From an uncultured Acidobacteriia bacterium (lineage in GTDB: Bacteria > Acidobacteriota > Terriglobia > Bryobacterales > Bryobacteraceae), in NCBI GenBank assembly GCA_903907865.1, contig CAIVPR010000165.1, forward strand, positions 1-59,713: a stretch of 59,713 nucleotides of DNA. Reading direction: 5' to 3'. Positions 1-59,713 of the stretch are shown here, piece after piece. The notes under the pieces were generated by a model. That model made no database searches, was not told the DNA's origin, and saw only the letters and a program-made list of their open reading frames with translations. The position numbers and the translations under genes were made by a program. How positions within the stretch are numbered: the stretch's first letter is position 1; every line of letters begins with the position of its first letter.

Positions 1-177
1 ACCAGTTTCGGCAGCCGCAGCGCCGACGGCGAGGTAGCCATGGCGCGACTTCTCACCGCCACCCAGACCTGCCGCATCCAAGGCCGCAATCCTCTCGACT
101 ACCTCAAACAGGCTGTCCACTCACACCGCGCGGGCCTTCCCGCAACTTCCCTCCTACCCGCCAAACCACGGGCCTGA
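1..177 (+). pseudogene. IS66-family transposase, 3' end (runs off the window)
   Basis: An open frame enters at base 1 and stops with TGA at 175-177. It encodes 58 residues, beginning TSFGSRSADGEVAMARLL and continuing through TCRIQGRNPLDYL to SLLPAKPRA. The TCRxQxRNxLDYL...PSLLP pattern is the usual C-terminus of IS66-type TnpC transposases. The rest lies outside the window, so it cannot be told whether the element is intact. The family assignment rests on recognised C-terminal motifs, not a search. Confidence 0.6.
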
Positions 178-501
178 ACTGTTACAGACTTCGACTGGGG
201 ACCGCTAATCAGGGCTGGCAGAGTTAATTCAGTTCTGAACCAGTTTGGGGCTAAAGATATCTGGGTAGGGCTGTGTAGCAAGCTAGGCTGGTTCGTGCCG
301 CGAGCGGGCAAGGCAGGCCTGATCGGCTTCACCAGATCCACAATGGGTGTGTATCAGCAAAGCCTCCCGGAGTTCGCCCATTCCGACTACTTCTACAAAT
401 TGAACTATGAGAGGAATTGGCTGCCTTTCCTTGACGGCGGCGAACCCTTGGAGCCGCAGACAAACACGGCTTCGTCCGGCACCCAACCGGTCGCATCATG
501 A
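178..501 (+). pseudogene. coding remnant downstream of the transposase, unrecognised
   Basis: The transposase frame reopens directly after its stop and stays open for 107 codons to a TGA at 499-501, reading VTDFDWGPLIRAG, then KDIWVGLCSKLGWFVPRAG and SDYFYKLNYERNWLPFLDG. The aromatic-rich, protein-like composition suggests the 3' part of a gene, with no start codon before about 295 and no recognised family. It may be a host gene cut by the insertion. I see nothing further in 502-612. Confidence 0.3.
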
Positions 502-612
502 AATTGGATACTCGGTCTTCGATCCAGCCCAAGCCCCTGGCGGCAGTCACCCGTGATGCGCCCGGCACGCTGGGCCGATCGGCCAACCACCGTTTCCAGA
601 TCCGCCTTTAAC

Positions 613-1785
613 CTACTCCCGCAAGCCAGCGGCCCTGAGGCGCCTAGCCTCGGCCTGTACCACCACAATCGACATCAACGTACCCAAGGGATGCGCGCCG
701 ACTTCCACTAGCGGGTGGTCCTTGAGACTCCGCAGCATGTCGATACTCTCGTCCTTCAGCGTCTCGATGGCCGCCGATTCCACGGGGTTCAAACCGTAAT
801 CGGCAGCAACCGCCTGGGTGTCGGCGTATAGCCTGCGCCGCAGAGGCTGGTCATGCCGCAAGTCGAACAAGAGCTTGTTGAGTTTGTAGGCTGAGGGCGA
901 CGGATGCTTGTAGAACTGGTACCCGCCCTCCGCCTCGAAGGTATACTCCCCCGGCTCAATCGACTGGATCGGAAGTCCGGCCTCGTCGCGCTTGTTGGGG
1001 AGGAACCGCATCACGGCGTGGCCGTGGTGCCACGTTGGCTGATATGTCAGTAGCTCGCCGGGCTGGTTCCCGATGGCACCGAAAACAGCCATCCACGGCA
1101 GCATCTCGGTGTTGCCAACCTGGTCCAACTGGTCGTTGGTCAAATCCAGCAGCACGTCATGGTTGCCCCGCTCCATGTGCGCGATTGCCCAATAGTCGAA
1201 GTCGAAGGCTGGCTGGGGGTATTTCCAGGTGCCAGGATAATGGGACATGCCCCCGCTGGCCACCAAGGCGACATTCTCCGGTCGCGACTCGATGATCTTC
1301 GCAATGGCGGCACCCAACGCCGCGCAACGACGGGCCCGGGGTAGGGGCGGAAGGTAGGCATTGATGAAGATCGGGATTACCGGAATCTTGCGGTCGCCCA
1401 GAACCCACTCGTAGACCGCCGCGAAGGAGTGCCCCAGGACGGCGTCCTGGGAGTACGCCATGTCGAAGTCTTGGTCCACCAGCTTTTCCAGAAGGTGTTC
1501 GGCCAAAGGCAGGTGCGTCGGGATGTTGTACTCCCGGCCCGCAAAGTTGGCATGCGAGACCTCGCCCGCCACGATGGCGAACGTCGGCACGGACGACAGA
1601 AAAAAGGTCTCCAGGTGGTCGCTGCCGAAGATGATGACGACGTCCGGCTTGGTTTCGTCAAGCGATTTGCCCAACTCCTCCATGGCCGCAATGTCGGCGT
1701 CCAACTGCTCGGGAATCTCCGTTGGCGGTCGCGTAAACAACTGCGGCGCGTGCACCGTGGCCATTGCCGCTACGATCTTACCCAT
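613..1785 (-). CDS. class III extradiol dioxygenase, LigB-LigA fusion (gallate/protocatechuate type)
   Basis: This 390-residue enzyme should open an aromatic ring between and beside hydroxyls with Fe(II) and O2. Residues 1-270 are a LigB domain: His12 (ATVHAPQL), His57 (SDHLETF) and Glu227 (GNTEMLPW) match the iron ligands, and His182 (GGMSHY) the catalytic base. Residues 290-390 resemble the LigA small subunit (YKLNKLLFDL, VEVGAHPLGTLMS). The LigB-LigA fusion order is that of gallate dioxygenase DesB/GalA, whereas protocatechuate 4,5-dioxygenase has separate subunits. It is the last gene of a four-gene run, 21 bases after the aldolase. Gallate is the likelier substrate because of the GalB-type hydratase in the cluster; protocatechuate or a methylgallate is possible. 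Confidence 0.85.
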   Translation of the reverse strand: MGKIVAAMATVHAPQLFTRPPTEIPEQLDADIAAMEELGKSLDETKPDVVIIFGSDHLETFFLSSVPTFAIVAGEVSHANFAGREYNIPTHLPLAEHLLEKLVDQDFDMAYSQDAVLGHSFAAVYEWVLGDRKIPVIPIFINAYLPPLPRARRCAALGAAIAKIIESRPENVALVASGGMSHYPGTWKYPQPAFDFDYWAIAHMERGNHDVLLDLTNDQLDQVGNTEMLPWMAVFGAIGNQPGELLTYQPTWHHGHAVMRFLPNKRDEAGLPIQSIEPGEYTFEAEGGYQFYKHPSPSAYKLNKLLFDLRHDQPLRRRLYADTQAVAADYGLNPVESAAIETLKDESIDMLRSLKDHPLVEVGAHPLGTLMSIVVVQAEARRLRAAGLRE

Positions 1786-1806
1786 ATCGAATCCTGTCCG
1801 CGTCGC

Positions 1807-2481
1807 CTACTCGTACTCGACGCCCAATTCCTTCAACTTCGCTCGCAGACCGTAGAACTCGACGCCGAGTTCGCCCTTCCGCAGCCGGTCCCGTGTCTTT
1901 TCTTCCTTCGCAAGCCGAGCCTCGGCGGCTCTGGCGACCTCGGCGGCGCGTTCGCGCGGCACCACCACCACCCCGTCGGCGTCGCCAACCACGACGTCGC
2001 CCGGATTCACCAACATCCCGGCGCACACAACTGGAATATTGACCGACCCCGCCGTGTTCTTCACCGTGCCCTGCGCCGAAACCGCCTTGGCCCACACGGG
2101 GAACTGCAATTCCGTAAGCTCCGCCGTGTCCCGGATACCAGCGTCAATGAACAGGCCGACGATCCCGTGCGCCTGGCAGGACACGCCCAACAGTTCGCCG
2201 AACATACCGTCGGTCGAGTCCGAAGTCGTAGTCACCACCAGCACGTCGCCCGGCTGGCACACTTCCACCGCCGCGTGGATCATCAGATTGTCGCCCGGCT
2301 GCGAGGAAATCGTCACAGCCGTCCCTGCCACGCGCGCGTTCGGGTAGATCGGGCGCATATAGGGCTTCATGAGCCCCGTCCGTCCCTGGGCCTCGTGGAC
2401 AGTGGCCACGCCCTGCCGACCCAGCGCCTTCACGACTTCCGGGTCGGGGCGTTCGATGCTCCGAACAATCCTGTGCCCCAT
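1807..2481 (-). CDS. 4-carboxy-4-hydroxy-2-oxoadipate aldolase, RraA/LigK family
   Basis: This class II aldolase-like protein of 224 residues should split 4-carboxy-4-hydroxy-2-oxoadipate into pyruvate and oxaloacetate, the last step of gallate/protocatechuate meta-cleavage. The family signature is present: GELL at 95-98, then Arg117-Asp118 in FIDAGIRDTAEL, the metal-site and substrate residues of LigK. The start used here is the ATG at 2479-2481, which overlaps the stop of the upstream hydratase as TAATG, implying coupled translation. A longer reading exists upstream but is arginine-rich and unlike the family. RraA homologues without aldolase activity exist, but the neighbours favour the catabolic role. 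Confidence 0.85.
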   Translation of the reverse strand: MGHRIVRSIERPDPEVVKALGRQGVATVHEAQGRTGLMKPYMRPIYPNARVAGTAVTISSQPGDNLMIHAAVEVCQPGDVLVVTTTSDSTDGMFGELLGVSCQAHGIVGLFIDAGIRDTAELTELQFPVWAKAVSAQGTVKNTAGSVNIPVVCAGMLVNPGDVVVGDADGVVVVPRERAAEVARAAEARLAKEEKTRDRLRKGELGVEFYGLRAKLKELGVEYE

Positions 2482-3206
2482 TAACACAACTCCGATGTCA
2501 CCTGGGGATACACCCGCTGGAACGCTTCGGCATACTTGACCCCCTTCGGGCCGCCGTTGCGGACCGCCTGCACGCCGCGCCGCTTTCCCAAATCCGTGTA
2601 ATACTCCCAAAGGTGTTTCTGGGCTTCCATGGATTCCATCGAAGCGTTCTTGGTGTCCCAAACGGAAGTCACGTCGAGCAGCACGTGCGGCTTCCACTCG
2701 CATTGTTCCGGCTGGTGCGGCTCGAACAGGAACACTGGCGGGGCATTGATCGGCTTGCCCGCCGTCGACGGATACCCGAGCGCCTGGGCATAGACGCGGG
2801 TCTGCAGCGTGAGGTTGTTGGCCATCGGATGGTCCGGGTTGTAGGGGTCGAGGAACGAGTGCGTCAGCACGAACTCGGGCTGAAGCACTCGGAACTCGTC
2901 GACCATGGCGTCGATGGTCTCCTGCGAAGGCACAATCGGGTAGTCGCCCGAATCGAAGAAGCGGATCTCCGCACCCAGAATGTCGGCGGCGCGCGTGGAT
3001 TCGGCGCGCCGGATTTCCTTCACCCGCTCAATGGTCATGCCGGGCTGCTTCCAGGCGCCTTGGCTTTCGCCGCGTTCGCCGAACGAGAGGCAGAGGATGC
3101 GCACGCGGTAGTCGCGGCTTGCGTACAAGGCGATTGCGCCCCCTGCGCGCCAAACGAAGTCGGCGGCATGTGCGCTCACTACAAGGACTGTCTTTTGGTC
3201 TGCCAT
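2481..3206 (-). CDS. galB: 4-oxalomesaconate hydratase, GalB-type PIG-L/LmbE family
   Basis: This 241-residue PIG-L-fold zinc enzyme has the motif SAHAADFVWRAGGAIA near the N-terminus. That is the GalB variant of the usual AHPDDE motif, and DPYNPDHPMAN supplies the later histidine. GalB hydrates 4-oxalomesaconate to 4-carboxy-4-hydroxy-2-oxoadipate, the substrate of the next gene's aldolase. The ATG at 3204-3206 is chosen over an upstream TTG at 3233 because the zinc motif then sits at residues 11-20 and the TTG start would overlap the preceding gene. The neighbouring ring-cleavage enzyme and aldolase support the pathway role over a sugar deacetylase. Confidence 0.82.
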   Translation of the reverse strand: MADQKTVLVVSAHAADFVWRAGGAIALYASRDYRVRILCLSFGERGESQGAWKQPGMTIERVKEIRRAESTRAADILGAEIRFFDSGDYPIVPSQETIDAMVDEFRVLQPEFVLTHSFLDPYNPDHPMANNLTLQTRVYAQALGYPSTAGKPINAPPVFLFEPHQPEQCEWKPHVLLDVTSVWDTKNASMESMEAQKHLWEYYTDLGKRRGVQAVRNGGPKGVKYAEAFQRVYPQVTSELC

Positions 3207-3225
3207 ATGCCTATTCCGCGTTCTC

Positions 3226-4152
3226 CTATTCAACCAGGGAAACGGGGTTGATCACCGCCATCCGGGTGACCTCCGCCGCAGTGAATCCAGCGTCCAGCAA
3301 CGTCTGGGCGAACATGGCGAAGCCTTCGGATACGGGCGGATTGATGGTCTGCCCCAAGTCGGTCGAAATCACGCAGCGGTCCGGACCCACCTTGCGGATC
3401 GCGTCGAACACGTCGTCCCACGAGGCCTTGCCGGTGTGCATCGTGGTGAAACAGTGTTCGATGAGAGCGCCCAGGTCGGCCAAGGCGACCTGCTCGTCGG
3501 CGCTGAGGCTCTGCGAAGGGAACTCGGCGTGGGTTACCAGGATCCGGCGGAGTCCCATTTCCCGGCCCTCCCGCACAAGCGTCGCTATCTCCGTCCGACC
3601 GAGGTGGCCGGTGGCAAGGACCATATTGTACTTGCCGATCAGTTCGAGGCACGTTTTGGCGGCCAGGTTGAGCCGCCCGTCCTCGCCCAGCACCGTCATC
3701 GGCGCGGGAGAGATGCCGGTGGCTGCCAGTTCCAACTGGATCTTGGCCCAAAATGGCAGGTGTTTCTTGGTCCCGTCCGGACGACCGGCAGTTTCGTTCG
3801 CCGCATCCACGGTGGGCATCCAGACGATCTTGCAGCCGGAACGACCCGCCAACTCGACCGCAACCGGATTCAGTCCTCCGATCGAGTGGTTCAACGTGAT
3901 CGCGCCATAGCAGGCGATGCCGGGCACGGCCTTGGTGACGACCTTGGCGCGCTCGGCGGTCGGGAAATAGTGGGACTTCAGCACAAAGCCCTTCAGACCT
4001 TTGCCGAGAAACTCGACAGCCAGATCGAGATCGTCGACGCGGCGTTCAATCACGTCGGGCGCGACGTGGACCTGTAGATCGTAGCCACCTTCGATGGCCT
4101 TCCAAGCTTGGTCGGTGGGGTTTAGGTTGGTCGCGCTGGGCGTCATGGGCAA
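3226..4152 (-). CDS. DUF6282 family metal-dependent hydrolase-like protein
   Basis: This roughly 308-residue protein looks like an amidohydrolase-type TIM barrel: DLQVHVAPD near residue 25 is the first-strand metal motif, KSHYFPT and ATGHLGRTE follow, and ISTDLGQ near residue 270 resembles the late Asp motif. I match it to DUF6282, whose reaction is not established. It is the first gene of the aromatic operon, so it may act on a lactone or acid intermediate of gallate or protocatechuate breakdown, perhaps in place of a pyrone-dicarboxylate lactonase. The start is either TTG at 4152, six bases after a TATACT box, or ATG at 4146. Confidence 0.65.
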   Translation of the reverse strand: MPMTPSATNLNPTDQAWKAIEGGYDLQVHVAPDVIERRVDDLDLAVEFLGKGLKGFVLKSHYFPTAERAKVVTKAVPGIACYGAITLNHSIGGLNPVAVELAGRSGCKIVWMPTVDAANETAGRPDGTKKHLPFWAKIQLELAATGISPAPMTVLGEDGRLNLAAKTCLELIGKYNMVLATGHLGRTEIATLVREGREMGLRRILVTHAEFPSQSLSADEQVALADLGALIEHCFTTMHTGKASWDDVFDAIRKVGPDRCVISTDLGQTINPPVSEGFAMFAQTLLDAGFTAAEVTRMAVINPVSLVE

Positions 4153-4237
4153 AACCGGAGTATATCAGGAGGGACCGGGCCGGTGATATGGCAGTTTACG
4201 GGGACTGGAACTGGTATTCTTAGGATGACGATCCGCG
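4153..4237. promoter_or_regulatory. divergent control region of the aromatic operon and its GntR regulator
   Basis: On the minus strand a TATACT -10 box (plus-strand 4159-4164) is followed by six bases and a TTG, then an ATG. On the plus strand TATTCT (4215-4220) lies 17 bases before the regulator's ATG. Between them is a perfect palindrome, ACCGG-G-CCGGT (4174-4184), and a wider ATATCA (4162-4167) ... TGATAT (4184-4189) pair. These are candidate GntR operators; that role is inferred from position. Confidence 0.5.
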
Positions 4238-4954
4238 ATGACCGAAGCCGCCGAAACATCGAGCCTGGCAGGAGAAGCCTATTCCATAGTGCGCCAGCGG
4301 ATTCTGCGCGGCGAGTTGACGATGGGCCAAGTGATCTCCCGCCGGAAGCTGGCGACGGAACTGGGCATGAGCTTCCTCCCTGTGTCCGAGGCGCTGCTGC
4401 GGCTCGAGTTCGAAGGACTGCTCGAAAGCCGTCCGCGGGCCGGGACTCGGGTGCGGATTCCCACCATCCAGGACGTTCAAGGACACTACATTGTTCGCGA
4501 GGCGCTGGAAGTGCAATCGGCGCGGCTGTTCGCCACCGCTGCGACGCCGGAAGAAAAGAACGAGCTGCAGCGGTTGGCGGTGCGGGTCGACGCAATGGCG
4601 GCACAGCCGGAAGCCGACCGATACCACTATTTGAGCCTGCACGAAAAACTGCACCGCAGAGTCGCGGAATGCGCCAAGTGTCCCACGCTCTCGGACGCCA
4701 TCGAAAAGACGCACGCGCTCGCTTCAACGTGGATGTGTGTGGCGCGCCAGAGCTTTGCCGGTGAATTGAGGCGGACCCACCAGGATCTGGCCGACGCGTT
4801 GTGCTCGGGCAACCCCGACACAGCCGGCCTTGCAATGCGGAAGCATATCTTGGCCAGCCTGGAGCGGGCGAGCGAAAGATTGAAACCGTACTTCCAACTG
4901 AGCAAGGTGCGCGGGGCCACCTATGCTCGAAGCGGCACGAGGCGCAGCGCCTAA
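4238..4954 (+). CDS. GntR family (FCD/FadR-type) transcriptional regulator
   Basis: The 238-residue protein has an N-terminal winged helix (residues 10-75: AYSIVRQRILRGEL, RKLATELGMSFLPVSEAL, LESRPRAGTRV) and a helical FCD ligand-binding domain (80-215) with histidines in LSLHEKLHRR, RRTHQDLADAL and AMRKHIL that match the usual metal site. It is divergent from the aromatic cluster across 85 bases, the classic arrangement for a local repressor that responds to a pathway acid. The ligand is not known. Two ATGs lie close together (4225 and 4238); only 4238 opens this frame. Confidence 0.85.
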   Translation: MTEAAETSSLAGEAYSIVRQRILRGELTMGQVISRRKLATELGMSFLPVSEALLRLEFEGLLESRPRAGTRVRIPTIQDVQGHYIVREALEVQSARLFATAATPEEKNELQRLAVRVDAMAAQPEADRYHYLSLHEKLHRRVAECAKCPTLSDAIEKTHALASTWMCVARQSFAGELRRTHQDLADALCSGNPDTAGLAMRKHILASLERASERLKPYFQLSKVRGATYARSGTRRSA

Positions 4955-5077
4955 ACTAACGCGGTGTTGACGGTTGATGCTTCGGACCGCCGCGCGGTGC
5001 CGCCCTTCACGCGGATTGGTGGGCGCAGGCCCATGGGCGCTCACTGGCGGTCGGGGCTCAGTTGATCCTGCCGAGCG

Positions 5078-5485
5078 CTACGCAGCCACGACGCTTGTGC
5101 AGTGCGCGCACCGTCTGGCCGCCAACGGAATATCGCTCAGACATTCCGGACATGGCTTGGTCGTAGGCGCGGCCGGAGCCTCGACCTGCTGCATCTTCGC
5201 CGTCAGCGTGTTGATCGGCACCACCACCATGTAATAGACGGCCGTAGCCACAATCACGAACCCGACCACCGCATTGATGAAGTCCCCCACCAAGAACTTG
5301 CTGTTGTTTACGGTGAACTGTATGGCCGAAAAATCCGGTTTGCCAACCACCGCCGCGATCATCGGCGTCAGCAGATCCTTCGTGAACGCCGTCACAACTG
5401 CCCCGAAGGCAGCTCCGACCACTACACCGACCGCCATGTCGACTACATTTCCCCGCAACAGAAACTGTTTGAACCCGTCCGCCAT
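5078..5485 (-). CDS. mscL: large-conductance mechanosensitive channel MscL with Cys-rich tail
   Basis: This 135-residue inner-membrane channel opens under membrane tension to release solutes on osmotic downshock. The family start is intact: FKQFLLRGNVVDMAVGVVVG forms the N-terminal helix and pore-lining TM1, and DFINAVVGFVIVATAVYYMV is TM2. The C-terminus carries CPECLSDIPLAARRCAHC, a four-cysteine zinc-ribbon-like tail in place of the simple charged helix of E. coli MscL. A start at the ATG 5483-5485 is preceded by an AAGGAAC ribosome site. It lies between the regulator and the aminotransferase and appears to be its own unit. Confidence 0.93.
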   Translation of the reverse strand: MADGFKQFLLRGNVVDMAVGVVVGAAFGAVVTAFTKDLLTPMIAAVVGKPDFSAIQFTVNNSKFLVGDFINAVVGFVIVATAVYYMVVVPINTLTAKMQQVEAPAAPTTKPCPECLSDIPLAARRCAHCTSVVAA

Positions 5486-5507
5486 TTGTAGTAGTTCCTT
5501 CTTTGCA

Positions 5508-6710
5508 TCAGTCTAACATGGCCGCATGCCGGGTGGCCAAATACCGGCCCAGCCGGTCCATCGCTGGCTCCAGGATCGCTTGGTCCGCCGCGTAACAAAT
5601 TCGGATCGACCCCTCGCCACCGGCTCCGAACGCGACGCCCGGAGCCAACCCCACTTTCGTGCTCATCAGAAGGTCGCGGCAGAAGGCGAACGAGTCCGTT
5701 AACCCGTCGATCTTTGGGAACAAGTAGAACGCGCCGTCAGGGCTCGGCACGGTCACACCCGGCATGGTGGAAAGTGCCTGGAGGCAGAAATCGCGGTTCG
5801 CCTTCAGCCGCGCCAACATTGCGGCGACCTCGGACTCGCCATCGGCCAGCGCCGTTTCGCCCGCCTTCTGGGTGAAGCTGGGCGCGTGGGAAATGATGAA
5901 CTCGTTGAGTTGCGTCGCCTTGGCGGCCAAGTCGGCGCGCGCCACCACCCAGCCGAGCCGCCAACCAGTCATGCAATACGTCTTACTGAACGAGTGGACC
6001 ACGATGACCGCGTCGTCTCGGTTAGCCATGCGCAAGATCGAAGGGACCGGCGTGCCGAGGACCGGCGTGTCGTACCAAAGGCGGTCATAGACTTCGTCTG
6101 CCAAAATCCAAAGGCCGTGCCGGCGGGCGAAATCAAGCAATCCGCGTTGTTCGGCCTCGGTGGCCACCCAGCCGAGCGGATTCGACGGCGAGGTGTAGAT
6201 CAACAACTTGGTGCGCGGCGTGACGGCGACCTCCAAGGCGGCCCAGTCGATGCCATACCGTCCGTCCACCAGCGGGTGGGGCACTTCGACGGGCTTGGCG
6301 TTGGCCATGGCGACAATCGACGCGCCATTGGGCCAGGCCGGGGTCAGTACGATGGCCTCGTCACCCGGATCGAGCGCGCAGCGGATGGCCACGTTGAGCG
6401 CCTGTACGCCGGAACTGGTGACGACGATCTCGCGCTTCGGATCCAATTGGACGGACTGCATCCGCGCGTAGTGGTCCGCGATGGCTGCGCGTAGCGACGG
6501 CAGGCCGGCGTTCTCGGTGTAGTAAGTAAAGCCGGCCTCCATCGCGCGGATTGCAGCGCGCTTGATGTAGTCCGGGGTAGGCTGGTTGGACTCGCCGAAG
6601 TAGAGCTTCAGCACGCCTTCCATCGAGAAGGCGATTTCCGCCAGTTCGCGGATTCGGGAGTGGGGGACGGATTGGACGGATTGCGCGAGTGTGGGGGACA
6701 CGGTGGTCAT
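5508..6710 (-). CDS. PLP-dependent class I/II aminotransferase
   Basis: A 400-residue fold-type I aminotransferase of the aspartate-aminotransferase-like group. The PLP lysine is in VVHSFSKTYCMTGWRLGW, with the Asp/Tyr cofactor contacts in LADEVYDRLWY and a substrate-carboxylate Arg near SIRICYA. Length and motif order are normal for the family. Its ATG overlaps the stop of the YhcG-family gene upstream (ATGA at 6707-6710), so the two are probably translated together even though no functional link is obvious. Substrate cannot be read from the sequence. Confidence 0.88.
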   Translation of the reverse strand: MTTVSPTLAQSVQSVPHSRIRELAEIAFSMEGVLKLYFGESNQPTPDYIKRAAIRAMEAGFTYYTENAGLPSLRAAIADHYARMQSVQLDPKREIVVTSSGVQALNVAIRCALDPGDEAIVLTPAWPNGASIVAMANAKPVEVPHPLVDGRYGIDWAALEVAVTPRTKLLIYTSPSNPLGWVATEAEQRGLLDFARRHGLWILADEVYDRLWYDTPVLGTPVPSILRMANRDDAVIVVHSFSKTYCMTGWRLGWVVARADLAAKATQLNEFIISHAPSFTQKAGETALADGESEVAAMLARLKANRDFCLQALSTMPGVTVPSPDGAFYLFPKIDGLTDSFAFCRDLLMSTKVGLAPGVAFGAGGEGSIRICYAADQAILEPAMDRLGRYLATRHAAMLD

Positions 6711-7783
6711 TCCTTCGAAGTTTCTAGTGCGCGGTCGAGTTCAAGACGGGCTTGTTCCCGGATCAGTTCGTTGCGAAGTTCCTCCTCTGTGGGTAGGAAC
6801 AGCCGGTACTTGGTCGCGAAAAGCTGCTCGTTGCCGTGGAGGACGGAATAGCGGACAACCGAATCGTCTTTGTGGGCGCAGAGAATGATTCCGACGGTGG
6901 GGTTGTCGTCAGTTCCGCGCCGCTTGTCGTCGTACATGCGGACGTACATGTCCATTTGGCCAATGTCCTGATGGGTCAGTTCTCCCGTTTTCAGGTCGAA
7001 CAGAACAAAGCACTTGAGCAGATAGTGGTAGAAGACCAGGTCGATGTAGAAGTCCTTGGATTCGGTGCTGATGCGCTGTTGGCGCGCCACGAAGGCGAAT
7101 CCCTTGCCCAGTTCGAGGAGAAACGACTGCAGGTTGTCGATCAAGGCGTCCTCAAACTGCGATTCGAGCAGTTTGCCCGTGCCTGGAAGGCCGAGGAATT
7201 CGAGCACGAGCGGGTCTCGGATAAACATCCTCGGCGAAAGTCTTTCTTCTTGCGCGACTGCATCGGACTCCTGTCGGACTGCGGCCCGGTCCTGGCTCAG
7301 GAGCATGCGTTCGTAAAACAGGGTGCCGATTTGTCGTTCCAGCGCACGCGTGCCCCAATTTTGGGATGCCGCTTCCGCCATGTACCACTTTCTAGCCTCA
7401 GGATCGTCGACCCGCAGGAGGAGGCGGTAGTGGGTCCAACTCAATTCGCGACGCAGTGCGTCGCGAATTGGAAAGGCCAAGTAGAACTGCCGCATGTGCC
7501 GAAGGTTGCTAACATCGAATCCCTTGCCGAACTCCGCCGTAAGGCTGCGCGCCAATGCGGTCATGAGGCCCGTTCCGTAGACGGCACGTCCGGCACCGCC
7601 CTGCTCGAATTCGACGATGTGCCTTCCAACGCCCCAGTACGTATGCACTTGGACGGCATCCACCGCCCGAAGCACGTGCTGACGGCCAGACTGGATGAGA
7701 TCACGGAGATTGGAAACCAAGTCCGCAAACGAGGGCGAGCCGTTGGGTTGCGGGTCTATCGTTGCGATCTCCATGTTGTCCAT
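6707..7783 (-). CDS. YhcG/DUF1016 family PDDEXK-type nuclease
   Basis: This 358-residue protein has the two DUF1016 halves: an N-terminal helical domain (about 15-175, with VHTYWGVGRHIVEFEQ, FDVSNLRHMRQFY and ELSWTHYRLLLR) and a C-terminal nuclease-like domain (195-340) with FYIDLVFYH, CFVLFDLKTGELTHQDIGQM and NPTVGIILCAHK. The D...DLK pattern fits a PDDEXK active site. Members occur as orphan genes, in defence contexts and near type I restriction genes. A perfect palindrome lies inside the gene (7442-7470, encoding the IRDALRREL stretch) and a related one 14 bases before the start (7797-7827). The ATG at 7781-7783 is used; a second ATG nine bases in is possible. Confidence 0.85.
   Translation of the reverse strand: MDNMEIATIDPQPNGSPSFADLVSNLRDLIQSGRQHVLRAVDAVQVHTYWGVGRHIVEFEQGGAGRAVYGTGLMTALARSLTAEFGKGFDVSNLRHMRQFYLAFPIRDALRRELSWTHYRLLLRVDDPEARKWYMAEAASQNWGTRALERQIGTLFYERMLLSQDRAAVRQESDAVAQEERLSPRMFIRDPLVLEFLGLPGTGKLLESQFEDALIDNLQSFLLELGKGFAFVARQQRISTESKDFYIDLVFYHYLLKCFVLFDLKTGELTHQDIGQMDMYVRMYDDKRRGTDDNPTVGIILCAHKDDSVVRYSVLHGNEQLFATKYRLFLPTEEELRNELIREQARLELDRALETSKE
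7442..7470. repeat. 29-base perfect palindrome inside the yhcG-like gene
   Basis: CAATTCGCGACGCA, a central G, then TGCGTCGCGAATTG: two 14-base arms with no mismatch, lying in frame in the coding region between the conserved FP and SWTHYR parts of the protein. It shares the core GACGCA-G-TGCGTC with the palindrome at 7797-7827. Confidence 0.9.
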
Positions 7784-7796
7784 CCAAGCCGCCGCG

Positions 7797-7827
7797 CCAA
7801 TATGTGACGCAGTGCGTCACATATTGG
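7797..7827. repeat. 31-base perfect palindrome upstream of the yhcG-like gene
   Basis: CCAATATGTGACGCA, a central G, then TGCGTCACATATTGG: two 15-base arms with no mismatch. It sits between the stop of the 65-residue gene (7833) and the start of the nuclease gene (7783). The outer-arm bases differ from those of the 7442-7470 copy, but each change is matched in the opposite arm. It could act as an operator, hairpin or nuclease recognition site. Confidence 0.9.
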
Positions 7828-7832
7828 GAAGC

Positions 7833-8030
7833 CTACCCGCCCCGCCGCTCCGCCCACCGCAGATACCGCATCAAATCGACCCGATGCTGCCAGACAAAAT
7901 CCACGAACTCGCGCGGCGTGATCTTCTCCGCGTCCATGCCGGACCACGTTTCAATCCGCCACTTCAGATACGGGCTGGCCCACGGCCGCAGCCTGTAGCC
8001 CTTCGATAGCCGCCACGCCGCCCGAATCAT
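7833..8030 (-). CDS. small conserved-looking hypothetical protein, 65 residues
   Basis: The protein is basic and Trp/Arg-rich (GYRLRPWASPYLKWRIETW, then ITPREFVDFVWQHR and LMRYLRWAERR). It has no signal peptide or membrane segment and looks like one soluble helical domain. I recall similar short proteins with a W..SPYLRWRIET core in acidobacterial genomes, but cannot name a family. It is next to the yhcG-like gene, with only the palindrome between them, and just downstream of the VWFA gene on the same strand. Confidence 0.55.
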   Translation of the reverse strand: MIRAAWRLSKGYRLRPWASPYLKWRIETWSGMDAEKITPREFVDFVWQHRVDLMRYLRWAERRGG

Positions 8031-8032
8031 GC

Positions 8033-8989
8033 CTACTGCCGGGGTTCCAGCCTGGTTCCGCGATCCTTGGTGGCGTAGTAGCCTTGACGGGTACGCGCAC
8101 TCGGATTGCCGGGAGCCTTCACCGTGACCTTGATCGAGCGGAACGAGCCGTCCAGCGCCTGATTGCCGGGCGTATAAGTGATCGTGTACTGGTTGCGGAT
8201 GTCGCGCGCCACCTCGTGCGCGATCTTTTCCACCTCCGTCACGTCCTTCGGATAGAACACCAGCCCACCTGTGCTGTCCACGAGCAGCCCAAGCGCGCGC
8301 TTCGCCTTGGCGGCCTCTTTGCGGTCCTCTTCACCCAGCAAGCCGATGGCGTAAATCAGCACATCATTCTGTTGCGCGGCGCGGACCAGTTCGGGCAGCG
8401 CCACGGAACTCGCGTTGTCGTTGCCGTCCGTCACCACCAGAATCACCTTCTTGTCCCGCTTGGCCTTCTTCTGCAGGTGCTCGATCGACATCATGATGGC
8501 GTCGCGCATTGCGGTGCCGCCCTTCGAATCGATCTTCGCCAAACCCTGCTCCAGCGCCTTGATGTCGCTGGTGAAATCGGCGTCGAGGTAGGCCTCGTCG
8601 TTGAAGTTCACCACAAACGCCTCGTCATCGGGATTGGAATCCCGCACCAATGCCAGCGCCGACGATTCCACCGCCTGCCGCTTCTCCCGCATGCTGCCGG
8701 AATTGTCGATGATCAGCCCGAGCGAAACAGGCACATCCTCATGCTTGAACAGCTTGATTTGCTGGGCGACATTGTTTTCCAGCACCGTGAAGGCGCTCTT
8801 GGTGAGGGTTGTCACCAAATGGCCGCCCTTGTCGATGACCGTCACATTGAGCGGCACCAGCCGGGTTTCCGAGGAGAACACGGCATCCCCTACGTCTCCC
8901 GGAGTTTGTGGGGCGGGCGGCGGCGTTTGGGAAGTAAGAAGAACCGGTCCGATCAGGCACACGATTCCAGCGGCGAGTATGGATCTCAA
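8033..8989 (-). CDS. secreted VWFA-related acidobacterial-type protein
   Basis: A 318-residue exported protein: signal peptide 1-20, a beta-rich N-terminal region (LVPLNVTVIDKGG...FTVLENN) and a von Willebrand A domain from about 85 to 280 with an intact metal-adhesion motif, DNSGSM at 95-100, and TDGND later. This matches the acidobacterial VWFA-related family. The role is probably adhesion or envelope protein binding and is not established. The start is a TTG at 8987-8989 with an AGGA site about ten bases upstream; no ATG is available before the signal peptide. A paralogue follows upstream on the same strand. Confidence 0.85.
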   Translation of the reverse strand: MRSILAAGIVCLIGPVLLTSQTPPPAPQTPGDVGDAVFSSETRLVPLNVTVIDKGGHLVTTLTKSAFTVLENNVAQQIKLFKHEDVPVSLGLIIDNSGSMREKRQAVESSALALVRDSNPDDEAFVVNFNDEAYLDADFTSDIKALEQGLAKIDSKGGTAMRDAIMMSIEHLQKKAKRDKKVILVVTDGNDNASSVALPELVRAAQQNDVLIYAIGLLGEEDRKEAAKAKRALGLLVDSTGGLVFYPKDVTEVEKIAHEVARDIRNQYTITYTPGNQALDGSFRSIKVTVKAPGNPSARTRQGYYATKDRGTRLEPRQ

Positions 8990-9023
8990 GATTTCGTCCT
9001 GTCCGTATTTTAGCGCCCGTCCG

Positions 9024-10022
9024 CTATTGCGTTGGTGCGTAGTACCCGGTGCGCCAGAAGGCGTGCAATTGCGGAAGTCCCCGCGGCTGGTTGATCTTCA
9101 CCTGCACCTTGCGGTACTTCCCGTCGCGCGACGCATTCGAAGGGCTATAGCCAAGGACGTACTGGTTGCGCAGTTCGATACCGATCTTCGCCGCCACGTC
9201 GGGCAATTCGTTCAGGTTTTCCACGATGAAGTGGCGTCCGCCGGTCGGCTCCGAAATATCGGTCAGCAACCCCGGCCCGTTCATTTCCTCCGGCGTGCGG
9301 CCCCTCGACCCCATCGATTCGTAGATGCCGATCGCATAGATCTGCACGTCGGCCTCCTTGACGAAGCTCTTGAGTTCCGATTCGGTGTAGCGGCTCGAAT
9401 TGTCTCCGCCGTCCGAGATCACCACCAGAGCCTTGCGCGGGTTATGGGCCTTCTTCATCGTGCGCAACGCCAACAGGACTCCATCCAGCAGTGCGGTGCG
9501 CCCCTTGGACTGGGTGAACGTCAGCCGGTTCTGGATCTCCTCAAGGTTGTGGGTGAAGGGCGTGACCAACTGCGGTCGGTCATTGAATTCGACCAGGAAC
9601 GCCTCGTCCTCGGGATTTGCCGTCTTGAAGAACTCCGCAACCGACTGGCGCGACTTCTCGAGCTTCGGCCCCATGCTGCCGCTGGTGTCGAAAACAATGC
9701 CGATCGAAAGCGGCGCGTCTTCGCTGCCGAACGAAACTACCCTCTGCTTAACCTTGTCTTCGAGCACGTCGAACACTTCCTGGTCGAGGCCTGTGACAAA
9801 ACGGTTCAGCGGATCGGTGACCGTGACCGGGATCAGAACCAGATTGGTGTCGATCCGGATATTCGCTTTTGGCAGCGGAGTCTGTGAAGTGTCGCCCGGC
9901 TTTGGGCGCGGGATGATATTGACCTGGCCTGTTGTCTGCGCTTGGACATGCGTAGGCACAACTCCGGGGAATAGGCCGATGGCGGCCAATAACGGCAAAA
10001 TGGCGCTGGGGCGGGACCGCAT
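9024..10022 (-). CDS. secreted VWFA-related acidobacterial-type protein (paralogue)
   Basis: A second VWFA-related protein of 332 residues, with signal peptide SAILPLLAAIGLFPGVVPTHVQA, a VTVTDPLNRFVTGL strand region like its neighbour and a VWA domain with FDTSGSMGP as metal-adhesion motif and VVISDGGDNSS. The ATG at 10020-10022 is chosen because it places the signal peptide at the N-terminus and has a GGGAAG ribosome site; a longer reading from 10094 overlaps the BON gene. The C-terminal WRTGYYAP matches RQGYYATK of the neighbour, supporting tandem duplication. Confidence 0.85.
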   Translation of the reverse strand: MRSRPSAILPLLAAIGLFPGVVPTHVQAQTTGQVNIIPRPKPGDTSQTPLPKANIRIDTNLVLIPVTVTDPLNRFVTGLDQEVFDVLEDKVKQRVVSFGSEDAPLSIGIVFDTSGSMGPKLEKSRQSVAEFFKTANPEDEAFLVEFNDRPQLVTPFTHNLEEIQNRLTFTQSKGRTALLDGVLLALRTMKKAHNPRKALVVISDGGDNSSRYTESELKSFVKEADVQIYAIGIYESMGSRGRTPEEMNGPGLLTDISEPTGGRHFIVENLNELPDVAAKIGIELRNQYVLGYSPSNASRDGKYRKVQVKINQPRGLPQLHAFWRTGYYAPTQ

Positions 10023-10090
10023 TCGTGCTTCCCTTTCTGGTAGGAGTCTAGCACATTTGACCCCGCCCGTGGTTCCCAGCGCCACCTGGC

Positions 10091-10663
10091 TCATTTCGCC
10101 TCAACGCGCAGTTCGTTGGTCACGGAAAACACGCCGTGGACCCCGTTGGCGCGGATGCCGACGATGTTCTTGTCAGCCATGTTGGCGACCACGCCCTCGA
10201 GCCGGACATTGCCGTTCTTGACGATAATGTGGATCGACGGCAAGGCCCGGAAACCATAGCGCGTGGACAGCGCAGGGTCACCGTAGATCGCCCGGTAGGC
10301 GGCCATGCGGATGCGGTCGTCGTTGGGTGAGAGGGGCAGGACCTCGATTTCGTTGGTCACCTTTGTGACACCCTCGACACCCTTGACCACGTTGGCGGCG
10401 TCCGACTTCAGCACCGGTCGAGTCACATCTCCGACCAAAGTGACCTCGGTCCCGTTGATGGTGAAGCCGAGGTCGTCGAAAACGCCGAAGTACGGCAGCA
10501 TGACGATTTGATGGCGGACCTGCTCGGCCAGCCGACCCTCCGCCTCGGTGCCTGTGAAGTACGGATCGAGATGGGTTTTCTTGTCCGGCTGGGCAGGGTC
10601 CTTGGCGAAGACGGCCGGAATGACAAGGATCCCGGCCAGAAGGGCGATGGCAAGTTTGTTCAT
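10091..10663 (-). CDS. exported protein with two BON domains
   Basis: This 190-residue protein begins with a signal peptide (MNKLAIALLAGILVIPAVFA) after a strong AGGAGGT ribosome site, which fixes the start at 10663. Two BON (OsmY-type) domains follow, about 40-105 (LAEQVRHQIV, GTEVTLVGDV, VTKVTNEIEV) and 115-190 (NVRLEGVVANMADKN, VFSVTNELRVE). BON domains bind phospholipid membranes and are common in periplasmic stress proteins. It precedes the VWFA genes on the same strand and may share a transcript with them. Confidence 0.85.
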   Translation of the reverse strand: MNKLAIALLAGILVIPAVFAKDPAQPDKKTHLDPYFTGTEAEGRLAEQVRHQIVMLPYFGVFDDLGFTINGTEVTLVGDVTRPVLKSDAANVVKGVEGVTKVTNEIEVLPLSPNDDRIRMAAYRAIYGDPALSTRYGFRALPSIHIIVKNGNVRLEGVVANMADKNIVGIRANGVHGVFSVTNELRVEAK

Positions 10664-10807
10664 GGTTTGAACCTCCTGCACAATCCACAGCAATTCATGT
10701 GCCAAGGTTTCGGGCGAAAAAAGGCGCTCGAAGGCGGTTCCAAGGGGACCCGGGGAGAATGTTGGTGGTTCCAGTGGTGGATTTACACCACTGTCATGCA
10801 GACCAGG

Positions 10808-10813
10808 TATAAT
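10808..10813 (+). promoter_or_regulatory. TATAAT -10 box, probable leaderless start of the VOC gene
   Basis: A consensus TATAAT is followed by seven bases (CGCCCTC) and the ATG at 10821, so transcription should begin at or within a base or two of the start codon. A weak TTTACA lies at 10782-10787, with a longer than usual spacing of 20. Confidence 0.6.
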
Positions 10814-10820
10814 CGCCCTC

Positions 10821-11609
10821 ATGGCAATCATCGAATCCCACAATCCCGGCGCTCTCACCTGGCTCGAACTGGCCACCAGCGACCAAAACGCCGCCAAGTC
10901 CTTCTACTCAACGCTATTCGGCTGGGGCATCGACGACCAGGACATGGGCCCGGCTGGGGTTTACACCATGTTCACCGTGGAAGGTCGGAACGTGGCCGCC
11001 GCCTACACCCAGAGTCCGCAGGAAGCGGCGATGGTGCCGCCGCACTGGAACCTGTACATCGCAGTTGAGAACGCCGACGCGTCGGCAGCCAAGGCCGTTG
11101 AACTTGGAGGCACCGTGGTGATGGGACCGTTCAACGCCGGGGAATTCGGGCGCATGGCCGTGCTGGTCGATCCGACGGGTGCCGCGTTCTGCATCTGGCA
11201 GGCGATCACGAACCACGGAATCGGGTTGTCGGGTGTGGAGGGGACCCTGTGTTGGGCCGATGTCTTTGCTGGTCACGGCGAGAGCGCGGAGGCGAAGGCC
11301 GCAACATTCTATTCGGCGCTGTTCGGCTACGAGATCGTGCCTGGCGATGGCGGATATACCCACCTCAAGAACGGCAGCGAGATGATCGGCGGCATCCAGG
11401 CCTCGGCGCACGTGCCGCCCGGAGTTCCGCCCCACTGGCTTGCCTATATTTTGGTGGGCGACTGCGCTGTCGTGACCGGCAAAGCCGCTGGCTTGGGCGC
11501 CGCCGTCATTTTACCCCCGATGGAGATCGAAAAGACCGGCTTCATGTCGGTGATCAAGGATCCGCAGGGAGCGATGATCGCTCTCTTCCAACCGTTCCCG
11601 CGTGGGTAA
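10821..11609 (+). CDS. VOC (glyoxalase/bleomycin-resistance fold) family protein, two domains
   Basis: A 262-residue cytosolic protein made of two tandem vicinal-oxygen-chelate domains (about 1-125 and 130-260), each ending in a strand such as GRMAVLVDPTGAAFCIWQ and GFMSVIKDPQGAMIALFQPF. Both halves share TFYSxLFGW/Y, the usual start of the first helix. The fold binds a metal and is used for isomerases, dioxygenases and drug-binding proteins; the substrate is not predictable here. It stands alone with its own promoter. Confidence 0.85.
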   Translation: MAIIESHNPGALTWLELATSDQNAAKSFYSTLFGWGIDDQDMGPAGVYTMFTVEGRNVAAAYTQSPQEAAMVPPHWNLYIAVENADASAAKAVELGGTVVMGPFNAGEFGRMAVLVDPTGAAFCIWQAITNHGIGLSGVEGTLCWADVFAGHGESAEAKAATFYSALFGYEIVPGDGGYTHLKNGSEMIGGIQASAHVPPGVPPHWLAYILVGDCAVVTGKAAGLGAAVILPPMEIEKTGFMSVIKDPQGAMIALFQPFPRG

Positions 11610-11661
11610 CGCAGTTTCGGCGTCCTGCGCTCCGTCATCCTCACTTGGGAACTGAAGACCT

Positions 11662-11781
11662 ATGGCAAGGAACTTCAATGAACTTCAGGCCAAGATGGAC
11701 CCGGAGGTCCGGGCCGCCAATGAAACGCGGATCCAACTAGAAGTCGCGAGGCTTGGGACCGTCGTCGCATCGAGATCTAGC
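11662..11781 (+). pseudogene. N-terminal fragment of an XRE-type antitoxin
   Basis: From the ATG at 11662 the frame reads MARNFNELQAKMDPEVRAAN and ends its family-like part about RIQLEVARLG. MARNFxELxAKMDPExRA is the characteristic N-terminus of XRE/HigA2-like antitoxins. The DNA-binding helix-turn-helix that should follow is absent and the sequence runs into the 3' end of the convergent higA gene. It is therefore a truncated relic, probably of an older toxin-antitoxin pair at this spot. Confidence 0.45.
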
Positions 11782-11784
11782 AGC

Positions 11785-12087
11785 TTAAACCACGGGAACA
11801 CGCTCCAAATCTTTGAGCCGAGGCAAAGCATCCAACGCGTTCCCCATGTTCCGTTGCGCGACCCGCAGGTCATAGATGCTCTGCAGGTTCAGCCAGAATG
11901 CCGCACTCGTGCCGAAGAAATGGGCGAGTCTTAGCGCGGTGTCACCCGTGATCCTGCGTTGGCCGTTCAGGATCGCGGTGACACGGTTGGTGGGAACCCC
12001 CAAGCTGCGGGCGAACGCGGCTGCGCTCATGCCTAACGCTGTCAGTTCCTCAATCAAATGCTCACCCGGGTGAATCTCAATCAACAT
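11785..12087 (-). CDS. higA: HigA family antitoxin
   Basis: The 100-residue XRE antitoxin begins with the typical IHPGEHLIEELTALGMSAAAF and has a helix-turn-helix (FARSLGVPTNRVTAILNGQR). The tail LRLAHFFGTSAAFWLNLQS is the standard HigA dimer region. It should neutralise the toxin encoded immediately upstream and repress the pair's promoter. The toxin-first gene order is the higBA order. Confidence 0.9.
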   Translation of the reverse strand: MLIEIHPGEHLIEELTALGMSAAAFARSLGVPTNRVTAILNGQRRITGDTALRLAHFFGTSAAFWLNLQSIYDLRVAQRNMGNALDALPRLKDLERVPVV

Positions 12088-12108
12088 CGTGCCTCCCTTA
12101 CATTGCCC

Positions 12109-12393
12109 CTATTGGTAGTCGACTATCTCCACATTCGATGGACCATCCGACCCTTCGGGCCATTCGAAACAAATCCGCCACCGGTCGTTGATCCGAATGC
12201 TGAACTGGCCTTTCCGATCACCGCTCAATGACTCGAATCGATTGCCCGGAAGCTGCGATACGTCTCTCACGGAGCTTGCAGCCTCCAGACGATCCAGTTT
12301 CAACCGTGCCTGCCGTTCGATGCCGGAAAAGTCCCGGACGCGTTCGCCCGTCGCGAAGTCCCTCGTACGTTTGCCCCGGTAGCCGAGTATCAA
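12109..12393 (-). CDS. higB: HigB/RelE-type toxin
   Basis: A 94-residue ribosome-dependent mRNA-cleaving toxin of the HigB group: KRTRDFATGERVRDF, then LDRLEAASSVRDVSQLPGNR, and the C-terminal FSIRINDRWRICFEW...VEIVDYQ strands with the expected basic and aromatic residues. It ends 21 bases before higA. The start is a TTG at 12391-12393 that sits five bases after a TATGCT box, so the transcript is probably leaderless. Confidence 0.85.
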   Translation of the reverse strand: MILGYRGKRTRDFATGERVRDFSGIERQARLKLDRLEAASSVRDVSQLPGNRFESLSGDRKGQFSIRINDRWRICFEWPEGSDGPSNVEIVDYQ

Positions 12394-12398
12394 GTTTC

Positions 12399-12427
12399 AG
12401 CATACCGCCCGTTGCGCGTTACGTCAA
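12399..12427 (-). promoter_or_regulatory. higBA promoter (TTGACG-17-TATGCT)
   Basis: On the minus strand TTGACG (12427-12422) and TATGCT (12404-12399) are separated by exactly 17 bases, a near-consensus vegetative promoter. The TTG start of higB follows after only five bases, so no ribosome site can exist on the transcript. Confidence 0.7.
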
Positions 12428-12454
12428 GCATAACGATTCCGCGCACCTCGCACA

Positions 12455-14962
12455 CTACACCCCCCGAACCGCCCCCTCAATCTCCCGCGCCAACCCCGCG
12501 TAATCCTCCCCCTCCAACCGCAACGGCTTCCCGAACTTCACCACCGCCCGACCCGGAGTAGCCATCCGCGCCGTCCTGTGCAGCACCTTCTCCAGCCCCT
12601 CCAGCTTCACCGGCACCACCGGCACCCGCAGCCTCGACGCCAGCATCCCCACGCCCGGTTGGAACGGGAACATCGACCCGTCCACGGTCCGCTTCCCCTC
12701 CGGGAAAATCACGATGCAGTATCCGTCGCCCAGCAATTCCCCCGCGTATCGCAGCGCGTCCCGCGCCCCCGCCTCGCGCTGCGGCAACGGGAACGCGTTG
12801 AACACCAGCGACGCAAGGAAATAGCTCAGCCCGCTGCGGAACCTCGCGCCCAGCGAATACCGGCCCGGGTGGAAATACGCGTCGAAGAACTCCTTCGCCA
12901 TCGCCGGCGTCGCCCGGTACCGCCACTTCCCCGGCAGCGCCCACAAAATCGACGGCACGTCGAAGTGGCTCTGGTGGTTGGACGCGAAGATCACCGGCCC
13001 GTCGATTCCCTCCAGATTCTCCAACCCCTCCACTTTGATCCACGCGAATAGCCGCGCCAACGGCAGGATGAACGTCGGCAGCACCGCCCGCCGTAGCATC
13101 CGCGCGGGCCACGACCGGTTCCATGTCGGGAACTCGAACGGCTCCGGGCCTGAACTAGGAGCCGCGACCACCCCCGACCGCGGCTTCGCCAGATCCGCCA
13201 CAGTCCGGACCTCCGCGAACTCCTGCTCCCCGATCCGCGCCCCGGTCTTCTGCTCCAACTCCATCAACAACTGGATCCGGTCCAGCGAACTCAGCCCCAA
13301 CTCGTCCAGCGACATGCCAGGCGTCACAGCCCGCGACCCCGCATACTTCCGGATCACGTCCTCCACCGACTCGCCCGCCGGAGCCGCCGCCGCAACCCGC
13401 TGCTCCCCCGCAACCCACTTCGCAATCTCGACCCGCTTCAGCTTCCCGGTCCCCGACGTCCTCGGCAGTGCCGACTCCGGCCACACCGAAAACGCCTTCA
13501 CCCGCTGGTGGGTCTCGAGCTTGGAATTCGCCTCGCGCACAACGGACTCAGCCGCGACGCCCGAATCGAGCACCAGCACCGCGTGCACCTGTTCGCCCCG
13601 CGCCGTCTTTTCCGCCACCACGGCGCACTCCCGGACCCCAGCAACCGCATGCAACGCCCGCTCCACGTCGTCGGGATACACATTCAGGCCGTCCGGAGAG
13701 ACGATCATCTCCTTCTTGCGCCCGAGGATCTTCAGCCGCTTGTCGGCATCCAATTCCCCGATATCGCCCGTGTGCAGCCAGCCCTCTGCATCGATATTGC
13801 CGGACTCCGCCGGCCCTCCATCCGCCGAGAAATAGCCCGGCGTCACGTTCGGACCCCGCAGCAGTACCTCGCCATCGGGTGCAATCCGGATCTCCACGCC
13901 CGCAATCGCCTTCCCGACCGACCCCTTCCGGGTCTCGAACGGATGGTTCAGCGTCGCCACGGGCGCGGTTTCCGTCAGCCCGTAGCCTTGGATCACCACG
14001 AAACCCAGCTTGCGCCAGAACTCCTCCAGATCCGGATCGAGCGCCGCCGCGCCCACGACGAACGCCCAGAACTTGAACCCGAACTTCGAGTGCACGCGCC
14101 GATACTGCCACCAGCGCTCGTACCACTTGCCGGATTTCGGCGGATCGTTCGCCTCGGGCACCGCCTGCTGGATCTCGTAGCGCAGCATCTCCAGCATCTG
14201 CGGCACGCAGACCAGGACGGAAATGCGCCTCCGGTGGATCAACTGCACGATGTCGACGGGCAGGTAGCCGGAGGTGAAATACACCTCGCCCCCGATCATC
14301 GCCGGAATGAACGCCGCCATCGCCTGACCGAACATGTGGCTGAGCGGCAGCAGGTTGAGGAACCGGATGGGCGAGAACGGCCCGATATAGCGCCGGTACT
14401 TGTCGATGCCGTGGTCGATAGGAGTCAAGTTCGCGAGGATGTTGCCGTGGGTGAGGGTTACGCCCTTGGGATCGCCGGTGGCCCCGGAGGTGAACAGGAT
14501 CTCCGCCAGTTGGCCGGGCTCGGCGGGCTCGAAGCCGAGGAGCGGACGGGCGTCGTTACCCGGCTGGGAAACACTACGCAGTGGCCAAACGGGACAAACG
14601 ACACCCCCGGGAACCTTCAGCCCCTCCCCGACCAGCACAACTTTCGCCGAGACAATCCCCGCAATCCGCGCCATGATCGCGCCCGAGGAACGGAAGTCGA
14701 CCGGCACCGCGACCACGCCTTCGAGCAGGCATCCCCATACGGCGGCGATCCACTCCGGGCGGTTTTCGCCCCAGATCACGATGCGTTCGCCCTTGGCGAT
14801 TCCGGCCTCGCGCATTCGGGCGGCGAAGGCGGCGGCGGCGCGCGCGGCTTCGGCGTAGGTCATCCGCCCGGAACCCAGATCTCCTTCATAGCGAAGGAAT
14901 TGGCCGTCGCGGCGGCTCCAGATCCGGTGGAAGGCGGCAAGCGATGGAGGGTTGCCGATCAA
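12455..14962 (-). CDS. acyl-CoA synthetase / acyl carrier / 1-acylglycerol-3-phosphate acyltransferase fusion
   Basis: This protein of about 835-842 residues joins three lipid modules. The first 530 residues are an AMP-forming ligase (ILFTSGATGDPKGVTLTHGN, IQGYGLTETAP, WLHTGDIGELD). A carrier segment follows near 575 (DELGLSSLDRIQLL, phosphopantetheine serine). The last 200 residues are a PlsC acyltransferase with NHQSHFD and FPEGKRTVDG. It could activate a fatty acid, load it on its own carrier and pass it to a lysophospholipid, like E. coli Aas with an added carrier. The start is either ATG 14983 or TTG 14962; the TTG is preferred because a TATACT box ends six bases before it. It is divergent from the sugar ABC operon. 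Confidence 0.85.
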   Translation of the reverse strand: MIGNPPSLAAFHRIWSRRDGQFLRYEGDLGSGRMTYAEAARAAAAFAARMREAGIAKGERIVIWGENRPEWIAAVWGCLLEGVVAVPVDFRSSGAIMARIAGIVSAKVVLVGEGLKVPGGVVCPVWPLRSVSQPGNDARPLLGFEPAEPGQLAEILFTSGATGDPKGVTLTHGNILANLTPIDHGIDKYRRYIGPFSPIRFLNLLPLSHMFGQAMAAFIPAMIGGEVYFTSGYLPVDIVQLIHRRRISVLVCVPQMLEMLRYEIQQAVPEANDPPKSGKWYERWWQYRRVHSKFGFKFWAFVVGAAALDPDLEEFWRKLGFVVIQGYGLTETAPVATLNHPFETRKGSVGKAIAGVEIRIAPDGEVLLRGPNVTPGYFSADGGPAESGNIDAEGWLHTGDIGELDADKRLKILGRKKEMIVSPDGLNVYPDDVERALHAVAGVRECAVVAEKTARGEQVHAVLVLDSGVAAESVVREANSKLETHQRVKAFSVWPESALPRTSGTGKLKRVEIAKWVAGEQRVAAAAPAGESVEDVIRKYAGSRAVTPGMSLDELGLSSLDRIQLLMELEQKTGARIGEQEFAEVRTVADLAKPRSGVVAAPSSGPEPFEFPTWNRSWPARMLRRAVLPTFILPLARLFAWIKVEGLENLEGIDGPVIFASNHQSHFDVPSILWALPGKWRYRATPAMAKEFFDAYFHPGRYSLGARFRSGLSYFLASLVFNAFPLPQREAGARDALRYAGELLGDGYCIVIFPEGKRTVDGSMFPFQPGVGMLASRLRVPVVPVKLEGLEKVLHRTARMATPGRAVVKFGKPLRLEGEDYAGLAREIEGAVRGV

Positions 14963-14985
14963 GTACCGAGTATAATCGCGCATTG
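14960..14985. promoter_or_regulatory. shared symmetric -10 driving two divergent leaderless genes
   Basis: The plus strand has AGTATAAT at 14969-14976. Read rightward, TATAAT (14971-14976) is followed by CGCGCA and the TTG of the ABC ATPase (14983). Read leftward, TATACT (14974-14969) is followed by CGGTAC and the TTG of the ligase fusion (14962). Both spacers are six bases. No clear -35 box is seen on either side. Confidence 0.6.
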
Positions 14986-16473
14986 CTGCTTGAAGCGAAA
15001 CGGATCGAGAAGAGCTACGGCGGAGTGCGGGCTCTCCGGCAGGTTTCGTTCGCCCTGGAGGCGGGCGAGGTGCACGCCCTTGTCGGCGAAAACGGCGCGG
15101 GAAAGAGCACGCTCATCCGTATTTTGACAGGCGCGGTGGAGCCCGACGGGGGCGCGGTGTTGCTCGACGGCCAGCCGATTCGCGACAACAGCCCCCACCG
15201 GTCGCGCGAACTTGGCATCGCGCCCATCTACCAGCAACCAGCCATCTTCCCCGACCTAACCGTGGCCGAAAACATCGCCCTCGCCAACGAGACCGGCGGC
15301 CTCTTCCGGCGCGTCCGCTGGGGCGACCGCGTCAAACGCGCGGCGGAGTTGCTGGAATCCATCGGGGCCGAAATCGATCCCAGGCGCCTCGCAGGATCGC
15401 TCAGCATGCCCGAACAGCAACTGGTGGAAATCGCCAAAGCGCTCGGCGGGAAAGTGCGTGTACTGATCCTGGACGAGCCGACCGCATCGTTGACCGAACG
15501 CGAGACCGGGCGGCTGTTCGAGGTGGTGCGCCGGTTGCGCGACAACGGCTCGGGGGTCATTTACATTTCGCACCGGCTTGAAGAACTGCCGAGGATTGCC
15601 GACCGGATCACGGTCCTGCGCGACGGCGAGACAATCGCGACGGTATCGGCCGCCGACACGGATTCGCGCGAGTTGATCCGCCTCATGGCCGGTCGCGACC
15701 TCTCGGCGGTCTTCCCCAAGCGCGAGGTGCCGATCGGCGAGCCTGTATTGCGAGTGCGGGGGCTGACGTCGGAGGCGGTCGGGATTCGGGACATCACCTT
15801 CGAGGTTCGCGCTGGTGAGATTCTGGGATTCGCCGGACTCGTCGGGGCCGGACGCACTCAAGTCGCCGAGGCCGTCTTCGGTTTGGCGAAGATCGACGCG
15901 GGCAAGATTCGGTTGAACGAAAGTCGGGTGTCGATCAAGAGTCCCGGCGACGCGATCGAGGCCGGAATCGCATATGTGCCGGAGGATAGGCGTCGGCACG
16001 GGGTCGCAGCGGAGTTACCGATCCGGGCGAATATGACGCTGTCGATTCTGGACCGGGTTTCGAATGGACCGATGCTGGACGAAGACGGGGAACGGATTGT
16101 CGCCGAGAGTTGGGCCCAGGACTTGCGGGTGAAAGCGGCGGGGCTGGATGCCCCGGCGGGATCGCTGTCTGGAGGCAACCAACAGAAGGTGGCTATCGCA
16201 AGGGCGTTGGCGACCGGGCCGAAGGTGCTGATCGTGGACGAGCCGACCCAGGGCATCGACGTGGGTGCCAAGGCCGAGTGCCACCGGATCCTGTGCGACA
16301 TGGCGGCGCGGGGAGTGGCGATCCTGATGATTTCGTCCGAGATGGCGGAGATCCTGGGGATGAGCGACCGGATCGCGGTGATGCGCGGCGGGACAATCGC
16401 GGGGATTGTGAACCGCGCCGACGCGACGGCGGAATCGCTACTGGCGATGGCCCTGGGAGGCAGCGCGCAATGA
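14983..16473 (+). CDS. sugar ABC transporter ATPase, RbsA/RhaT-like double-domain
   Basis: A 496-residue ATPase with two nucleotide-binding domains, as in ribose/rhamnose-type importers. The first has GENGAGKST, the signature-like region SLSMPEQQLVEIAKAL and LILDEPTAS. The second begins near 245, with GLVGAGRTQ as the usual degenerate Walker A, and has LSGGNQQKVAIARAL and LIVDEPTQGIDVGAK. The start is a TTG six bases after TATAAT; no ATG fits this frame between the promoter and the ATPase core. Its last codons overlap the next permease start (ATGA at 16470-16473), so it opens a three-gene operon. Confidence 0.9.
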   Translation: MLLEAKRIEKSYGGVRALRQVSFALEAGEVHALVGENGAGKSTLIRILTGAVEPDGGAVLLDGQPIRDNSPHRSRELGIAPIYQQPAIFPDLTVAENIALANETGGLFRRVRWGDRVKRAAELLESIGAEIDPRRLAGSLSMPEQQLVEIAKALGGKVRVLILDEPTASLTERETGRLFEVVRRLRDNGSGVIYISHRLEELPRIADRITVLRDGETIATVSAADTDSRELIRLMAGRDLSAVFPKREVPIGEPVLRVRGLTSEAVGIRDITFEVRAGEILGFAGLVGAGRTQVAEAVFGLAKIDAGKIRLNESRVSIKSPGDAIEAGIAYVPEDRRRHGVAAELPIRANMTLSILDRVSNGPMLDEDGERIVAESWAQDLRVKAAGLDAPAGSLSGGNQQKVAIARALATGPKVLIVDEPTQGIDVGAKAECHRILCDMAARGVAILMISSEMAEILGMSDRIAVMRGGTIAGIVNRADATAESLLAMALGGSAQ

Positions 16474-17391
16474 CCCGCCGCATCCTAGCCATCGGCGGCC
16501 TCTGGGCCGTCCTCCTAATCATCCTGGCCATCCAAGCCCCCGACTTCTTCGCGCCCGCCAACCTGCGCGACATGGCCGTCACCAACGCGCCCGCCTTGGT
16601 CGTCGCCATCGGCATGACTCTGGTCATCCTCTCGGGCGAAATCGACGTCTCCGTCGGCTCCCAATTCGCCGTCCTCAGCGTCACCGCCGGAATCCTCGCG
16701 AAATCCGGTCTACCCCTACCCGCCGTGGCAGCCCTGACCGCGCTCGCCGGAGCCCTCCTCGGCGGGACCAACGGCCTCCTCGTGACCGGCCTCGGCATCC
16801 CCTCCATCGTGGCCACCCTCGCAGCCATGGCCTTCTGGCGCGAATTCCTCCGCTGGACCACCCAAGGCGCATGGATTCAAGGCCTCCCCTCCACATTCCA
16901 GTGGATGGGCCTGACCCAAGCCCAAGGCGAAATCGCCATCGTCTCCAGCGCGGTGCTGCTTTTCGCGGTCGTCGCTTGGACCATGTCGAACCTGCAGCTC
17001 GGCCGCGCCGTCTACGCCGTAGGCTCCCGCCACGAATCCGCCCGACTCGCCGGAATCCCGGTATCCGGCATCACCTTCGGCGTCTTCGCCCTGATGGGCA
17101 CCTTCACCGCCCTCGCGGCCTTCCTCGATTCCGTCCGCTTCTCGCAAGTCCAACCCAGCGCCGGGATGGGGCTCGAACTCAAAGCGATCTCGGCCGTCGT
17201 GATCGGCGGCACCTCCATCACGGGCGGCAAGGGCAGCCTCTGGGGCACGCTGATGGGAGTCGTCGTGCTGGCCGCCATCGCCCCGGCGCTGACCTTCCTG
17301 GGCGTCAACGCCTTCTGGGAAAAGGCCATCCAGGGCACCATCATCCTGGCTGCGGTCGTACTCGAACGTTCCGCCTCGAAAGGCGGCCCGC

Positions 17392-17402
<11 letters not shown>
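16470..17402 (+). CDS. sugar ABC transporter permease
   Basis: A 310-residue inner-membrane permease of the RbsC/RhaP group: multiple hydrophobic segments, the conserved SGEIDVSVGSQFAVLSV in the early part and the coupling region AVVIGGTSITGGKGSLWGT in the later part. The ATG overlaps the ATPase stop by four bases. Together with the following permease it would form the heterodimeric pore of the importer. Confidence 0.92.
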
Positions 17403-19434
<2,032 letters not shown>

Positions 19435-19470
19435 CCTCAATGCGGGCAGAGGGACCTCGGCCATTCATGC

Positions 19471-19476
19471 TATCCT
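19471..19476 (+). promoter_or_regulatory. extended -10 (TGcTATCCT) of a toxin-antitoxin pair
   Basis: TATCCT preceded by TG-N forms an extended -10 box. Six bases (GCGGTC) separate it from the ATG at 19483, so the antitoxin mRNA is probably leaderless. Confidence 0.5.
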
Positions 19477-19482
19477 GCGGTC

Positions 19483-19746
19483 ATGCCGATTGAGGTGAAG
19501 ATGATCGGGTCGAGCGGCCAAATCTCCCTTGGAAAGCAGTATGCGGGGCGGACGGTTACGGTTGAACAGGTAACCGAAGGCGTTTGGACGATCAAGACCG
19601 CACAGGTTATCCCGGACGATGAACTTTGGCTCCACACGCCGCGGATGAAGGCGAGACTGGACCGGGCCTTGGCGTGGTCCGACTCACACCCCCGGTCCGA
19701 GACGGACTTGGAAGCCTTGGCGATCTCCGTAAGCCCCCAAGTCTAG
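19483..19746 (+). CDS. putative antitoxin of a toxin-antitoxin pair
   Basis: This 87-residue protein starts with an AbrB-like strand pattern (MPIEVKMIGSSGQISLGKQY, GRTVTVEQVTEGVWTIKTA) and ends in a helical tail (MKARLDRALAWSDSH) suited to wrapping a toxin. It is followed six bases later by a RelE-like gene on the same strand, the standard antitoxin-first arrangement. The AbrB comparison is by pattern only. Confidence 0.7.
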   Translation: MPIEVKMIGSSGQISLGKQYAGRTVTVEQVTEGVWTIKTAQVIPDDELWLHTPRMKARLDRALAWSDSHPRSETDLEALAISVSPQV

Positions 19747-19752
19747 GCAGCC

Positions 19753-20049
19753 ATGCCCATCCTTCTCGACTTGAACAATCCAGCGTTCCAAGATGACTGG
19801 TTTTCAATTGGGAAGGACGAGCAACTGGCCGTGTTGAGCTCTTGCCGCAAACTCCGGCAGATGGACTGGGATATGGTCCATCGAGACAAAGGCTTCCATT
19901 GGGAGGCGATCCAAAGCCGGAAAGGCCGGGACAACACAAAGTTGTACACCATCAGGATGAGCCGAAAGATGCGGGCAGTCGTCAAGCGGAGTGGAGACTA
20001 CTTGGAATTCCTTGCGCTCCACCCCGACCACGACTCCGCATACGAATAG
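19753..20049 (+). CDS. RelE/ParE-superfamily toxin
   Basis: A 98-residue protein with the RelE-like layout: helical start (QLAVLSSCRKLRQMDWD), then strands FHWEAIQSR, LYTIRMSRKMRAVVKR and YLEFLALHPDHDSAY ending in histidines. RMSRKMRAVVKR carries the positive charges expected for RNA or ribosome binding. It is coupled to the preceding antitoxin gene, and the downstream lipoprotein gene is convergent. Confidence 0.72.
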   Translation: MPILLDLNNPAFQDDWFSIGKDEQLAVLSSCRKLRQMDWDMVHRDKGFHWEAIQSRKGRDNTKLYTIRMSRKMRAVVKRSGDYLEFLALHPDHDSAYE

Positions 20050-20072
20050 AACAGAGAACGGTCGTCCCTGCC

Positions 20073-21113
20073 CTACTTCGCCAACACCACAACCGAGTAC
20101 GTCCCCGTCCCGCCCTTGATCTTCTTCTTCACGGTGTTCGTGGCCAGATCCACAACCGAAATGTCGCTCGTCGGCCCATTCGCGGTGAACAGGGTCTTGC
20201 CATCCGGCGAAATCCCGATTCCCCACGGCCGCTTGCCCACTTCAATCGACGTGTCCACTTTGTTCGTCGCGGTATCCACCACGAACACCTTGCCGCCACG
20301 GCCCGTACTCACGTACAGCTTCTTGGAATCCGGCGATAGCACCAACCCCATCGGCTTCACCTCGCCCGGCGTACCGAGTTCGATGGCCTGCGCCATCTCG
20401 TTCTTGACCGCGTCGAAAAGCACGATGCCGCCGTCATTCTCGGCGTTCACATAGCCGGTCTGTCCGCCGGGCATGAAGACAATGTTGCGGGGACGCCGTC
20501 CGACCTTGAAAACCTTCAGGAGCTTCGCGGAAGCACGGTCGATCACCGCGATGGTGCCGTCCTCCTCGCAGGTCGAATAGATCAGCTTGCCGTCCGGCGT
20601 GACCGTAACACCCTCGGGCTGCTCGCCGGTCTTCACCGTCTGCACCGCCTCGCCTTTCGCGATATCCACGAAACTGACGCCAGATTCATCCTCGTTCGAC
20701 ACATAGATGAACTTGCCGTCCTTGCTGACGTCGAAGTTCTCGGGATCGGAGCCTGCCTTCAGCACCGTGGTCACCATCAGGCGATTCACATCCACCACCG
20801 CGAGCCCGTCCGCCGACTTGTCTGCTGGCGGCAAGGAATCCTCGTCGACTCCGGGAGGGGCCGCTGGGGTACCGCTCAGGGCGACGTAGATCGTCTTGCC
20901 GTCGGGGCTGGCATGCATGCCGCGGGGCCGCTTGCCCAGAGCCACCGTCGCGACCACTTCCATGGTCGTGGAATCGATCACGGTCAGGTCCCCAGAGGTC
21001 TCGTTGGTGACATAAACCCGGTACCCCTCGTCCTTCTTCTGCGTATTGCACCCGGCCAGCAACACGAATGCCGTGGCAGCGGCCGCCAAAATCGGTAATC
21101 TCACGCGGTTCAT
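20073..21113 (-). CDS. YncE-like beta-propeller lipoprotein
   Basis: A 346-residue lipoprotein with lipobox FVLLAGC and about seven blades of a 40-residue repeat (ALGKRPRGMHASPDGKTIYV, KTGEQPEGVTVTPDGKLIY, EVGKRPWGIGISPDGKTLF). Such propellers act as extracytoplasmic scaffolds or bind quinone-like groups. The ATG at 21111-21113 is chosen because it begins the lipoprotein signal and overlaps the upstream gene's stop (ATGA). It ends a three-lipoprotein operon with a di-haem peroxidase and a copper-like protein, pointing to periplasmic electron transfer. Confidence 0.85.
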   Translation of the reverse strand: MNRVRLPILAAAATAFVLLAGCNTQKKDEGYRVYVTNETSGDLTVIDSTTMEVVATVALGKRPRGMHASPDGKTIYVALSGTPAAPPGVDEDSLPPADKSADGLAVVDVNRLMVTTVLKAGSDPENFDVSKDGKFIYVSNEDESGVSFVDIAKGEAVQTVKTGEQPEGVTVTPDGKLIYSTCEEDGTIAVIDRASAKLLKVFKVGRRPRNIVFMPGGQTGYVNAENDGGIVLFDAVKNEMAQAIELGTPGEVKPMGLVLSPDSKKLYVSTGRGGKVFVVDTATNKVDTSIEVGKRPWGIGISPDGKTLFTANGPTSDISVVDLATNTVKKKIKGGTGTYSVVVLAK

Positions 21114-21889
21114 TCCCCTTTGAACGTGAAGGCGATCTCTTCCTTGCTGGAAGCCTTCACGGTAATTTTCTGTTCCTGCACACCGTAAACTTCGTGCCAA
21201 GCCTCTATAGTGTAATCCCCCGGAGGAAGATCGGGAAGCTCGAATGCGCCGTTGGCACCTGTGACGGCGAAATACGGGTGCTCCACGGCACCGATCCAAG
21301 CACGCATCCACGAGTGGATGTTGCACTTGACCTTGATCATCACCTCTCGCTGGACGAAACGCCGTTTCAGCGGCTCCGTGCCCGGGTCCTGGCTCTGGTT
21401 CCACGCTCGATTGATCTGGGCCATCGGGTGGATGTTATGCGTCACCGGGTCGGAGTTGCTCACATTCAACGGCTGGCCCGTCTGGATGCCAATGACGCGC
21501 GGCGAAAACCCGCAGCCCTTCTGGTCGAGCACCACCGGCTCCTTGGGCGGCTCGAAGGTCTTGCCCTCCAACCCCGACTTGACATAGATAAAGACATTCG
21601 CCAGCGTGCCGTTCGGGTTCACCACGAGGGACTCGTCAAACAGCCCCGCAGCGTGCATTTTCGCGCACATCGGGTCCTCGCTCACGTCGATCTTCTTCCG
21701 GGCCGGCTTCTTTCCCCTGAACTGAATCTTGCCGTGCACCGACCCGGCGGTAGACGCGTCCACCTTGAAGTAGTCGGGCTTGGCGACCGGAGCCTTGTCG
21801 GCCTTTGGAGCCTCCGCCGCAGGCTTCGGGGCCGAACTGCAGGCGGCAAGTGCGATGGCCAACGCCGCCATGGCAAGCGTTTTCATCAC
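21110..21889 (-). CDS. cupredoxin-like lipoprotein with carboxypeptidase-regulatory domain
   Basis: A 259-residue lipoprotein (lipobox ALAAC). The middle part has NSDPVTHNIHP and, 50 residues on, KCNIHSWMRAW: a His plus Cys-x2-His-x2-Met set that matches a type 1 copper site, as in methylamine-utilisation-like proteins. The C-terminus (YFAVTGANGAFELPDLPPGDY) is a carboxypeptidase-regulatory-like beta sandwich. It probably shuttles electrons between the peroxidase upstream and another acceptor. Both ends overlap their neighbours by four bases. Confidence 0.8.
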   Translation of the reverse strand: MMKTLAMAALAIALAACSSAPKPAAEAPKADKAPVAKPDYFKVDASTAGSVHGKIQFRGKKPARKKIDVSEDPMCAKMHAAGLFDESLVVNPNGTLANVFIYVKSGLEGKTFEPPKEPVVLDQKGCGFSPRVIGIQTGQPLNVSNSDPVTHNIHPMAQINRAWNQSQDPGTEPLKRRFVQREVMIKVKCNIHSWMRAWIGAVEHPYFAVTGANGAFELPDLPPGDYTIEAWHEVYGVQEQKITVKASSKEEIAFTFKGE

Positions 21890-22977
21890 GGCAGCACTTC
21901 CTTCGGGACTTCGCCCGTCAAAGATTCGAGAAACGCCACCAAGTCCTCGCGCTCCCTGCCCGAAAGCTCCAGCTTCTTGATGTCCTTGTCCAACTGCGGA
22001 TTCGAATTGCCGCCGCCGACGTAAAAATCCACCACACGGCGAAGAGTCTTCGCGCTGCCGTCGTGCATGTAGGGACCGGTCTGGGCGATGTTCCGCAGCG
22101 TCGGCGTCCTGAAGGCACCCTTGTCAGCCTCCACCTTGGTCTGGGTGTAGCGACCCAGATCGGACAGTTCCCCTTCCGCGTTCATACCCACGCCGAGATT
22201 GTGGAACTTGCCGTCGCTGAACAGGGCGTACTTCTCTTCGATGGTATGGCACTTGACGCAGTTGCCCTTGGCCGGATCCTTGAACAGCCCCAAGCCACGG
22301 ATCGCCGCCGCCGACAGGGCCTTCTTGTCGCCGCCGAACTGGTAACGGTCGAACGGCGAATTGCCCGCGATCACGGTGCGCTCGAAGCTCGCGATCGCCA
22401 TTTGGACTTTTTCCAGTGTGACCGGACCCGGTCCGAAGGCTTTTTCAAACAGCTTGGGATACTCGGCGTCCGCGTTGAGCTTCTTGACAACCACCTCGTG
22501 GGGCATGTTCATTTCGACGGGATTCGCAACCGGGCCGCCTGCCTGGTCTTCCAGGCTGCCAGCGCGCCCGTCCCAGAATTGGACGGGGCTATACGCGGCG
22601 TTGAGGACGGTCGGAGCGCTGCGGCCTCCCAGCTTGCCGCCAACGCCGGTCGAAACCGGTAGACCGTCGGTAAAACCGTGCGCCGGACCGTGGCAACTGG
22701 CGCAGGAAATGGTGTCGTCGGCCGACAGCTTGGTGTCGTAGTAGAGCTTCTTCCCGAGGGCGATGGTGTCCGCGGTAGGCTTGTTGCCCGGCGGAATCGG
22801 AACGGGCGGGAGGCCCAGTGGAGTTTGGATTTCAACCGGGGTTCCGACCGGCGCGACGACTGCCGCCGGGGTTTTCGGGGTCTCTTTGGTGCTACCGCAA
22901 GATGTCAGACACGGCACCGAGAGCATGAGGATGACGAGGGGTGTCGTGATGGAGGCGTTTCTATGATTCGGTTCCAT
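21886..22977 (-). CDS. di-haem cytochrome c peroxidase/MauG family lipoprotein
   Basis: A 363-residue periplasmic protein with lipobox CLTSC and two haem c sites, CASCH near residue 92 and CVKCH near 245. DTKLSADDTISCASCHGP and HDGSAKTLRRVVDFY are typical of the CcpA/MauG group. It would reduce peroxide or oxidise a protein substrate. It is the first gene of the three-lipoprotein operon; a TAGAAT box ends eight bases before the ATG. Confidence 0.88.
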   Translation of the reverse strand: MEPNHRNASITTPLVILMLSVPCLTSCGSTKETPKTPAAVVAPVGTPVEIQTPLGLPPVPIPPGNKPTADTIALGKKLYYDTKLSADDTISCASCHGPAHGFTDGLPVSTGVGGKLGGRSAPTVLNAAYSPVQFWDGRAGSLEDQAGGPVANPVEMNMPHEVVVKKLNADAEYPKLFEKAFGPGPVTLEKVQMAIASFERTVIAGNSPFDRYQFGGDKKALSAAAIRGLGLFKDPAKGNCVKCHTIEEKYALFSDGKFHNLGVGMNAEGELSDLGRYTQTKVEADKGAFRTPTLRNIAQTGPYMHDGSAKTLRRVVDFYVGGGNSNPQLDKDIKKLELSGREREDLVAFLESLTGEVPKEVLP

Positions 22978-23022
22978 CTGGCCGTATTCTACAGGACGCC
23001 CCCCGATGAACGGCGATCCCCC

Positions 23023-25101
23023 TTATTTATGTATTCCAAATGCGAACACGCGACCGTCGTAGCCTGTCATGTAAATCCGGCCGTCGGACAGCGCGATGCC
23101 GCCGTAGTGGTTCCACGTGTCGATGGAATCCTTGCTGTTGTAGATTTCCTTGCCAGTCTCGGCGTCGAAGGCCGAGAGGACCAAGTGAGTCAAATCGATG
23201 CCGCCCGAAAAACGGGTTCCGGGGACCTGTCCGCCAGGTTCGCGCTGGGCGCTCAACCAAGCCGCATCGCGCTCCGCACCGGGTTCGCCAACAGCAACCT
23301 CGTTGGTGGGACCGCCAAAGCCTCCGCGTCCGCCGCCACGACCGCCCGGTGCCGCGCCCGGTGCGCCGGCCCGTCCCGGACCACCGGCACCCGGAGCCCC
23401 CGGCGCACCTCCCGGACCACCCCGACCACCGCCAGGAAAGCCTCGCAGGGCATCGCGGGCACGGTCGCCCGTCGCCACCGCATAGACGACCCCGTTTGCC
23501 GCAACAGGCATGCCCGGCAGGTCGAGGTCATGCGAAATCCACACCGGATCGAGCACCGGCTTGCCCTTCTCGGTCCGCACCTTGAAGGCCATGACACTGC
23601 CATTCACCGTCGGCCCATTCTGGTACTTGAACGAGGCCACGGTGTCCTTGGCCGCCGGGCCTTCCATCGGCACCAGGACCCAGCGCTGGCCCTTGGCATC
23701 CAGCCACGTCGAGACCGAGCCCCAGACGCCGTTGTAGCCAAAAGTCAGGGCGTCGTTGCCGTAGCGGGGCGAGGTGTAGAGGGGCTTGCGGTGGTCGGCA
23801 CCTCCCAAGTCACCGGCGTCCAAGAGATAAACCACGCCCTCTTTGGCTGCGGCTGCCACCAGTGTCCATTTTTCGTATTGGAAGACAGTGGGACTGGAGG
23901 AGCCGAGGTCGAAATCCTTGCGATTGAGGTAGTCCTCGTTGGCCGGCGTGTATGAATCGGTCAAGCGCAGGTCGTTCGAAAGCCCAAGGAAGGTGTTGCC
24001 GAACCGACCGCTGGCCGGATCGTAGACGCCGTCGGCAGTCTGCGTGATCACGCCGTAGGGGGTCTTCACGATGCCGCCGCGTCCCCAAGGGCCCGAGCCC
24101 TTTCCTGTCGACGGGAAAAACCGGTAGATGGGGTGGGTGGAGTCCTTCACGTCCATGGCCACGATGCTCGACATGGCACCGGCGCAGCCGCGCGACGTAT
24201 TCCCGTAGACCAAGTTGCCCGACAGCATCAGGCTCCAGTTGCGGGTATAGGCGGGGACGAAGGTGGTCGGCGTCATGCGGTCGTCGCCGTCCGCGATGCC
24301 GAGGCCCCGCAGCTTGCCGTCAGTGGTCAGCACATAAAGGACGCCGGACTTCTTGTCGATCGTTGGCGTCGCATTCAGATTGTTCGGGCAGTTGCCGGTC
24401 GCGGCTTCCTTCGGTTTATCGGGATTGGGGAACTTACGCTGCCAAATGACCGTACCGCTGTCGGCATCAAGGGCGTAGACAGTGTCCTCGCCGCCTGCGG
24501 TGTACACGACCCGCTTGGGCCCGTTCTTGGTGGGCACATTCTCCACCACCAAGGGGTCGGTTAGGGTGGCGTAGCCGTTGATGCGGGTGACGGTGGCGTC
24601 GAGTTGCGTCTTCCAAAGGAGGCTCAGATTGCCGACATTGTCCTTCGACAGGGTCTTTTCGGCACGCGCCCAGCCTGTGCGTTCGGGATCGCCTTGCCAC
24701 GTGAGCCATTCCGTGGTTGGAGGGTCGGCCTTGGGGGCTGCGGCCTTGGACTTCGCCAACTGGTCCTCGAGGAACGCGACGGCGGTCTTGACGGAATCGG
24801 GATCGGCGGGCGGCGCGCCCTGCGGCGGCATCTGCCCCATCTTCATCACGTAGGCGGCCTTTTCCCACACCGCAGCCTGGGGCCCGACCGAAGTGGCGTA
24901 CTTCAGCACCTCGAAGTTCACCTCGCCGGACTTCATCTTGGCGTTATGGCACTGCTGGCAGCTGGTCTGCAGCAGGGGCCGGACCACGGAGGCGAACGAT
25001 GGCGGCGGCGGCGTGAAGGCCGGGGCACCTGGAGGCGGAGTCGGGGCTTGGGCGAAACAGAGCGAACTTGCAAGGAGTGCGGAAAGGCTGAGGAGTCTCA
25101 T
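23023..25101 (-). CDS. PQQ-type beta-propeller protein with N-terminal cytochrome c
   Basis: A 692-residue exported protein with signal peptide RLLSLSALLASSLCFA, a haem c site CQQCHNAKMKSGEVNF with distal Met in KMGQMPPQGAPP, then a quinoprotein-like propeller from about 140 (TWQGDPERTGWARAEKTL, YALDADSGTVIWQ, FDAETGKEIYNS). A glycine/proline/arginine insert near 590-630 (starting GFPGGGRGGPGGAPG) interrupts one blade. It may oxidise an alcohol or sugar and pass electrons to the haem, but propeller residues for PQQ cannot be confirmed by eye. The ATG at 25099-25101 fits the signal peptide. Confidence 0.82.
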   Translation of the reverse strand: MRLLSLSALLASSLCFAQAPTPPPGAPAFTPPPPSFASVVRPLLQTSCQQCHNAKMKSGEVNFEVLKYATSVGPQAAVWEKAAYVMKMGQMPPQGAPPADPDSVKTAVAFLEDQLAKSKAAAPKADPPTTEWLTWQGDPERTGWARAEKTLSKDNVGNLSLLWKTQLDATVTRINGYATLTDPLVVENVPTKNGPKRVVYTAGGEDTVYALDADSGTVIWQRKFPNPDKPKEAATGNCPNNLNATPTIDKKSGVLYVLTTDGKLRGLGIADGDDRMTPTTFVPAYTRNWSLMLSGNLVYGNTSRGCAGAMSSIVAMDVKDSTHPIYRFFPSTGKGSGPWGRGGIVKTPYGVITQTADGVYDPASGRFGNTFLGLSNDLRLTDSYTPANEDYLNRKDFDLGSSSPTVFQYEKWTLVAAAAKEGVVYLLDAGDLGGADHRKPLYTSPRYGNDALTFGYNGVWGSVSTWLDAKGQRWVLVPMEGPAAKDTVASFKYQNGPTVNGSVMAFKVRTEKGKPVLDPVWISHDLDLPGMPVAANGVVYAVATGDRARDALRGFPGGGRGGPGGAPGAPGAGGPGRAGAPGAAPGGRGGGRGGFGGPTNEVAVGEPGAERDAAWLSAQREPGGQVPGTRFSGGIDLTHLVLSAFDAETGKEIYNSKDSIDTWNHYGGIALSDGRIYMTGYDGRVFAFGIHK

Positions 25102-25209
25102 GGCTACGAGGGGGCCGGACAGCGCGGGCAAATGATCTAGCATTGATCGCGTGGCCCGGTCCGCTCGTAGATTATCACAGCCTACAGGAAGCGGCCAGCT
25201 TCCTTACAT

Positions 25210-26418
25210 TTATTGAAACAAGCCCGGCGCGAACTCGGTCAGGTAGTTCCGCCAGTTGATCCAAGTGTGGGCTCCGGGGCTCTCCTTGAAGGTTGCTTGG
25301 AAGCCGTGCTTGTTGAGGAGTTCCACGGTTGACTTGCTGTTGGTGATGAGCGAATCGTTGACGCCGGTGCTGAACCATACCCGCTTCAGGCCCTTCTTGA
25401 GCGCCGCGTTGTCGAGATCGGCAGTATGCGCCTTCTCCCACACGTCGGAACCGCCGCCGCCCAGGATACCGGAACTGAATACGCCGATCTGGGAGAACTT
25501 GTCCAAGTGCAGGAATGCGATGTTCATCGTCTGGCTGCCACCCATCGAGAGGCCCGCGATCGCGCGGTGGGCGCGGTCGTTGACTGTCCGATAGTTTTTC
25601 TCGACATAGGGCATGATGTCGGTGACGAAGTCTTCCGTGAACTCGTCGCGGGGCGGAGGACCACCCGCAGCAGCCGCGCCACGACCGCCGCCACCGCCCA
25701 TTTGGGCGCTGGTGTGGCCTGCGGGCATCACCACGATCATCGGCTTGGCCTTCTTGTCGGCGATCAGGTTGTCGAGGATGAAGCCCGCGCGCCCGACCGA
25801 CGTCCATGCCTCGTCGCAGTCGCCAGCGCCATGCAAGAGGTAAAACACGGGATACTTCTGCGATCCGTTGGCCTCGTAACCCGGCGGCGTATACACATGC
25901 ATGCGGCGGAACTTGCCCAGCGCCGAGGAGTGGTACGTGACGGCTGCGACGGCCCCGTGCGGGACATCCTTCGTGTCCATGGTGTCGGAACCAGGAACCA
26001 CCACCAAGCTCCAGACGTTGGTGTTGGATTCGCTGATGGCGGGATTGCGTGGGTCGATCACGGCCACGCCGTTGACTGCAAAGGTGTAGCGGTAAGCACC
26101 GGGGTCGATGGGGCCGATGGTGGTTTCCCAGACGCCGTTTTCAGCCTTGGTGAACGTGGGGCCGGGATTCGGGGGTGCGCCGCGACCGCCGCCCATGAGT
26201 TGCGGGATGTCGCCGCCGCGCAGGGCCACCGTGGTGGCGTTGGGGGCGAGGATGCGGAAGGTCACGCGGTGGTCCGGCAGGACTTCCGGCGAGGTTACGA
26301 CCGGGCCCTGGGGTCCGCGACCTGCGGCGGGTGCGGGCGCTGGTGCCGGTGCTTGGGCGAACAGCGCGGAGGAGAAGGTGAGGGCTGCGATGGCTAGCCG
26401 GGTTTTTCGTGGTGGCAT
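25210..26418 (-). CDS. secreted esterase (feruloyl/enterochelin-esterase-like)
   Basis: A 402-residue exported alpha/beta hydrolase. A signal peptide and Ala/Pro-rich start lead into an early-set Ig-like domain (VTFRILAPNATTVAL, PYRYTFAVNGV type), then the hydrolase with LLHGAGDCDEAW, the nucleophile in AIAGLSMGGSQTM and the late His in SPGAHTWINW. This layout is common in polysaccharide-active esterases such as xylan feruloyl esterases. A Gly-rich stretch (MGGGGGRGAAAAGG) sits just before the catalytic part. AAAAGGATT before the ATG is a good ribosome site. Confidence 0.88.
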   Translation of the reverse strand: MPPRKTRLAIAALTFSSALFAQAPAPAPAPAAGRGPQGPVVTSPEVLPDHRVTFRILAPNATTVALRGGDIPQLMGGGRGAPPNPGPTFTKAENGVWETTIGPIDPGAYRYTFAVNGVAVIDPRNPAISESNTNVWSLVVVPGSDTMDTKDVPHGAVAAVTYHSSALGKFRRMHVYTPPGYEANGSQKYPVFYLLHGAGDCDEAWTSVGRAGFILDNLIADKKAKPMIVVMPAGHTSAQMGGGGGRGAAAAGGPPPRDEFTEDFVTDIMPYVEKNYRTVNDRAHRAIAGLSMGGSQTMNIAFLHLDKFSQIGVFSSGILGGGGSDVWEKAHTADLDNAALKKGLKRVWFSTGVNDSLITNSKSTVELLNKHGFQATFKESPGAHTWINWRNYLTEFAPGLFQ

Positions 26419-26537
26419 GGGGAATCCTTTTACGGTTCCGAGCCTATCACAATGGGGAGCTTCCGATCACCTGCGTTTACTTTACCTTGGAAACGGCAGT
26501 TGCCTGCGCTTCAACTTCACCCGTTGGGTGACCAGAA

Positions 26538-26601
26538 CACTCCCTTGCGGTCGCGGCTCGGCAACAGGCTGTTTCGGCCGAGCCGCGACCGCCAGGGAGC
26601 G
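26538..26601. repeat. dispersed repeat, two inverted copies (24-base arms)
   Basis: The minus-orientation copy is at 26538-26561 and the plus copy at 26578-26601, separated by 16 bases. The arms match at 22 of 24 positions around CCGAGCCGCGACCGC-AGGGAG. Together they form a long hairpin. Single copies recur at 38852 and 46975. Confidence 0.8.
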
Positions 26602-26613
26602 TTGATTCGGAGA

Positions 26614-26644
26614 ACCGAAAATGCGCCGCGGCACGGTCAACTGC
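26614..26644 (+). repeat. dispersed repeat, second block
   Basis: This 31-base block starts ACCGAAAATGCGCCGCGGCA and ends GTCAACTGC. It matches 31302-31332 at all but a few positions (ACCGAARATGCGSCGYGGCA consensus). Confidence 0.65.
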
Positions 26645-26827
26645 CGCTTCTAGGTCTACTTACCTTTTGAGATTTGGCACTCACTCCACGTTGATCGGGC
26701 GGATGCGCCTTCCCGCCAGCACCGTAACCACCTTCCCCGGCGCAGCCAAGACGCCGAACTGACTTCTCCCAACACGACCGAAACCGGCGGTTGATTGCGT
26801 TCTACCTAACAGAAAGTAGGAAGCTAG

Positions 26828-28465
26828 ATGAATAAACCACTCAAATCCCGCCGCTCATTCCTTTCCGGGGTTGCGGTCGCCGGTGCCGCTTCGGCGGTCC
26901 CCGGCATGCTCAAGGCGGAGGAAAACGGCGCGAAAATGGAGCCGCTGGCGAAGTCCACTTCGCCTTCCGAAACGGCACGCCAGCGCTTGGCGTATCAGGT
27001 CCGCCTCGCCGCCGCGAACTACCAGAAAGACCAGCCGGTCGCGGCCCATGCCGTCAACGTTGACGAAACCCGCTCCCCTTCCGGCGTCGTTTCCTACTCC
27101 AAGGGATTGATGCAGAACGCCCTCGGCGAACCGGATTCGCTGTCCTACCGAGCCTTTGTGAAGGCCTGCGAGACCGGGTCGATGGATAGCTTCAACCTCG
27201 TCGTGATGGGCGGTACGTCCAGGCTGGCGAATCCGCTGGGAGCCTACGCGTACGGCCTGGAGGGTGCCGACAGCCACCAACTCACGATGCCCGCCCCGCC
27301 GTCCTGCTCCAGCGCCGGGATGGCCGCCGACATGGTCGAGGACTACTGGCGCGCCCTGACCCGCGATGTCGCGTTCAACGACTACGGCACTGCGGGCCTG
27401 ATCCAGCAGGCGTCCGACGACATGAGCACACTGTCGGCCTATTCCGGCGTCAAGGTAAACGGCAAAGTCACCCCCAACGTGATCTTTCGCGGGCAGACGG
27501 CGGGCGACCTGCAAGGCCCCATCCTCTCCCAGTTTCTGCTCAAGCCGATCCCATACGGCGGCACCATCATTCCGCAGACTTGGCGGACCTACACGCCCGG
27601 CTCCGACTACGTGACCACCTACGGCGACTGGCTCAACATTCAGAACGGCATTCCGCCCACCGCCACCCAGCAGTTCGACACGACTCCGCGCTACATCCGC
27701 AACATGCGGGACCTCGCCGCCTTTGTCCACAACGACTATCCCTACGAGGCGTTCCTCAACGCGGCCTGCATTCTGCAAGGGTTGGGCGGAGCGGTGGCGT
27801 CCACCACCAGCCCCTACGCAGTTGGGGGTCCGACAACCGGATTTGTGACCTTCGGACCGGTGATGGTATTCGACCTTGTCTCTCGAGTCGCCGCAGCCGC
27901 GCTGCGCGCCGCGTGGTTCCAGAAGTGGAACGTCCACCGCCGCATCCGCCCGGAGCAGTTCGCTGGACGCGTCCACAACCACGTAAGCGGTGCCGCCACC
28001 TACGCGCTGCACGCCGACCTGCTGCAATCCAAGGCGCTCCCGGCGGTGTTTGGCAAGACTGGCAACTACCTCCTGCCGCAGGCTTACCCCGAGGGAGCGC
28101 CGCTCCATCCGTCCTATCCGGCGGGGCATGCGTGCATCGCGGGCGCTTGCGCCACGGTGCTGAAGGCGATCTACGCCGAGAAGGCGGTGCTGGCCAGTCC
28201 CGTCGCCGCGTCTTCGGACGGACTCACTCTCAATCCCGTTACCGGAGTCAGCCTCACGGTCGGGGGCGAGTTGGATAAATTGGCCTCGAACGTGGCCTTG
28301 GCGCGGGACAGCGCGGGTGTCCACTACCGTAGCGACAGCGTCCAAGGCCTGCTGCTTGGGGAAAAGGTGGCGATCGGCATCCTGAGGGATTACCGGAGCA
28401 CGCTGCCCGAATTCTATCCGGCGTTCCAGTTCACGGGCTTCGGCGGCGCTCTCATGGCGGTGTAG
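26828..28465 (+). CDS. Tat-exported vanadium-dependent haloperoxidase/PAP2 family protein
   Basis: A 545-residue protein with a twin-arginine start (SRRSFLSGVAVAGAASA). The three vanadate/phosphate motifs of the haloperoxidase-acid phosphatase fold are visible: KWNVHRRIRPEQF, then LHPSYPAGHACIAGA with the axial-helix Ser-Tyr-Pro-x-Gly-His, and ALARDSAGVHYRSD. It would halogenate organics with peroxide and halide or, less likely, act as a phosphatase. It is followed by a strong hairpin and seems to be its own unit. Confidence 0.88.
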   Translation: MNKPLKSRRSFLSGVAVAGAASAVPGMLKAEENGAKMEPLAKSTSPSETARQRLAYQVRLAAANYQKDQPVAAHAVNVDETRSPSGVVSYSKGLMQNALGEPDSLSYRAFVKACETGSMDSFNLVVMGGTSRLANPLGAYAYGLEGADSHQLTMPAPPSCSSAGMAADMVEDYWRALTRDVAFNDYGTAGLIQQASDDMSTLSAYSGVKVNGKVTPNVIFRGQTAGDLQGPILSQFLLKPIPYGGTIIPQTWRTYTPGSDYVTTYGDWLNIQNGIPPTATQQFDTTPRYIRNMRDLAAFVHNDYPYEAFLNAACILQGLGGAVASTTSPYAVGGPTTGFVTFGPVMVFDLVSRVAAAALRAAWFQKWNVHRRIRPEQFAGRVHNHVSGAATYALHADLLQSKALPAVFGKTGNYLLPQAYPEGAPLHPSYPAGHACIAGACATVLKAIYAEKAVLASPVAASSDGLTLNPVTGVSLTVGGELDKLASNVALARDSAGVHYRSDSVQGLLLGEKVAIGILRDYRSTLPEFYPAFQFTGFGGALMAV

Positions 28466-28474
28466 CGTCGTCCG

Positions 28475-28509
28475 GGGAGATGCGGCGGATCAGTTCCGCC
28501 GTATCTCCC
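28475..28509 (+). terminator. hairpin after the haloperoxidase gene
   Basis: Fifteen-base arms (GGGAGATGCGGCGGA and TCCGCCGTATCTCCC) pair with a single G-T wobble around a five-base loop, ten bases after the stop. There is no T-run, so termination may need Rho or the hairpin may mainly protect the 3' end. Confidence 0.6.
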
Positions 28510-28661
28510 TATGCAAGATGGGCGTCTTGGAAGCCGTCCGTGCCCGGGCTCGCTCCGAAACAGGCCGAGTGCGCGACACATCCTAGACGCGATGGCGGTT
28601 GGGCAGATATTCGGCGTCAACTCGAAGGGGCGGTCGCCCCGTGATGTTAGCGTAATGGGGT

Positions 28662-30491
28662 ATGCGGTTCCTCGCGCTTCTCCTCATTTCCTTCAGCCTC
28701 CAAGCCGCGGACGGCGATTGGGCCTTCTACGGCGGCGACGCCGGGGGAATGAAATACTCCCCGCTGGACCAGGTCAACCGCGCCAACGTATCGCGGCTGG
28801 CCCCAGTCTGGACCTGGCACTCCAAGGACATGCACCCCGGGTCTAAGGGCGGCCTCCGCGGCAAGCAGTCGGCCTTCGAAACCACTCCCCTCTATATCGA
28901 GGGCTCGCTCTACGCCACCACCGCCTTCGGACGAGTGGTCGCGCTCGACCCGCTCACCGGCAAGGAGCGCTGGGCCTTCGACCCGCACGTGGATCCCAAC
29001 GTCGGTTACGGCGATTTCGCCAACCGGGGCGTGGCAACTTGGGGTGCCGGGAAGTCCCTGCGCCTGTTCATCGGCACCATCGACGCCCGTTTGATCGCGC
29101 TCGATGCGGCGACCGGTCGCCCGATCCCGCAATTCGGGAAATCGGGCCAAGTCAACCTGCGGCTGGGCCTGCGCATCCCACCGCGAACCAAGTCCGAGTA
29201 CGAGGAAACTTCTCCGCCCGTGGTCATCGGAGATTTGGTGGTGGTCGGTTCGGCCATCGCCGACAACGGGCGCACGGACATGGCGAGCGGCGAAGTCCGC
29301 GCCTATAACGCCCAATCCGGGAAGCTGGCCTGGACATTCGATCCGTTACGCGGGACCAAGACCGGGGCGGGCAACGCGTGGTCCATCATGACCGTCGACG
29401 CCGAGCGCGGCTTGATCTTCGTCCCGACCGGCAGCCCCAGCCCTGACTACGACGGCGGCATGCGCAAAGGCAACAACGCCTACGCGAACTCCGTCGTCGC
29501 CCTTGAGGCCAAAACCGGCAAGGTGCGCTGGAGTTTCCAGACCGTTCACCACGACCTCTGGGACTACGACGTGGCCTCCCAACCCGCCTTGGTGACGGTA
29601 AAGGGGCGGGCGGCCGTCGCCGTGGGCTCGAAGACCGGCAATCTGTTCCTTTTGGACCGAGAAACCGGCGCGCCTTTGTTCGGCGTCGAGGAGCGGCCCG
29701 CTCCGAAGAGCGACGTACCCGGCGAAGAGGCCTCGGCCACCCAGCCCTATCCGAAACTTCCGGCACACCTGGGGCCGACGCGGTTCGAGCCGTGGGGACC
29801 TACGGAAGAAGAACGGAAATGGTGCGCCGATACCGTCGCCAAGCTACGCAATGACGGCATGTTCACGCCCCCGTCGCTGGGCGGGTCGCTTGTGTTTCCC
29901 GGCAACGTTGGCGGCATGGCGTGGGGAGGCGTGGCGTTCGACCCCACGGGCGGCACGCTCTATGTTCCCTACAACCGGCTCGCCGCAGTGGTGCGGCTCG
30001 TTCCCCGCGCGGAGCTTGCCGCCGCGGACAAGGAGCGTCCCGACTGGGAAACAGCGCCACAAACCGGGACCCCGTACGGGATGCAACGGACCTTCCTGCT
30101 GGGTCCCAAGGGAGCTCCGTGCACAGCGCCGCCATGGGGACTGCTGGCGGCCATCGACGCCAACACGGGAGCGCTCAAATGGGAAGTTCCGGTCGGGAGC
30201 ATTCCGTTCGCTGGGGACCACCCCGAACGAGGCTCGATTGCGCTGGGAGGCCCCATCGCTACTGCCGGAAAGCTGGTTTTCCTCGGCGCGACACTGGACC
30301 CGTACCTCAAGGCCTACGACTCCGAAACCGGCAAGGAACTCTGGCGCGGAAAGCTGCCGACATCGGCCCGCGCCACACCGATGACGTTCCGGGGGCCCGA
30401 CGGCAAACAGTACGTTGTGATTGCGGCGGGAGGCCATGAAGTACCAGGCAACACCCAAGGCGACGAGTTGGTGGTATTCGGGCTAAAGTAA
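28662..30491 (+). CDS. PQQ-dependent dehydrogenase (glucose-dehydrogenase-like)
   Basis: A 609-residue exported quinoprotein: signal peptide 1-16, then propeller repeats starting WAFYGGDAGGMKYSPLDQVN, with FETTPLYIEGSLYATTAFGR, VALDPLTGKERW, VFPTGSPSPDYDGG-type turns and TMTFRGPDGKQYVVIAAGG at the end. The order matches membrane glucose/polyol dehydrogenases without the N-terminal membrane domain. The substrate is probably a sugar or alcohol oxidised in the periplasm. TGtTAGCGT before the ATG looks like an extended -10 with an eight-base gap, so the mRNA may be almost leaderless. Confidence 0.87.
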   Translation: MRFLALLLISFSLQAADGDWAFYGGDAGGMKYSPLDQVNRANVSRLAPVWTWHSKDMHPGSKGGLRGKQSAFETTPLYIEGSLYATTAFGRVVALDPLTGKERWAFDPHVDPNVGYGDFANRGVATWGAGKSLRLFIGTIDARLIALDAATGRPIPQFGKSGQVNLRLGLRIPPRTKSEYEETSPPVVIGDLVVVGSAIADNGRTDMASGEVRAYNAQSGKLAWTFDPLRGTKTGAGNAWSIMTVDAERGLIFVPTGSPSPDYDGGMRKGNNAYANSVVALEAKTGKVRWSFQTVHHDLWDYDVASQPALVTVKGRAAVAVGSKTGNLFLLDRETGAPLFGVEERPAPKSDVPGEEASATQPYPKLPAHLGPTRFEPWGPTEEERKWCADTVAKLRNDGMFTPPSLGGSLVFPGNVGGMAWGGVAFDPTGGTLYVPYNRLAAVVRLVPRAELAAADKERPDWETAPQTGTPYGMQRTFLLGPKGAPCTAPPWGLLAAIDANTGALKWEVPVGSIPFAGDHPERGSIALGGPIATAGKLVFLGATLDPYLKAYDSETGKELWRGKLPTSARATPMTFRGPDGKQYVVIAAGGHEVPGNTQGDELVVFGLK

Positions 30492-30545
30492 AAGCGCGGT
30501 CTCGCTATTGCGCGGACAGCTTCCGGTTACCGCGTACTGGCCTAA

Positions 30546-31121
30546 CTAACGAGCCCTGCGCCGCAAGCCAGTTGCCAGCGCCATGAATCCACCAGCAAAT
30601 AGCGCCAGACTACTTGGTTCCGGCGCAGTGCTGGTCCCGGTGACGATAGATGCGTCATCCACAGCCACGGACAAACCGCTATTCCCATAGATGGCGAGCC
30701 CCACCAGCGATTTTCCAGTGGCCAAAGCCGATGTTACGTCGAAGTGCTCCCAGTCTGTAGACAACGCGGTCACCACTGTATTGGATGTGGTGCTGTCGGA
30801 ATAGAAGAAGTCCACCTCCAGCCCACTCGCGAGGAACTGACTGCTCACGGGAAAATGAGCCCAGAAGGAAACCTCCGTGATGTCGGAATTCAAAACAGCC
30901 GCAAAATCCTGCTCGAGTTCGCGGTTCCCGTCCACGGTCGCACTGTAGGTTCCGGTTCTCGCATCCAAGTTGGTTGCGGACCATAAGCATCCGCTGCACA
31001 AGTCATTCGCGTTGTACCAAGGCGTGAGTACGCCCGACTCGAAATCGCCGTTAACAAGAACCTGGCCTGCCTGGGCGGCAAAGGGCATTACCAAGAGCAT
31101 TGCAAGAGACACGTATCGCAT
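30546..31121 (-). CDS. PEP-CTERM sorted exported protein
   Basis: A 191-residue protein with a signal peptide (RYVSLAMLLVMPFAAQA), a lectin-like beta region (VLVNGDFESGVLTPWYNAND) and a C-terminal PEP-CTERM tail: PEPSSLALFAGGFMALATGL followed by RRRAR. It should be processed by an exosortase, none of which is in the window. GGAGGAG lies just before the ATG at 31119-31121, which decides the start over longer readings. Confidence 0.88.
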   Translation of the reverse strand: MRYVSLAMLLVMPFAAQAGQVLVNGDFESGVLTPWYNANDLCSGCLWSATNLDARTGTYSATVDGNRELEQDFAAVLNSDITEVSFWAHFPVSSQFLASGLEVDFFYSDSTTSNTVVTALSTDWEHFDVTSALATGKSLVGLAIYGNSGLSVAVDDASIVTGTSTAPEPSSLALFAGGFMALATGLRRRAR

Positions 31122-31415
31122 GAGACTCCTCCGAGAGCATACATCTTTGCGGGATGAATATATGAATTCCCGCCTCGTCAAAGCGTAGCACGCGCCACAA
31201 AGACATTGCCCCAGTCCGCTGCCACCTCCGCTCGGCTCGGAATTCAGCGGATGGTGCGCATGGCTCGGTAACATGTTGATGCTGCGAAGCGCCGACGGCA
31301 AACCGAAGATGCGGCGTGGCACGGCCAACTGCAGTTTTTGGATTTACACACTCCACAGCGACGGCTGAAATCCAAAGCACTCCCGGCAGGTTTCGGCAAA
31401 AGCGCTAATCGCAAT
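31122..31415. other. intergenic stretch with dispersed-repeat block
   Basis: No gene is recognised here. It contains the 31302-31332 repeat block and AT-richer sequence upstream of the PEP-CTERM gene where its promoter must lie. Confidence 0.5.
31302..31332 (+). repeat. dispersed repeat, second-block copy
   Basis: The block begins ACCGAAGATGCGGCGTGGCA and ends GCCAACTGC, the same sequence with few changes as 26614-26644. It is preceded by GAAGCGCCG, also found in the 38852 copy. Confidence 0.6.
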
Positions 31416-33260
31416 TCAGTACACGAATCCCGCCCGTACAATGATGACGCCGAACGCGGCCCCTTCCGCATCTTTGTACGGATCGGAAACGTCAAGATCC
31501 ACCAAAGTGTACCCTGTCCGGCTGATCAAGGCGGCGGCGACAGGCAGGCGGATCTCGTTCATCCCGTCGTGGTCCAGAGGCACCTTCGCCACCTCCGTAC
31601 CGTTGACCGCAACCGACATCGTCCGGTGGCCCTTGGCCACAAAGTCCGGCACCCAGTACTTGGCCGTCAGGAAAGCCGGTGCGGGGAAGACGTCGAACTT
31701 AAACTTGGCGTGCGGCTCGGTCCAACGGCCGATTTCCGCACTGTCGCCGTCCATCACGCCTGAGACGACGTAGGCCGAGTGGTCGCGGTGGCTCATGTCC
31801 AGCTCGCGGCCGACCGTGTACTTCTGGAGGATGTGGAGGCGAATCGATTCGTTGATGTCGCGGTTGTCCAACTCCTCGTACCGGCCCGCGCCGAGGGCGA
31901 AAACGTGGTCGTAGTGGAGGGGTTGGCCCCGCTCGGGTCGCTGGTCGACGGGACCGTTGAGGCGGTGGACCACAATGGAGTGGTCGTTGTAGAACAGCCG
32001 GACGTTGAAGGCCAAGTCCCACGAGAGCGAGGGGAAATCGTCCGAGACAAACAGCAGCCTGGATTTGGGAGGCAGGGTCGGGTATTCCTGGCGCAGTTGT
32101 TCCGATAGGCGCAGTTCGGGGAGAATGCGGGGATCGAAGTATGGCGGCCAGTTGGTGGCATGGAAGGCGATGGCGGCGATCGCAATGACGGCGAACACGA
32201 GGCCGTCCAGCTTGTTGGGAATGCGGAAGAGCCGGACAAGGCTGAATACAAGGGCTGCGATGTAGATGCTGAGGCCGAGATCGGGGACGTATAGGACGTA
32301 GCCCGGGCGGCTGGCGATCAGGGCCACCGGGGTCACGGCCAGGGCGAAGAAGGCCAACCCGAAGGCCATCACCCGGTTGCGCAGCAGCGCTGCCGCGGCA
32401 ATCATCGCAGTCAGGATTCCTGCGGCAACACCGGGGCTCAGCGCCGCCGGACGGTACGCCAGCATGCCGAAATACTCGCCCAGCCGCGTCAACCAAAGGT
32501 GGAGATCCGCCCGCGGACGGTACGCGGGAGTCATCATCAGTTCCGGGGTCTTGTTGACGCGAAGGAATACGAAGACCAGCGCCATCACGCCAAGTACGGC
32601 AAACAGCGGCACCACTTGCCGGACCCGCTGGCCCAAGGTCTTCGTCCACAGCGCTGGCGGCAGCACCAACATGACTTCATAGAGCCCGAGGATCGCCACC
32701 ATGGCCACCCCGCTCTCCTTCGAATCCATGGCGAGGACGGCCATCAGGCAAATCCAGATCGACTGCCGGAGGCTCAGCCCACGGTCCTTCCCCCGCCATT
32801 CCACGTAAAGCGCCACCCCGAGCCCGGTGAACAGGAAGCACAGCCTGTCATATATGGTTCCCGCGCTCGTGTAGAGATCCTGGAACCGGCCGTGCACCAA
32901 CGTAATCGCGACTGCTGCCAACGCTGGCCACACAGCCCCGAGCACAACCCGATACAGACGGAACGCCACATAGACGTTCAGCGCCAGCAGCAACCACATG
33001 AAGATGTACAAAGGCTCCGGGTGGAAACCGAAAACAGCGTAGAAGACCCGGTACACCACGCCTCCCAGCGGACGGTAGACCGGCGTCCAGAACATAGGGA
33101 CCGAACGGCCCAAACGCCATGGATTCATGTCCCAGGCGAAGGTCATGTTCATCATGTCGTCGCCGGAGAAGAACGTGAGCATACCGCGCCACGTGAACCA
33201 CGTGAAGGCCGCTACCAGCGCTCCGAACGACCACTTTTGCGGGCGGGTAAGTGTCAGCAT
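31416..33260 (-). CDS. multi-span membrane protein, glycosyltransferase-C-like
   Basis: The 614-residue protein has about 11 membrane segments in its first 400 residues and a soluble C-terminal part of about 200. The early TFFSGDDMMNMTFAWDMNPW, with an acidic pair in the first loop, and the PVYRPLGGVVYRVFY segment resemble GT-C type transferases that use lipid-linked sugars. The C-terminal part (LLFVSDDFPSLSW, GHRTMSVAVNGTEVAKVPL) is beta-rich and would be outside the membrane. I cannot assign a donor or acceptor. It ends the run Rrf2-cysK-BNR and starts seven bases after it. Confidence 0.6.
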   Translation of the reverse strand: MLTLTRPQKWSFGALVAAFTWFTWRGMLTFFSGDDMMNMTFAWDMNPWRLGRSVPMFWTPVYRPLGGVVYRVFYAVFGFHPEPLYIFMWLLLALNVYVAFRLYRVVLGAVWPALAAVAITLVHGRFQDLYTSAGTIYDRLCFLFTGLGVALYVEWRGKDRGLSLRQSIWICLMAVLAMDSKESGVAMVAILGLYEVMLVLPPALWTKTLGQRVRQVVPLFAVLGVMALVFVFLRVNKTPELMMTPAYRPRADLHLWLTRLGEYFGMLAYRPAALSPGVAAGILTAMIAAAALLRNRVMAFGLAFFALAVTPVALIASRPGYVLYVPDLGLSIYIAALVFSLVRLFRIPNKLDGLVFAVIAIAAIAFHATNWPPYFDPRILPELRLSEQLRQEYPTLPPKSRLLFVSDDFPSLSWDLAFNVRLFYNDHSIVVHRLNGPVDQRPERGQPLHYDHVFALGAGRYEELDNRDINESIRLHILQKYTVGRELDMSHRDHSAYVVSGVMDGDSAEIGRWTEPHAKFKFDVFPAPAFLTAKYWVPDFVAKGHRTMSVAVNGTEVAKVPLDHDGMNEIRLPVAAALISRTGYTLVDLDVSDPYKDAEGAAFGVIIVRAGFVY

Positions 33261-33267
33261 GCCTGGT

Positions 33268-34317
33268 TCAGGGCTTTTTCTTGGCAGGCGCAGTTGGCCG
33301 TTTCACAGACTTCGCCGGGGTGCCGAGTTTGATTTCCTCCACGTAGTCCTTGTCGGGATCGGCGTCGGTCTTCATCTCCGGCTCCGGGAGCGGCTCCTTG
33401 GCCTCGACGGGCTTGATTTTGCAACTGGCGGATTCGATCAGGAAACTCGCCACGGTTTCCCACTTCTCGCCGTTGCGGCGTTCCACCAGCCATTCCGCCG
33501 CTGAGGCGCTGGCACGCACGCGAAGGTCCTCCTCGGCGCTTGGCGGGGGAACGTGTTTCAGAGTCGGAACCTGGTTCCCCAAGCCCCGGATCATCCAGCT
33601 TTCGCCGCCAGTCTGGGATTCATAGGCATGATAGCGACCGCCGGGCGACGACTTTCCGGCGTCGACAAACATTTCGCCGTGCTGCGCGGAGTCGAACCAG
33701 AAGCGCTGGATTGAGCCCGCACCGCCGTCTTCCGTCAGGGGGCGATTGCGCCAGGTTTGGCCGCCGTCGGTGGTTACCAGGAAGAAGGGATCGCGTGGGA
33801 GCGGATACTGGCTACCGCCCGAGGCCCAGCCGTGTTCGAGGTCGTAGAACTCCACCTGCTCGATGGCCGATCCCCGGAACCGCTTGACCGGTTCGCGCCA
33901 AGTTGTGCCGTTGTCGCCGCTGGAAAGAAAAATGGAAGCGATCGTGCCCGACTGCGCATGCATGTTTCCGGCCAGAAAGAGCTTCTTTCCCGCCGAGGCG
34001 ATACCGCTCAGTTCGAGGAAAATGGAGCACGGCTCGTCTTCCGTGCAGACCAGCCCAACGGACTGCAATTCCTCTTCGGCGCATTCGAACGGGACCCTGA
34101 TGGGCTGACCAGCGTAGCGCAGGACAGGCGGACCCGCGTCAACGGGGACGGCGGCAGACTGCGCCCATGCACAAGCGGAAAATGCAAAGAGGATTAAGCA
34201 AAAACGCGCGGAAATTGGGGTGCGGGCGTGTCCTAGGGTGAATGGGGTGGACGCGCCCGCGTGTCGTAACGGGGAATTGATTGTGTAGGCGAGGGTGTCG
34301 GGATCAAAGTTACGCAT
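33268..34317 (-). CDS. exported BNR/sialidase-like repeat protein
   Basis: About 349 residues. A hydrophobic segment ARFCLILFAFSACAWAQ acts as signal or anchor near residue 40. BNR-type turns follow (SSGDNGTTWREPVKR, TTDGGQTWRNRPL, QTGGESWMIRG), each with the S/T-x-D-x-G-x-T-W pattern of Asp-box propellers. The tail is charged (PEPEMKTDADPDKD...KRPTAPAKKKP). Probably a surface or photosystem-stability-like propeller of unknown role. It lies 13 bases after cysK; the start choice (34317) is uncertain. Confidence 0.6.
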   Translation of the reverse strand: MRNFDPDTLAYTINSPLRHAGASTPFTLGHARTPISARFCLILFAFSACAWAQSAAVPVDAGPPVLRYAGQPIRVPFECAEEELQSVGLVCTEDEPCSIFLELSGIASAGKKLFLAGNMHAQSGTIASIFLSSGDNGTTWREPVKRFRGSAIEQVEFYDLEHGWASGGSQYPLPRDPFFLVTTDGGQTWRNRPLTEDGGAGSIQRFWFDSAQHGEMFVDAGKSSPGGRYHAYESQTGGESWMIRGLGNQVPTLKHVPPPSAEEDLRVRASASAAEWLVERRNGEKWETVASFLIESASCKIKPVEAKEPLPEPEMKTDADPDKDYVEEIKLGTPAKSVKRPTAPAKKKP

Positions 34318-34330
34318 GGCGCAAATTTTC

Positions 34331-35287
34331 TTAGATCTCGAACATCCCCTCGAACAGAACACTTGTCAGGTAGCGCTCGCCGGAATCGGGCAGGATGACG
34401 ACGATTGTCTTGCCGCGGAACTCGTCCTGCTTGGCCACCCGTACAGCGGCTGCGACGGCCGCACCGCACGAAATACCGCACAGCAGCCCCTCCTCGCGGG
34501 CGAGGCGGCGGGCCATTTCGATGGACTCCTCGTTGGTCACCTGCTCGGTGCGGTCGACGATGGAGAGGTCGAGGTTCCTCGGCACGAAGCCGGCCCCGAT
34601 GCCCTGGATTCGGTGTGAACCCGGCTTGGGAGGCAGCCCCGCCATCGTCTGGGTGATGACAGGACTGGCTGCCGGCTCGACGGCGACCGACGTGATGGCC
34701 TTGCCCCGCGTGTGTTTGATGTAACGCGATATGCCGGTAATCGTGCCGCCTGTACCAACGCCGGAGACCAGCACGTCGACGGCGCCGTCTGTCGCCTCCC
34801 AGATTTCGGGGCCGGTCGTCTGCTCATGGACCAGCGGATTGGCGGGGTTGTCGAACTGCTGCAGCATCACGTAGCGGTCGGGGTTGGAAGCCACAATTTC
34901 GTTGGCTTTGGCGATGGCCCCGCCCATGCCTTTCGCGCCCTCGGTCAGCTCCAGCTTGGCACCGAATACCGAGAGCACCTTGCGGCGTTCCATCGACATG
35001 GTTTCCGGCATGGTGAGGGTGACCGCGTGTCCGCGCGCCGCTCCCACGAATGCGAGCGCGATGCCGGTGTTGCCGGACGTGGGCTCGACAATCTCCTTGC
35101 CCCTGCCCAGGAGGCCTCGGCGCTCGGCGTCCCAAATCATCGAAGCGCCGATGCGGCACTTGACCGAATAGGCCGGGTTCCGCCCTTCCACTTTCGCGAG
35201 AACCGTGGCTTGGGCACCTTCGGTTACGCGGTTGAGGCGGACCAGAGGGGTGCGCCCGATGCTAAACGAATTGTCTTCGAAGTACAT
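34331..35287 (-). CDS. cysK: cysteine synthase A (O-acetylserine sulfhydrylase)
   Basis: A 318-residue fold-type II PLP enzyme making cysteine from O-acetylserine and sulfide. The Schiff-base lysine is Lys43 in [10 protein letters not shown], the substrate loop is [13 protein letters not shown] and the phosphate cup [11 protein letters not shown]. The C-terminus [19 protein letters not shown] is normal for CysK. It sits six bases downstream of an Rrf2-family gene, which suggests CymR-like control by cysteine supply. Confidence 0.95.
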
Positions 35288-35292
35288 GGCTT

Positions 35293-35718
35293 TCAGATCT
35301 CCCAGTTCGGTACAAAACGGCTGTGCTTCTCGTCCCAGTCCCGGACGAGCTGCGCGAAATTGGCGTGGCTCAGGACGTTGTCAAGGGCGCGGTCCACCGC
35401 GTCCCAGAGGTCGGCAAAGGCGGAGTCGGTGGCCCGGCGCGCCTTGGAGCGTTCCTCATTCCGGCCTTCGACAAAACGGAGAACGTCGCCTACGGTGATC
35501 GACTCGGGGCTCTTCGCCAATAGGTATCCGCCGTCGGCCCCTCGCCGGGACTCCACGAACCCTCCCTGCTTGAGGCTGGCGAGGATGAGCTCGAGGAACT
35601 TCTGGGGAATGGCTTGACGGCGCGCGATGTCGGCAATCTTGACCGGCTCGCCGCCGGGGCGGGAGGCCAAATCGAAGATCGCCAGAAGGGCGTACTCGCT
35701 CTTGACGGAGATGTTCAC
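35293..35718 (-). CDS. Rrf2 family transcriptional regulator (CymR-like)
   Basis: A 141-residue winged-helix regulator: [18 protein letters not shown] start, helix-turn-helix [20 protein letters not shown], and wing [14 protein letters not shown]. It lacks the three cysteines of iron-sulfur IscR, so a CymR-type regulator sensing O-acetylserine through CysK is more likely. cysK is the next gene. The start codon is GTG at 35716-35718, embedded in the palindrome TTCACGCGTGAA. Confidence 0.87.
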
Positions 35719-35725
35719 GCGTGAA
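35714..35725. promoter_or_regulatory. palindrome overlapping the Rrf2 gene start
   Basis: TTCACGCGTGAA is a perfect 12-base palindrome covering the GTG start codon. Upstream on the minus strand is GTGTATAGGG, a possible -10, and an imperfect dyad ACTACT/ATTAGT (plus-strand 35744-35759). It may be an autoregulatory site. Confidence 0.4.
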
Positions 35726-35941
35726 GTTCCCTAATCCCTATACACTACTAGACATTAGTTTACGCGGACGGCGGCGTCAACAAGCGGCCGAAAAAGCGAG
35801 TGTGGCGGGCGTACCTGATATTCTGGTGAACCAGTTGTTGAATACTCTTCTTCCAACCAACTCGAGCAAGCCAACGCAGCCGGACGCGGCTGGAACGGGG
35901 CATCCTGCCCACTCGGCGCCTCGTGCGCTTTTGGTGAACCG

Positions 35942-37465
35942 ATGAGCCAGCGCCGCGCGCTTCCACGTATCTGCATCGCGCTTGGCCTGCCCGATGTGCC
36001 GCGACTCCTCGAACAGGCAAAACGCGAGGCCGAGGCCGGGGAGACCTTCCTCGAATTCCGCCTCGACTATCTGCCCGACCCGGTTGAGGGTGCCCATGCG
36101 ATTGCGGCTTTCCTCTCCGAGTACCCGGGCGTGGCTGTCCTCGCCACGTGCCGTCGGCACCAGAACCACGGCAAGTTCAACGGGAGCATCGAGGACGAAA
36201 TGCGCATCCTCGAAATGGCCATCGGGGCCGGGGCACGCGCGATCGATGTCGAGATCGAGACCGCCGAACTGGTTCCTGCGCGCTGCGCGGAATTGCGGGC
36301 CCGGACGTGGCTCGTGGTTTCGTGGCACCATTTCGAGACGACCCCGCCAATCGACCCCGTCCTCAAGCGCATGTGCAAGGTGCCGGCCGATATCTACAAG
36401 CTGGTCAGCACCTCGCGTAAGCCCAGCGACACCGGCCGGATCCTCGCCGCGCTGGCCAAGCACCCCAAGGTGCCCCTGGTAACGCTGGCGATGGGCGAGA
36501 TCGGTTTCCCCACGCGCGTGCTTTCAACGGCGATGGGCGCAGCGTTCACCTACGCGGCCCCGGCCCATGCCCACGGGACGGCGTCGGGACAGGTCAACGC
36601 CCGCCAGTTGCGCTCGCTCTACAGGCTGGACAAGTTCACCAAGGCCGCCAAGATCTTCGCCGTGATCGGCGACCCCATCAAGCATTCCGTTTCGCCCCAG
36701 GTCCACAACCGCGCCTTCCAGTCCAAGCGACTGGACGCGGTGTACGTGCCGCTTTTGGTGAAGCCGACCCAGCTGAGGGACCTCTTCACCTTTGCCGAAG
36801 AGTTGCCGATCTCGGGTTTCAGCGTGACGATTCCCCACAAGCGGCGGATCATGCGCTACCTCGATTCCGTTGACGACCTCGCAAAGCGGATCGGCGCGGT
36901 CAACACGGTGGTCCGGCGGGCCGGGAGGTGGCGCGGCTCCAACACGGACGCCGAGGCCGTCTCGGGGCCGCTATCCAAGCTGATCGCATTGCCGAAGGCG
37001 TCGGTGCTGATCGTCGGCAATGGCGGGGCTGCCCGCGGGGCCGCATGCGCGCTGGTGGACGCCGGAGCGAAGGTGTCGCTGACGGGGCGGAATCCGGACA
37101 GGGTCCGGGCGTTGGCACGCGCCGTGAATGGGGAACCGATGTCGCAGGACCAGGTGAAGATGCGGCACTTCGACGCCGTGGTCAACGCCACGCCCTTGGG
37201 CATGTGGCCGAACGTGGAGGAATCCCCGTTTGAAGGCAAAATTCCGGCCGAGGTTGTTTTCGACCTCGTCTACAACCCTCTCGAAACCAAGCTCATCCGC
37301 AACGCCAGGGAACAGGGCAAACAGGTGATTCCCGGCTGGAAGATGTTCATCGAGCAGGCCGTGAAGCAGTTCGAAATCTTCACCGGCGAAAGTGCTCCGC
37401 GCGCGGCCATGGAAACGGCGGCGCTGGACGCGCTGGCTGCGAAACGGGCCGACCAGAAACTGTAG
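35942..37465 (+). CDS. aroDE: bifunctional type I 3-dehydroquinate dehydratase / shikimate dehydrogenase
   Basis: A 507-residue fusion catalysing steps three and four of the shikimate pathway. Residues 1-225 are the dehydratase: EFRLDY at 38-43, catalytic His in SWHHFE (129/130) and Schiff-base Lys153 in IYKLVS. Residues 235-500 are the dehydrogenase: VIGDPIKHSVSP, IPHKRRIM with catalytic Lys, NTVVRR, NTDAEA with catalytic Asp, and the NADP site VGNGGAARGAA. This AroD-AroE fusion is known from plants, chlamydiae, planctomycetes and acidobacteria. The gene lies alone; the 220 bases upstream hold only promoter-like sequence. Confidence 0.93.
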   Translation: MSQRRALPRICIALGLPDVPRLLEQAKREAEAGETFLEFRLDYLPDPVEGAHAIAAFLSEYPGVAVLATCRRHQNHGKFNGSIEDEMRILEMAIGAGARAIDVEIETAELVPARCAELRARTWLVVSWHHFETTPPIDPVLKRMCKVPADIYKLVSTSRKPSDTGRILAALAKHPKVPLVTLAMGEIGFPTRVLSTAMGAAFTYAAPAHAHGTASGQVNARQLRSLYRLDKFTKAAKIFAVIGDPIKHSVSPQVHNRAFQSKRLDAVYVPLLVKPTQLRDLFTFAEELPISGFSVTIPHKRRIMRYLDSVDDLAKRIGAVNTVVRRAGRWRGSNTDAEAVSGPLSKLIALPKASVLIVGNGGAARGAACALVDAGAKVSLTGRNPDRVRALARAVNGEPMSQDQVKMRHFDAVVNATPLGMWPNVEESPFEGKIPAEVVFDLVYNPLETKLIRNAREQGKQVIPGWKMFIEQAVKQFEIFTGESAPRAAMETAALDALAAKRADQKL

Positions 37466-37472
37466 GGCACCC

Positions 37473-38546
37473 ATGGCGAACGAGATTTCAGCGGGCCGGG
37501 ATAGAACCACCGGGACGGAAGTCTTTCAAGTCACGAACCACCCGTCCATCAACCACCCGGCGTATTTCCTGCAAAGTTCGTTTACGCCCGACGGGCGGAG
37601 GATTGTGTTCACTTCCTACCGGACCGGTTCGCCGCAGTTGTTCGCGGCGGATTTTCCAGAAGGAGACATTGAGCAACTCACGGACGGCGCGCCGATCCAC
37701 CCGTATTCGCCAGCAATCCGCGCTGGACGGGTTTTCTTCATCCGGTCGGGGAGTATTTGGGTCTTGGACCTGGCGACGCGCCAAGAGCGCCTCGTGGCGG
37801 GCTTCAACGGGCAGTTGGGGGAGGTGTCGCCCGATGCCGACGGTGATTGGCTGGTCGCCGCGATCAAAACGCCGGATACCTGCGGGTTGGTCTGCGGTCG
37901 ATCCGATGGCACCGGTTGGCGGCTGATCCCCTTCCCCAGAACCGTCATCCATCCGCAATTCCATCCGCTGGAACCGGAGTGGATCGAGTTCGCGGGCGAT
38001 CCTGCCCCAAGAATGCACCGGGTACGGCGGGACGGCACCGGGCTGGAGTGCCTCTACGAGCACGGCAACGACGAGTTCGTAGTCCACGAAACGTTCCTCG
38101 GGCAAACAGGCGACCTTGTGTTCACCGTCTGGCCAAAGTTGTTGTGCCGAATGGACTGGACAACCCGCGCGGTCTCGACCATTGCCGAGTTCAATGCGTG
38201 GCACATCGCGCCCAACCGGGCGGGGACGCAGGTGCTCTGCGACACCAACCACCCGGATTTGGGGATCTGGCTGGTGGATGCGGCCGATGGAAGCCGCCGG
38301 AAGGTGTGCGAGTCGGATTCCACCAACCAGGGGACGCAGTGGAGGACTTCACACTTTGCGCTGAAAGAGGATTTCCTCGCTGCCCAGAAGAATAATCTAA
38401 GCTGGATGGAGACCCCGACCGACACCGTGTACGGGCCGCAGTGGACGCATCCGCACCCGGCGTTTTCGCACTGCGAAAGGTTCATCACCTTCACGAGCGA
38501 CCGGACGGGGCACCCGCAGGTCTATGCGGCGCGGATCGATGGGTAA
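37473..38546 (+). CDS. oligogalacturonate-lyase-like beta-propeller protein
   Basis: A 357-residue cytosolic protein (no signal peptide) with TolB/WD-type blades (SSFTPDGRRIVFTSYRTG, ISPDADGDW-like turns, HPAFSHCERFITFTSDRTG). The His-rich segments IHPQFHPLEPEWIEF, VVHETFLG and THPHPAFSH resemble the metal site of oligogalacturonate lyase, which degrades pectin fragments. A non-catalytic propeller remains possible. The ATG at 37473 is eight bases after aroDE; upstream codons in frame lie inside aroDE. Confidence 0.7.
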   Translation: MANEISAGRDRTTGTEVFQVTNHPSINHPAYFLQSSFTPDGRRIVFTSYRTGSPQLFAADFPEGDIEQLTDGAPIHPYSPAIRAGRVFFIRSGSIWVLDLATRQERLVAGFNGQLGEVSPDADGDWLVAAIKTPDTCGLVCGRSDGTGWRLIPFPRTVIHPQFHPLEPEWIEFAGDPAPRMHRVRRDGTGLECLYEHGNDEFVVHETFLGQTGDLVFTVWPKLLCRMDWTTRAVSTIAEFNAWHIAPNRAGTQVLCDTNHPDLGIWLVDAADGSRRKVCESDSTNQGTQWRTSHFALKEDFLAAQKNNLSWMETPTDTVYGPQWTHPHPAFSHCERFITFTSDRTGHPQVYAARIDG

Positions 38547-38561
38547 GGAATGGGGAGCACC

Positions 38562-38822
38562 ATGGAAATAGCCGGCACGAAGGAGCGTCTAACCGTCCGC
38601 AATTCAAATCTCGCGGGCTCGAGCTTCGGCGACGTGAACCTGTCCGGCGCGACGTTCACGAATGTCAGTCTCGCCAAGGCGACGCTGGTCGATGTAAACC
38701 TCTCCGGGGTCTCAATCAGCGACGCAAACGTCGACGGCATGTCGATTGACGGCGTTCTGGTTTCCGACCTTAAGCGCGCCTACCGGGAGCGTAGCAGCAG
38801 GCCAGCAAGCGCCTCGGAATAA
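38562..38822 (+). CDS. small pentapeptide-repeat protein
   Basis: An 86-residue protein with six or seven pentapeptide-like coils (SNLAG SSFGD VNLSG ATFTN VSLAK ATLVD VNLSG), forming a short right-handed beta helix, then a basic C-terminal tail. GGGGAG four bases before the ATG at 38562 favours that start over the ATG at 38550. It follows the propeller gene closely and is probably co-transcribed. Confidence 0.8.
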   Translation: MEIAGTKERLTVRNSNLAGSSFGDVNLSGATFTNVSLAKATLVDVNLSGVSISDANVDGMSIDGVLVSDLKRAYRERSSRPASASE

Positions 38823-38851
38823 GTTTAAGGGCACTTCCTCGCGCCTGTTAC

Positions 38852-38875
38852 CGAGCCACGACCGCAAGGGAGTGT
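38852..38875 (+). repeat. dispersed repeat copy
   Basis: A single copy, CCGAGCCACGACCGCAAGGG plus AGTG. Beyond it TTCACCCAATGGG and TGAAGCGCCGGCAA also match the flank of the 26538 copy on its reverse strand. It lies between the pentapeptide gene and the convergent arsR-like gene. Confidence 0.7.
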
Positions 38876-38958
38876 TTGTTCGAGCCGTGCTTAGCTATTC
38901 ACCCAATGGGCAAACAAGACCCTGTTCTCCCCTGAAGCGCCGGCAAACTGCAGAAGTA

Positions 38959-39270
38959 TCATTCGACCAACAAATCCGCTAAGCGGTCCAATCGGATTTC
39001 CCACTGAGTGCGGCGGGCGGTTAGCCAGGTTTGAGCAGTTCCGATCCCTTCGGGGTTTAGCGCACAGGTTCGGACTCGACCGGTTTTTTGGGTGCTAACA
39101 AGGCCCGCATCTTCCAGAATCTGGAGGTGCTGGACAACTGCGGCCAAGGTCATTCTCAGCGGTTCGGCCAGTTTGGAGACCGAAACGGGGCCTTGCGTCA
39201 GGTGTTCGAGGATGGCTCGACGGGTCGGGTCTCCCAGCGCGTGGAAGACCCGGTCGGTTGGGGTTGTCAT
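38959..39270 (-). CDS. ArsR family transcriptional regulator
   Basis: A 103-residue winged-helix repressor: RVFHALGDPTRRAILEHL, SVSKLAEPLRMTLAAVVQHL recognition helix, and GLVSTQKTGRVRTCAL wing. No metal-binding cysteine pair is seen. It is the type that controls AHSA1/SRPBCC genes. Unusually it lies downstream of that partner, whose TAG stop directly abuts this ATG. Confidence 0.9.
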   Translation of the reverse strand: MTTPTDRVFHALGDPTRRAILEHLTQGPVSVSKLAEPLRMTLAAVVQHLQILEDAGLVSTQKTGRVRTCALNPEGIGTAQTWLTARRTQWEIRLDRLADLLVE

Positions 39271-39735
39271 CTATTTCAAGTTGGCGGCCAGGCTGTTCAG
39301 GAGTTTGTTCCAGCCGGCTTCCCTCATGGTAGGACCGTCGGAGTTTTCGAAGAAGGCGGCCTGGTGGGTGAATGTCAGGTCGGTGCCGGTTTCGGTGGGG
39401 GTCAGGTCGAAGGTGGCCAGCGCGGCGGAAATCCGGTGGTCTCCGAGTGCCATGGAGGCCGCGATCACCACCCGCTTGTTCGGGACGATGTCGAGGTGGA
39501 TGCCTTCGCTGGAAAGGGGAGTGCCCGGGAAGGGGGTCTCGGGGCCGAGGCGCGACATCATTCGTTCGGCACCTCCGACCTTGAAATCGAGTTCGTATTG
39601 CTCTGCCCCGTGGCCTCCTCCCACGAACCAGCTGCGCTTTTGCGCCGGATCAGAGAATGCGGCGAAGACACGCTCGGGCGGAACGGGGAAGCTTCGTTGC
39701 AGGACGAAGGTGTGATGGATGACGGTTGGATTCAT
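39271..39735 (-). CDS. AHSA1/SRPBCC domain protein
   Basis: A 154-residue START-like fold protein: FVLQRSFPVPPERVFAAFSDPAQ, then FDLTPTETGTDLTFTHQAAF and a C-terminal helix MREAGWNKLLNSLAANL. The fold binds hydrophobic ligands; such small proteins with an ArsR partner are common and of unknown substrate. It is followed without a gap by the arsR-like gene and preceded by an alcohol dehydrogenase on the same strand six bases away. Confidence 0.87.
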   Translation of the reverse strand: MNPTVIHHTFVLQRSFPVPPERVFAAFSDPAQKRSWFVGGGHGAEQYELDFKVGGAERMMSRLGPETPFPGTPLSSEGIHLDIVPNKRVVIAASMALGDHRISAALATFDLTPTETGTDLTFTHQAAFFENSDGPTMREAGWNKLLNSLAANLK

Positions 39736-39741
39736 GTATCG

Positions 39742-40812
39742 TTAAGTCCTTACTTTAGTATTGTTCGGGATCACCATATTGTCAAATTTCAGCTTAACTA
39801 TTTTTACCCGCAAGACGGCGGCTCCCCGGATGGCATCGTTCTTGAGTCTGGCGAGAGCCAAGTTGGCGTCTGCGAGGGGGAATACCTCCACGGAGGGGTG
39901 GATGGGGATTTCGGCTGCGAGGCGGAGGAAATCATGGCCATCGGCCCGGGTGTTGTTCATGACGCTGCGGACGACTCGCTCTCCGTAGAGCAGCGAGTAC
40001 GGGAACGACGGGATGTCGCTCATGTGGATGCCCCCGAGGACGACGGTCCCTCCTCGCGTGACGGCTGCCAGGGCGGCGGGCACCAATTCTCCGGCCGGGG
40101 CGAAGACAATGGCCGCGTCGAGGAGCTCGGAAGGCGGTTCGACAGCTCCTCCGGCCCATGTGGCTCCGAGTTCGAGGGCGAGTTTCTGGTGCCGCTCGTC
40201 GCGGGTGCAGACGAAGACGCGGGCTCCCCAGTGGCGCGCGACCTGGATCGCGATATGGGCGGCCGCTCCGAAACCATAGAGACCGATGGCGCGGCCTCGG
40301 GCGGCTTCCGCGGAGCCGAGGCCCGCAACGCGCAGGCACCGGAAGCCGATGATGCCGGCGCAGAGGAGGGGCGCGGCGTGCATTTCGTCGAAGCCCTGCG
40401 GGAGTGGATAGACGAACTCGGCTGAGGCAACGACAAACTCCGCGAAGCCTCCGTTGGTGGAATAGCCGGTGAATTGCGCGTTGGAGCAGAGGTTTTCGCG
40501 CCGGGTTAAGCAGAAGGGACAGTTCCCGCAGGTGTGGTGGAGCCAAGCCATGCCGACCGGGTCGCCGGGGTGGAGATTTTGGACGTCACAACCGCAGTGA
40601 TAAATGGTGCCGACGATTTGGTGGCCCGGGACGACGGGCATGAGGCGGGTGGGTAGTTCGCCCTCGATGACGTGGAGGTCGGTACGACAAATGCCGCAAT
40701 AGTGGACTTGGATGAGGACTTCGTCGGGGCCAGGCTCGGGGATGGGGACATCGGAGAGAACGAGAGGCGCGGTTTCGATGGGCGCGGGTTGGTGGAGGAG
40801 CATTACTCGCAT
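39742..40812 (-). CDS. zinc-dependent alcohol dehydrogenase
   Basis: A 356-residue medium-chain dehydrogenase: catalytic zinc ligands in HYCGICRTDLH and PGHQIVG, structural-zinc cysteines in HTCGNCPFCLTRRENLC, and the NAD(P) fold with LYGFGAAAHIAIQVARH. The C-terminal tail (KIVKLKFDNMVIPNNTKVRT) is longer and more basic than usual. Its substrate is unknown. Spacing suggests an operon with the AHSA1 and arsR genes. Confidence 0.92.
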   Translation of the reverse strand: MRVMLLHQPAPIETAPLVLSDVPIPEPGPDEVLIQVHYCGICRTDLHVIEGELPTRLMPVVPGHQIVGTIYHCGCDVQNLHPGDPVGMAWLHHTCGNCPFCLTRRENLCSNAQFTGYSTNGGFAEFVVASAEFVYPLPQGFDEMHAAPLLCAGIIGFRCLRVAGLGSAEAARGRAIGLYGFGAAAHIAIQVARHWGARVFVCTRDERHQKLALELGATWAGGAVEPPSELLDAAIVFAPAGELVPAALAAVTRGGTVVLGGIHMSDIPSFPYSLLYGERVVRSVMNNTRADGHDFLRLAAEIPIHPSVEVFPLADANLALARLKNDAIRGAAVLRVKIVKLKFDNMVIPNNTKVRT

Positions 40813-40859
40813 ATTGGAGTCTCATGCACCCAGGTTGCCAATCCGGCGGGATACTCTTT

Positions 40860-41021
40860 TTAGGTTGCGAAGGACAGCGGCCTGAAACCTCCAACTCCCC
40901 GCCGACCGTGCTGCACCAACAAATCAGCGATCAATTCCTGATGCCGGTCCCACCACTCGGCCTCTTCGGCCTCCGAGCGGAACTCGGGCACGTCAATGGC
41001 AACCGGCTCCAGTGTTTTCAT
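40860..41021 (-). CDS. CopG-type antitoxin, 53 residues
   Basis: On the minus strand an ATG at 41019-41021, after an AGAGGAAA ribosome site, opens a 53-codon frame with IDVPEFRSEAEEAEWWDRHQ. The PxFxSExEEAEWWDxH segment is the hallmark of CopG-type antitoxins that pair with BrnT or related toxins. No BrnT toxin follows: the next gene is an alcohol dehydrogenase. It is 28 bases after an orphan HigA-like gene. Confidence 0.6.
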   Translation of the reverse strand: MKTLEPVAIDVPEFRSEAEEAEWWDRHQELIADLLVQHGRRGVGGFRPLSFAT

Positions 41022-41049
41022 CGGGTTTCCTCTGACTCTCGGTTTCGGT

Positions 41050-41346
41050 TCAGACTACGGGTTGCGGTTGGTAGGGCTGGACGTGAATTTCAGCCTCGTG
41101 CAGCCGGGCTTGGGCGTGACCGTACGCGGCCTGCATTCGGACCCAGATCTCGGGGGTGGCACCGAAGGCTTTGGCGAGGCGGATCGCCATCTCGGCGGAC
41201 ACACCCGCTTGACCGCTAATGAGACGGGAAAGGGTGATCCAACTGACCCCGAGGACCTTGGCCCCTTCGGTTACGGAGAGTGCAAGAGGTTCGAGACAGT
41301 TGACCCGGACTGATAGGCCAGGGTGGGGCGGATTCTTCATGGGCAT
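41050..41346 (-). CDS. HigA family antitoxin, no adjacent HigB
   Basis: A 98-residue XRE antitoxin: HPGLSVRVNCLEPLALSVTE start, SVTEGAKVLGVSWITLSRLI helix-turn-helix, then MAIRLAKAFGATPEIWVRMQ and a tail rich in His/Gln. The HigB toxin expected directly upstream is replaced by a PIN-domain gene ending 18 bases before. It may be a solitary repressor or cross-act with the neighbours. Confidence 0.85.
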   Translation of the reverse strand: MPMKNPPHPGLSVRVNCLEPLALSVTEGAKVLGVSWITLSRLISGQAGVSAEMAIRLAKAFGATPEIWVRMQAAYGHAQARLHEAEIHVQPYQPQPVV

Positions 41347-41364
41347 TTGGCTAGGCGCCCCAAA

Positions 41365-41748
41365 CTAAATGACCTCGACACCGTACTCGGGCATGCGCGG
41401 GTCAACCGACAACAAAGGCATGTTCTCGGCTAGTGACTGGGCCGCCAACATCCGATCAAACGGATCGCGGTGCCGCAAAGGCAGCGACTCAAGCTTGGCG
41501 AGATGCGCGACCCGAATCGTGAGCAGGGTGATGTGATTCTCCTTGATCTGCTTCGTCAGGTAGGCCACAACCGGCTCCGGCAAGGCAAGTTTGCCCGATT
41601 TGACCTTGATGAGCAGTTCCCAAATGCTGATCACACTGAGATAGACTTCGTTGGACTCACTCTCCAAAACGTCTTTTTGGGCGACCGACAGCTTGGGGCT
41701 GTCCGTCAGTGCCCACAGAAAGACGTGGGTGTCGAGCAGAACCCTCAA
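41365..41748 (-). CDS. VapC-type PIN domain ribonuclease toxin
   Basis: A 127-residue PIN domain with the acidic site intact: MRVLLDTHVFLWAL (Asp6), ISIWELLIKV (Glu) and HRDPFDRMLAAQSLAEN (paired Asp). It would cleave a tRNA or rRNA when unopposed. The ATG overlaps the end of the antitoxin gene by four bases. Confidence 0.9.
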   Translation of the reverse strand: MRVLLDTHVFLWALTDSPKLSVAQKDVLESESNEVYLSVISIWELLIKVKSGKLALPEPVVAYLTKQIKENHITLLTIRVAHLAKLESLPLRHRDPFDRMLAAQSLAENMPLLSVDPRMPEYGVEVI

Positions 41749-41981
41749 CGCTCGAAACCCGCCAAGATCTCCTCGGGGAGAGGGTCGTCAAAATCGTCAG
41801 GTACGACGAAATCCCCCTTGGCTGTTCCGAGTTTCCGGCGACGGGGAGCGAGATCCACTGGCACGAGCCGCACGAGCTGCCGACCGGAACGAACAATGAC
41901 CACGTCGTCGCCAGCCATCGCCTGGTCAAGGAGGCGCGAGAGGTGGGACCTAGCTTCTTGGACATTGGCTTCGATCACCAT
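41745..41981 (-). CDS. Phd/YefM-type antitoxin of the VapC pair
   Basis: A 78-residue antitoxin with the Phd-fold DNA-binding start VIEANVQEARSHLSRLLDQA, middle VVIVRSGRQLVRLVPV, and a C-terminal toxin-binding stretch rich in Asp/Pro. The ATG at 41979-41981 is chosen because Phd-type proteins start at this motif and CATAAT precedes it by six bases, giving a leaderless transcript. Confidence 0.85.
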   Translation of the reverse strand: MVIEANVQEARSHLSRLLDQAMAGDDVVIVRSGRQLVRLVPVDLAPRRRKLGTAKGDFVVPDDFDDPLPEEILAGFER

Positions 41982-41987
41982 GATTCG

Positions 41988-41993
41988 ATTATG
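41988..41993 (-). promoter_or_regulatory. CATAAT -10 box of the vapBC-type pair
   Basis: On the minus strand CATAAT is followed by CGAATC and the ATG at 41981, a six-base gap that leaves no room for a ribosome site. Confidence 0.5.
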
Positions 41994-42013
41994 GAATGGG
42001 CGCGGAGCCGGAG

Positions 42014-42538
42014 TCAATCAGACATGGACAGAAACCGACTCTTCGGGAGCCCAAAGGCGATCAGCCGTTGCCGAAGGCAAGACAGGGTGTGGGCGTCAGA
42101 GCATGCGAAAAGGAACGGAGCATGGGACTCGTAATAGATGCCAAACAGTCCTCTATCCGACAACCAATTCAGCTTGGCGCGTCTCTGACCCTCGTGGTCC
42201 CCGACCCGGCTCAAGCTCTGGTCGTAAGTGACGACCGCCTTCACGGACAGCCCTCGGAGTTGCATCGCGATGGTCGGCAAGGCAATGTGTGTCCGACCTT
42301 CCCTTTGATTCTTACCGTCGGGATGCCGGATACCCGTATCAGGGTCGTTGAGAATCGAATGACCGCTGGACGATGAGACTGCATCCAGAATCGGAATTTG
42401 CGTTAGAAGCGTAAACTCGTGCCGCACACCGCTCTCGATAAACCGGGGCTCAGCAAACAACGGTGCCCAGGCTGCTAGAGTTTGTTGCCAGAGACGCTTC
42501 AAAGCATCATAGGAGTCGCCAAGATAATCGCGTTTCAT
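42014..42538 (-). CDS. conserved hypothetical protein
   Basis: A 174-residue soluble protein starting MKRDYLGDSYDALKRLWQQT, with HEFTLLTQIPILD, ILNDPDTGIRHPD, AVVTYDQSLSR, GLFGIYYESHAPFLFACSD and GLPKSRFL. I have seen this layout in uncharacterised bacterial proteins but cannot give a function. TYDQS and YYESHAPF look like a core of an alpha/beta fold. It starts six bases after the DUF1501 stop, though it may have its own role. Confidence 0.65.
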   Translation of the reverse strand: MKRDYLGDSYDALKRLWQQTLAAWAPLFAEPRFIESGVRHEFTLLTQIPILDAVSSSSGHSILNDPDTGIRHPDGKNQREGRTHIALPTIAMQLRGLSVKAVVTYDQSLSRVGDHEGQRRAKLNWLSDRGLFGIYYESHAPFLFACSDAHTLSCLRQRLIAFGLPKSRFLSMSD

Positions 42539-42544
42539 CCCTAC

Positions 42545-43999
42545 CTACGCAAATATCCCCTCATGCACCGTCCCCGCCGTATCCGTCAACCGGAAATCCC
42601 GCCCCGAATTCCGATACGTCAACTTCAAGTGATCCAACCCCATCAGCGCCAACACCGTCGCATGATAGTCATGGATATGCATCCGGTTCTCGGCCGCATG
42701 ATACCCCAACTCATCCGTCGCGCCATACGCGAACCCGGCCTTGGTCCCGCCGCCCGCCATCCAGATCGAATACCCGTACGGGTTATGGTCCCGACCATTC
42801 CCTGACTCCGAAATCGGCGTCCGCCCGAACTCTCCCGACCAGATCACCAACGTATCCTTCAGCAACCCGCGCGCCTTCAGATCCTTCAGCAACCCGGCAA
42901 TCGGCTTGTCCACCTCCGCCGCATTCTCGTTGTGCTTGTTGAACAGGTCCGAGTGCTGGTCCCACTTGTAACTATGCGTGCACTGGATGAACCGCACATC
43001 CGCCTCCGCCAGACGCCGCGCCAGCAAACACTGCCAGCCAAAATCCGCCGTCTTGGGGTCGTCCAACCCGTACAACTTCTTCGTCGCCTCCGACTCGCCC
43101 GAAACATCGAACACCTTCGCCGCCTCCGCCTGCATCCGGAACGCCATCTCGAAGGACTGGATGCGCGTCTCCAGATCGTCGTCCTGCTTCCACAACTCTT
43201 GGTGCTTGCGGTTGATCGCCTGGATCATGTCCAGCTCGTACCGTTGCTGCTCGCGGTTCAGCCCCTGGTTCATCAAGTACTCAATCGGCTGCTTCTGGAT
43301 CTCCGACACCTGCATCCCCGCATGCCCGATAGCCGTCCCCTGCACCGACCCCGGCAGGAACCCCGAACTCCAGTTCTTCGCCCCGCCATGCGACAGCGCC
43401 GGCTTGATCGTAATGTACCCGGGCAGATTCCGGTTCTCCGTCCCCAGCCCGTACAGCGCCCACGACCCCATGCTCGGCCGCGTGAACGTGAACGTCCCGG
43501 TAAACGTCTGCAACAGCGCCGCCCCGTGGTCCACGCCCTCGCCCACCAGCGACCGCACCACGCACATGTCGTCCGCGTTTTCCCGGATCAACGGAAACAA
43601 ATCGCTCATCGGCAAACCGCTCTGCCCGCAGTTCTTGAACTTCCACGGCGACTTCATCAGTCCGCCGGTCTTGGCCGCGAACGTCAGCGGCTGCTTGATC
43701 GGCAGCGGCTTGCCGTCGTTCGCATCCAGGTACGGCTTCGGGTCGAGCGTGTCGATCGACGACGGCCCTCCGTGCATGAACAGGAAAATCACGCGTTTCG
43801 CCCGCGCCGGGAAATGAGGAGCCTTCGGCGCCAGCGGGTCGATCAGCACCCCGCCCTGCGTGGCCGCCTGCGCCTGGGCCTCCGCAAGCACGGAGCCCAA
43901 GCCCATCATGCCGAAACCGCAACCGGCGGCGCGGAGCATCGCCCTGCGTGACATCTCATTGCGGCGCGGAGCGGGGTGGAGGAAGTCTTGGATGTTCAT
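42545..43999 (-). CDS. DUF1501 protein, Tat-exported sulfatase-fold
   Basis: A 484-residue exported protein with an early twin-arginine motif (MSRRAMLRAAGCGFGMM). It has the DUF1501 alkaline-phosphatase/sulfatase-like core: KRVIFLFMHGGPSSIDTLDPK, VVRSLVGEGVDHGAALLQ, SGEFGRTPISESGNGRDHNP and YATDELGYHA. The metal-site motifs are conserved in pattern. DUF1501 genes are nearly always paired with PSD1-type cytochrome genes, as here with the gene upstream 24 bases away. Function in polysaccharide or sulfate-ester breakdown is assumed, not shown. Confidence 0.9.
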   Translation of the reverse strand: MNIQDFLHPAPRRNEMSRRAMLRAAGCGFGMMGLGSVLAEAQAQAATQGGVLIDPLAPKAPHFPARAKRVIFLFMHGGPSSIDTLDPKPYLDANDGKPLPIKQPLTFAAKTGGLMKSPWKFKNCGQSGLPMSDLFPLIRENADDMCVVRSLVGEGVDHGAALLQTFTGTFTFTRPSMGSWALYGLGTENRNLPGYITIKPALSHGGAKNWSSGFLPGSVQGTAIGHAGMQVSEIQKQPIEYLMNQGLNREQQRYELDMIQAINRKHQELWKQDDDLETRIQSFEMAFRMQAEAAKVFDVSGESEATKKLYGLDDPKTADFGWQCLLARRLAEADVRFIQCTHSYKWDQHSDLFNKHNENAAEVDKPIAGLLKDLKARGLLKDTLVIWSGEFGRTPISESGNGRDHNPYGYSIWMAGGGTKAGFAYGATDELGYHAAENRMHIHDYHATVLALMGLDHLKLTYRNSGRDFRLTDTAGTVHEGIFA

Positions 44000-44023
44000 G
44001 GTTTTGCTCGGGTAAACGCAGTC

Positions 44024-46831
44024 TCAATACACGTAGATGAACTCGTTGGATGCCATCAGGGCATGGCAGAAACTCTGCCACGACTTCAGTTCGTCAAAAT
44101 CCGGCCACTTGGTGTGGAGGCTCTTGATGTAGGTCAGGCCGCCGTCCACCTCGTTCGGAGTCGGACGGCGGTCCAGAATCCGCAAATATGCTTCCTCGAT
44201 CCGCTTCGAATCCTTCGGTGCCTCCGCCAAAACCTTCTTGGCCAGATTCTGCGCCTCGCGGATCACCAGCGGACTGTTCATCACGAACAGCGCCTGGGTC
44301 GAAACCGTCGTCGGACTGCGCTTGCCCTCGGGCGTCGTGGCGTCGCCGAAGTCGAACAGCATCCAGAGGGTCGGCAAGTTGGACCGGCGCAGCGGCAGAT
44401 AAATGCTGCGGCGGTTGGTCGCTTCCGGATTCATCGAGATGCGCGTGGCGCTCGTCTCGCCATCCGTCCCGACCCCCGGGTCCAAGGTTCCGCCCATCGT
44501 CAGATCGATGTCGCCGCCAATTGAAAGGAACGCGTCGCGGATCTCCTCAATGCTCAGCCGACGCCGCGGGTAGCGCGACAGCAGCCGGTTTTCCGGGTCC
44601 TTCTCCTTCTTCGCCGCGTCGTACTCCGCCGACATCTGGTACGTCTTCGACATCATGATCTGCTTGTGCATCTTCTTCAACGACCAGCCCGTATCCATGA
44701 AGGTCGAAGCAAGGTAATCCAGCAATTCCGGATTCGACGGGCGCTCCCCCAGCTTGCCGAAATTGTCCGGCGTCCGCACGATCCCTTCCGTGAAGTGGCC
44801 CTGCCAAATGCGGTTGGCCATCACGCGCGCCGGGAGCGGGTTGCGGGCGTCGACAATCCAATTCGCCAGCTCCAACCGGCCGCTCTTCGACGTCACCGAC
44901 GGAGCGGGCGCGTTCACCTGGAGGATGCCGGGCACCGACGGCTGCACCGGGTCGCCCAAATTGTGGTAGTCGCCGCGAAGGAAAACATGCTGCTCCACCG
45001 TCGGACCCTCCTTGACCGCACAGGCCATCGGAATCTCCTCGGTCGGGAGCGTCTTCTCCATTTCGTCGCTCTGCTTCAGCAGATCCAACATTTCCTTCGC
45101 CTTGTCGGGCGCAAGACCGGCGATCTGCACTTCACGAGTGCGGTGGAACGGGGCGTCGTTGCTCCACCAGACGTTGTAGAAGAACGGATCCTTGGCTGCG
45201 GTGACCTGCGGCTTCGGACCAGCCAGCTTGCCCGAAGACGGATAGCTGTTGCGCGCCGTGTTCCACCAGCTCAGATCCTGGTCATATTGATAGGCGGACT
45301 TGTGGAAATCCTCCTTGTACTCCGCCGCAACAGCATTCCGATTCGCGTCCGTGCTCGCCCGCCACTTCGCCAACTCGGGCGAGCTGGACGCCAGATACTT
45401 CGTCCACTTGGCCAAGATCGCCGGATCGAGCTTCGAATCCGCCGCCAACGGCTTGCCCGCAGCGAGCATGTACTCGACCATCTTCGCCTCGTCGGTGTCG
45501 CGGTGCTTCTTGGCGTCCCGGTCGAAATCGAGGATCTTTGCCACCTTCCGCTCGACATCGATGTACGCCGACCACTTCTTCCGAAACGCCTCGAACTGCC
45601 CGTCCGGTGCCAGCGGCGTTTGGATCGGATCGCCCGTCTCGCCCCCCGCATAGCTCAGCGTGCTGGCGAAAACTGCGGCGAACTGGTAGTAGTCCTTGGT
45701 CGCGATGGGGTCGAACTTATGGTCGTGGCAACGCGCACAGTTGACGGTCAGCCCGAGCAGCGCCTTCGAAGTCACCTCGATCTGGTCGTCGACCACGTCG
45801 TACCGCTTCAGCGGCAAATCCTTCTGCGCCAGCGCCTTCTTGCCCAGCGAGAGGAACCCCGTGGCCACGATGCCCCGGTACCCGACGCCGGAATTCGGGT
45901 CGGCGGCCAAAATGTCGCCCGCCAACTGCTCGCGCACGAACTCGTCGTACGGCATGTCGTCGTTGAACGCCTTCACCACATAGTCGCGATAGCGCCACGC
46001 GTGCGGATACCGGTGGTCCTCGTCGCTGCCCGTCGAATCGGCGTAGCGCATCACATCCAGCCACTGCCGACCCCAACGTTCCCCGTATCGCGGCGACGCC
46101 AGCAGCCGGTCGATAACTTTTTCAAAAGCGTTGGAAGACTTGTCGGCCAGGAAATCCGCCAGTTCCTTCTCCGTGGGCGGCAGGCCGGTCAGATCGAATG
46201 TCGCGCGACGCAACAGCGTCGTCTTGTCCGTCTGCGCCGCGGGCTGAAGACCATTCTTTTCGAGGTTCGCCAGAATGAACTGGTCAATCGGATTCGACGA
46301 CCAATCAGCGCGCTTCGGAGCCGTGGAGGGCCCACCGGCGCGCGAAAGCGGCTTGAACGACCAGAACTGTTTATCCTCGTCCGTAATCTTGCCGCGCAGC
46401 GCGACCGGCCGGAGCCCGGTGCCCGACGCTGCTTGCGTAGCCGAAGCGTTCTGCGGCACCGGCGACCCCGCCGCCAACCATTCTCTAATGCTGGCGATCT
46501 GCTCGGCGGGAAGCTTGCCCTGCGGCGGCATCTTCACCCGCTCCTCATAGGACAGAGCTTTAAAGAGGATGCTCTTGGACGGGTCCGCCGCCGGCCCGAA
46601 AAGGCCGCTGGACTTGACTTCGGCGATCGCGTCGGTCGTGCTCAGGTCGATCCCGCCGCTCTTCAGCTTCGCGTTGTGGCAACCCTGGCACTTCTCGGCG
46701 AACAAGGGGCGGGCGTTTTTCTCGAAGAGCTCGGACTTGTCGAGCGCCGCCTGGGGGGACTGGGCGTAGACCGTGGCTCCAGCGGTGAGAAACAGCGGGA
46801 GGATTGCGTGGGCGGCGGCGTGGAGTTTCAT
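44024..46831 (-). CDS. PSCyt1-PSCyt2-PSD1 domain cytochrome protein
   Basis: A 935-residue exported protein with a signal peptide, a haem c motif CQGCHNAKLKSGGIDLS (residues 53-69) and PSCyt1 partner loop KMPPQGKLPAEQI, the DUF1549 domain (NPIDQFILANLEKNGL, FDLTGLPPTEKELADFL, YGERWGRQWLDVMRYADSTG) with a second CARCHDHKFDPI site, and the C-terminal DUF1553 domain (RLELANWIVDARNPLPARVM, SLKKMHKQIMMSKTYQMS, RRRLSIEEIRDAFL). It is the standard partner of DUF1501 proteins; electron transfer in the periplasm is likely. First gene of the operon. Confidence 0.92.
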   Translation of the reverse strand: MKLHAAAHAILPLFLTAGATVYAQSPQAALDKSELFEKNARPLFAEKCQGCHNAKLKSGGIDLSTTDAIAEVKSSGLFGPAADPSKSILFKALSYEERVKMPPQGKLPAEQIASIREWLAAGSPVPQNASATQAASGTGLRPVALRGKITDEDKQFWSFKPLSRAGGPSTAPKRADWSSNPIDQFILANLEKNGLQPAAQTDKTTLLRRATFDLTGLPPTEKELADFLADKSSNAFEKVIDRLLASPRYGERWGRQWLDVMRYADSTGSDEDHRYPHAWRYRDYVVKAFNDDMPYDEFVREQLAGDILAADPNSGVGYRGIVATGFLSLGKKALAQKDLPLKRYDVVDDQIEVTSKALLGLTVNCARCHDHKFDPIATKDYYQFAAVFASTLSYAGGETGDPIQTPLAPDGQFEAFRKKWSAYIDVERKVAKILDFDRDAKKHRDTDEAKMVEYMLAAGKPLAADSKLDPAILAKWTKYLASSSPELAKWRASTDANRNAVAAEYKEDFHKSAYQYDQDLSWWNTARNSYPSSGKLAGPKPQVTAAKDPFFYNVWWSNDAPFHRTREVQIAGLAPDKAKEMLDLLKQSDEMEKTLPTEEIPMACAVKEGPTVEQHVFLRGDYHNLGDPVQPSVPGILQVNAPAPSVTSKSGRLELANWIVDARNPLPARVMANRIWQGHFTEGIVRTPDNFGKLGERPSNPELLDYLASTFMDTGWSLKKMHKQIMMSKTYQMSAEYDAAKKEKDPENRLLSRYPRRRLSIEEIRDAFLSIGGDIDLTMGGTLDPGVGTDGETSATRISMNPEATNRRSIYLPLRRSNLPTLWMLFDFGDATTPEGKRSPTTVSTQALFVMNSPLVIREAQNLAKKVLAEAPKDSKRIEEAYLRILDRRPTPNEVDGGLTYIKSLHTKWPDFDELKSWQSFCHALMASNEFIYVY

Positions 46832-46974
46832 AGTCTGGCTAGGCTGTGGACCCGCGGAGGCTTAAACGTTAACCGCATCGTCCGAACGTCCTCCATTGTA
46901 TCTCAAAATCGGAGGCAACATCCGCCCCGTCCTGCCGTGAACCGCCCTCCGCAATAACGACCTCAGCCTGCAAG

Positions 46975-46998
46975 CCGAGCCGCGACCGCAACGGAGTG
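46975..46998 (+). repeat. dispersed repeat copy
   Basis: CCGAGCCGCGACCGCAACGG followed by AGTG, one base different from the consensus. It lies in the 264-base gap between the PSD1 gene and the receptor gene, which otherwise holds only the terminator hairpin. Confidence 0.7.
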
Positions 46999-47049
46999 TC
47001 CAACGCCCTTCGACCCACCAATCCAGATGAAAACCGGCTAGGACCCCGT

Positions 47050-47091
47050 TGTAGAACTCCCCACATTGTTGTCAAGGGGGAGTCCTACAAT
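47050..47091 (-). terminator. hairpin after the TonB-type receptor gene
   Basis: Arms TTGTAGAACTCCCC (47050-47063) and GGGGAGTCCTACAA (47078-47091) pair with one mismatch around a 14-base loop, a few bases past the receptor stop. No clear T-run follows on the minus strand. Confidence 0.5.
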
Positions 47092-47095
47092 AGGC

Positions 47096-50000
47096 TCAGA
47101 AATTCACCCGCAGGCTGAATTCCACAATCCGTCCGCCCGGATCGTTCGTGTTGGACAGGTCGCGGTAGGCCCCGGAAGTCTGCCCGAAGCCAGTGCCATT
47201 CACGCCCAGCGTGGTCGTGATGCCGTTGCCCGGCGTGAACAGCAGGAAGTTGGTCAAGTTGAACGCGTTGAGCGCCTGCATGCGGAACTCAACGTTCACC
47301 TTCTCGCCGATGTAGGTCTTCTTCGCCAAGCTGAAGTCCCACTTCTGCTGCATGGGCCCATACAACATGATGCGTTCGCCCATCTGGCCTGGCTGGTCGG
47401 CCGGTCCAATGTAGGGCGCGCTGCGGTCGAGGTTCGCGAGCGTCTTGCCATTCACCTCGAACGCGGCATTGGTGTTGTCGATCAGCGATTGCGGCAGGTA
47501 CTCGACCACCCCGATGGGCGGCGTAGTCGCGGTTCCGGCCAGTGTCACCTTGCGGATCTGCATCATGCCCTGCAACTGGCTCAGAGTCATGTTGTGCAGG
47601 ATTACCCCGGAATCGTTCTGGTTCAAAGTGGAACGACCGCTGGTGAGGCGGATCGGCGAACCCGTCTGGATCCGGGTGACCGACGCCAACTGCCAGCCTT
47701 CGAGGAACTTGCGGGCGACCGGGCTGGTAACGTGCGAGAAGAAATGGTGCTTCGGGCCGAACGGCAACTCATAGACCCAGTTCATCTTCACAGCCTGGCG
47801 AATGTCGAACGGCGACGCCGATTTGTCGTATCCGACATCGCGCAGCGTGGTGTAGCTGCCGCCGATCCCCTGGCTCTGCTCGTTCGAAATCGAGTGGCTC
47901 CAAACGTAGCTGCCTTGGAACAGCAGTCCGGCCGACATGCGCCGTTTCAACTCCACCTGCAGACCGTGGTAGTTCGAATTGCCGCCGTTCACCTCGATGT
48001 TGGCGGAACCGGTGGTCAAGGTCGGGTTCACCAAAAACAGGTTGGACGGGCTACCGGCCGCAGTCAACCGCCCCATGCGCGTCGCGTTGGTGGCGATGGC
48101 GTTGGCAAGCGCCCCTGCCTGGCCCTGCTCGATCTGCAGTGCGCTGGTCGCGTCGTTGTTGGCGGCAAGCGAGGTGAAGATCAGGGGTAGGGATGCCTGT
48201 CCGGGCAGCCCGACATACTGGTTCGACTTGGACCTGTTGACGGCCATGCAAACCGGGTCTGGGGTCGCGCAGCCCCTGGCCAGCGCCAGATTGTTCCGAG
48301 CCGTCTTGAACTCGCCCAGGAAGCCGTTCTCCACGATGTTGATTTCGTTGATGTTGACCTGCCTCCAGAGGTCCGTGCCGTGGTTGCCGACGTACCGCAC
48401 TTCCAGCACCGTGTCACGAGTGATTTCGCGCTGGATGCCGAAATCCCAGCTCTGCACGTAGCCGGTTTTCAGATTGGGGGAGAAGTCGGAAACGCTGTTG
48501 GTGGCGGCGGCGGCCAAGGGGAACGAGGGCGTCGTGGGGGCAACACGGCTCGGCAGACTGGAATTGCGGAACAGGACGCTGCCAGGCGCGCCGAACTGCG
48601 CCGGGAAGTTGGTCGGATCCACGTTGAGGGTGAGGGTACGGCCCTGGTTGCCACCCCACAGCGCCAGCGTGCTCGCGTCCTCGCGGATCGTGTTGATGGC
48701 GTAACCGGCGCGGATCACAGCGCCGCCAAGGATCCAGCCAAACGGACCTTTGTTCTTCGGCGCGTTCCACGCCAGCCCGACCGACGGCGAGAACTGATTG
48801 TTCCGCACCTTGTAGCCGCTTTCACCAGGCGTGATGGCGTTGAACACAGGAGCCGCCCCGGTGAGCGTGCCCGGCTTGAAGAGGTTGCCGACGCCGGAAA
48901 CACCCCAAACGCCCGCGTATCCGGGGCGCGTGTAGACCCCGTCGTCGTTGACCGGGGGATTCTGGCGGTCCCAACGGACGCCGTAGTTGAACGTCAGGCT
49001 CGGGCTCAGCTTCCACGAATCCTGGGCATACAGGCCGATCTCACGCTGGTGGTTGCGCACAACCGGCTGATTCGGACCGTAGGCCTTGCTGTTTTCGTCC
49101 GAAACAACGGAGCGGTTGATGGCCGAAATCCGACCCGTCAGCAGCGCGTAGAGGGCCGGCGCGTTGGTCTGCATGTCGGTCGCGTTGGCACCGGGGAAAT
49201 TGGTGGCATTGAAGATGTTGGTGGACCCGGTGATGACCGGGTCGCCCGCCACCACGCCGAAGGCCAGCGTTGGGATGATCTGCGTGCCGTTCACCGAGGT
49301 CGTCCAAGAGTTGACCTGGGTGAAGCTGCCGCCGAAATTCACAAGATGCCCCGTCCTCGAGTACGTCAGGTTGGCGTTCCCCTGCTTGAGCGGCGTGTTG
49401 CGGCGAGTCTGGCCCGTCGTGCGATAAGGATTGGTGACGAAACCGAGCGTCGGCGCATATCCCTGCCACTGCGCGAAATCGCTGGGGGCAATGCCGTTGT
49501 TGAAGATTACCGTGCCGCCGGTGAGTCCGAAACGAACCTCGCTGACCAAGTGCGACGTGAGTGTGGAGCGCAACGCGGTAACCGCGGAGAACGCGATGCC
49601 ACCCTGGTTCCCCGGCTCCGTGCCGTTCAGGACGTTGCCGGTACCCGGGAAAATCGGGCTCGCCGTGCCGATGTTCACGCCGTCCGGCCGACGGATGTTC
49701 GTCTGGTAGTTGTAGACGAACTCGAGGTGATGCTTCTCGGTGAGGTTGTAGTCGAGCCGCGTGGTGGGGAAGCGCCGGTAGTTGCCGCCCTTGCTCTGGA
49801 AGTCCAAATTGTTGCGGTTGTAGTCGGTGTTGGTCGCGATGCGGCTCTTCAGACCCGGCAGGCCGGTCGTGAGGGCGCCGATCTGCGACAGTGTCTTGGA
49901 AATGATCGGGTCCGGCGTGGAGGTGAATCCGGCCCCCGCCGCGATCTGGTAGAGGTTGACCGAACGCACCGTGCCCGCGGTATCGCGATAGCGGAAAATT

Positions 50001-50959
50001 CCGCTGGCGGCTTCCGGAGTGAGGACGGTGCCGGTGGGCTCGGTATACGTCTGGGGCAACTGGAAGGCCTCCATGTGCACGAAGAAGAACAGCTTGTTCT
50101 TCTTGATCGGCCCGCCGATCAGCCCGCCGAACTGGTTCATCACCAGATGGTCGCGCGGTTGGCCATTCAGGTTGTTGAAGTACGCGTTGGCATTCAGGTC
50201 CTGGTTCCGATGCTGCTCGAAGAGGCCGCCGTGGAAGGCGTTGGAGCCTGACCGCGTCACCATCTTGACCTGCATCGCACCTTCGGCGTTGCTGTCGGCG
50301 CCGGCCGCGGCGGACGTGATGGTCATTTCCTCGATCGAGTCGGCCCGCGGGAAGATGGCGTTGAAGAACCCGTCGCTGCTCTTGTTCGAGTTGTCCTGGA
50401 TGTTGATGCCGTCGAGCGTCACGTTCAGCGCGCTCTGCGGCAAACCGTAGACGGATGTGCTGCGGGGCACGCCCGGAGTGGCGCTGCCTGGCTGGGTCAC
50501 GATGAGTTCCGTCAGGTTGCGGCTGGTGAACGGCAGTTCGTGGAGTTGCCGGCCTTCCAGAGTGGAAGTGACCGTCGCGCTCTGCGTTTGCAGGATTTCC
50601 GCACCGCCCGTGACCTCGATGGTCTCGGACACCGAACCGATTTCGAGGCGCACGTTGGCGGTCGATGGAACGCCTGCGTCAACCTTCACGTTTTCAATCG
50701 TCACGGCCTTGAAGCCGGTCTGGCTGACTTTGACAGTATAAAGCGCCGTCGGAATGGAGGGCAGAACCCACAAGCCCTGCGAGTTGGTGTCTAGGTTGAA
50801 GTTTTGGCCTGTCTGGAGGTTGGACACCACGACTTTGGCGCTGGGCACGGCTGCCCCTTGCGCGTCGGTGACGGTTCCTTCCAAACGACCGGTCGTTACC
50901 TGGGCAAAACAAATGGACGACAGTGCCATCAGAAGGCACGCCGCAACGGAACTTTTCAT
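47096..50959 (-). CDS. TonB-dependent-receptor-like outer membrane protein, Oar/carboxypeptidase-regulatory type
   Basis: A 1287-residue outer-membrane protein. The signal peptide is KSSVAACLLMALSSICFA. A carboxypeptidase-regulatory beta sandwich (20-110: GRLEGTVTDAQGAAVPSAKV) is followed by a plug (ETIEVTGGAEILQT, LIVTQPGSATPGV, LDGINIQDNSNKSS, PRADSIEEMTITSAAAGADS) and a very long barrel ending in RIVEFSLRVNF with the terminal aromatic. This is the acidobacterial Oar-like group, probably importing large oligomers or used in adhesion. GGGAG before the ATG at 50957-50959 fixes the start; a longer reading has no signal peptide. It stands alone, next to no dedicated glycoside hydrolase. Confidence 0.92.
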   Translation of the reverse strand: MKSSVAACLLMALSSICFAQVTTGRLEGTVTDAQGAAVPSAKVVVSNLQTGQNFNLDTNSQGLWVLPSIPTALYTVKVSQTGFKAVTIENVKVDAGVPSTANVRLEIGSVSETIEVTGGAEILQTQSATVTSTLEGRQLHELPFTSRNLTELIVTQPGSATPGVPRSTSVYGLPQSALNVTLDGINIQDNSNKSSDGFFNAIFPRADSIEEMTITSAAAGADSNAEGAMQVKMVTRSGSNAFHGGLFEQHRNQDLNANAYFNNLNGQPRDHLVMNQFGGLIGGPIKKNKLFFFVHMEAFQLPQTYTEPTGTVLTPEAASGIFRYRDTAGTVRSVNLYQIAAGAGFTSTPDPIISKTLSQIGALTTGLPGLKSRIATNTDYNRNNLDFQSKGGNYRRFPTTRLDYNLTEKHHLEFVYNYQTNIRRPDGVNIGTASPIFPGTGNVLNGTEPGNQGGIAFSAVTALRSTLTSHLVSEVRFGLTGGTVIFNNGIAPSDFAQWQGYAPTLGFVTNPYRTTGQTRRNTPLKQGNANLTYSRTGHLVNFGGSFTQVNSWTTSVNGTQIIPTLAFGVVAGDPVITGSTNIFNATNFPGANATDMQTNAPALYALLTGRISAINRSVVSDENSKAYGPNQPVVRNHQREIGLYAQDSWKLSPSLTFNYGVRWDRQNPPVNDDGVYTRPGYAGVWGVSGVGNLFKPGTLTGAAPVFNAITPGESGYKVRNNQFSPSVGLAWNAPKNKGPFGWILGGAVIRAGYAINTIREDASTLALWGGNQGRTLTLNVDPTNFPAQFGAPGSVLFRNSSLPSRVAPTTPSFPLAAAATNSVSDFSPNLKTGYVQSWDFGIQREITRDTVLEVRYVGNHGTDLWRQVNINEINIVENGFLGEFKTARNNLALARGCATPDPVCMAVNRSKSNQYVGLPGQASLPLIFTSLAANNDATSALQIEQGQAGALANAIATNATRMGRLTAAGSPSNLFLVNPTLTTGSANIEVNGGNSNYHGLQVELKRRMSAGLLFQGSYVWSHSISNEQSQGIGGSYTTLRDVGYDKSASPFDIRQAVKMNWVYELPFGPKHHFFSHVTSPVARKFLEGWQLASVTRIQTGSPIRLTSGRSTLNQNDSGVILHNMTLSQLQGMMQIRKVTLAGTATTPPIGVVEYLPQSLIDNTNAAFEVNGKTLANLDRSAPYIGPADQPGQMGERIMLYGPMQQKWDFSLAKKTYIGEKVNVEFRMQALNAFNLTNFLLFTPGNGITTTLGVNGTGFGQTSGAYRDLSNTNDPGGRIVEFSLRVNF

Positions 50960-51496
50960 CGAATCACTCCCCTGGGATTGAGGTAACCCTGATGATGGCA
51001 GTTCCGAAACCTTGGGAGTGCCCCTCGCTACTTGGCCTGTCTGCTTGCTAGTGTAGCGGGATCGCGGGGGAAGATCAAGGGGTTCCAAGAGACCGGGAGT
51101 AAAGATCTCCGTCGACGCGGCACCCTTTACTTCGCAGGCGCGACACGCTTCAGTTCCTCAAACCAGTTCGACATATCCATTGCGTGCGCCGACCCCGACC
51201 GCCTCGCGACCATTCCCATTTTCATTCAAATCCTTGCGGGCCGGACCAACGCGATCCCATTCACTCTCAACAGAGCCCGTTGCCGTAACGGCTGTGCGAA
51301 AGTGCCTGCCGGAGCCCAATCGACACGCGTCCGCCCCCCCACCAAGCCCGTTGACCCAGCGCGTCGGCTAACCAAGAATGAATCCACCTTGCGATCTTTG
51401 CGTGCCTTTCTTCGCGTCCTTTGCGCGAACCGCGTTTTCCGGCGTTCTTGCAGGTCGTTGAAGAGGACCGGAAATCGGCAAACGATCACGCCCCAA
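50960..51496. other. 537-base stretch without a clear gene
   Basis: Upstream sequence of the receptor. On the minus strand a short frame near 51120-51215 ends ...SNWFEELKRVAPAK and could be the tail of a lost antitoxin-like gene, but it has no recognisable family. A CGCAAAG-rich tract lies at 51388-51432. Nothing else is supported. Confidence 0.4.
51388..51432 (-). repeat. CGCAAAG/GCGAAG-rich tract
   Basis: On the minus strand the tract reads CGCAAAGGACGCGAAGAAAG, then GCACGCAAAGATCGCAAGG: about four imperfect units of seven to eleven bases. Similar tracts occur widely between genes in environmental bacteria; the meaning is unknown. Confidence 0.5.
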
Positions 51497-51882
51497 TCAC
51501 CACACGCGGCGCACCGCGTAGGCGTCAAATATCGTTTCGTTGCTAATCAAAGGAATATTTTCAGCCAGTGCCTGGGCAATCAGCATCCGGTCAAACGGAT
51601 CTTTGTGCGGCCCGGGCAATTGTCCCGCGCGAATTCCGTGATCCACCGAAACCGCGAGTCGCTCGAAACGTTCCGTCTCAGCCAAGCTTCGAAAACGGCC
51701 ACCAGTTCGACCGCAGTCGGAAGTCGGCCGATCCGGACCTTCGTCGCGATCTCCCACGCCGAAGCCGCGCTGACCACCATCGTATTCGCCGGGTTCGAAA
51801 TCAGGCGGATCGCCGCCGCCGACAACGCCGGATCGGCCGCCAACCACCACAAGAGCGCGTGTGTGTCCAACAAGGCACGCAC
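51497..51882 (-). pseudogene. vapC-type PIN toxin broken by a one-base frameshift
   Basis: From a GTG at 51880-51882 the frame reads VRALLDTHALLWWLAADPA, then VSAASAWEIATKVRIGRLPT and VAVFEAWL, all PIN-domain sequence. It then leaves frame. The other minus frame continues from about 51683 with ETERFERLAVSVDHGIRAGQ, KDPFDRMLIAQALAENIPL and YAVRRVW. The two parts together span 386 bases, one short of a 128-residue VapC. The toxin is therefore inactive, or one base is missing from the sequence. Confidence 0.7.
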
Positions 51883-51889
51883 CCGGACT

Positions 51890-52120
51890 CTACTCCCATC
51901 CGACCAGTTCTTCGGCGGGGAGAGGCTCAAAGAACTCTGGGCCAACCGACAGCACCCCCTTCAATGCCCCTGGCTGCCGAGCCCCTTTGACCTCGCCGAT
52001 CGCAACCAGACGGGCCACCGGCGTGGGTCCGCGCGAAATAATCACCTCTTCGCCGTCAGCTGCAACCTGAATCAACCGCGAGAGTTGGGTCTTGGCTTCG
52101 TGAATCGTGACTTGCTTCAT
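51890..52120 (-). CDS. Phd/VapB-type antitoxin
   Basis: A 76-residue antitoxin: MKQVTIHEAKTQLSRLIQVA is the Phd-fold DNA-binding start, VVIISRGPTPVARLVAI-type strand follows (EEVIISRGPTPVARLVAIGE) and the acidic C-terminus FFEPLPAEELVGWE binds the toxin groove. The toxin start lies eight bases downstream. The antitoxin seems intact although the toxin is frame-shifted. Confidence 0.87.
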   Translation of the reverse strand: MKQVTIHEAKTQLSRLIQVAADGEEVIISRGPTPVARLVAIGEVKGARQPGALKGVLSVGPEFFEPLPAEELVGWE

Positions 52121-52500
52121 GATGGGTGCCTAGCTAACCCAGTTTAGTCCACTCTTCACGAGCAAGGTCGAGGCCCCTGGGCCTGTTCGGAGCCTGAGCC
52201 TACTAACCGGATTCATTTGTACATGCCTACTGACGCTCTGGGTGCTGCAGCTTGAAAAACAGCCTCGGCTAGCGTTGGAAGAACTGATCGACCTGGATCG
52301 GGCATGGATGCCGAGCTCGTCCGCAACGCATGCGAGCTTAGATCTCGTCCCGAGCTTGGCCGTGACACCAGCCCCAACCATGACGCTTGTAGCAGCGGAG
52401 GTTTCGGGGTGACATTCGCTAGCTCGACCCGATATACGCAACCAGAAAACCATGCCGGACTCAATTTGAGGAATTCAGAATAAAGGCCGAGATCGCCCCA
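52121..52500. other. 380-base stretch between vapB and the ABC-3C ATPase
   Basis: Short frames exist on both strands but none has a family-like pattern or a ribosome site. I see no repeat or promoter that stands out. Confidence 0.4.
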
Positions 52501-54543
52501 TCAGCCTGTTCCAATTGACCCGGGTGCCGCCTTCTTGGGCACCTCAACGGGTGGAGGAATCAACCGCAACCATTTTTCATCCGGTGGGGTCTGCACGTTC
52601 ACTCCCTCCTTTCGCAACTGCGCGACCTCATCCTCTTTCAGAGAGGTGAAGATGATCGTTTGAAACCGGGCGTTGCGCGCAAGTTGCTTGCTGAGGAACT
52701 CAAGGAACCGGTTGCGGTGCCCCGGGTCGGGATTCTGTTGCAACGGTTCGTCGAGAATAACGATGCCGGGATGCAGCCCACCGCTGCTCGTCCCTGTAGC
52801 AGCCAGAGCCAATGCATATGCAGTCGTCAACCGTGAATGGTCGCTGGCCGAACCGAGAGACCGCAGTCGCCGATTTGCCAGATAGGGCACGTATTGCTCG
52901 TCGAGCGTCAACAAGCTCGCCGTACCTTCCCGTACCTCGCTGTGCACGAGTTCAACGAGGTACCTCCCCAAGGCATCAAGAAACGCCTGGCGACGTCCGT
53001 TAAGGCTCGCCGGACCGGACTCACGGCCAGACACAACCCGTGCATCCGCCACCCAACGATCAATCTCCTTTTGAAGCTCCTCGATCTCAGCGATGCTAGC
53101 CCGCGCTCTCTCGGTCTCCCGCTCTAATGCGGAGAGTTCGCCAACAATCCGGGCAACTTGTTCGCGTTCGGCTCCAACCGCAACCGTCACATTCATCAAC
53201 ACGCGCTCGGCCTCACGCAGTTCGGTATCGAGATTCATCATCGTGGCCTGCGAGGCTCGGAGTTCCGACTCGATCGACCGCGAATTGCTCCTCATCATGT
53301 CACGATCCCGCTTCAGAGCCTCGATATGCTTTCTGATCGACTCCGCCGACTGGTCGGTCAATCCAAACGTCACGGGATCAAGGTCACGATGGCAAGTCGG
53401 GCACTCGACATGATCCAGCCTCCCAACCCCAGTCTCTTTGAGCCGCAAGAGATCGCTCGCCGACTGTATCCGGTGGTCAAGACTACCAATCAACTCGTCG
53501 GCCTGTTCCTTCTGGATTCGCAACGTGCTGAGCGACTCATTCAGCTTATGGCGGCTCCGCTTCAATTCTATGGCGTTCTGGGATACCTCCGCCGGAGCCG
53601 ACCTATTGTGACGGTCGGCTCCAAACATTGTAAGTGCCGTCCGAAGGGTGTCGGCGCGGATGGAAAGATTGCCGATTCTCGCCGAAAGATCTACATTCGC
53701 GTCATCCTTGAGCGCTACACGCAAGTTGCGCCGCGTCCAACGCTTGACGATCTCTTCCAGCGTCCCGCCACCGGTCCAATCGAGACGCCAATCTCGGCGT
53801 TCTGCCATGTTGGCAACGCGCTCGGCGATGCTGCGTGCAAGCTCACGCAGTGCGCTCTGCCGCTGTGTACTTTGGCGTTGTGCGACTCGCGCCCGAATCG
53901 CATCGGTGGATCCAAGCAAATACTCCACCGCAATTTCCTTGATCTCTAACTGGCCGTAGCGGCCGATCTGCTGTGCCTGAATTTCCGCCCACCCTTCTGT
54001 CTGGTCCACATAGAATGAAAGCACAAGGTTCTCAAGATACACTTCCGAGGCTGGCCCCTTGAACGTTGCGACCTCGACGCGTGGCCACGTGAGCCACTCA
54101 AGAAGGAACCGTTGCAAGCCGCCTGTCTCGTCTCTCATCGTGCCGTGCCGAGCGACAAGACGGCTTTCCCGTGCCGTCCCTTCTGCGTGCTCGGTCACAC
54201 GAACATCAACGACATCACCCTTGATCGACCGGCAGAGCCCCAATCTGCGACCATCGCCATGAATCAGCTCGATCTCGCCCTCGGACGACAGCACCTCCGT
54301 ATAGCTGCCGTCGGGCAGCTTCAAGCGTTCAAGGACAGCCTGCGGGAAGCAGCTGGCATCATTGCCGAATATCCCAAAGATCGGTTCGACGCCCAAGCAC
54401 CATGCGACCGTTTTCGCTGCTAGCGATTTGCCAAAGGCGTTGTCTGCAGAGATGATTTGCAGCCCGTCCGGAAACTCCAGCTTTCCACCAAACGGCCCGG
54501 CTGCCGATTGCCCCCTTACGGCAATGAATGAGAGGCGAATCAC
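52501..54543 (-). CDS. ABC-3C system SMC-like ATPase with zinc hook
   Basis: A 680-residue ABC/SMC-type ATPase. The Walker A loop is ADNAFGKSLAAK (33-44, a GKS loop with Ala/Asn in place of the usual glycines). Two coiled-coil arms (about 215-375 and 395-560) flank a hook CPTCHRDLDP with Cys381 and Cys384, as in Rad50. The head closes with the signature-like SLGSASDHSRLTTAYALAL and Walker B GIVILDEPLQQNPDPGHRNR. It starts at a GTG overlapping the middle-component stop (GTGA). In ABC-three-component systems this protein is thought to sense or handle DNA and license the effector. It is not a repair-complex Rad50, since no nuclease SbcD partner is present. Confidence 0.82.
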   Translation of the reverse strand: MIRLSFIAVRGQSAAGPFGGKLEFPDGLQIISADNAFGKSLAAKTVAWCLGVEPIFGIFGNDASCFPQAVLERLKLPDGSYTEVLSSEGEIELIHGDGRRLGLCRSIKGDVVDVRVTEHAEGTARESRLVARHGTMRDETGGLQRFLLEWLTWPRVEVATFKGPASEVYLENLVLSFYVDQTEGWAEIQAQQIGRYGQLEIKEIAVEYLLGSTDAIRARVAQRQSTQRQSALRELARSIAERVANMAERRDWRLDWTGGGTLEEIVKRWTRRNLRVALKDDANVDLSARIGNLSIRADTLRTALTMFGADRHNRSAPAEVSQNAIELKRSRHKLNESLSTLRIQKEQADELIGSLDHRIQSASDLLRLKETGVGRLDHVECPTCHRDLDPVTFGLTDQSAESIRKHIEALKRDRDMMRSNSRSIESELRASQATMMNLDTELREAERVLMNVTVAVGAEREQVARIVGELSALERETERARASIAEIEELQKEIDRWVADARVVSGRESGPASLNGRRQAFLDALGRYLVELVHSEVREGTASLLTLDEQYVPYLANRRLRSLGSASDHSRLTTAYALALAATGTSSGGLHPGIVILDEPLQQNPDPGHRNRFLEFLSKQLARNARFQTIIFTSLKEDEVAQLRKEGVNVQTPPDEKWLRLIPPPVEVPKKAAPGSIGTG

Positions 54544-55066
54544 ATGCCCTCCAGCATGCGGACGGTCACGCGGACGTGGGCCAGTTCCTCCAAGGTCCGC
54601 CGTTCCGCTATAAAGAGGCTGCCACCTACCGCCGCTGTGTAGATCTTGGCCAAAAGCCCCGCATTGCTGCCAGCCCCAAGATGCGCCCCCATCCATTCCA
54701 GCGCACCACGAGCGACCAGAAGCGCCACCACGGAATCGTACATTTGATCCCCGAGAAACCCGCGTCGAAGCTCGTGGGCAGCAAACGATGTCCCGTCGCC
54801 CCGATGGCGCTCCAAGATCTGATAACCGGCAACAGGCGGGGCCGGATCGCGACGAACTGCAGAAGCTTCAGCTTTGTGGCGTGAATGCGACGTCCAGTCA
54901 AAAGCTCCCCCTTGGCGTGCAGTTCAAATGCGGCTGCGATCACAAAGACCCGGCAATCGAGATCATATATTGCTGAAGGGACTAGGCGCTCTGGTCGCAC
55001 CCGGGGCTGGGCGTGGCTCGACTGCAGCAAAGCCGACAGGGTCTCGATTGCCGACGGTTCACGCAT
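54540..55066 (-). pseudogene. ABC-3C middle component, frame-shifted by one base
   Basis: From ATG 55066, which overlaps the effector stop by eight bases, the frame reads MREPSAIETLSALLQSSHAQ, then FVIAAAFELHAKGEL and KLKLLQFVAIRPRLLPVI, typical of a small helical middle component. A second minus frame carries the rest: TSFAAHELRRGFLGDQMYDS, NAGLLAKIYTAAVGGSLF and RVTVRMLEGM, ending in the stop that overlaps the ATPase GTG. The span is 527 bases, one short of 176 codons. A lost G in the GGGG run (plus-strand 54799-54802) would join the frames as WSAIGGDGTSF. Both outer ends look genuine, so the break is recent or a sequence error. Confidence 0.65.
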
Positions 55067-56048
55067 GTGCCGGGGCCTCCCAGCCGATGGGGCATTCGCC
55101 AATTAATCTGGCGACCTCGCCGGAGCTGATTGTATCGAGAACTGCGGGGCCGTAAGCTCCCTTAAAGTCCGGGGCCAACACGTCGGCCGCAATATCCTGC
55201 GCCCGACCCAATTCCGCCCACGGCCTATCCGAGGCAATCATCAGTTGCACCACCCTTTGCAGGATTCGGCGACGATCATCCTCAAGTGCTTTGTGCAACG
55301 TCGGCAGAGTTCCATCGAGCTCCTGCTCGAACGCAAGCGCCATGCGCCAATCAGACAGAAACTGCTGTCTGAGCCTTGCTATGCCTGGTGCCTGATGCGC
55401 CGGGCAGATCTTGCCCAACGAATTCATCTTGGCGTCGAAATCAGAAGGATTCTCTATTGCGACGCGTTCGGCTGCACTCTGCAACCCCTTCAGAAACCCG
55501 GCTTGCCGAGACCGGAAAATTGTAATCTCATCAACCGCATACCGCGCAGCGAGTTCCTTTGGCCCCCAGACAACGACAGACGCGCTTGGATCCACGTACC
55601 TGCAGGTGCTAGCTTCTCGGTATTTCTTGAACGCCGTGGCGATGGGAGCGAGAATCCGATGACTCTCGAACCAGTTGACGATCAGCTTGATGTGCTTGAG
55701 GGTCGTCCCGCTCGGCAGGATTGTCGCAAGCTCCTTGTTCTGAACCTGCACGATTTTCCTATCGTGCAGGTCGAGCTCGAAGAGCTTGCGCAGATCGCTC
55801 TTGAACTTTTCGACAATGTCTGCAGTGAGGTCCTTCGCGGGCTTGAAACTGTCGTATTCCGGCCCGTAGCAACAATAAGCGTGTTCGTAGTCGTGTGAGA
55901 GGCCATCGAGTCCCCCGTCGCCGTGGGGTTTCCGAGGGACCTCCTGAAAGCTGAGAATCGCAGTCCCCAGGCGAGCGCACACTTCGGACTGAAAGTCGTC
56001 CCCCGTGAGCTGGGTCAGGAAGCGGGCGTATTGATCGCTCAAAGCCAT
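55059..56048 (-). CDS. ABC-3C effector with restriction-endonuclease-like N-terminal domain
   Basis: A 329-residue protein. Residues 1-70 look like a restriction-endonuclease fold: LTGDDFQSEVCARLGTAIL, then KPHGDGGLDGLS with Asp44/Asp48 and AYCCYGPEYDS, where a Gln or Lys is usual. A middle helical part has KSDLRKLFELDLHDRKIVQV and LIVNWFESHRILAPIATAF. The C-terminal third (LRQQFLSDWRMALAFEQELD, RAQDIAADVLAPDFKGAYGP, IGECPIGW) would be the ABC-3C C-terminal domain that docks to the ATPase. The ATG at 56046-56048 is preferred to the upstream TTG at 56063. The effector probably cuts DNA or RNA during phage attack, inferred from system architecture. Confidence 0.75.
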   Translation of the reverse strand: MALSDQYARFLTQLTGDDFQSEVCARLGTAILSFQEVPRKPHGDGGLDGLSHDYEHAYCCYGPEYDSFKPAKDLTADIVEKFKSDLRKLFELDLHDRKIVQVQNKELATILPSGTTLKHIKLIVNWFESHRILAPIATAFKKYREASTCRYVDPSASVVVWGPKELAARYAVDEITIFRSRQAGFLKGLQSAAERVAIENPSDFDAKMNSLGKICPAHQAPGIARLRQQFLSDWRMALAFEQELDGTLPTLHKALEDDRRRILQRVVQLMIASDRPWAELGRAQDIAADVLAPDFKGAYGPAVLDTISSGEVARLIGECPIGWEAPAHA

Positions 56049-56297
56049 GTTGTCGGCTGGCAAAATATCGTCAGATCTTGCGAAACAGCAAGTGTATCAG
56101 AGGCAGCGGCCTTGGACAGCCCGACGTGGGTACCGCAAACCCGCTGGCCCGGCCCCGGCTCGTCCTGCCAAGCTGGGACCCCTCCGGCTGCCAGTGGCAC
56201 AAATCCCCGGAGCCCCCTCCCCCCTCCAATTCGCCAGATCCTTACACCACCCACCCGCATTGAACTTGCCGCCGATTTGCGATAGTCTATTAGGCGG
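56049..56297. promoter_or_regulatory. divergent region between the ABC-3C operon and the kinase gene
   Basis: On the plus strand GATAGT (56281-56286), preceded by TGC, is an extended -10-like box 11 bases before the kinase ATG. On the minus strand GATATT (56070-56065) may be the -10 of the effector gene. No operator palindrome is clear. Confidence 0.35.
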
Positions 56298-58787
56298 ATG
56301 CGACTCGGGCTGCAAACAATCTGCTGGGGGGACCGACTCGAGAAGAAGCATTGGCCCGAATTGCTCCCCCTCATCCGCGACGCTGGCTACGAAGGCATCG
56401 AAGTTTTCCAGCATCCAAAAGACCTTCCAGACTACCCGGAGCTCGCCGAGCTTTGCCGCGCGAACAGCCTGGAACTTCTTGGATTTTCCGGCGGCGACCT
56501 CCCCCGCCGACTCCGCTACCTCAGGGGCGACAACTGGGAGTCGGTCCCCAAACCCGCGCAGGAGCCTTTTCTATACGTGGAGTCGGAACAGGAGGACTCC
56601 TTCGCCGGGGCGCTCGACGCCGGTTTCCGCCTAGCGCTCCACTACCACCACCTCAGCACTCTCCGAACCGTGGACCAGGCGTTGGCGACGCTCAAAGGTG
56701 ACGAGCGCTTGTGGTGGCTCCCCGACACCGCCCACCTGTTCATCAGCCGCCAACAGCCCGACGCCCTAATCAAGCTCTTGACTGATCCCGACTTGGTGCC
56801 GCGTACCTGCGCCATCCACCTGAAGGATTGGTCTGCGACGTTCGGGAGGTTCTCGCAGAGCTACGCCCGCGGCTTTTGCATGCCGGGCGAGGGCGATGTG
56901 AAACTGGAGACGGTAGTCCAGGCTTTACAGAAGGATCTAGGCACCCGCGATCTGTGGGCAATCGTGGAACTTGACACCACCGAGGGGGACGGGGAGGATG
57001 TCGCGAGGGCTGGGGAGACCGTTCTAGGGTGGCTGAAGAAGCCACTGTCCAAGAACCGCAAACCATTCACCGTTCCGGGCAACGCCGAAGACCAGCCTTT
57101 GCCCGGTATTGCCGGAAAGCTCCTCCAGTTGGCTGCTGTCCGCACGGAAGGGTTCTTTGATGCCGTGGCGAAACAGGTTCGAACCGAGTTCCCGGCGGAG
57201 GAGGTATTCCTGTGTGGGGTATTGACCGAACAGGTCCTGGCTACCGTTCGAGGCTGGGATCCCCGGCCAAGCAAACATACAGCGGAATCCAAAACGAGTC
57301 GGGACTTGGCAAAGGGGATCGGCAAGGCGGCACTGAAAACGAGGACCTTCTCTCTCGACTTGAAACACAAGGCTGCTGCGCTCCCTGTCTTCAACTGCTT
57401 CAATCCCCACGCCGTTCGACACGTTCTTGTCTTCCGCTGGGCTGAGGGCCTGACCGAGGCTGAAGTGGGGGAGAAATACAATCGACCAGACTTGGCCAAG
57501 GCCTTGGCAATGGCCGTTGATACCCACATCGGCCACAGATGCAGGGTCATTGCGCTTCGCGCCGGTCGCGTCGCGGCCACCAAGGATACCCGTCGGCACG
57601 TCCTGGACGGAGTCGCAAAACTGATCCACGACGAACTCAAGTGCGACGGCGTCTCGGTCTTTGTTGTCAATGGTGCGAGGGATAGGCTGCTCGAAGGTGG
57701 TTCAACCGGTTTGGAGTGGCAAGACGCGAACAAACCATACTACGGGTTCGGGCAGGGCAAGACGGGCAGGGTGGCGAAGGACCGATCCTATTCGATCTAC
57801 TACCACAACGCGGAGAACGCTCGCGATGAATCGACGGCACCATGTAGCTGGGAAAAGGATGTAAAGGACAGTAGCATCGACAGCGTCCTAGCCACGGCGT
57901 TCTTTGGCCAGCATGAGGAAGTTGCTGGCGTCGTGCGCTGCAGAAATCCTCACGATCACACCAACGTCCTTTACTTTTCCGAAGACGATCTAGCGCTCGT
58001 GGAAGCCGCCATGCTGGCAGTCCAGCCCGAACTGGAGACTTTTGCCCAGTACGAGACGGCAAGCACCGGCCACACGGCTCTTGTGCACGAGATTCGTCAA
58101 CCAATCTATGCCATTCGAGGGGCGGTGGGACGCACCAAATGGCAGATCAAGAACTACGTTTGCTCGGACGCCGCGACGCAGAGGCCGGTCCACTATCTGG
58201 ATTCGGTCAACACCTATCTCGATATCATCAATGAGCAAGCGACACAGTACAAATACTTCGTGGACCTGGTTCTGCACTCGCCCCACCTCGAACTCCGCCC
58301 AACGAAGTTCTTCGCTGATATTGTGGCACCTGCCGTCGATTCCTTTTACCCTCGATTTCAGAACGAGTCGCTGCCGGTCCGCAACGTATACTACGGCGAC
58401 GAAGAGATGTGGCGCCTAGTACCTTGGGTCATGGTCGACAAGAGGAGTATGTTCCAGGTCGTATTCAATCTGCTGAGCAATGCCACTAAGTACCGCAAGC
58501 CCGATCCCAATGATTTCGGAATCCGCATATGGGGGCAGCGCGACGCACGGGGAGCGGTAATCCATTTCGAGGACAATGGGATCGGAATACCCTTCGACCA
58601 GAGGGATCGCGTTTTTGCGCGCGGTGGGCGAATCGTGGATGATTCATCGCGGGACACGATTCCCGGCTTTGGGATCGGACTTTGGGTCGCAAGAAGCATC
58701 GTCGAAGCTCATGGGGGTACGATTGACTTGACCGGTTACGGTAGCCCGACCCGGTTCACGATAAGACTGCCGGAACGCCGGGGATAA
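56298..58787 (+). CDS. TIM-barrel sugar-isomerase-like domain fused to GAF-type sensor and histidine kinase
   Basis: An 829-residue cytosolic protein with no membrane segment. Residues 1-250 are a xylose-isomerase-like/AP-endonuclease-2 barrel: RLGLQTICWGDR, IEVFQHP, LALHYHHLSTL, WLPDTAHLF (Asp143), AIHLKDWS (His174), PGEGDVKLE and VELDTTEG (Glu224), so the metal ligands are kept. Residues about 275-560 look like two GAF-type domains. The kinase core has His597 in LVHEIRQPIYAIRG, the N-box VVFNLLSNATKY, DNGIGIPF and GFGIGLWVARSI. A barrel as input domain on a kinase suggests sensing of a sugar-like molecule or a catalytic input. A receiver gene follows 13 bases later. Confidence 0.85.
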   Translation: MRLGLQTICWGDRLEKKHWPELLPLIRDAGYEGIEVFQHPKDLPDYPELAELCRANSLELLGFSGGDLPRRLRYLRGDNWESVPKPAQEPFLYVESEQEDSFAGALDAGFRLALHYHHLSTLRTVDQALATLKGDERLWWLPDTAHLFISRQQPDALIKLLTDPDLVPRTCAIHLKDWSATFGRFSQSYARGFCMPGEGDVKLETVVQALQKDLGTRDLWAIVELDTTEGDGEDVARAGETVLGWLKKPLSKNRKPFTVPGNAEDQPLPGIAGKLLQLAAVRTEGFFDAVAKQVRTEFPAEEVFLCGVLTEQVLATVRGWDPRPSKHTAESKTSRDLAKGIGKAALKTRTFSLDLKHKAAALPVFNCFNPHAVRHVLVFRWAEGLTEAEVGEKYNRPDLAKALAMAVDTHIGHRCRVIALRAGRVAATKDTRRHVLDGVAKLIHDELKCDGVSVFVVNGARDRLLEGGSTGLEWQDANKPYYGFGQGKTGRVAKDRSYSIYYHNAENARDESTAPCSWEKDVKDSSIDSVLATAFFGQHEEVAGVVRCRNPHDHTNVLYFSEDDLALVEAAMLAVQPELETFAQYETASTGHTALVHEIRQPIYAIRGAVGRTKWQIKNYVCSDAATQRPVHYLDSVNTYLDIINEQATQYKYFVDLVLHSPHLELRPTKFFADIVAPAVDSFYPRFQNESLPVRNVYYGDEEMWRLVPWVMVDKRSMFQVVFNLLSNATKYRKPDPNDFGIRIWGQRDARGAVIHFEDNGIGIPFDQRDRVFARGGRIVDDSSRDTIPGFGIGLWVARSIVEAHGGTIDLTGYGSPTRFTIRLPERRG

Positions 58788-58800
58788 GGATATTTTGGAA

Positions 58801-59252
58801 TGATTCTACTCGTAGACGACGACTTGGGTTCAACCCGGCACTGGATAGGCTTGATCGAGGATGCTCTGAAGCAGCCTGTCCGCCGGACCGACAAAGTCCA
58901 GATTGCGTATCGCGAAGCCGCGGAACAATCAACGCGCCTCATCGCGAACGGTACCCGCGACGGAATGTTCAAACTTGCCATTCTGGATGTCATGATGCGG
59001 GCACCGGGTGAGAACGAGTGGGTGCCGCACTCCCAAGGAGGCGCAATCACCGGCCTCGTATTGGCACAACGCCTCCGCGCGCTTCGCGGGTTCGAGAAAA
59101 TCCCCATCATTTTTCTGACAGCGCAGTCGGACGAGTCGGTAGTCTGGGACCTGAAGGAGTTTCCTCAGCCCAGCGCCAACTTCAACAAGGGCTCAGTCAT
59201 GCCGGACGATCTGTTGGACCAGATTCGGGAGTTCCTGCGGCTTCAGCCGTAG
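58801..59252 (+). CDS. single-domain response regulator
   Basis: A 150-residue receiver: acidic triad ILLVDDDLG (Asp6-8), phosphoacceptor Asp63 in LAILDVMMRAPG, Thr in IFLTAQSDES and Lys in NFNKGSVMPDD. There is no output domain, so signalling must pass by protein contact. The loop after Asp63 (GENEWVPHSQGGAITGLV) is longer than usual. GATATTTTGGA before the ATG and the 13-base gap indicate an operon with the fused kinase. Confidence 0.88.
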
Positions 59253-59547
59253 GTCGTGGTTCCTGCCACTGCCGCGTGCGCCGGAAAATCCGGACCAGCT
59301 CCGCGCTCCATGCAGCGATATCGACAGCATCAACCCGCGTAGCTGCCCCAACATACATGGAGTCCAGTTCTGCGGTCAATTTGCCGCGACGTCGAATTGC
59401 ATCCAGCAACGCGTTATGCTGTTCGCCAGCAGCCTCCAAGAACGAACAGCCTGCGGCTTGGAACGTGGCAATCCTCGCTTGCGCCGCCTGCAGCTCTACT
59501 AGTCCAATCCACGGTGATGCCGTTGACCTTTCCAGTGCTGTGACCAA
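59197..59547 (-). CDS. hypothetical protein, perhaps 5'-truncated
   Basis: A minus-strand frame of 116 residues from a TTG (59545-59547): VTALERSTASPWIGLVELQA, then FLEAAGEQHNALLDAIRRRG, SMYVGAATRVDAVDIAAWS and RIFRRTRQWQEP. The frame stays open upstream to about 59605, with AQELRALLLV, so the true 5' end may have been cut by the sequence at 59572. The helical, Ala-rich composition could be a real gene, but the last 56 bases overlap the receiver gene in opposite orientation. No family is recognised. Confidence 0.3.
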   Translation of the reverse strand: MVTALERSTASPWIGLVELQAAQARIATFQAAGCSFLEAAGEQHNALLDAIRRRGKLTAELDSMYVGAATRVDAVDIAAWSAELVRIFRRTRQWQEPRPTAEAAGTPESGPTDRPA

Positions 59548-59571
59548 CAGGAGCGCCCGGAGCTCTTGAGC

Positions 59572-59713
59572 TGTGAGGTGGACCCCATCGTATGGACAGT
59601 TTTTGGCCTATCCTTAATGGTGGCGGCTGTTGAACATCAATGGGGGAAGGCGGCATGAGACCGCCATCCACTCCGGCCTTGGCTGGACGCTCGGGTCGCA
59701 TCCCTTGACCAGT
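59572..59713 (+). mobile_element. possible insertion-sequence end at the window edge
   Basis: TGTGAGGTGGACCCCATCGT followed by ATGGACAG resembles terminal repeats of some IS3-type elements (TGTCCA...GGGGTCCA on the reverse strand). The sequence then runs out of the window without a transposase gene, so the call rests on the end motif alone. Confidence 0.25.

Follow-up and report, generated by a model that had tools for sequence, protein, structure and literature searches.

A sugar-isomerase-type barrel fused to a soluble histidine kinase and paired with a lone receiver recurs in two bacterial phyla

What might a soluble histidine kinase sense when its N-terminus has the fold of a sugar enzyme, and where might the signal go when the adjoining gene encodes a receiver and nothing else? 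These questions are raised by two neighbouring genes close to one end of the DNA analysed here, a stretch of 59,713 nucleotides from an uncultured Acidobacteriia bacterium that is referred to throughout as the window. The features discussed are collected in Table 1.

Table 1. Coordinates of the sensor and receiver genes, their domains and key residues, and the neighbouring features of the window
Feature	Position	Strand	Evidence or comment
829-aa sensor: TIM barrel / GAF / GAF / helix / histidine kinase core	56298..58787	+	ORF, Pfam, AlphaFold2, alignment
Xylose-isomerase-like (beta/alpha)8 barrel, residues 1-250	56298..57047	+	PF01261 37.2 bits; model pLDDT 83.4
Invariant barrel site residues	H115 (56640), D143 (56724), H146 (56733), H174 (56817), E224 (56967)	+	13/13 rows
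First GAF-type domain, residues 271-394	57108..57479	+	AlphaFold2 model; Foldseek tandem-GAF match 1ykd
Second GAF-type domain, residues 432-558	57591..57971	+	Model; GAF Pfam cut-off passed in L022 and L023
Long helix with H-box, residues 562-613	57981..58136	+	AlphaFold2 model
H597 codon, within the H-box of the long helix	58086-58088	+	Same in 8/8 covered rows
HATPase_c, residues 714-827	58437..58778	+	Pfam E 8e-20
Lone receiver, 150 aa; D6, D7, D63, T107, K130	58800..59252	+	ORF, Pfam, alignment
334-aa ORF heading the Lamassu-like operon, divergent	55059..56063	-	ORF; effector role guessed from position
LmuB-like SMC-type ATPase	52501..54696	-	PADLOC LmuB E 1.5e-56; start probably lies downstream of the first ATG
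Convergent open frame overlapping the receiver gene end, cut by the repeat	59197..59572	-	ORF
Repeat closing the contig	59573..59713	.	99-100% identical at 8 other genome places, some partial

Architecture of the sensor and its receiver partner

The sensor gene is a single uninterrupted frame of 829 codons, and a simple hydropathy scan finds no transmembrane segments in its product. The protein exceeds the Pfam cut-off for AP_endonuc_2 (PF01261) over residues 107-238 (37.2 bits, cut-off 31.1, E = 3.5e-9), as do its counterparts at L022, L023, L024, L030, L033, L084 and L085. HisKA scores 13.6 bits at the HEIRQP site, below its cut-off of 26.9, and is likewise below the cut-off in the homologues L022 and L023. 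GAF is not detected by Pfam in the window protein; its cut-off is exceeded in those same two complete homologues. The full-length AlphaFold2 model (pLDDT 70.6, pTM 0.62), computed from a seven-row alignment of the window and related loci, contains eight barrel strands within residues 2-224, two GAF folds and a kinase core of low confidence. Foldseek matches the model to bacteriophytochromes, tandem GAF structures and HK853, the last of which is also recovered by phmmer from the sensor sequence (E = 5.5e-18). Kinase residues H597, N724, N728, D759, G761, G763, G790 and G792 are kept in all eight rows that cover them, and by this alignment the sensor holds the putative phospho-accepting histidine and the N, G1 and G2 box residues of HisKA-type kinases. 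Its GAF-GAF-helix-kinase spine is held in common with soluble GAF histidine kinases of phytochrome-like layout, from which it differs in bearing an N-terminal sugar-enzyme barrel.

As a draft contig that stops in a repeat 461 bases past the receiver gene, the window could be taken to favour an assembly join as the source of the fusion. Seven further complete proteins from other genomes have the identical domain order. Counting the window's own, eight genomes encode it in a complete protein, each on a contig of its own, which excludes both chance and an assembly artefact, the latter retaining a negligible probability. The sequence-only reading, which had described a barrel running without a break into GAF-like regions and a HisKA/HATPase core and had proposed looking for this order in other genomes, is therefore borne out by the single frame and its eight complete instances.

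The receiver frame starts 12 bases past the sensor gene and is open over 150 codons. It scores 19.2 bits, below the Pfam cut-off of 30.2, a value exceeded by the receivers of L022, L083, L084, L100 and L025 but missed by those of L023 and L085. Each of the eight complete fusions has a receiver gene directly behind it, and one also adjoins the separate barrel and kinase genes of G049; in G689, a contig opens with the end of a kinase gene (54% identical to the G086 copy), followed by a receiver gene. The family receivers keep an acidic pair, an Asp, a Thr or Ser, and a Lys, and in this, as in standing alone, they resemble single-domain response regulators of CheY- and MrrA-like type. They differ from these in being encoded straight behind one dedicated kinase family and, as judged by eye, in an insert of varying length past the phosphorylation motif. 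With the residues for phosphorylation present and no output domain, the partner is predicted to be a single-domain response regulator, and the earlier description of it as a receiver domain only stands.

The barrel and its nearest relatives

The five site residues of Table 1, together with E35, are identical in all 13 aligned family rows. Modelled alone with AlphaFold2, the barrel reaches a pLDDT of 83.4 and a pTM of 0.85. In the full-length model, strand 5 ends with H115 and strand 8 with E224, H174 lies within strand 7 and D143 comes after strand 6; these four residues are found at or just past strands ending at positions 115, 141, 175 and 224. They thereby occupy the ends of strands 5-8, which we take to be the metal-holding places in sugar epimerases. 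By alignment and modelled strand ends, then, the metal-site constellation of the barrel appears intact. A sugar-isomerase-type barrel with its metal residues had been claimed from the sequence, with the proviso that misalignment of those residues in a structure model would speak against it; conservation in 13/13 rows, a Pfam score above the cut-off and the predicted strand-end positions all agree with the claim.

A fold search with the barrel ranks zinc-bound UlaE, DgpB-C and sugar 3-epimerases highest, at TM-scores of about 0.6 (Foldseek gives 2.8e-8 for the barrel model against UlaE). A profile of seven barrels searched against the PDB matches 10 distinct sequences at E <= 0.1, including sugar isomerases, of which IolE (inosose dehydratase, PDB 3cny) is the best at 1.1e-14. 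Endonuclease IV is found neither among these 10 nor among the best 50 fold matches of the barrel model. An abasic nucleic acid had earlier been offered as one option for the signal, and the barrel might be imagined to resemble endonuclease IV in reading nucleic acid that is abasic or damaged; the shared Pfam clan name (AP_endonuc_2) argues for this, but both searches disfavour it and it seems very improbable. On these profile and model comparisons the nearest known barrels are probably IolE and the sugar 3-epimerases, rather than AP endonucleases.

The window barrel is like IolE, UlaE and the L-ribulose and D-tagatose 3-epimerases in fold and in the D/H/H/E site pattern; unlike them, it forms the N-terminus of a kinase and has the family-specific residues Q6 and W178. 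IolE shares the strand-5 histidine, having a His at the position of H115, and the same residue is present in 30 of 34 background barrel rows (29 of 33 when L070, a family member, is left out). Hence this histidine is not peculiar to the sensors, and was rejected as a mark of them. By contrast, Q6 is found in 12/13 family rows against 0/34 background rows, and W178 in 13/13 against 5/34, one of the five being L070; these two residues are family marks of the barrel. Despite the strength of the IolE match, a midpoint-rooted FastTree of the 13 family and 34 background sequences (the latter including L070, a duplicate of one of the 13) sets the family members and L070 apart from the background with a support of 0.70, a weak grouping that is consistent with a single origin of the family.

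Distribution, mobility and gene neighbours

Thirteen family loci from 12 genomes were aligned. Eight are complete fusions (the window, G086, G140, G757, G758, G759, G737 and G826), and three are cut by contig ends, two of them in G689 (by contig numbers and coordinates the same as G671) and one in G672. G157 has a barrel and a partial GAF without a kinase, and in G049 a free-standing barrel adjoins a separate GAF-kinase gene. A search with sensor residues 1-584 among 300 relatives gave matches in 12 genomes, the true family being present in the window's own, G086, G157, G049 and G140. A contig search returned six loci, in two Acidobacteria MAGs, two Bryobacterales MAGs, an Acidimicrobiia-titled record whose contig has the length and match position of G049:C23, a genome placed in the window's taxonomic family, and an uncultured Chthonomonas, assigned to the Armatimonadota by NCBI taxonomy. 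A profile of the barrel plus first GAF identified 7 loci in 6 of the 257 genomes of the window's order at E <= 6.6e-69, the next match being at 2.7e-18. Applied to 291 genomes of the Chthonomonas record's phylum, the same profile gave 9 matches at E <= 1e-20: six are family members (the cut G672 copy and five complete fusions, 807-902 aa long) and three are stand-alone barrels. The sensor-receiver pair thus recurs in two bacterial phyla, in the window's taxonomic family and in the phylum of the Chthonomonas record.

No relatives were returned by a contig search with the window protein alone, none were found among viral contigs, and the one record matched among plasmids is an ordinary barrel. 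A phylum search with alignment A4, in which three candidates were scored per listed genome, identified the window's own genome only (1/396). Genome counts for the family, and for the NTPase described below, are lower bounds, as the initial search step misses true matches; the window gene, for example, is absent from the 49 matches of a PF01261 search.

A sign of mobility comes from G737, where the sensor and receiver genes form a stretch of 33.5% G+C between flanks of 66.2% and 64.9%, and sit between genes for an ABC ATPase and a permease (named by eye). In a family search of 12 genomes, six of which had a match (G737 included), both transporter genes are adjacent in 6/7 loci of the 5 related genomes, no more than about 50 bases apart as judged from the alignments; no permease match was seen at the seventh. 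The G+C of the cassette is also below that of its flanks in the window, L022, L023, L025 and L085, the window values being 58.6% against 62.6%, with the adjoining Lamassu-like operon likewise at 58.6%. In the near-identical G757-G759 copies, third-position G+C is as high as in the neighbouring genes, a composition that speaks against recent transfer there. The neighbours vary among copies, and the two-gene pair is the core. From these comparisons the pair appears to move as a two-gene unit, with one clean insertion, that in G737.

Within the window, the sensor gene is divergent from a Lamassu-like operon in which profile matching confirms the LmuB SMC-like subunit. Against the Lamassu composition described in PMC10586767, the ORFs at the LmuA-effector and LmuC-middle positions gave no match, the 334-aa ORF that heads the operon having none in Pfam, NCBIfam or PADLOC. 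On its other side the contig ends in a repeat, before the position at which an NTPase gene lies in relatives; 6 of the 8 other places of this repeat are contig starts. Like the NTPase genes of relatives, the convergent frame that runs to 59197 overlaps the receiver gene at its end. It was rejected as an NTPase remnant, scoring no better than shuffles: among 2000 shuffles each, its score was reached by 794 (L022), 1482 (L100) and 1023 (L023) in local alignment and by 205, 1926 and 861, respectively, in end-free global alignment, against none in either mode for the control comparison of L022 with L100. A separate shuffle run gave 912 and 965 for the C-terminal parts of L022 and L023, and 157 and 1206 for the full proteins. 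Promoters and terminators were predicted in 56000-59713 no more often than in shuffles.

In G086, G140 and G689, the gene convergent with the receiver gene encodes a P-loop NTPase (847-920 aa), and the one behind it a small protein (159-211 aa); the small proteins share a glycine-rich motif. In G689, a second such pair lies at a contig start, and a further barrel gene at a contig end. All four NTPases have Walker A and B motifs. By hydropathy, two transmembrane segments lie between these motifs in both NTPases tested, and both small proteins tested also have two. This arrangement of two hydrophobic helices resembles that of the KAP-family and Tmn NTPases, from which the linked NTPases differ in being tied to a two-component pair and in having no KAP_NTPase Pfam match (the best is AAA_16), nor any PADLOC match for the two copies and small proteins scanned. 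A profile of two NTPases matches 3 of the 257 genomes of the order, all three among the 6 that carry the barrel family; the chance of this overlap is 7e-6, uncorrected, with two of the three genomes from the same genus and the profile built from two of the three. A single-NTPase query had matched G086 alone among 201 genomes. The NTPase was not found elsewhere in the window's genome by profile (with 3 of 5 candidates scored), and none was recognised when the neighbours of the five Armatimonadota-group loci that are complete were read; it is therefore not a general output of the pair.

Elsewhere, a RES-domain gene (PF08808, 3.7e-14) overlaps the receiver gene of G049. Read by eye, the G757-G759 copies have a divergent NtrC-type-looking regulator and, behind the pair, a gene of 475-509 aa, while the G826 pair lies behind a uvrC-like gene. 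A PADLOC scan of ten further neighbours gave matches for two: a gene two places from the G826 pair weakly matches mad8 (6.3e-7), and a superfamily-2 helicase beside L030 matches BrxHI (6.4e-47), DruE and others, as a general helicase match. The window kinase has ATPase-domain matches to PDC-M43B only (2.9e-6 and 0.0011), the window receiver has no PADLOC match, and neither has a specific one. L025:7346-7789 scores 17.0 against Pfam GAAD, below the cut-off of 23.6. Reading of the neighbours, limited by contig ends at G672 and the second G689 copy, finds defence-like or membrane-NTPase genes adjoining the window, G086, G140, G689 and G049 copies, and recognises neither kind at G737, G757-G759 or G157.

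A proposed mechanism and its rivals

Comparison of sequences and predicted structures documents the architecture, its conservation, the pairing, one clean insertion and the NTPase linkage in a subset. We favour, at a probability of roughly 60%, a two-component system that is mobile and cytosolic, has a sensor derived from an enzyme, recognises a ligand resembling a polyol, a keto-sugar or a sugar phosphate, and gives its output by protein contact. Its working steps (metal-dependent ligand binding, control of autophosphorylation, phosphotransfer and contact output) are inferred from knowledge of PF01261 enzymes and two-component systems. The barrel metal would hold the ligand, and binding would be relayed along the GAF and helix spine, setting autophosphorylation at H597. 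The phosphoryl group would then pass to D63 of the receiver, which, once phosphorylated, would work through contact with another protein. In a subset of the window's family this contact would likely be the linked membrane P-loop NTPase, and in one relative it may be the RES-domain protein. Against the reading count the HisKA and receiver scores below the Pfam cut-off in the window copy, the restricted occurrence of the NTPase, the varying neighbours and the G157 copy, in which the kinase is missing.

The invariance of H115, D143, H174 and E224 in 13/13 rows would also fit a barrel that is still a working dehydratase or isomerase, acting on an inosose- or keto-sugar-like substrate, with the kinase reading turnover or product in a bifunctional enzyme-kinase. 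The best PDB profile match, IolE, is itself an enzyme and has a His at the strand-5 position. Yet the family's own Q6 and W178 suggest a different ligand or role, and the loci read showed no recognisable partner gene for catabolism, which leaves this reading rather unlikely. The pair might instead serve primarily in defence, the sensor detecting an infection signal and the receiver freeing an effector such as the membrane NTPase, a RES NADase or the Lamassu-like neighbour. The LmuB-like neighbour in the window, the RES gene overlapping the G049 receiver gene, the two helices between Walker A and B that recall the KAP-family Tmn defence protein (PMC11846954), and G+C below that of the flanks at six loci, the window among them, with one clean insertion, all argue in this direction. 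Against it, PADLOC has no match to the NTPases and small proteins and none specific to the kinase or receiver, the ten further neighbours gave only the helicase and weak mad8 matches, and in G737 the pair stands alone inside a transporter operon. The suggested co-occurrence with defence modules is thus found in part, in the Lamassu-like operon here and the RES-domain gene of one relative, and was not recognised at other copies. A primary defence role is accordingly rather unlikely, and defence is not claimed as a general role for the pair, no such neighbour being recognised at several copies.

A tentative extension, speculative in the same degree, concerns part of the window's family only. There, the barrel kinase, receiver, two-transmembrane P-loop NTPase and small membrane protein might together make up a membrane system, as yet undescribed and probably defensive, that is gated by a signal: the barrel would read a danger signal resembling a sugar or a nucleotide, and phosphotransfer through the lone receiver would switch the NTPase, with sister versions driving a RES NADase or another host target.

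Returning to the two-component system favoured here, the barrel kinase is a new kind of sensor. The statement that no standard two-component family has this input domain accords with the open-access full-text literature, in which no description of a barrel-kinase fusion is found among the matches listed; most subscription journals and bioRxiv lie outside that scope, and the architecture may already have an entry in domain databases. A term search of PMC8195603, PMC7159879, PMC8534201 and PMC9503650 likewise gave no passage on such a fusion. In PMC7159879, receivers are among the effectors and no histidine kinase domains appear among the vWA-associated ones.

If the proposed mechanism is true, an enzyme-derived TIM barrel joins the input domains of histidine kinases, and the sensor is one that can be tested chemically, through its metal and a sugar-like ligand. 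Two-component phosphotransfer would also be tied to a membrane NTPase whose type is related to phage defence. Since the two genes appear to move as a unit, one may further ask what use a new host has for a receiver that lacks an output domain.

Genes and repeat around the kinase/receiver pair

The Lamassu-like operon beside the kinase gene has a middle component without a clean ORF, and a GDGGLDG stretch in its first ORF looks nuclease-like when the sequence is read by eye. Candidate toxin-antitoxin-like genes are also present in the window, of which the VapC-like gene appears frameshifted, because two overlapping frames read by eye as its two parts. The repeat at the contig end is probably the end of an IS; six of its eight other copies sit at contig starts.

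Features in the window (bare coordinates) and in loci of relatives (L-handles)
Feature	Position	Strand	Remark
HigB/HigA-like toxin-antitoxin pair, candidate	11785-12393	-	two small adjacent ORFs, by eye
VapC-like PIN toxin gene, candidate	51497-51945	-	by eye
Lamassu-like operon	52501-56063	-	divergent from kinase gene
Contig-end repeat	59573-59713		99-100% identical copies (some partial) at 8 other places
Unfused version of barrel kinase system	L025:1810-7277		
P-loop NTPase genes	L022:3100-6440; L023:9219-12238; L100:777-4027; L101:1-2371		
Kinase/receiver pair as insert	L084:7050-10340		33.5% G+C

P-loop NTPases in relatives

Each of the four NTPase genes is followed by a gene for a small membrane protein, and a glycine-rich motif is common to these small proteins. 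In the two NTPases tested (L022 and L023), two predicted TM helices are placed between Walker A and B. No PADLOC match was obtained for the two copies scanned. The NTPase was found in 3 of 257 genomes from the window's order.

Unfused and inserted versions

In L025, from genome G049, the barrel is encoded by a gene of its own. Behind it lie genes for a kinase rich in GAF domains, for a receiver that is extended at its C-terminus and for a RES-domain protein; the receiver and RES genes overlap. Record VFZE01000023.1 (L032) is labelled Acidimicrobiia, but G049:C23, a contig that agrees with it in length and match, is assigned to the same family as the window; the record may be mislabelled.

The two-gene insert in L084, from the Armatimonadota group, contrasts in G+C content with its host genome (65%). 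It is flanked by transporter genes, and the same transporter genes are adjacent in six of seven related loci.
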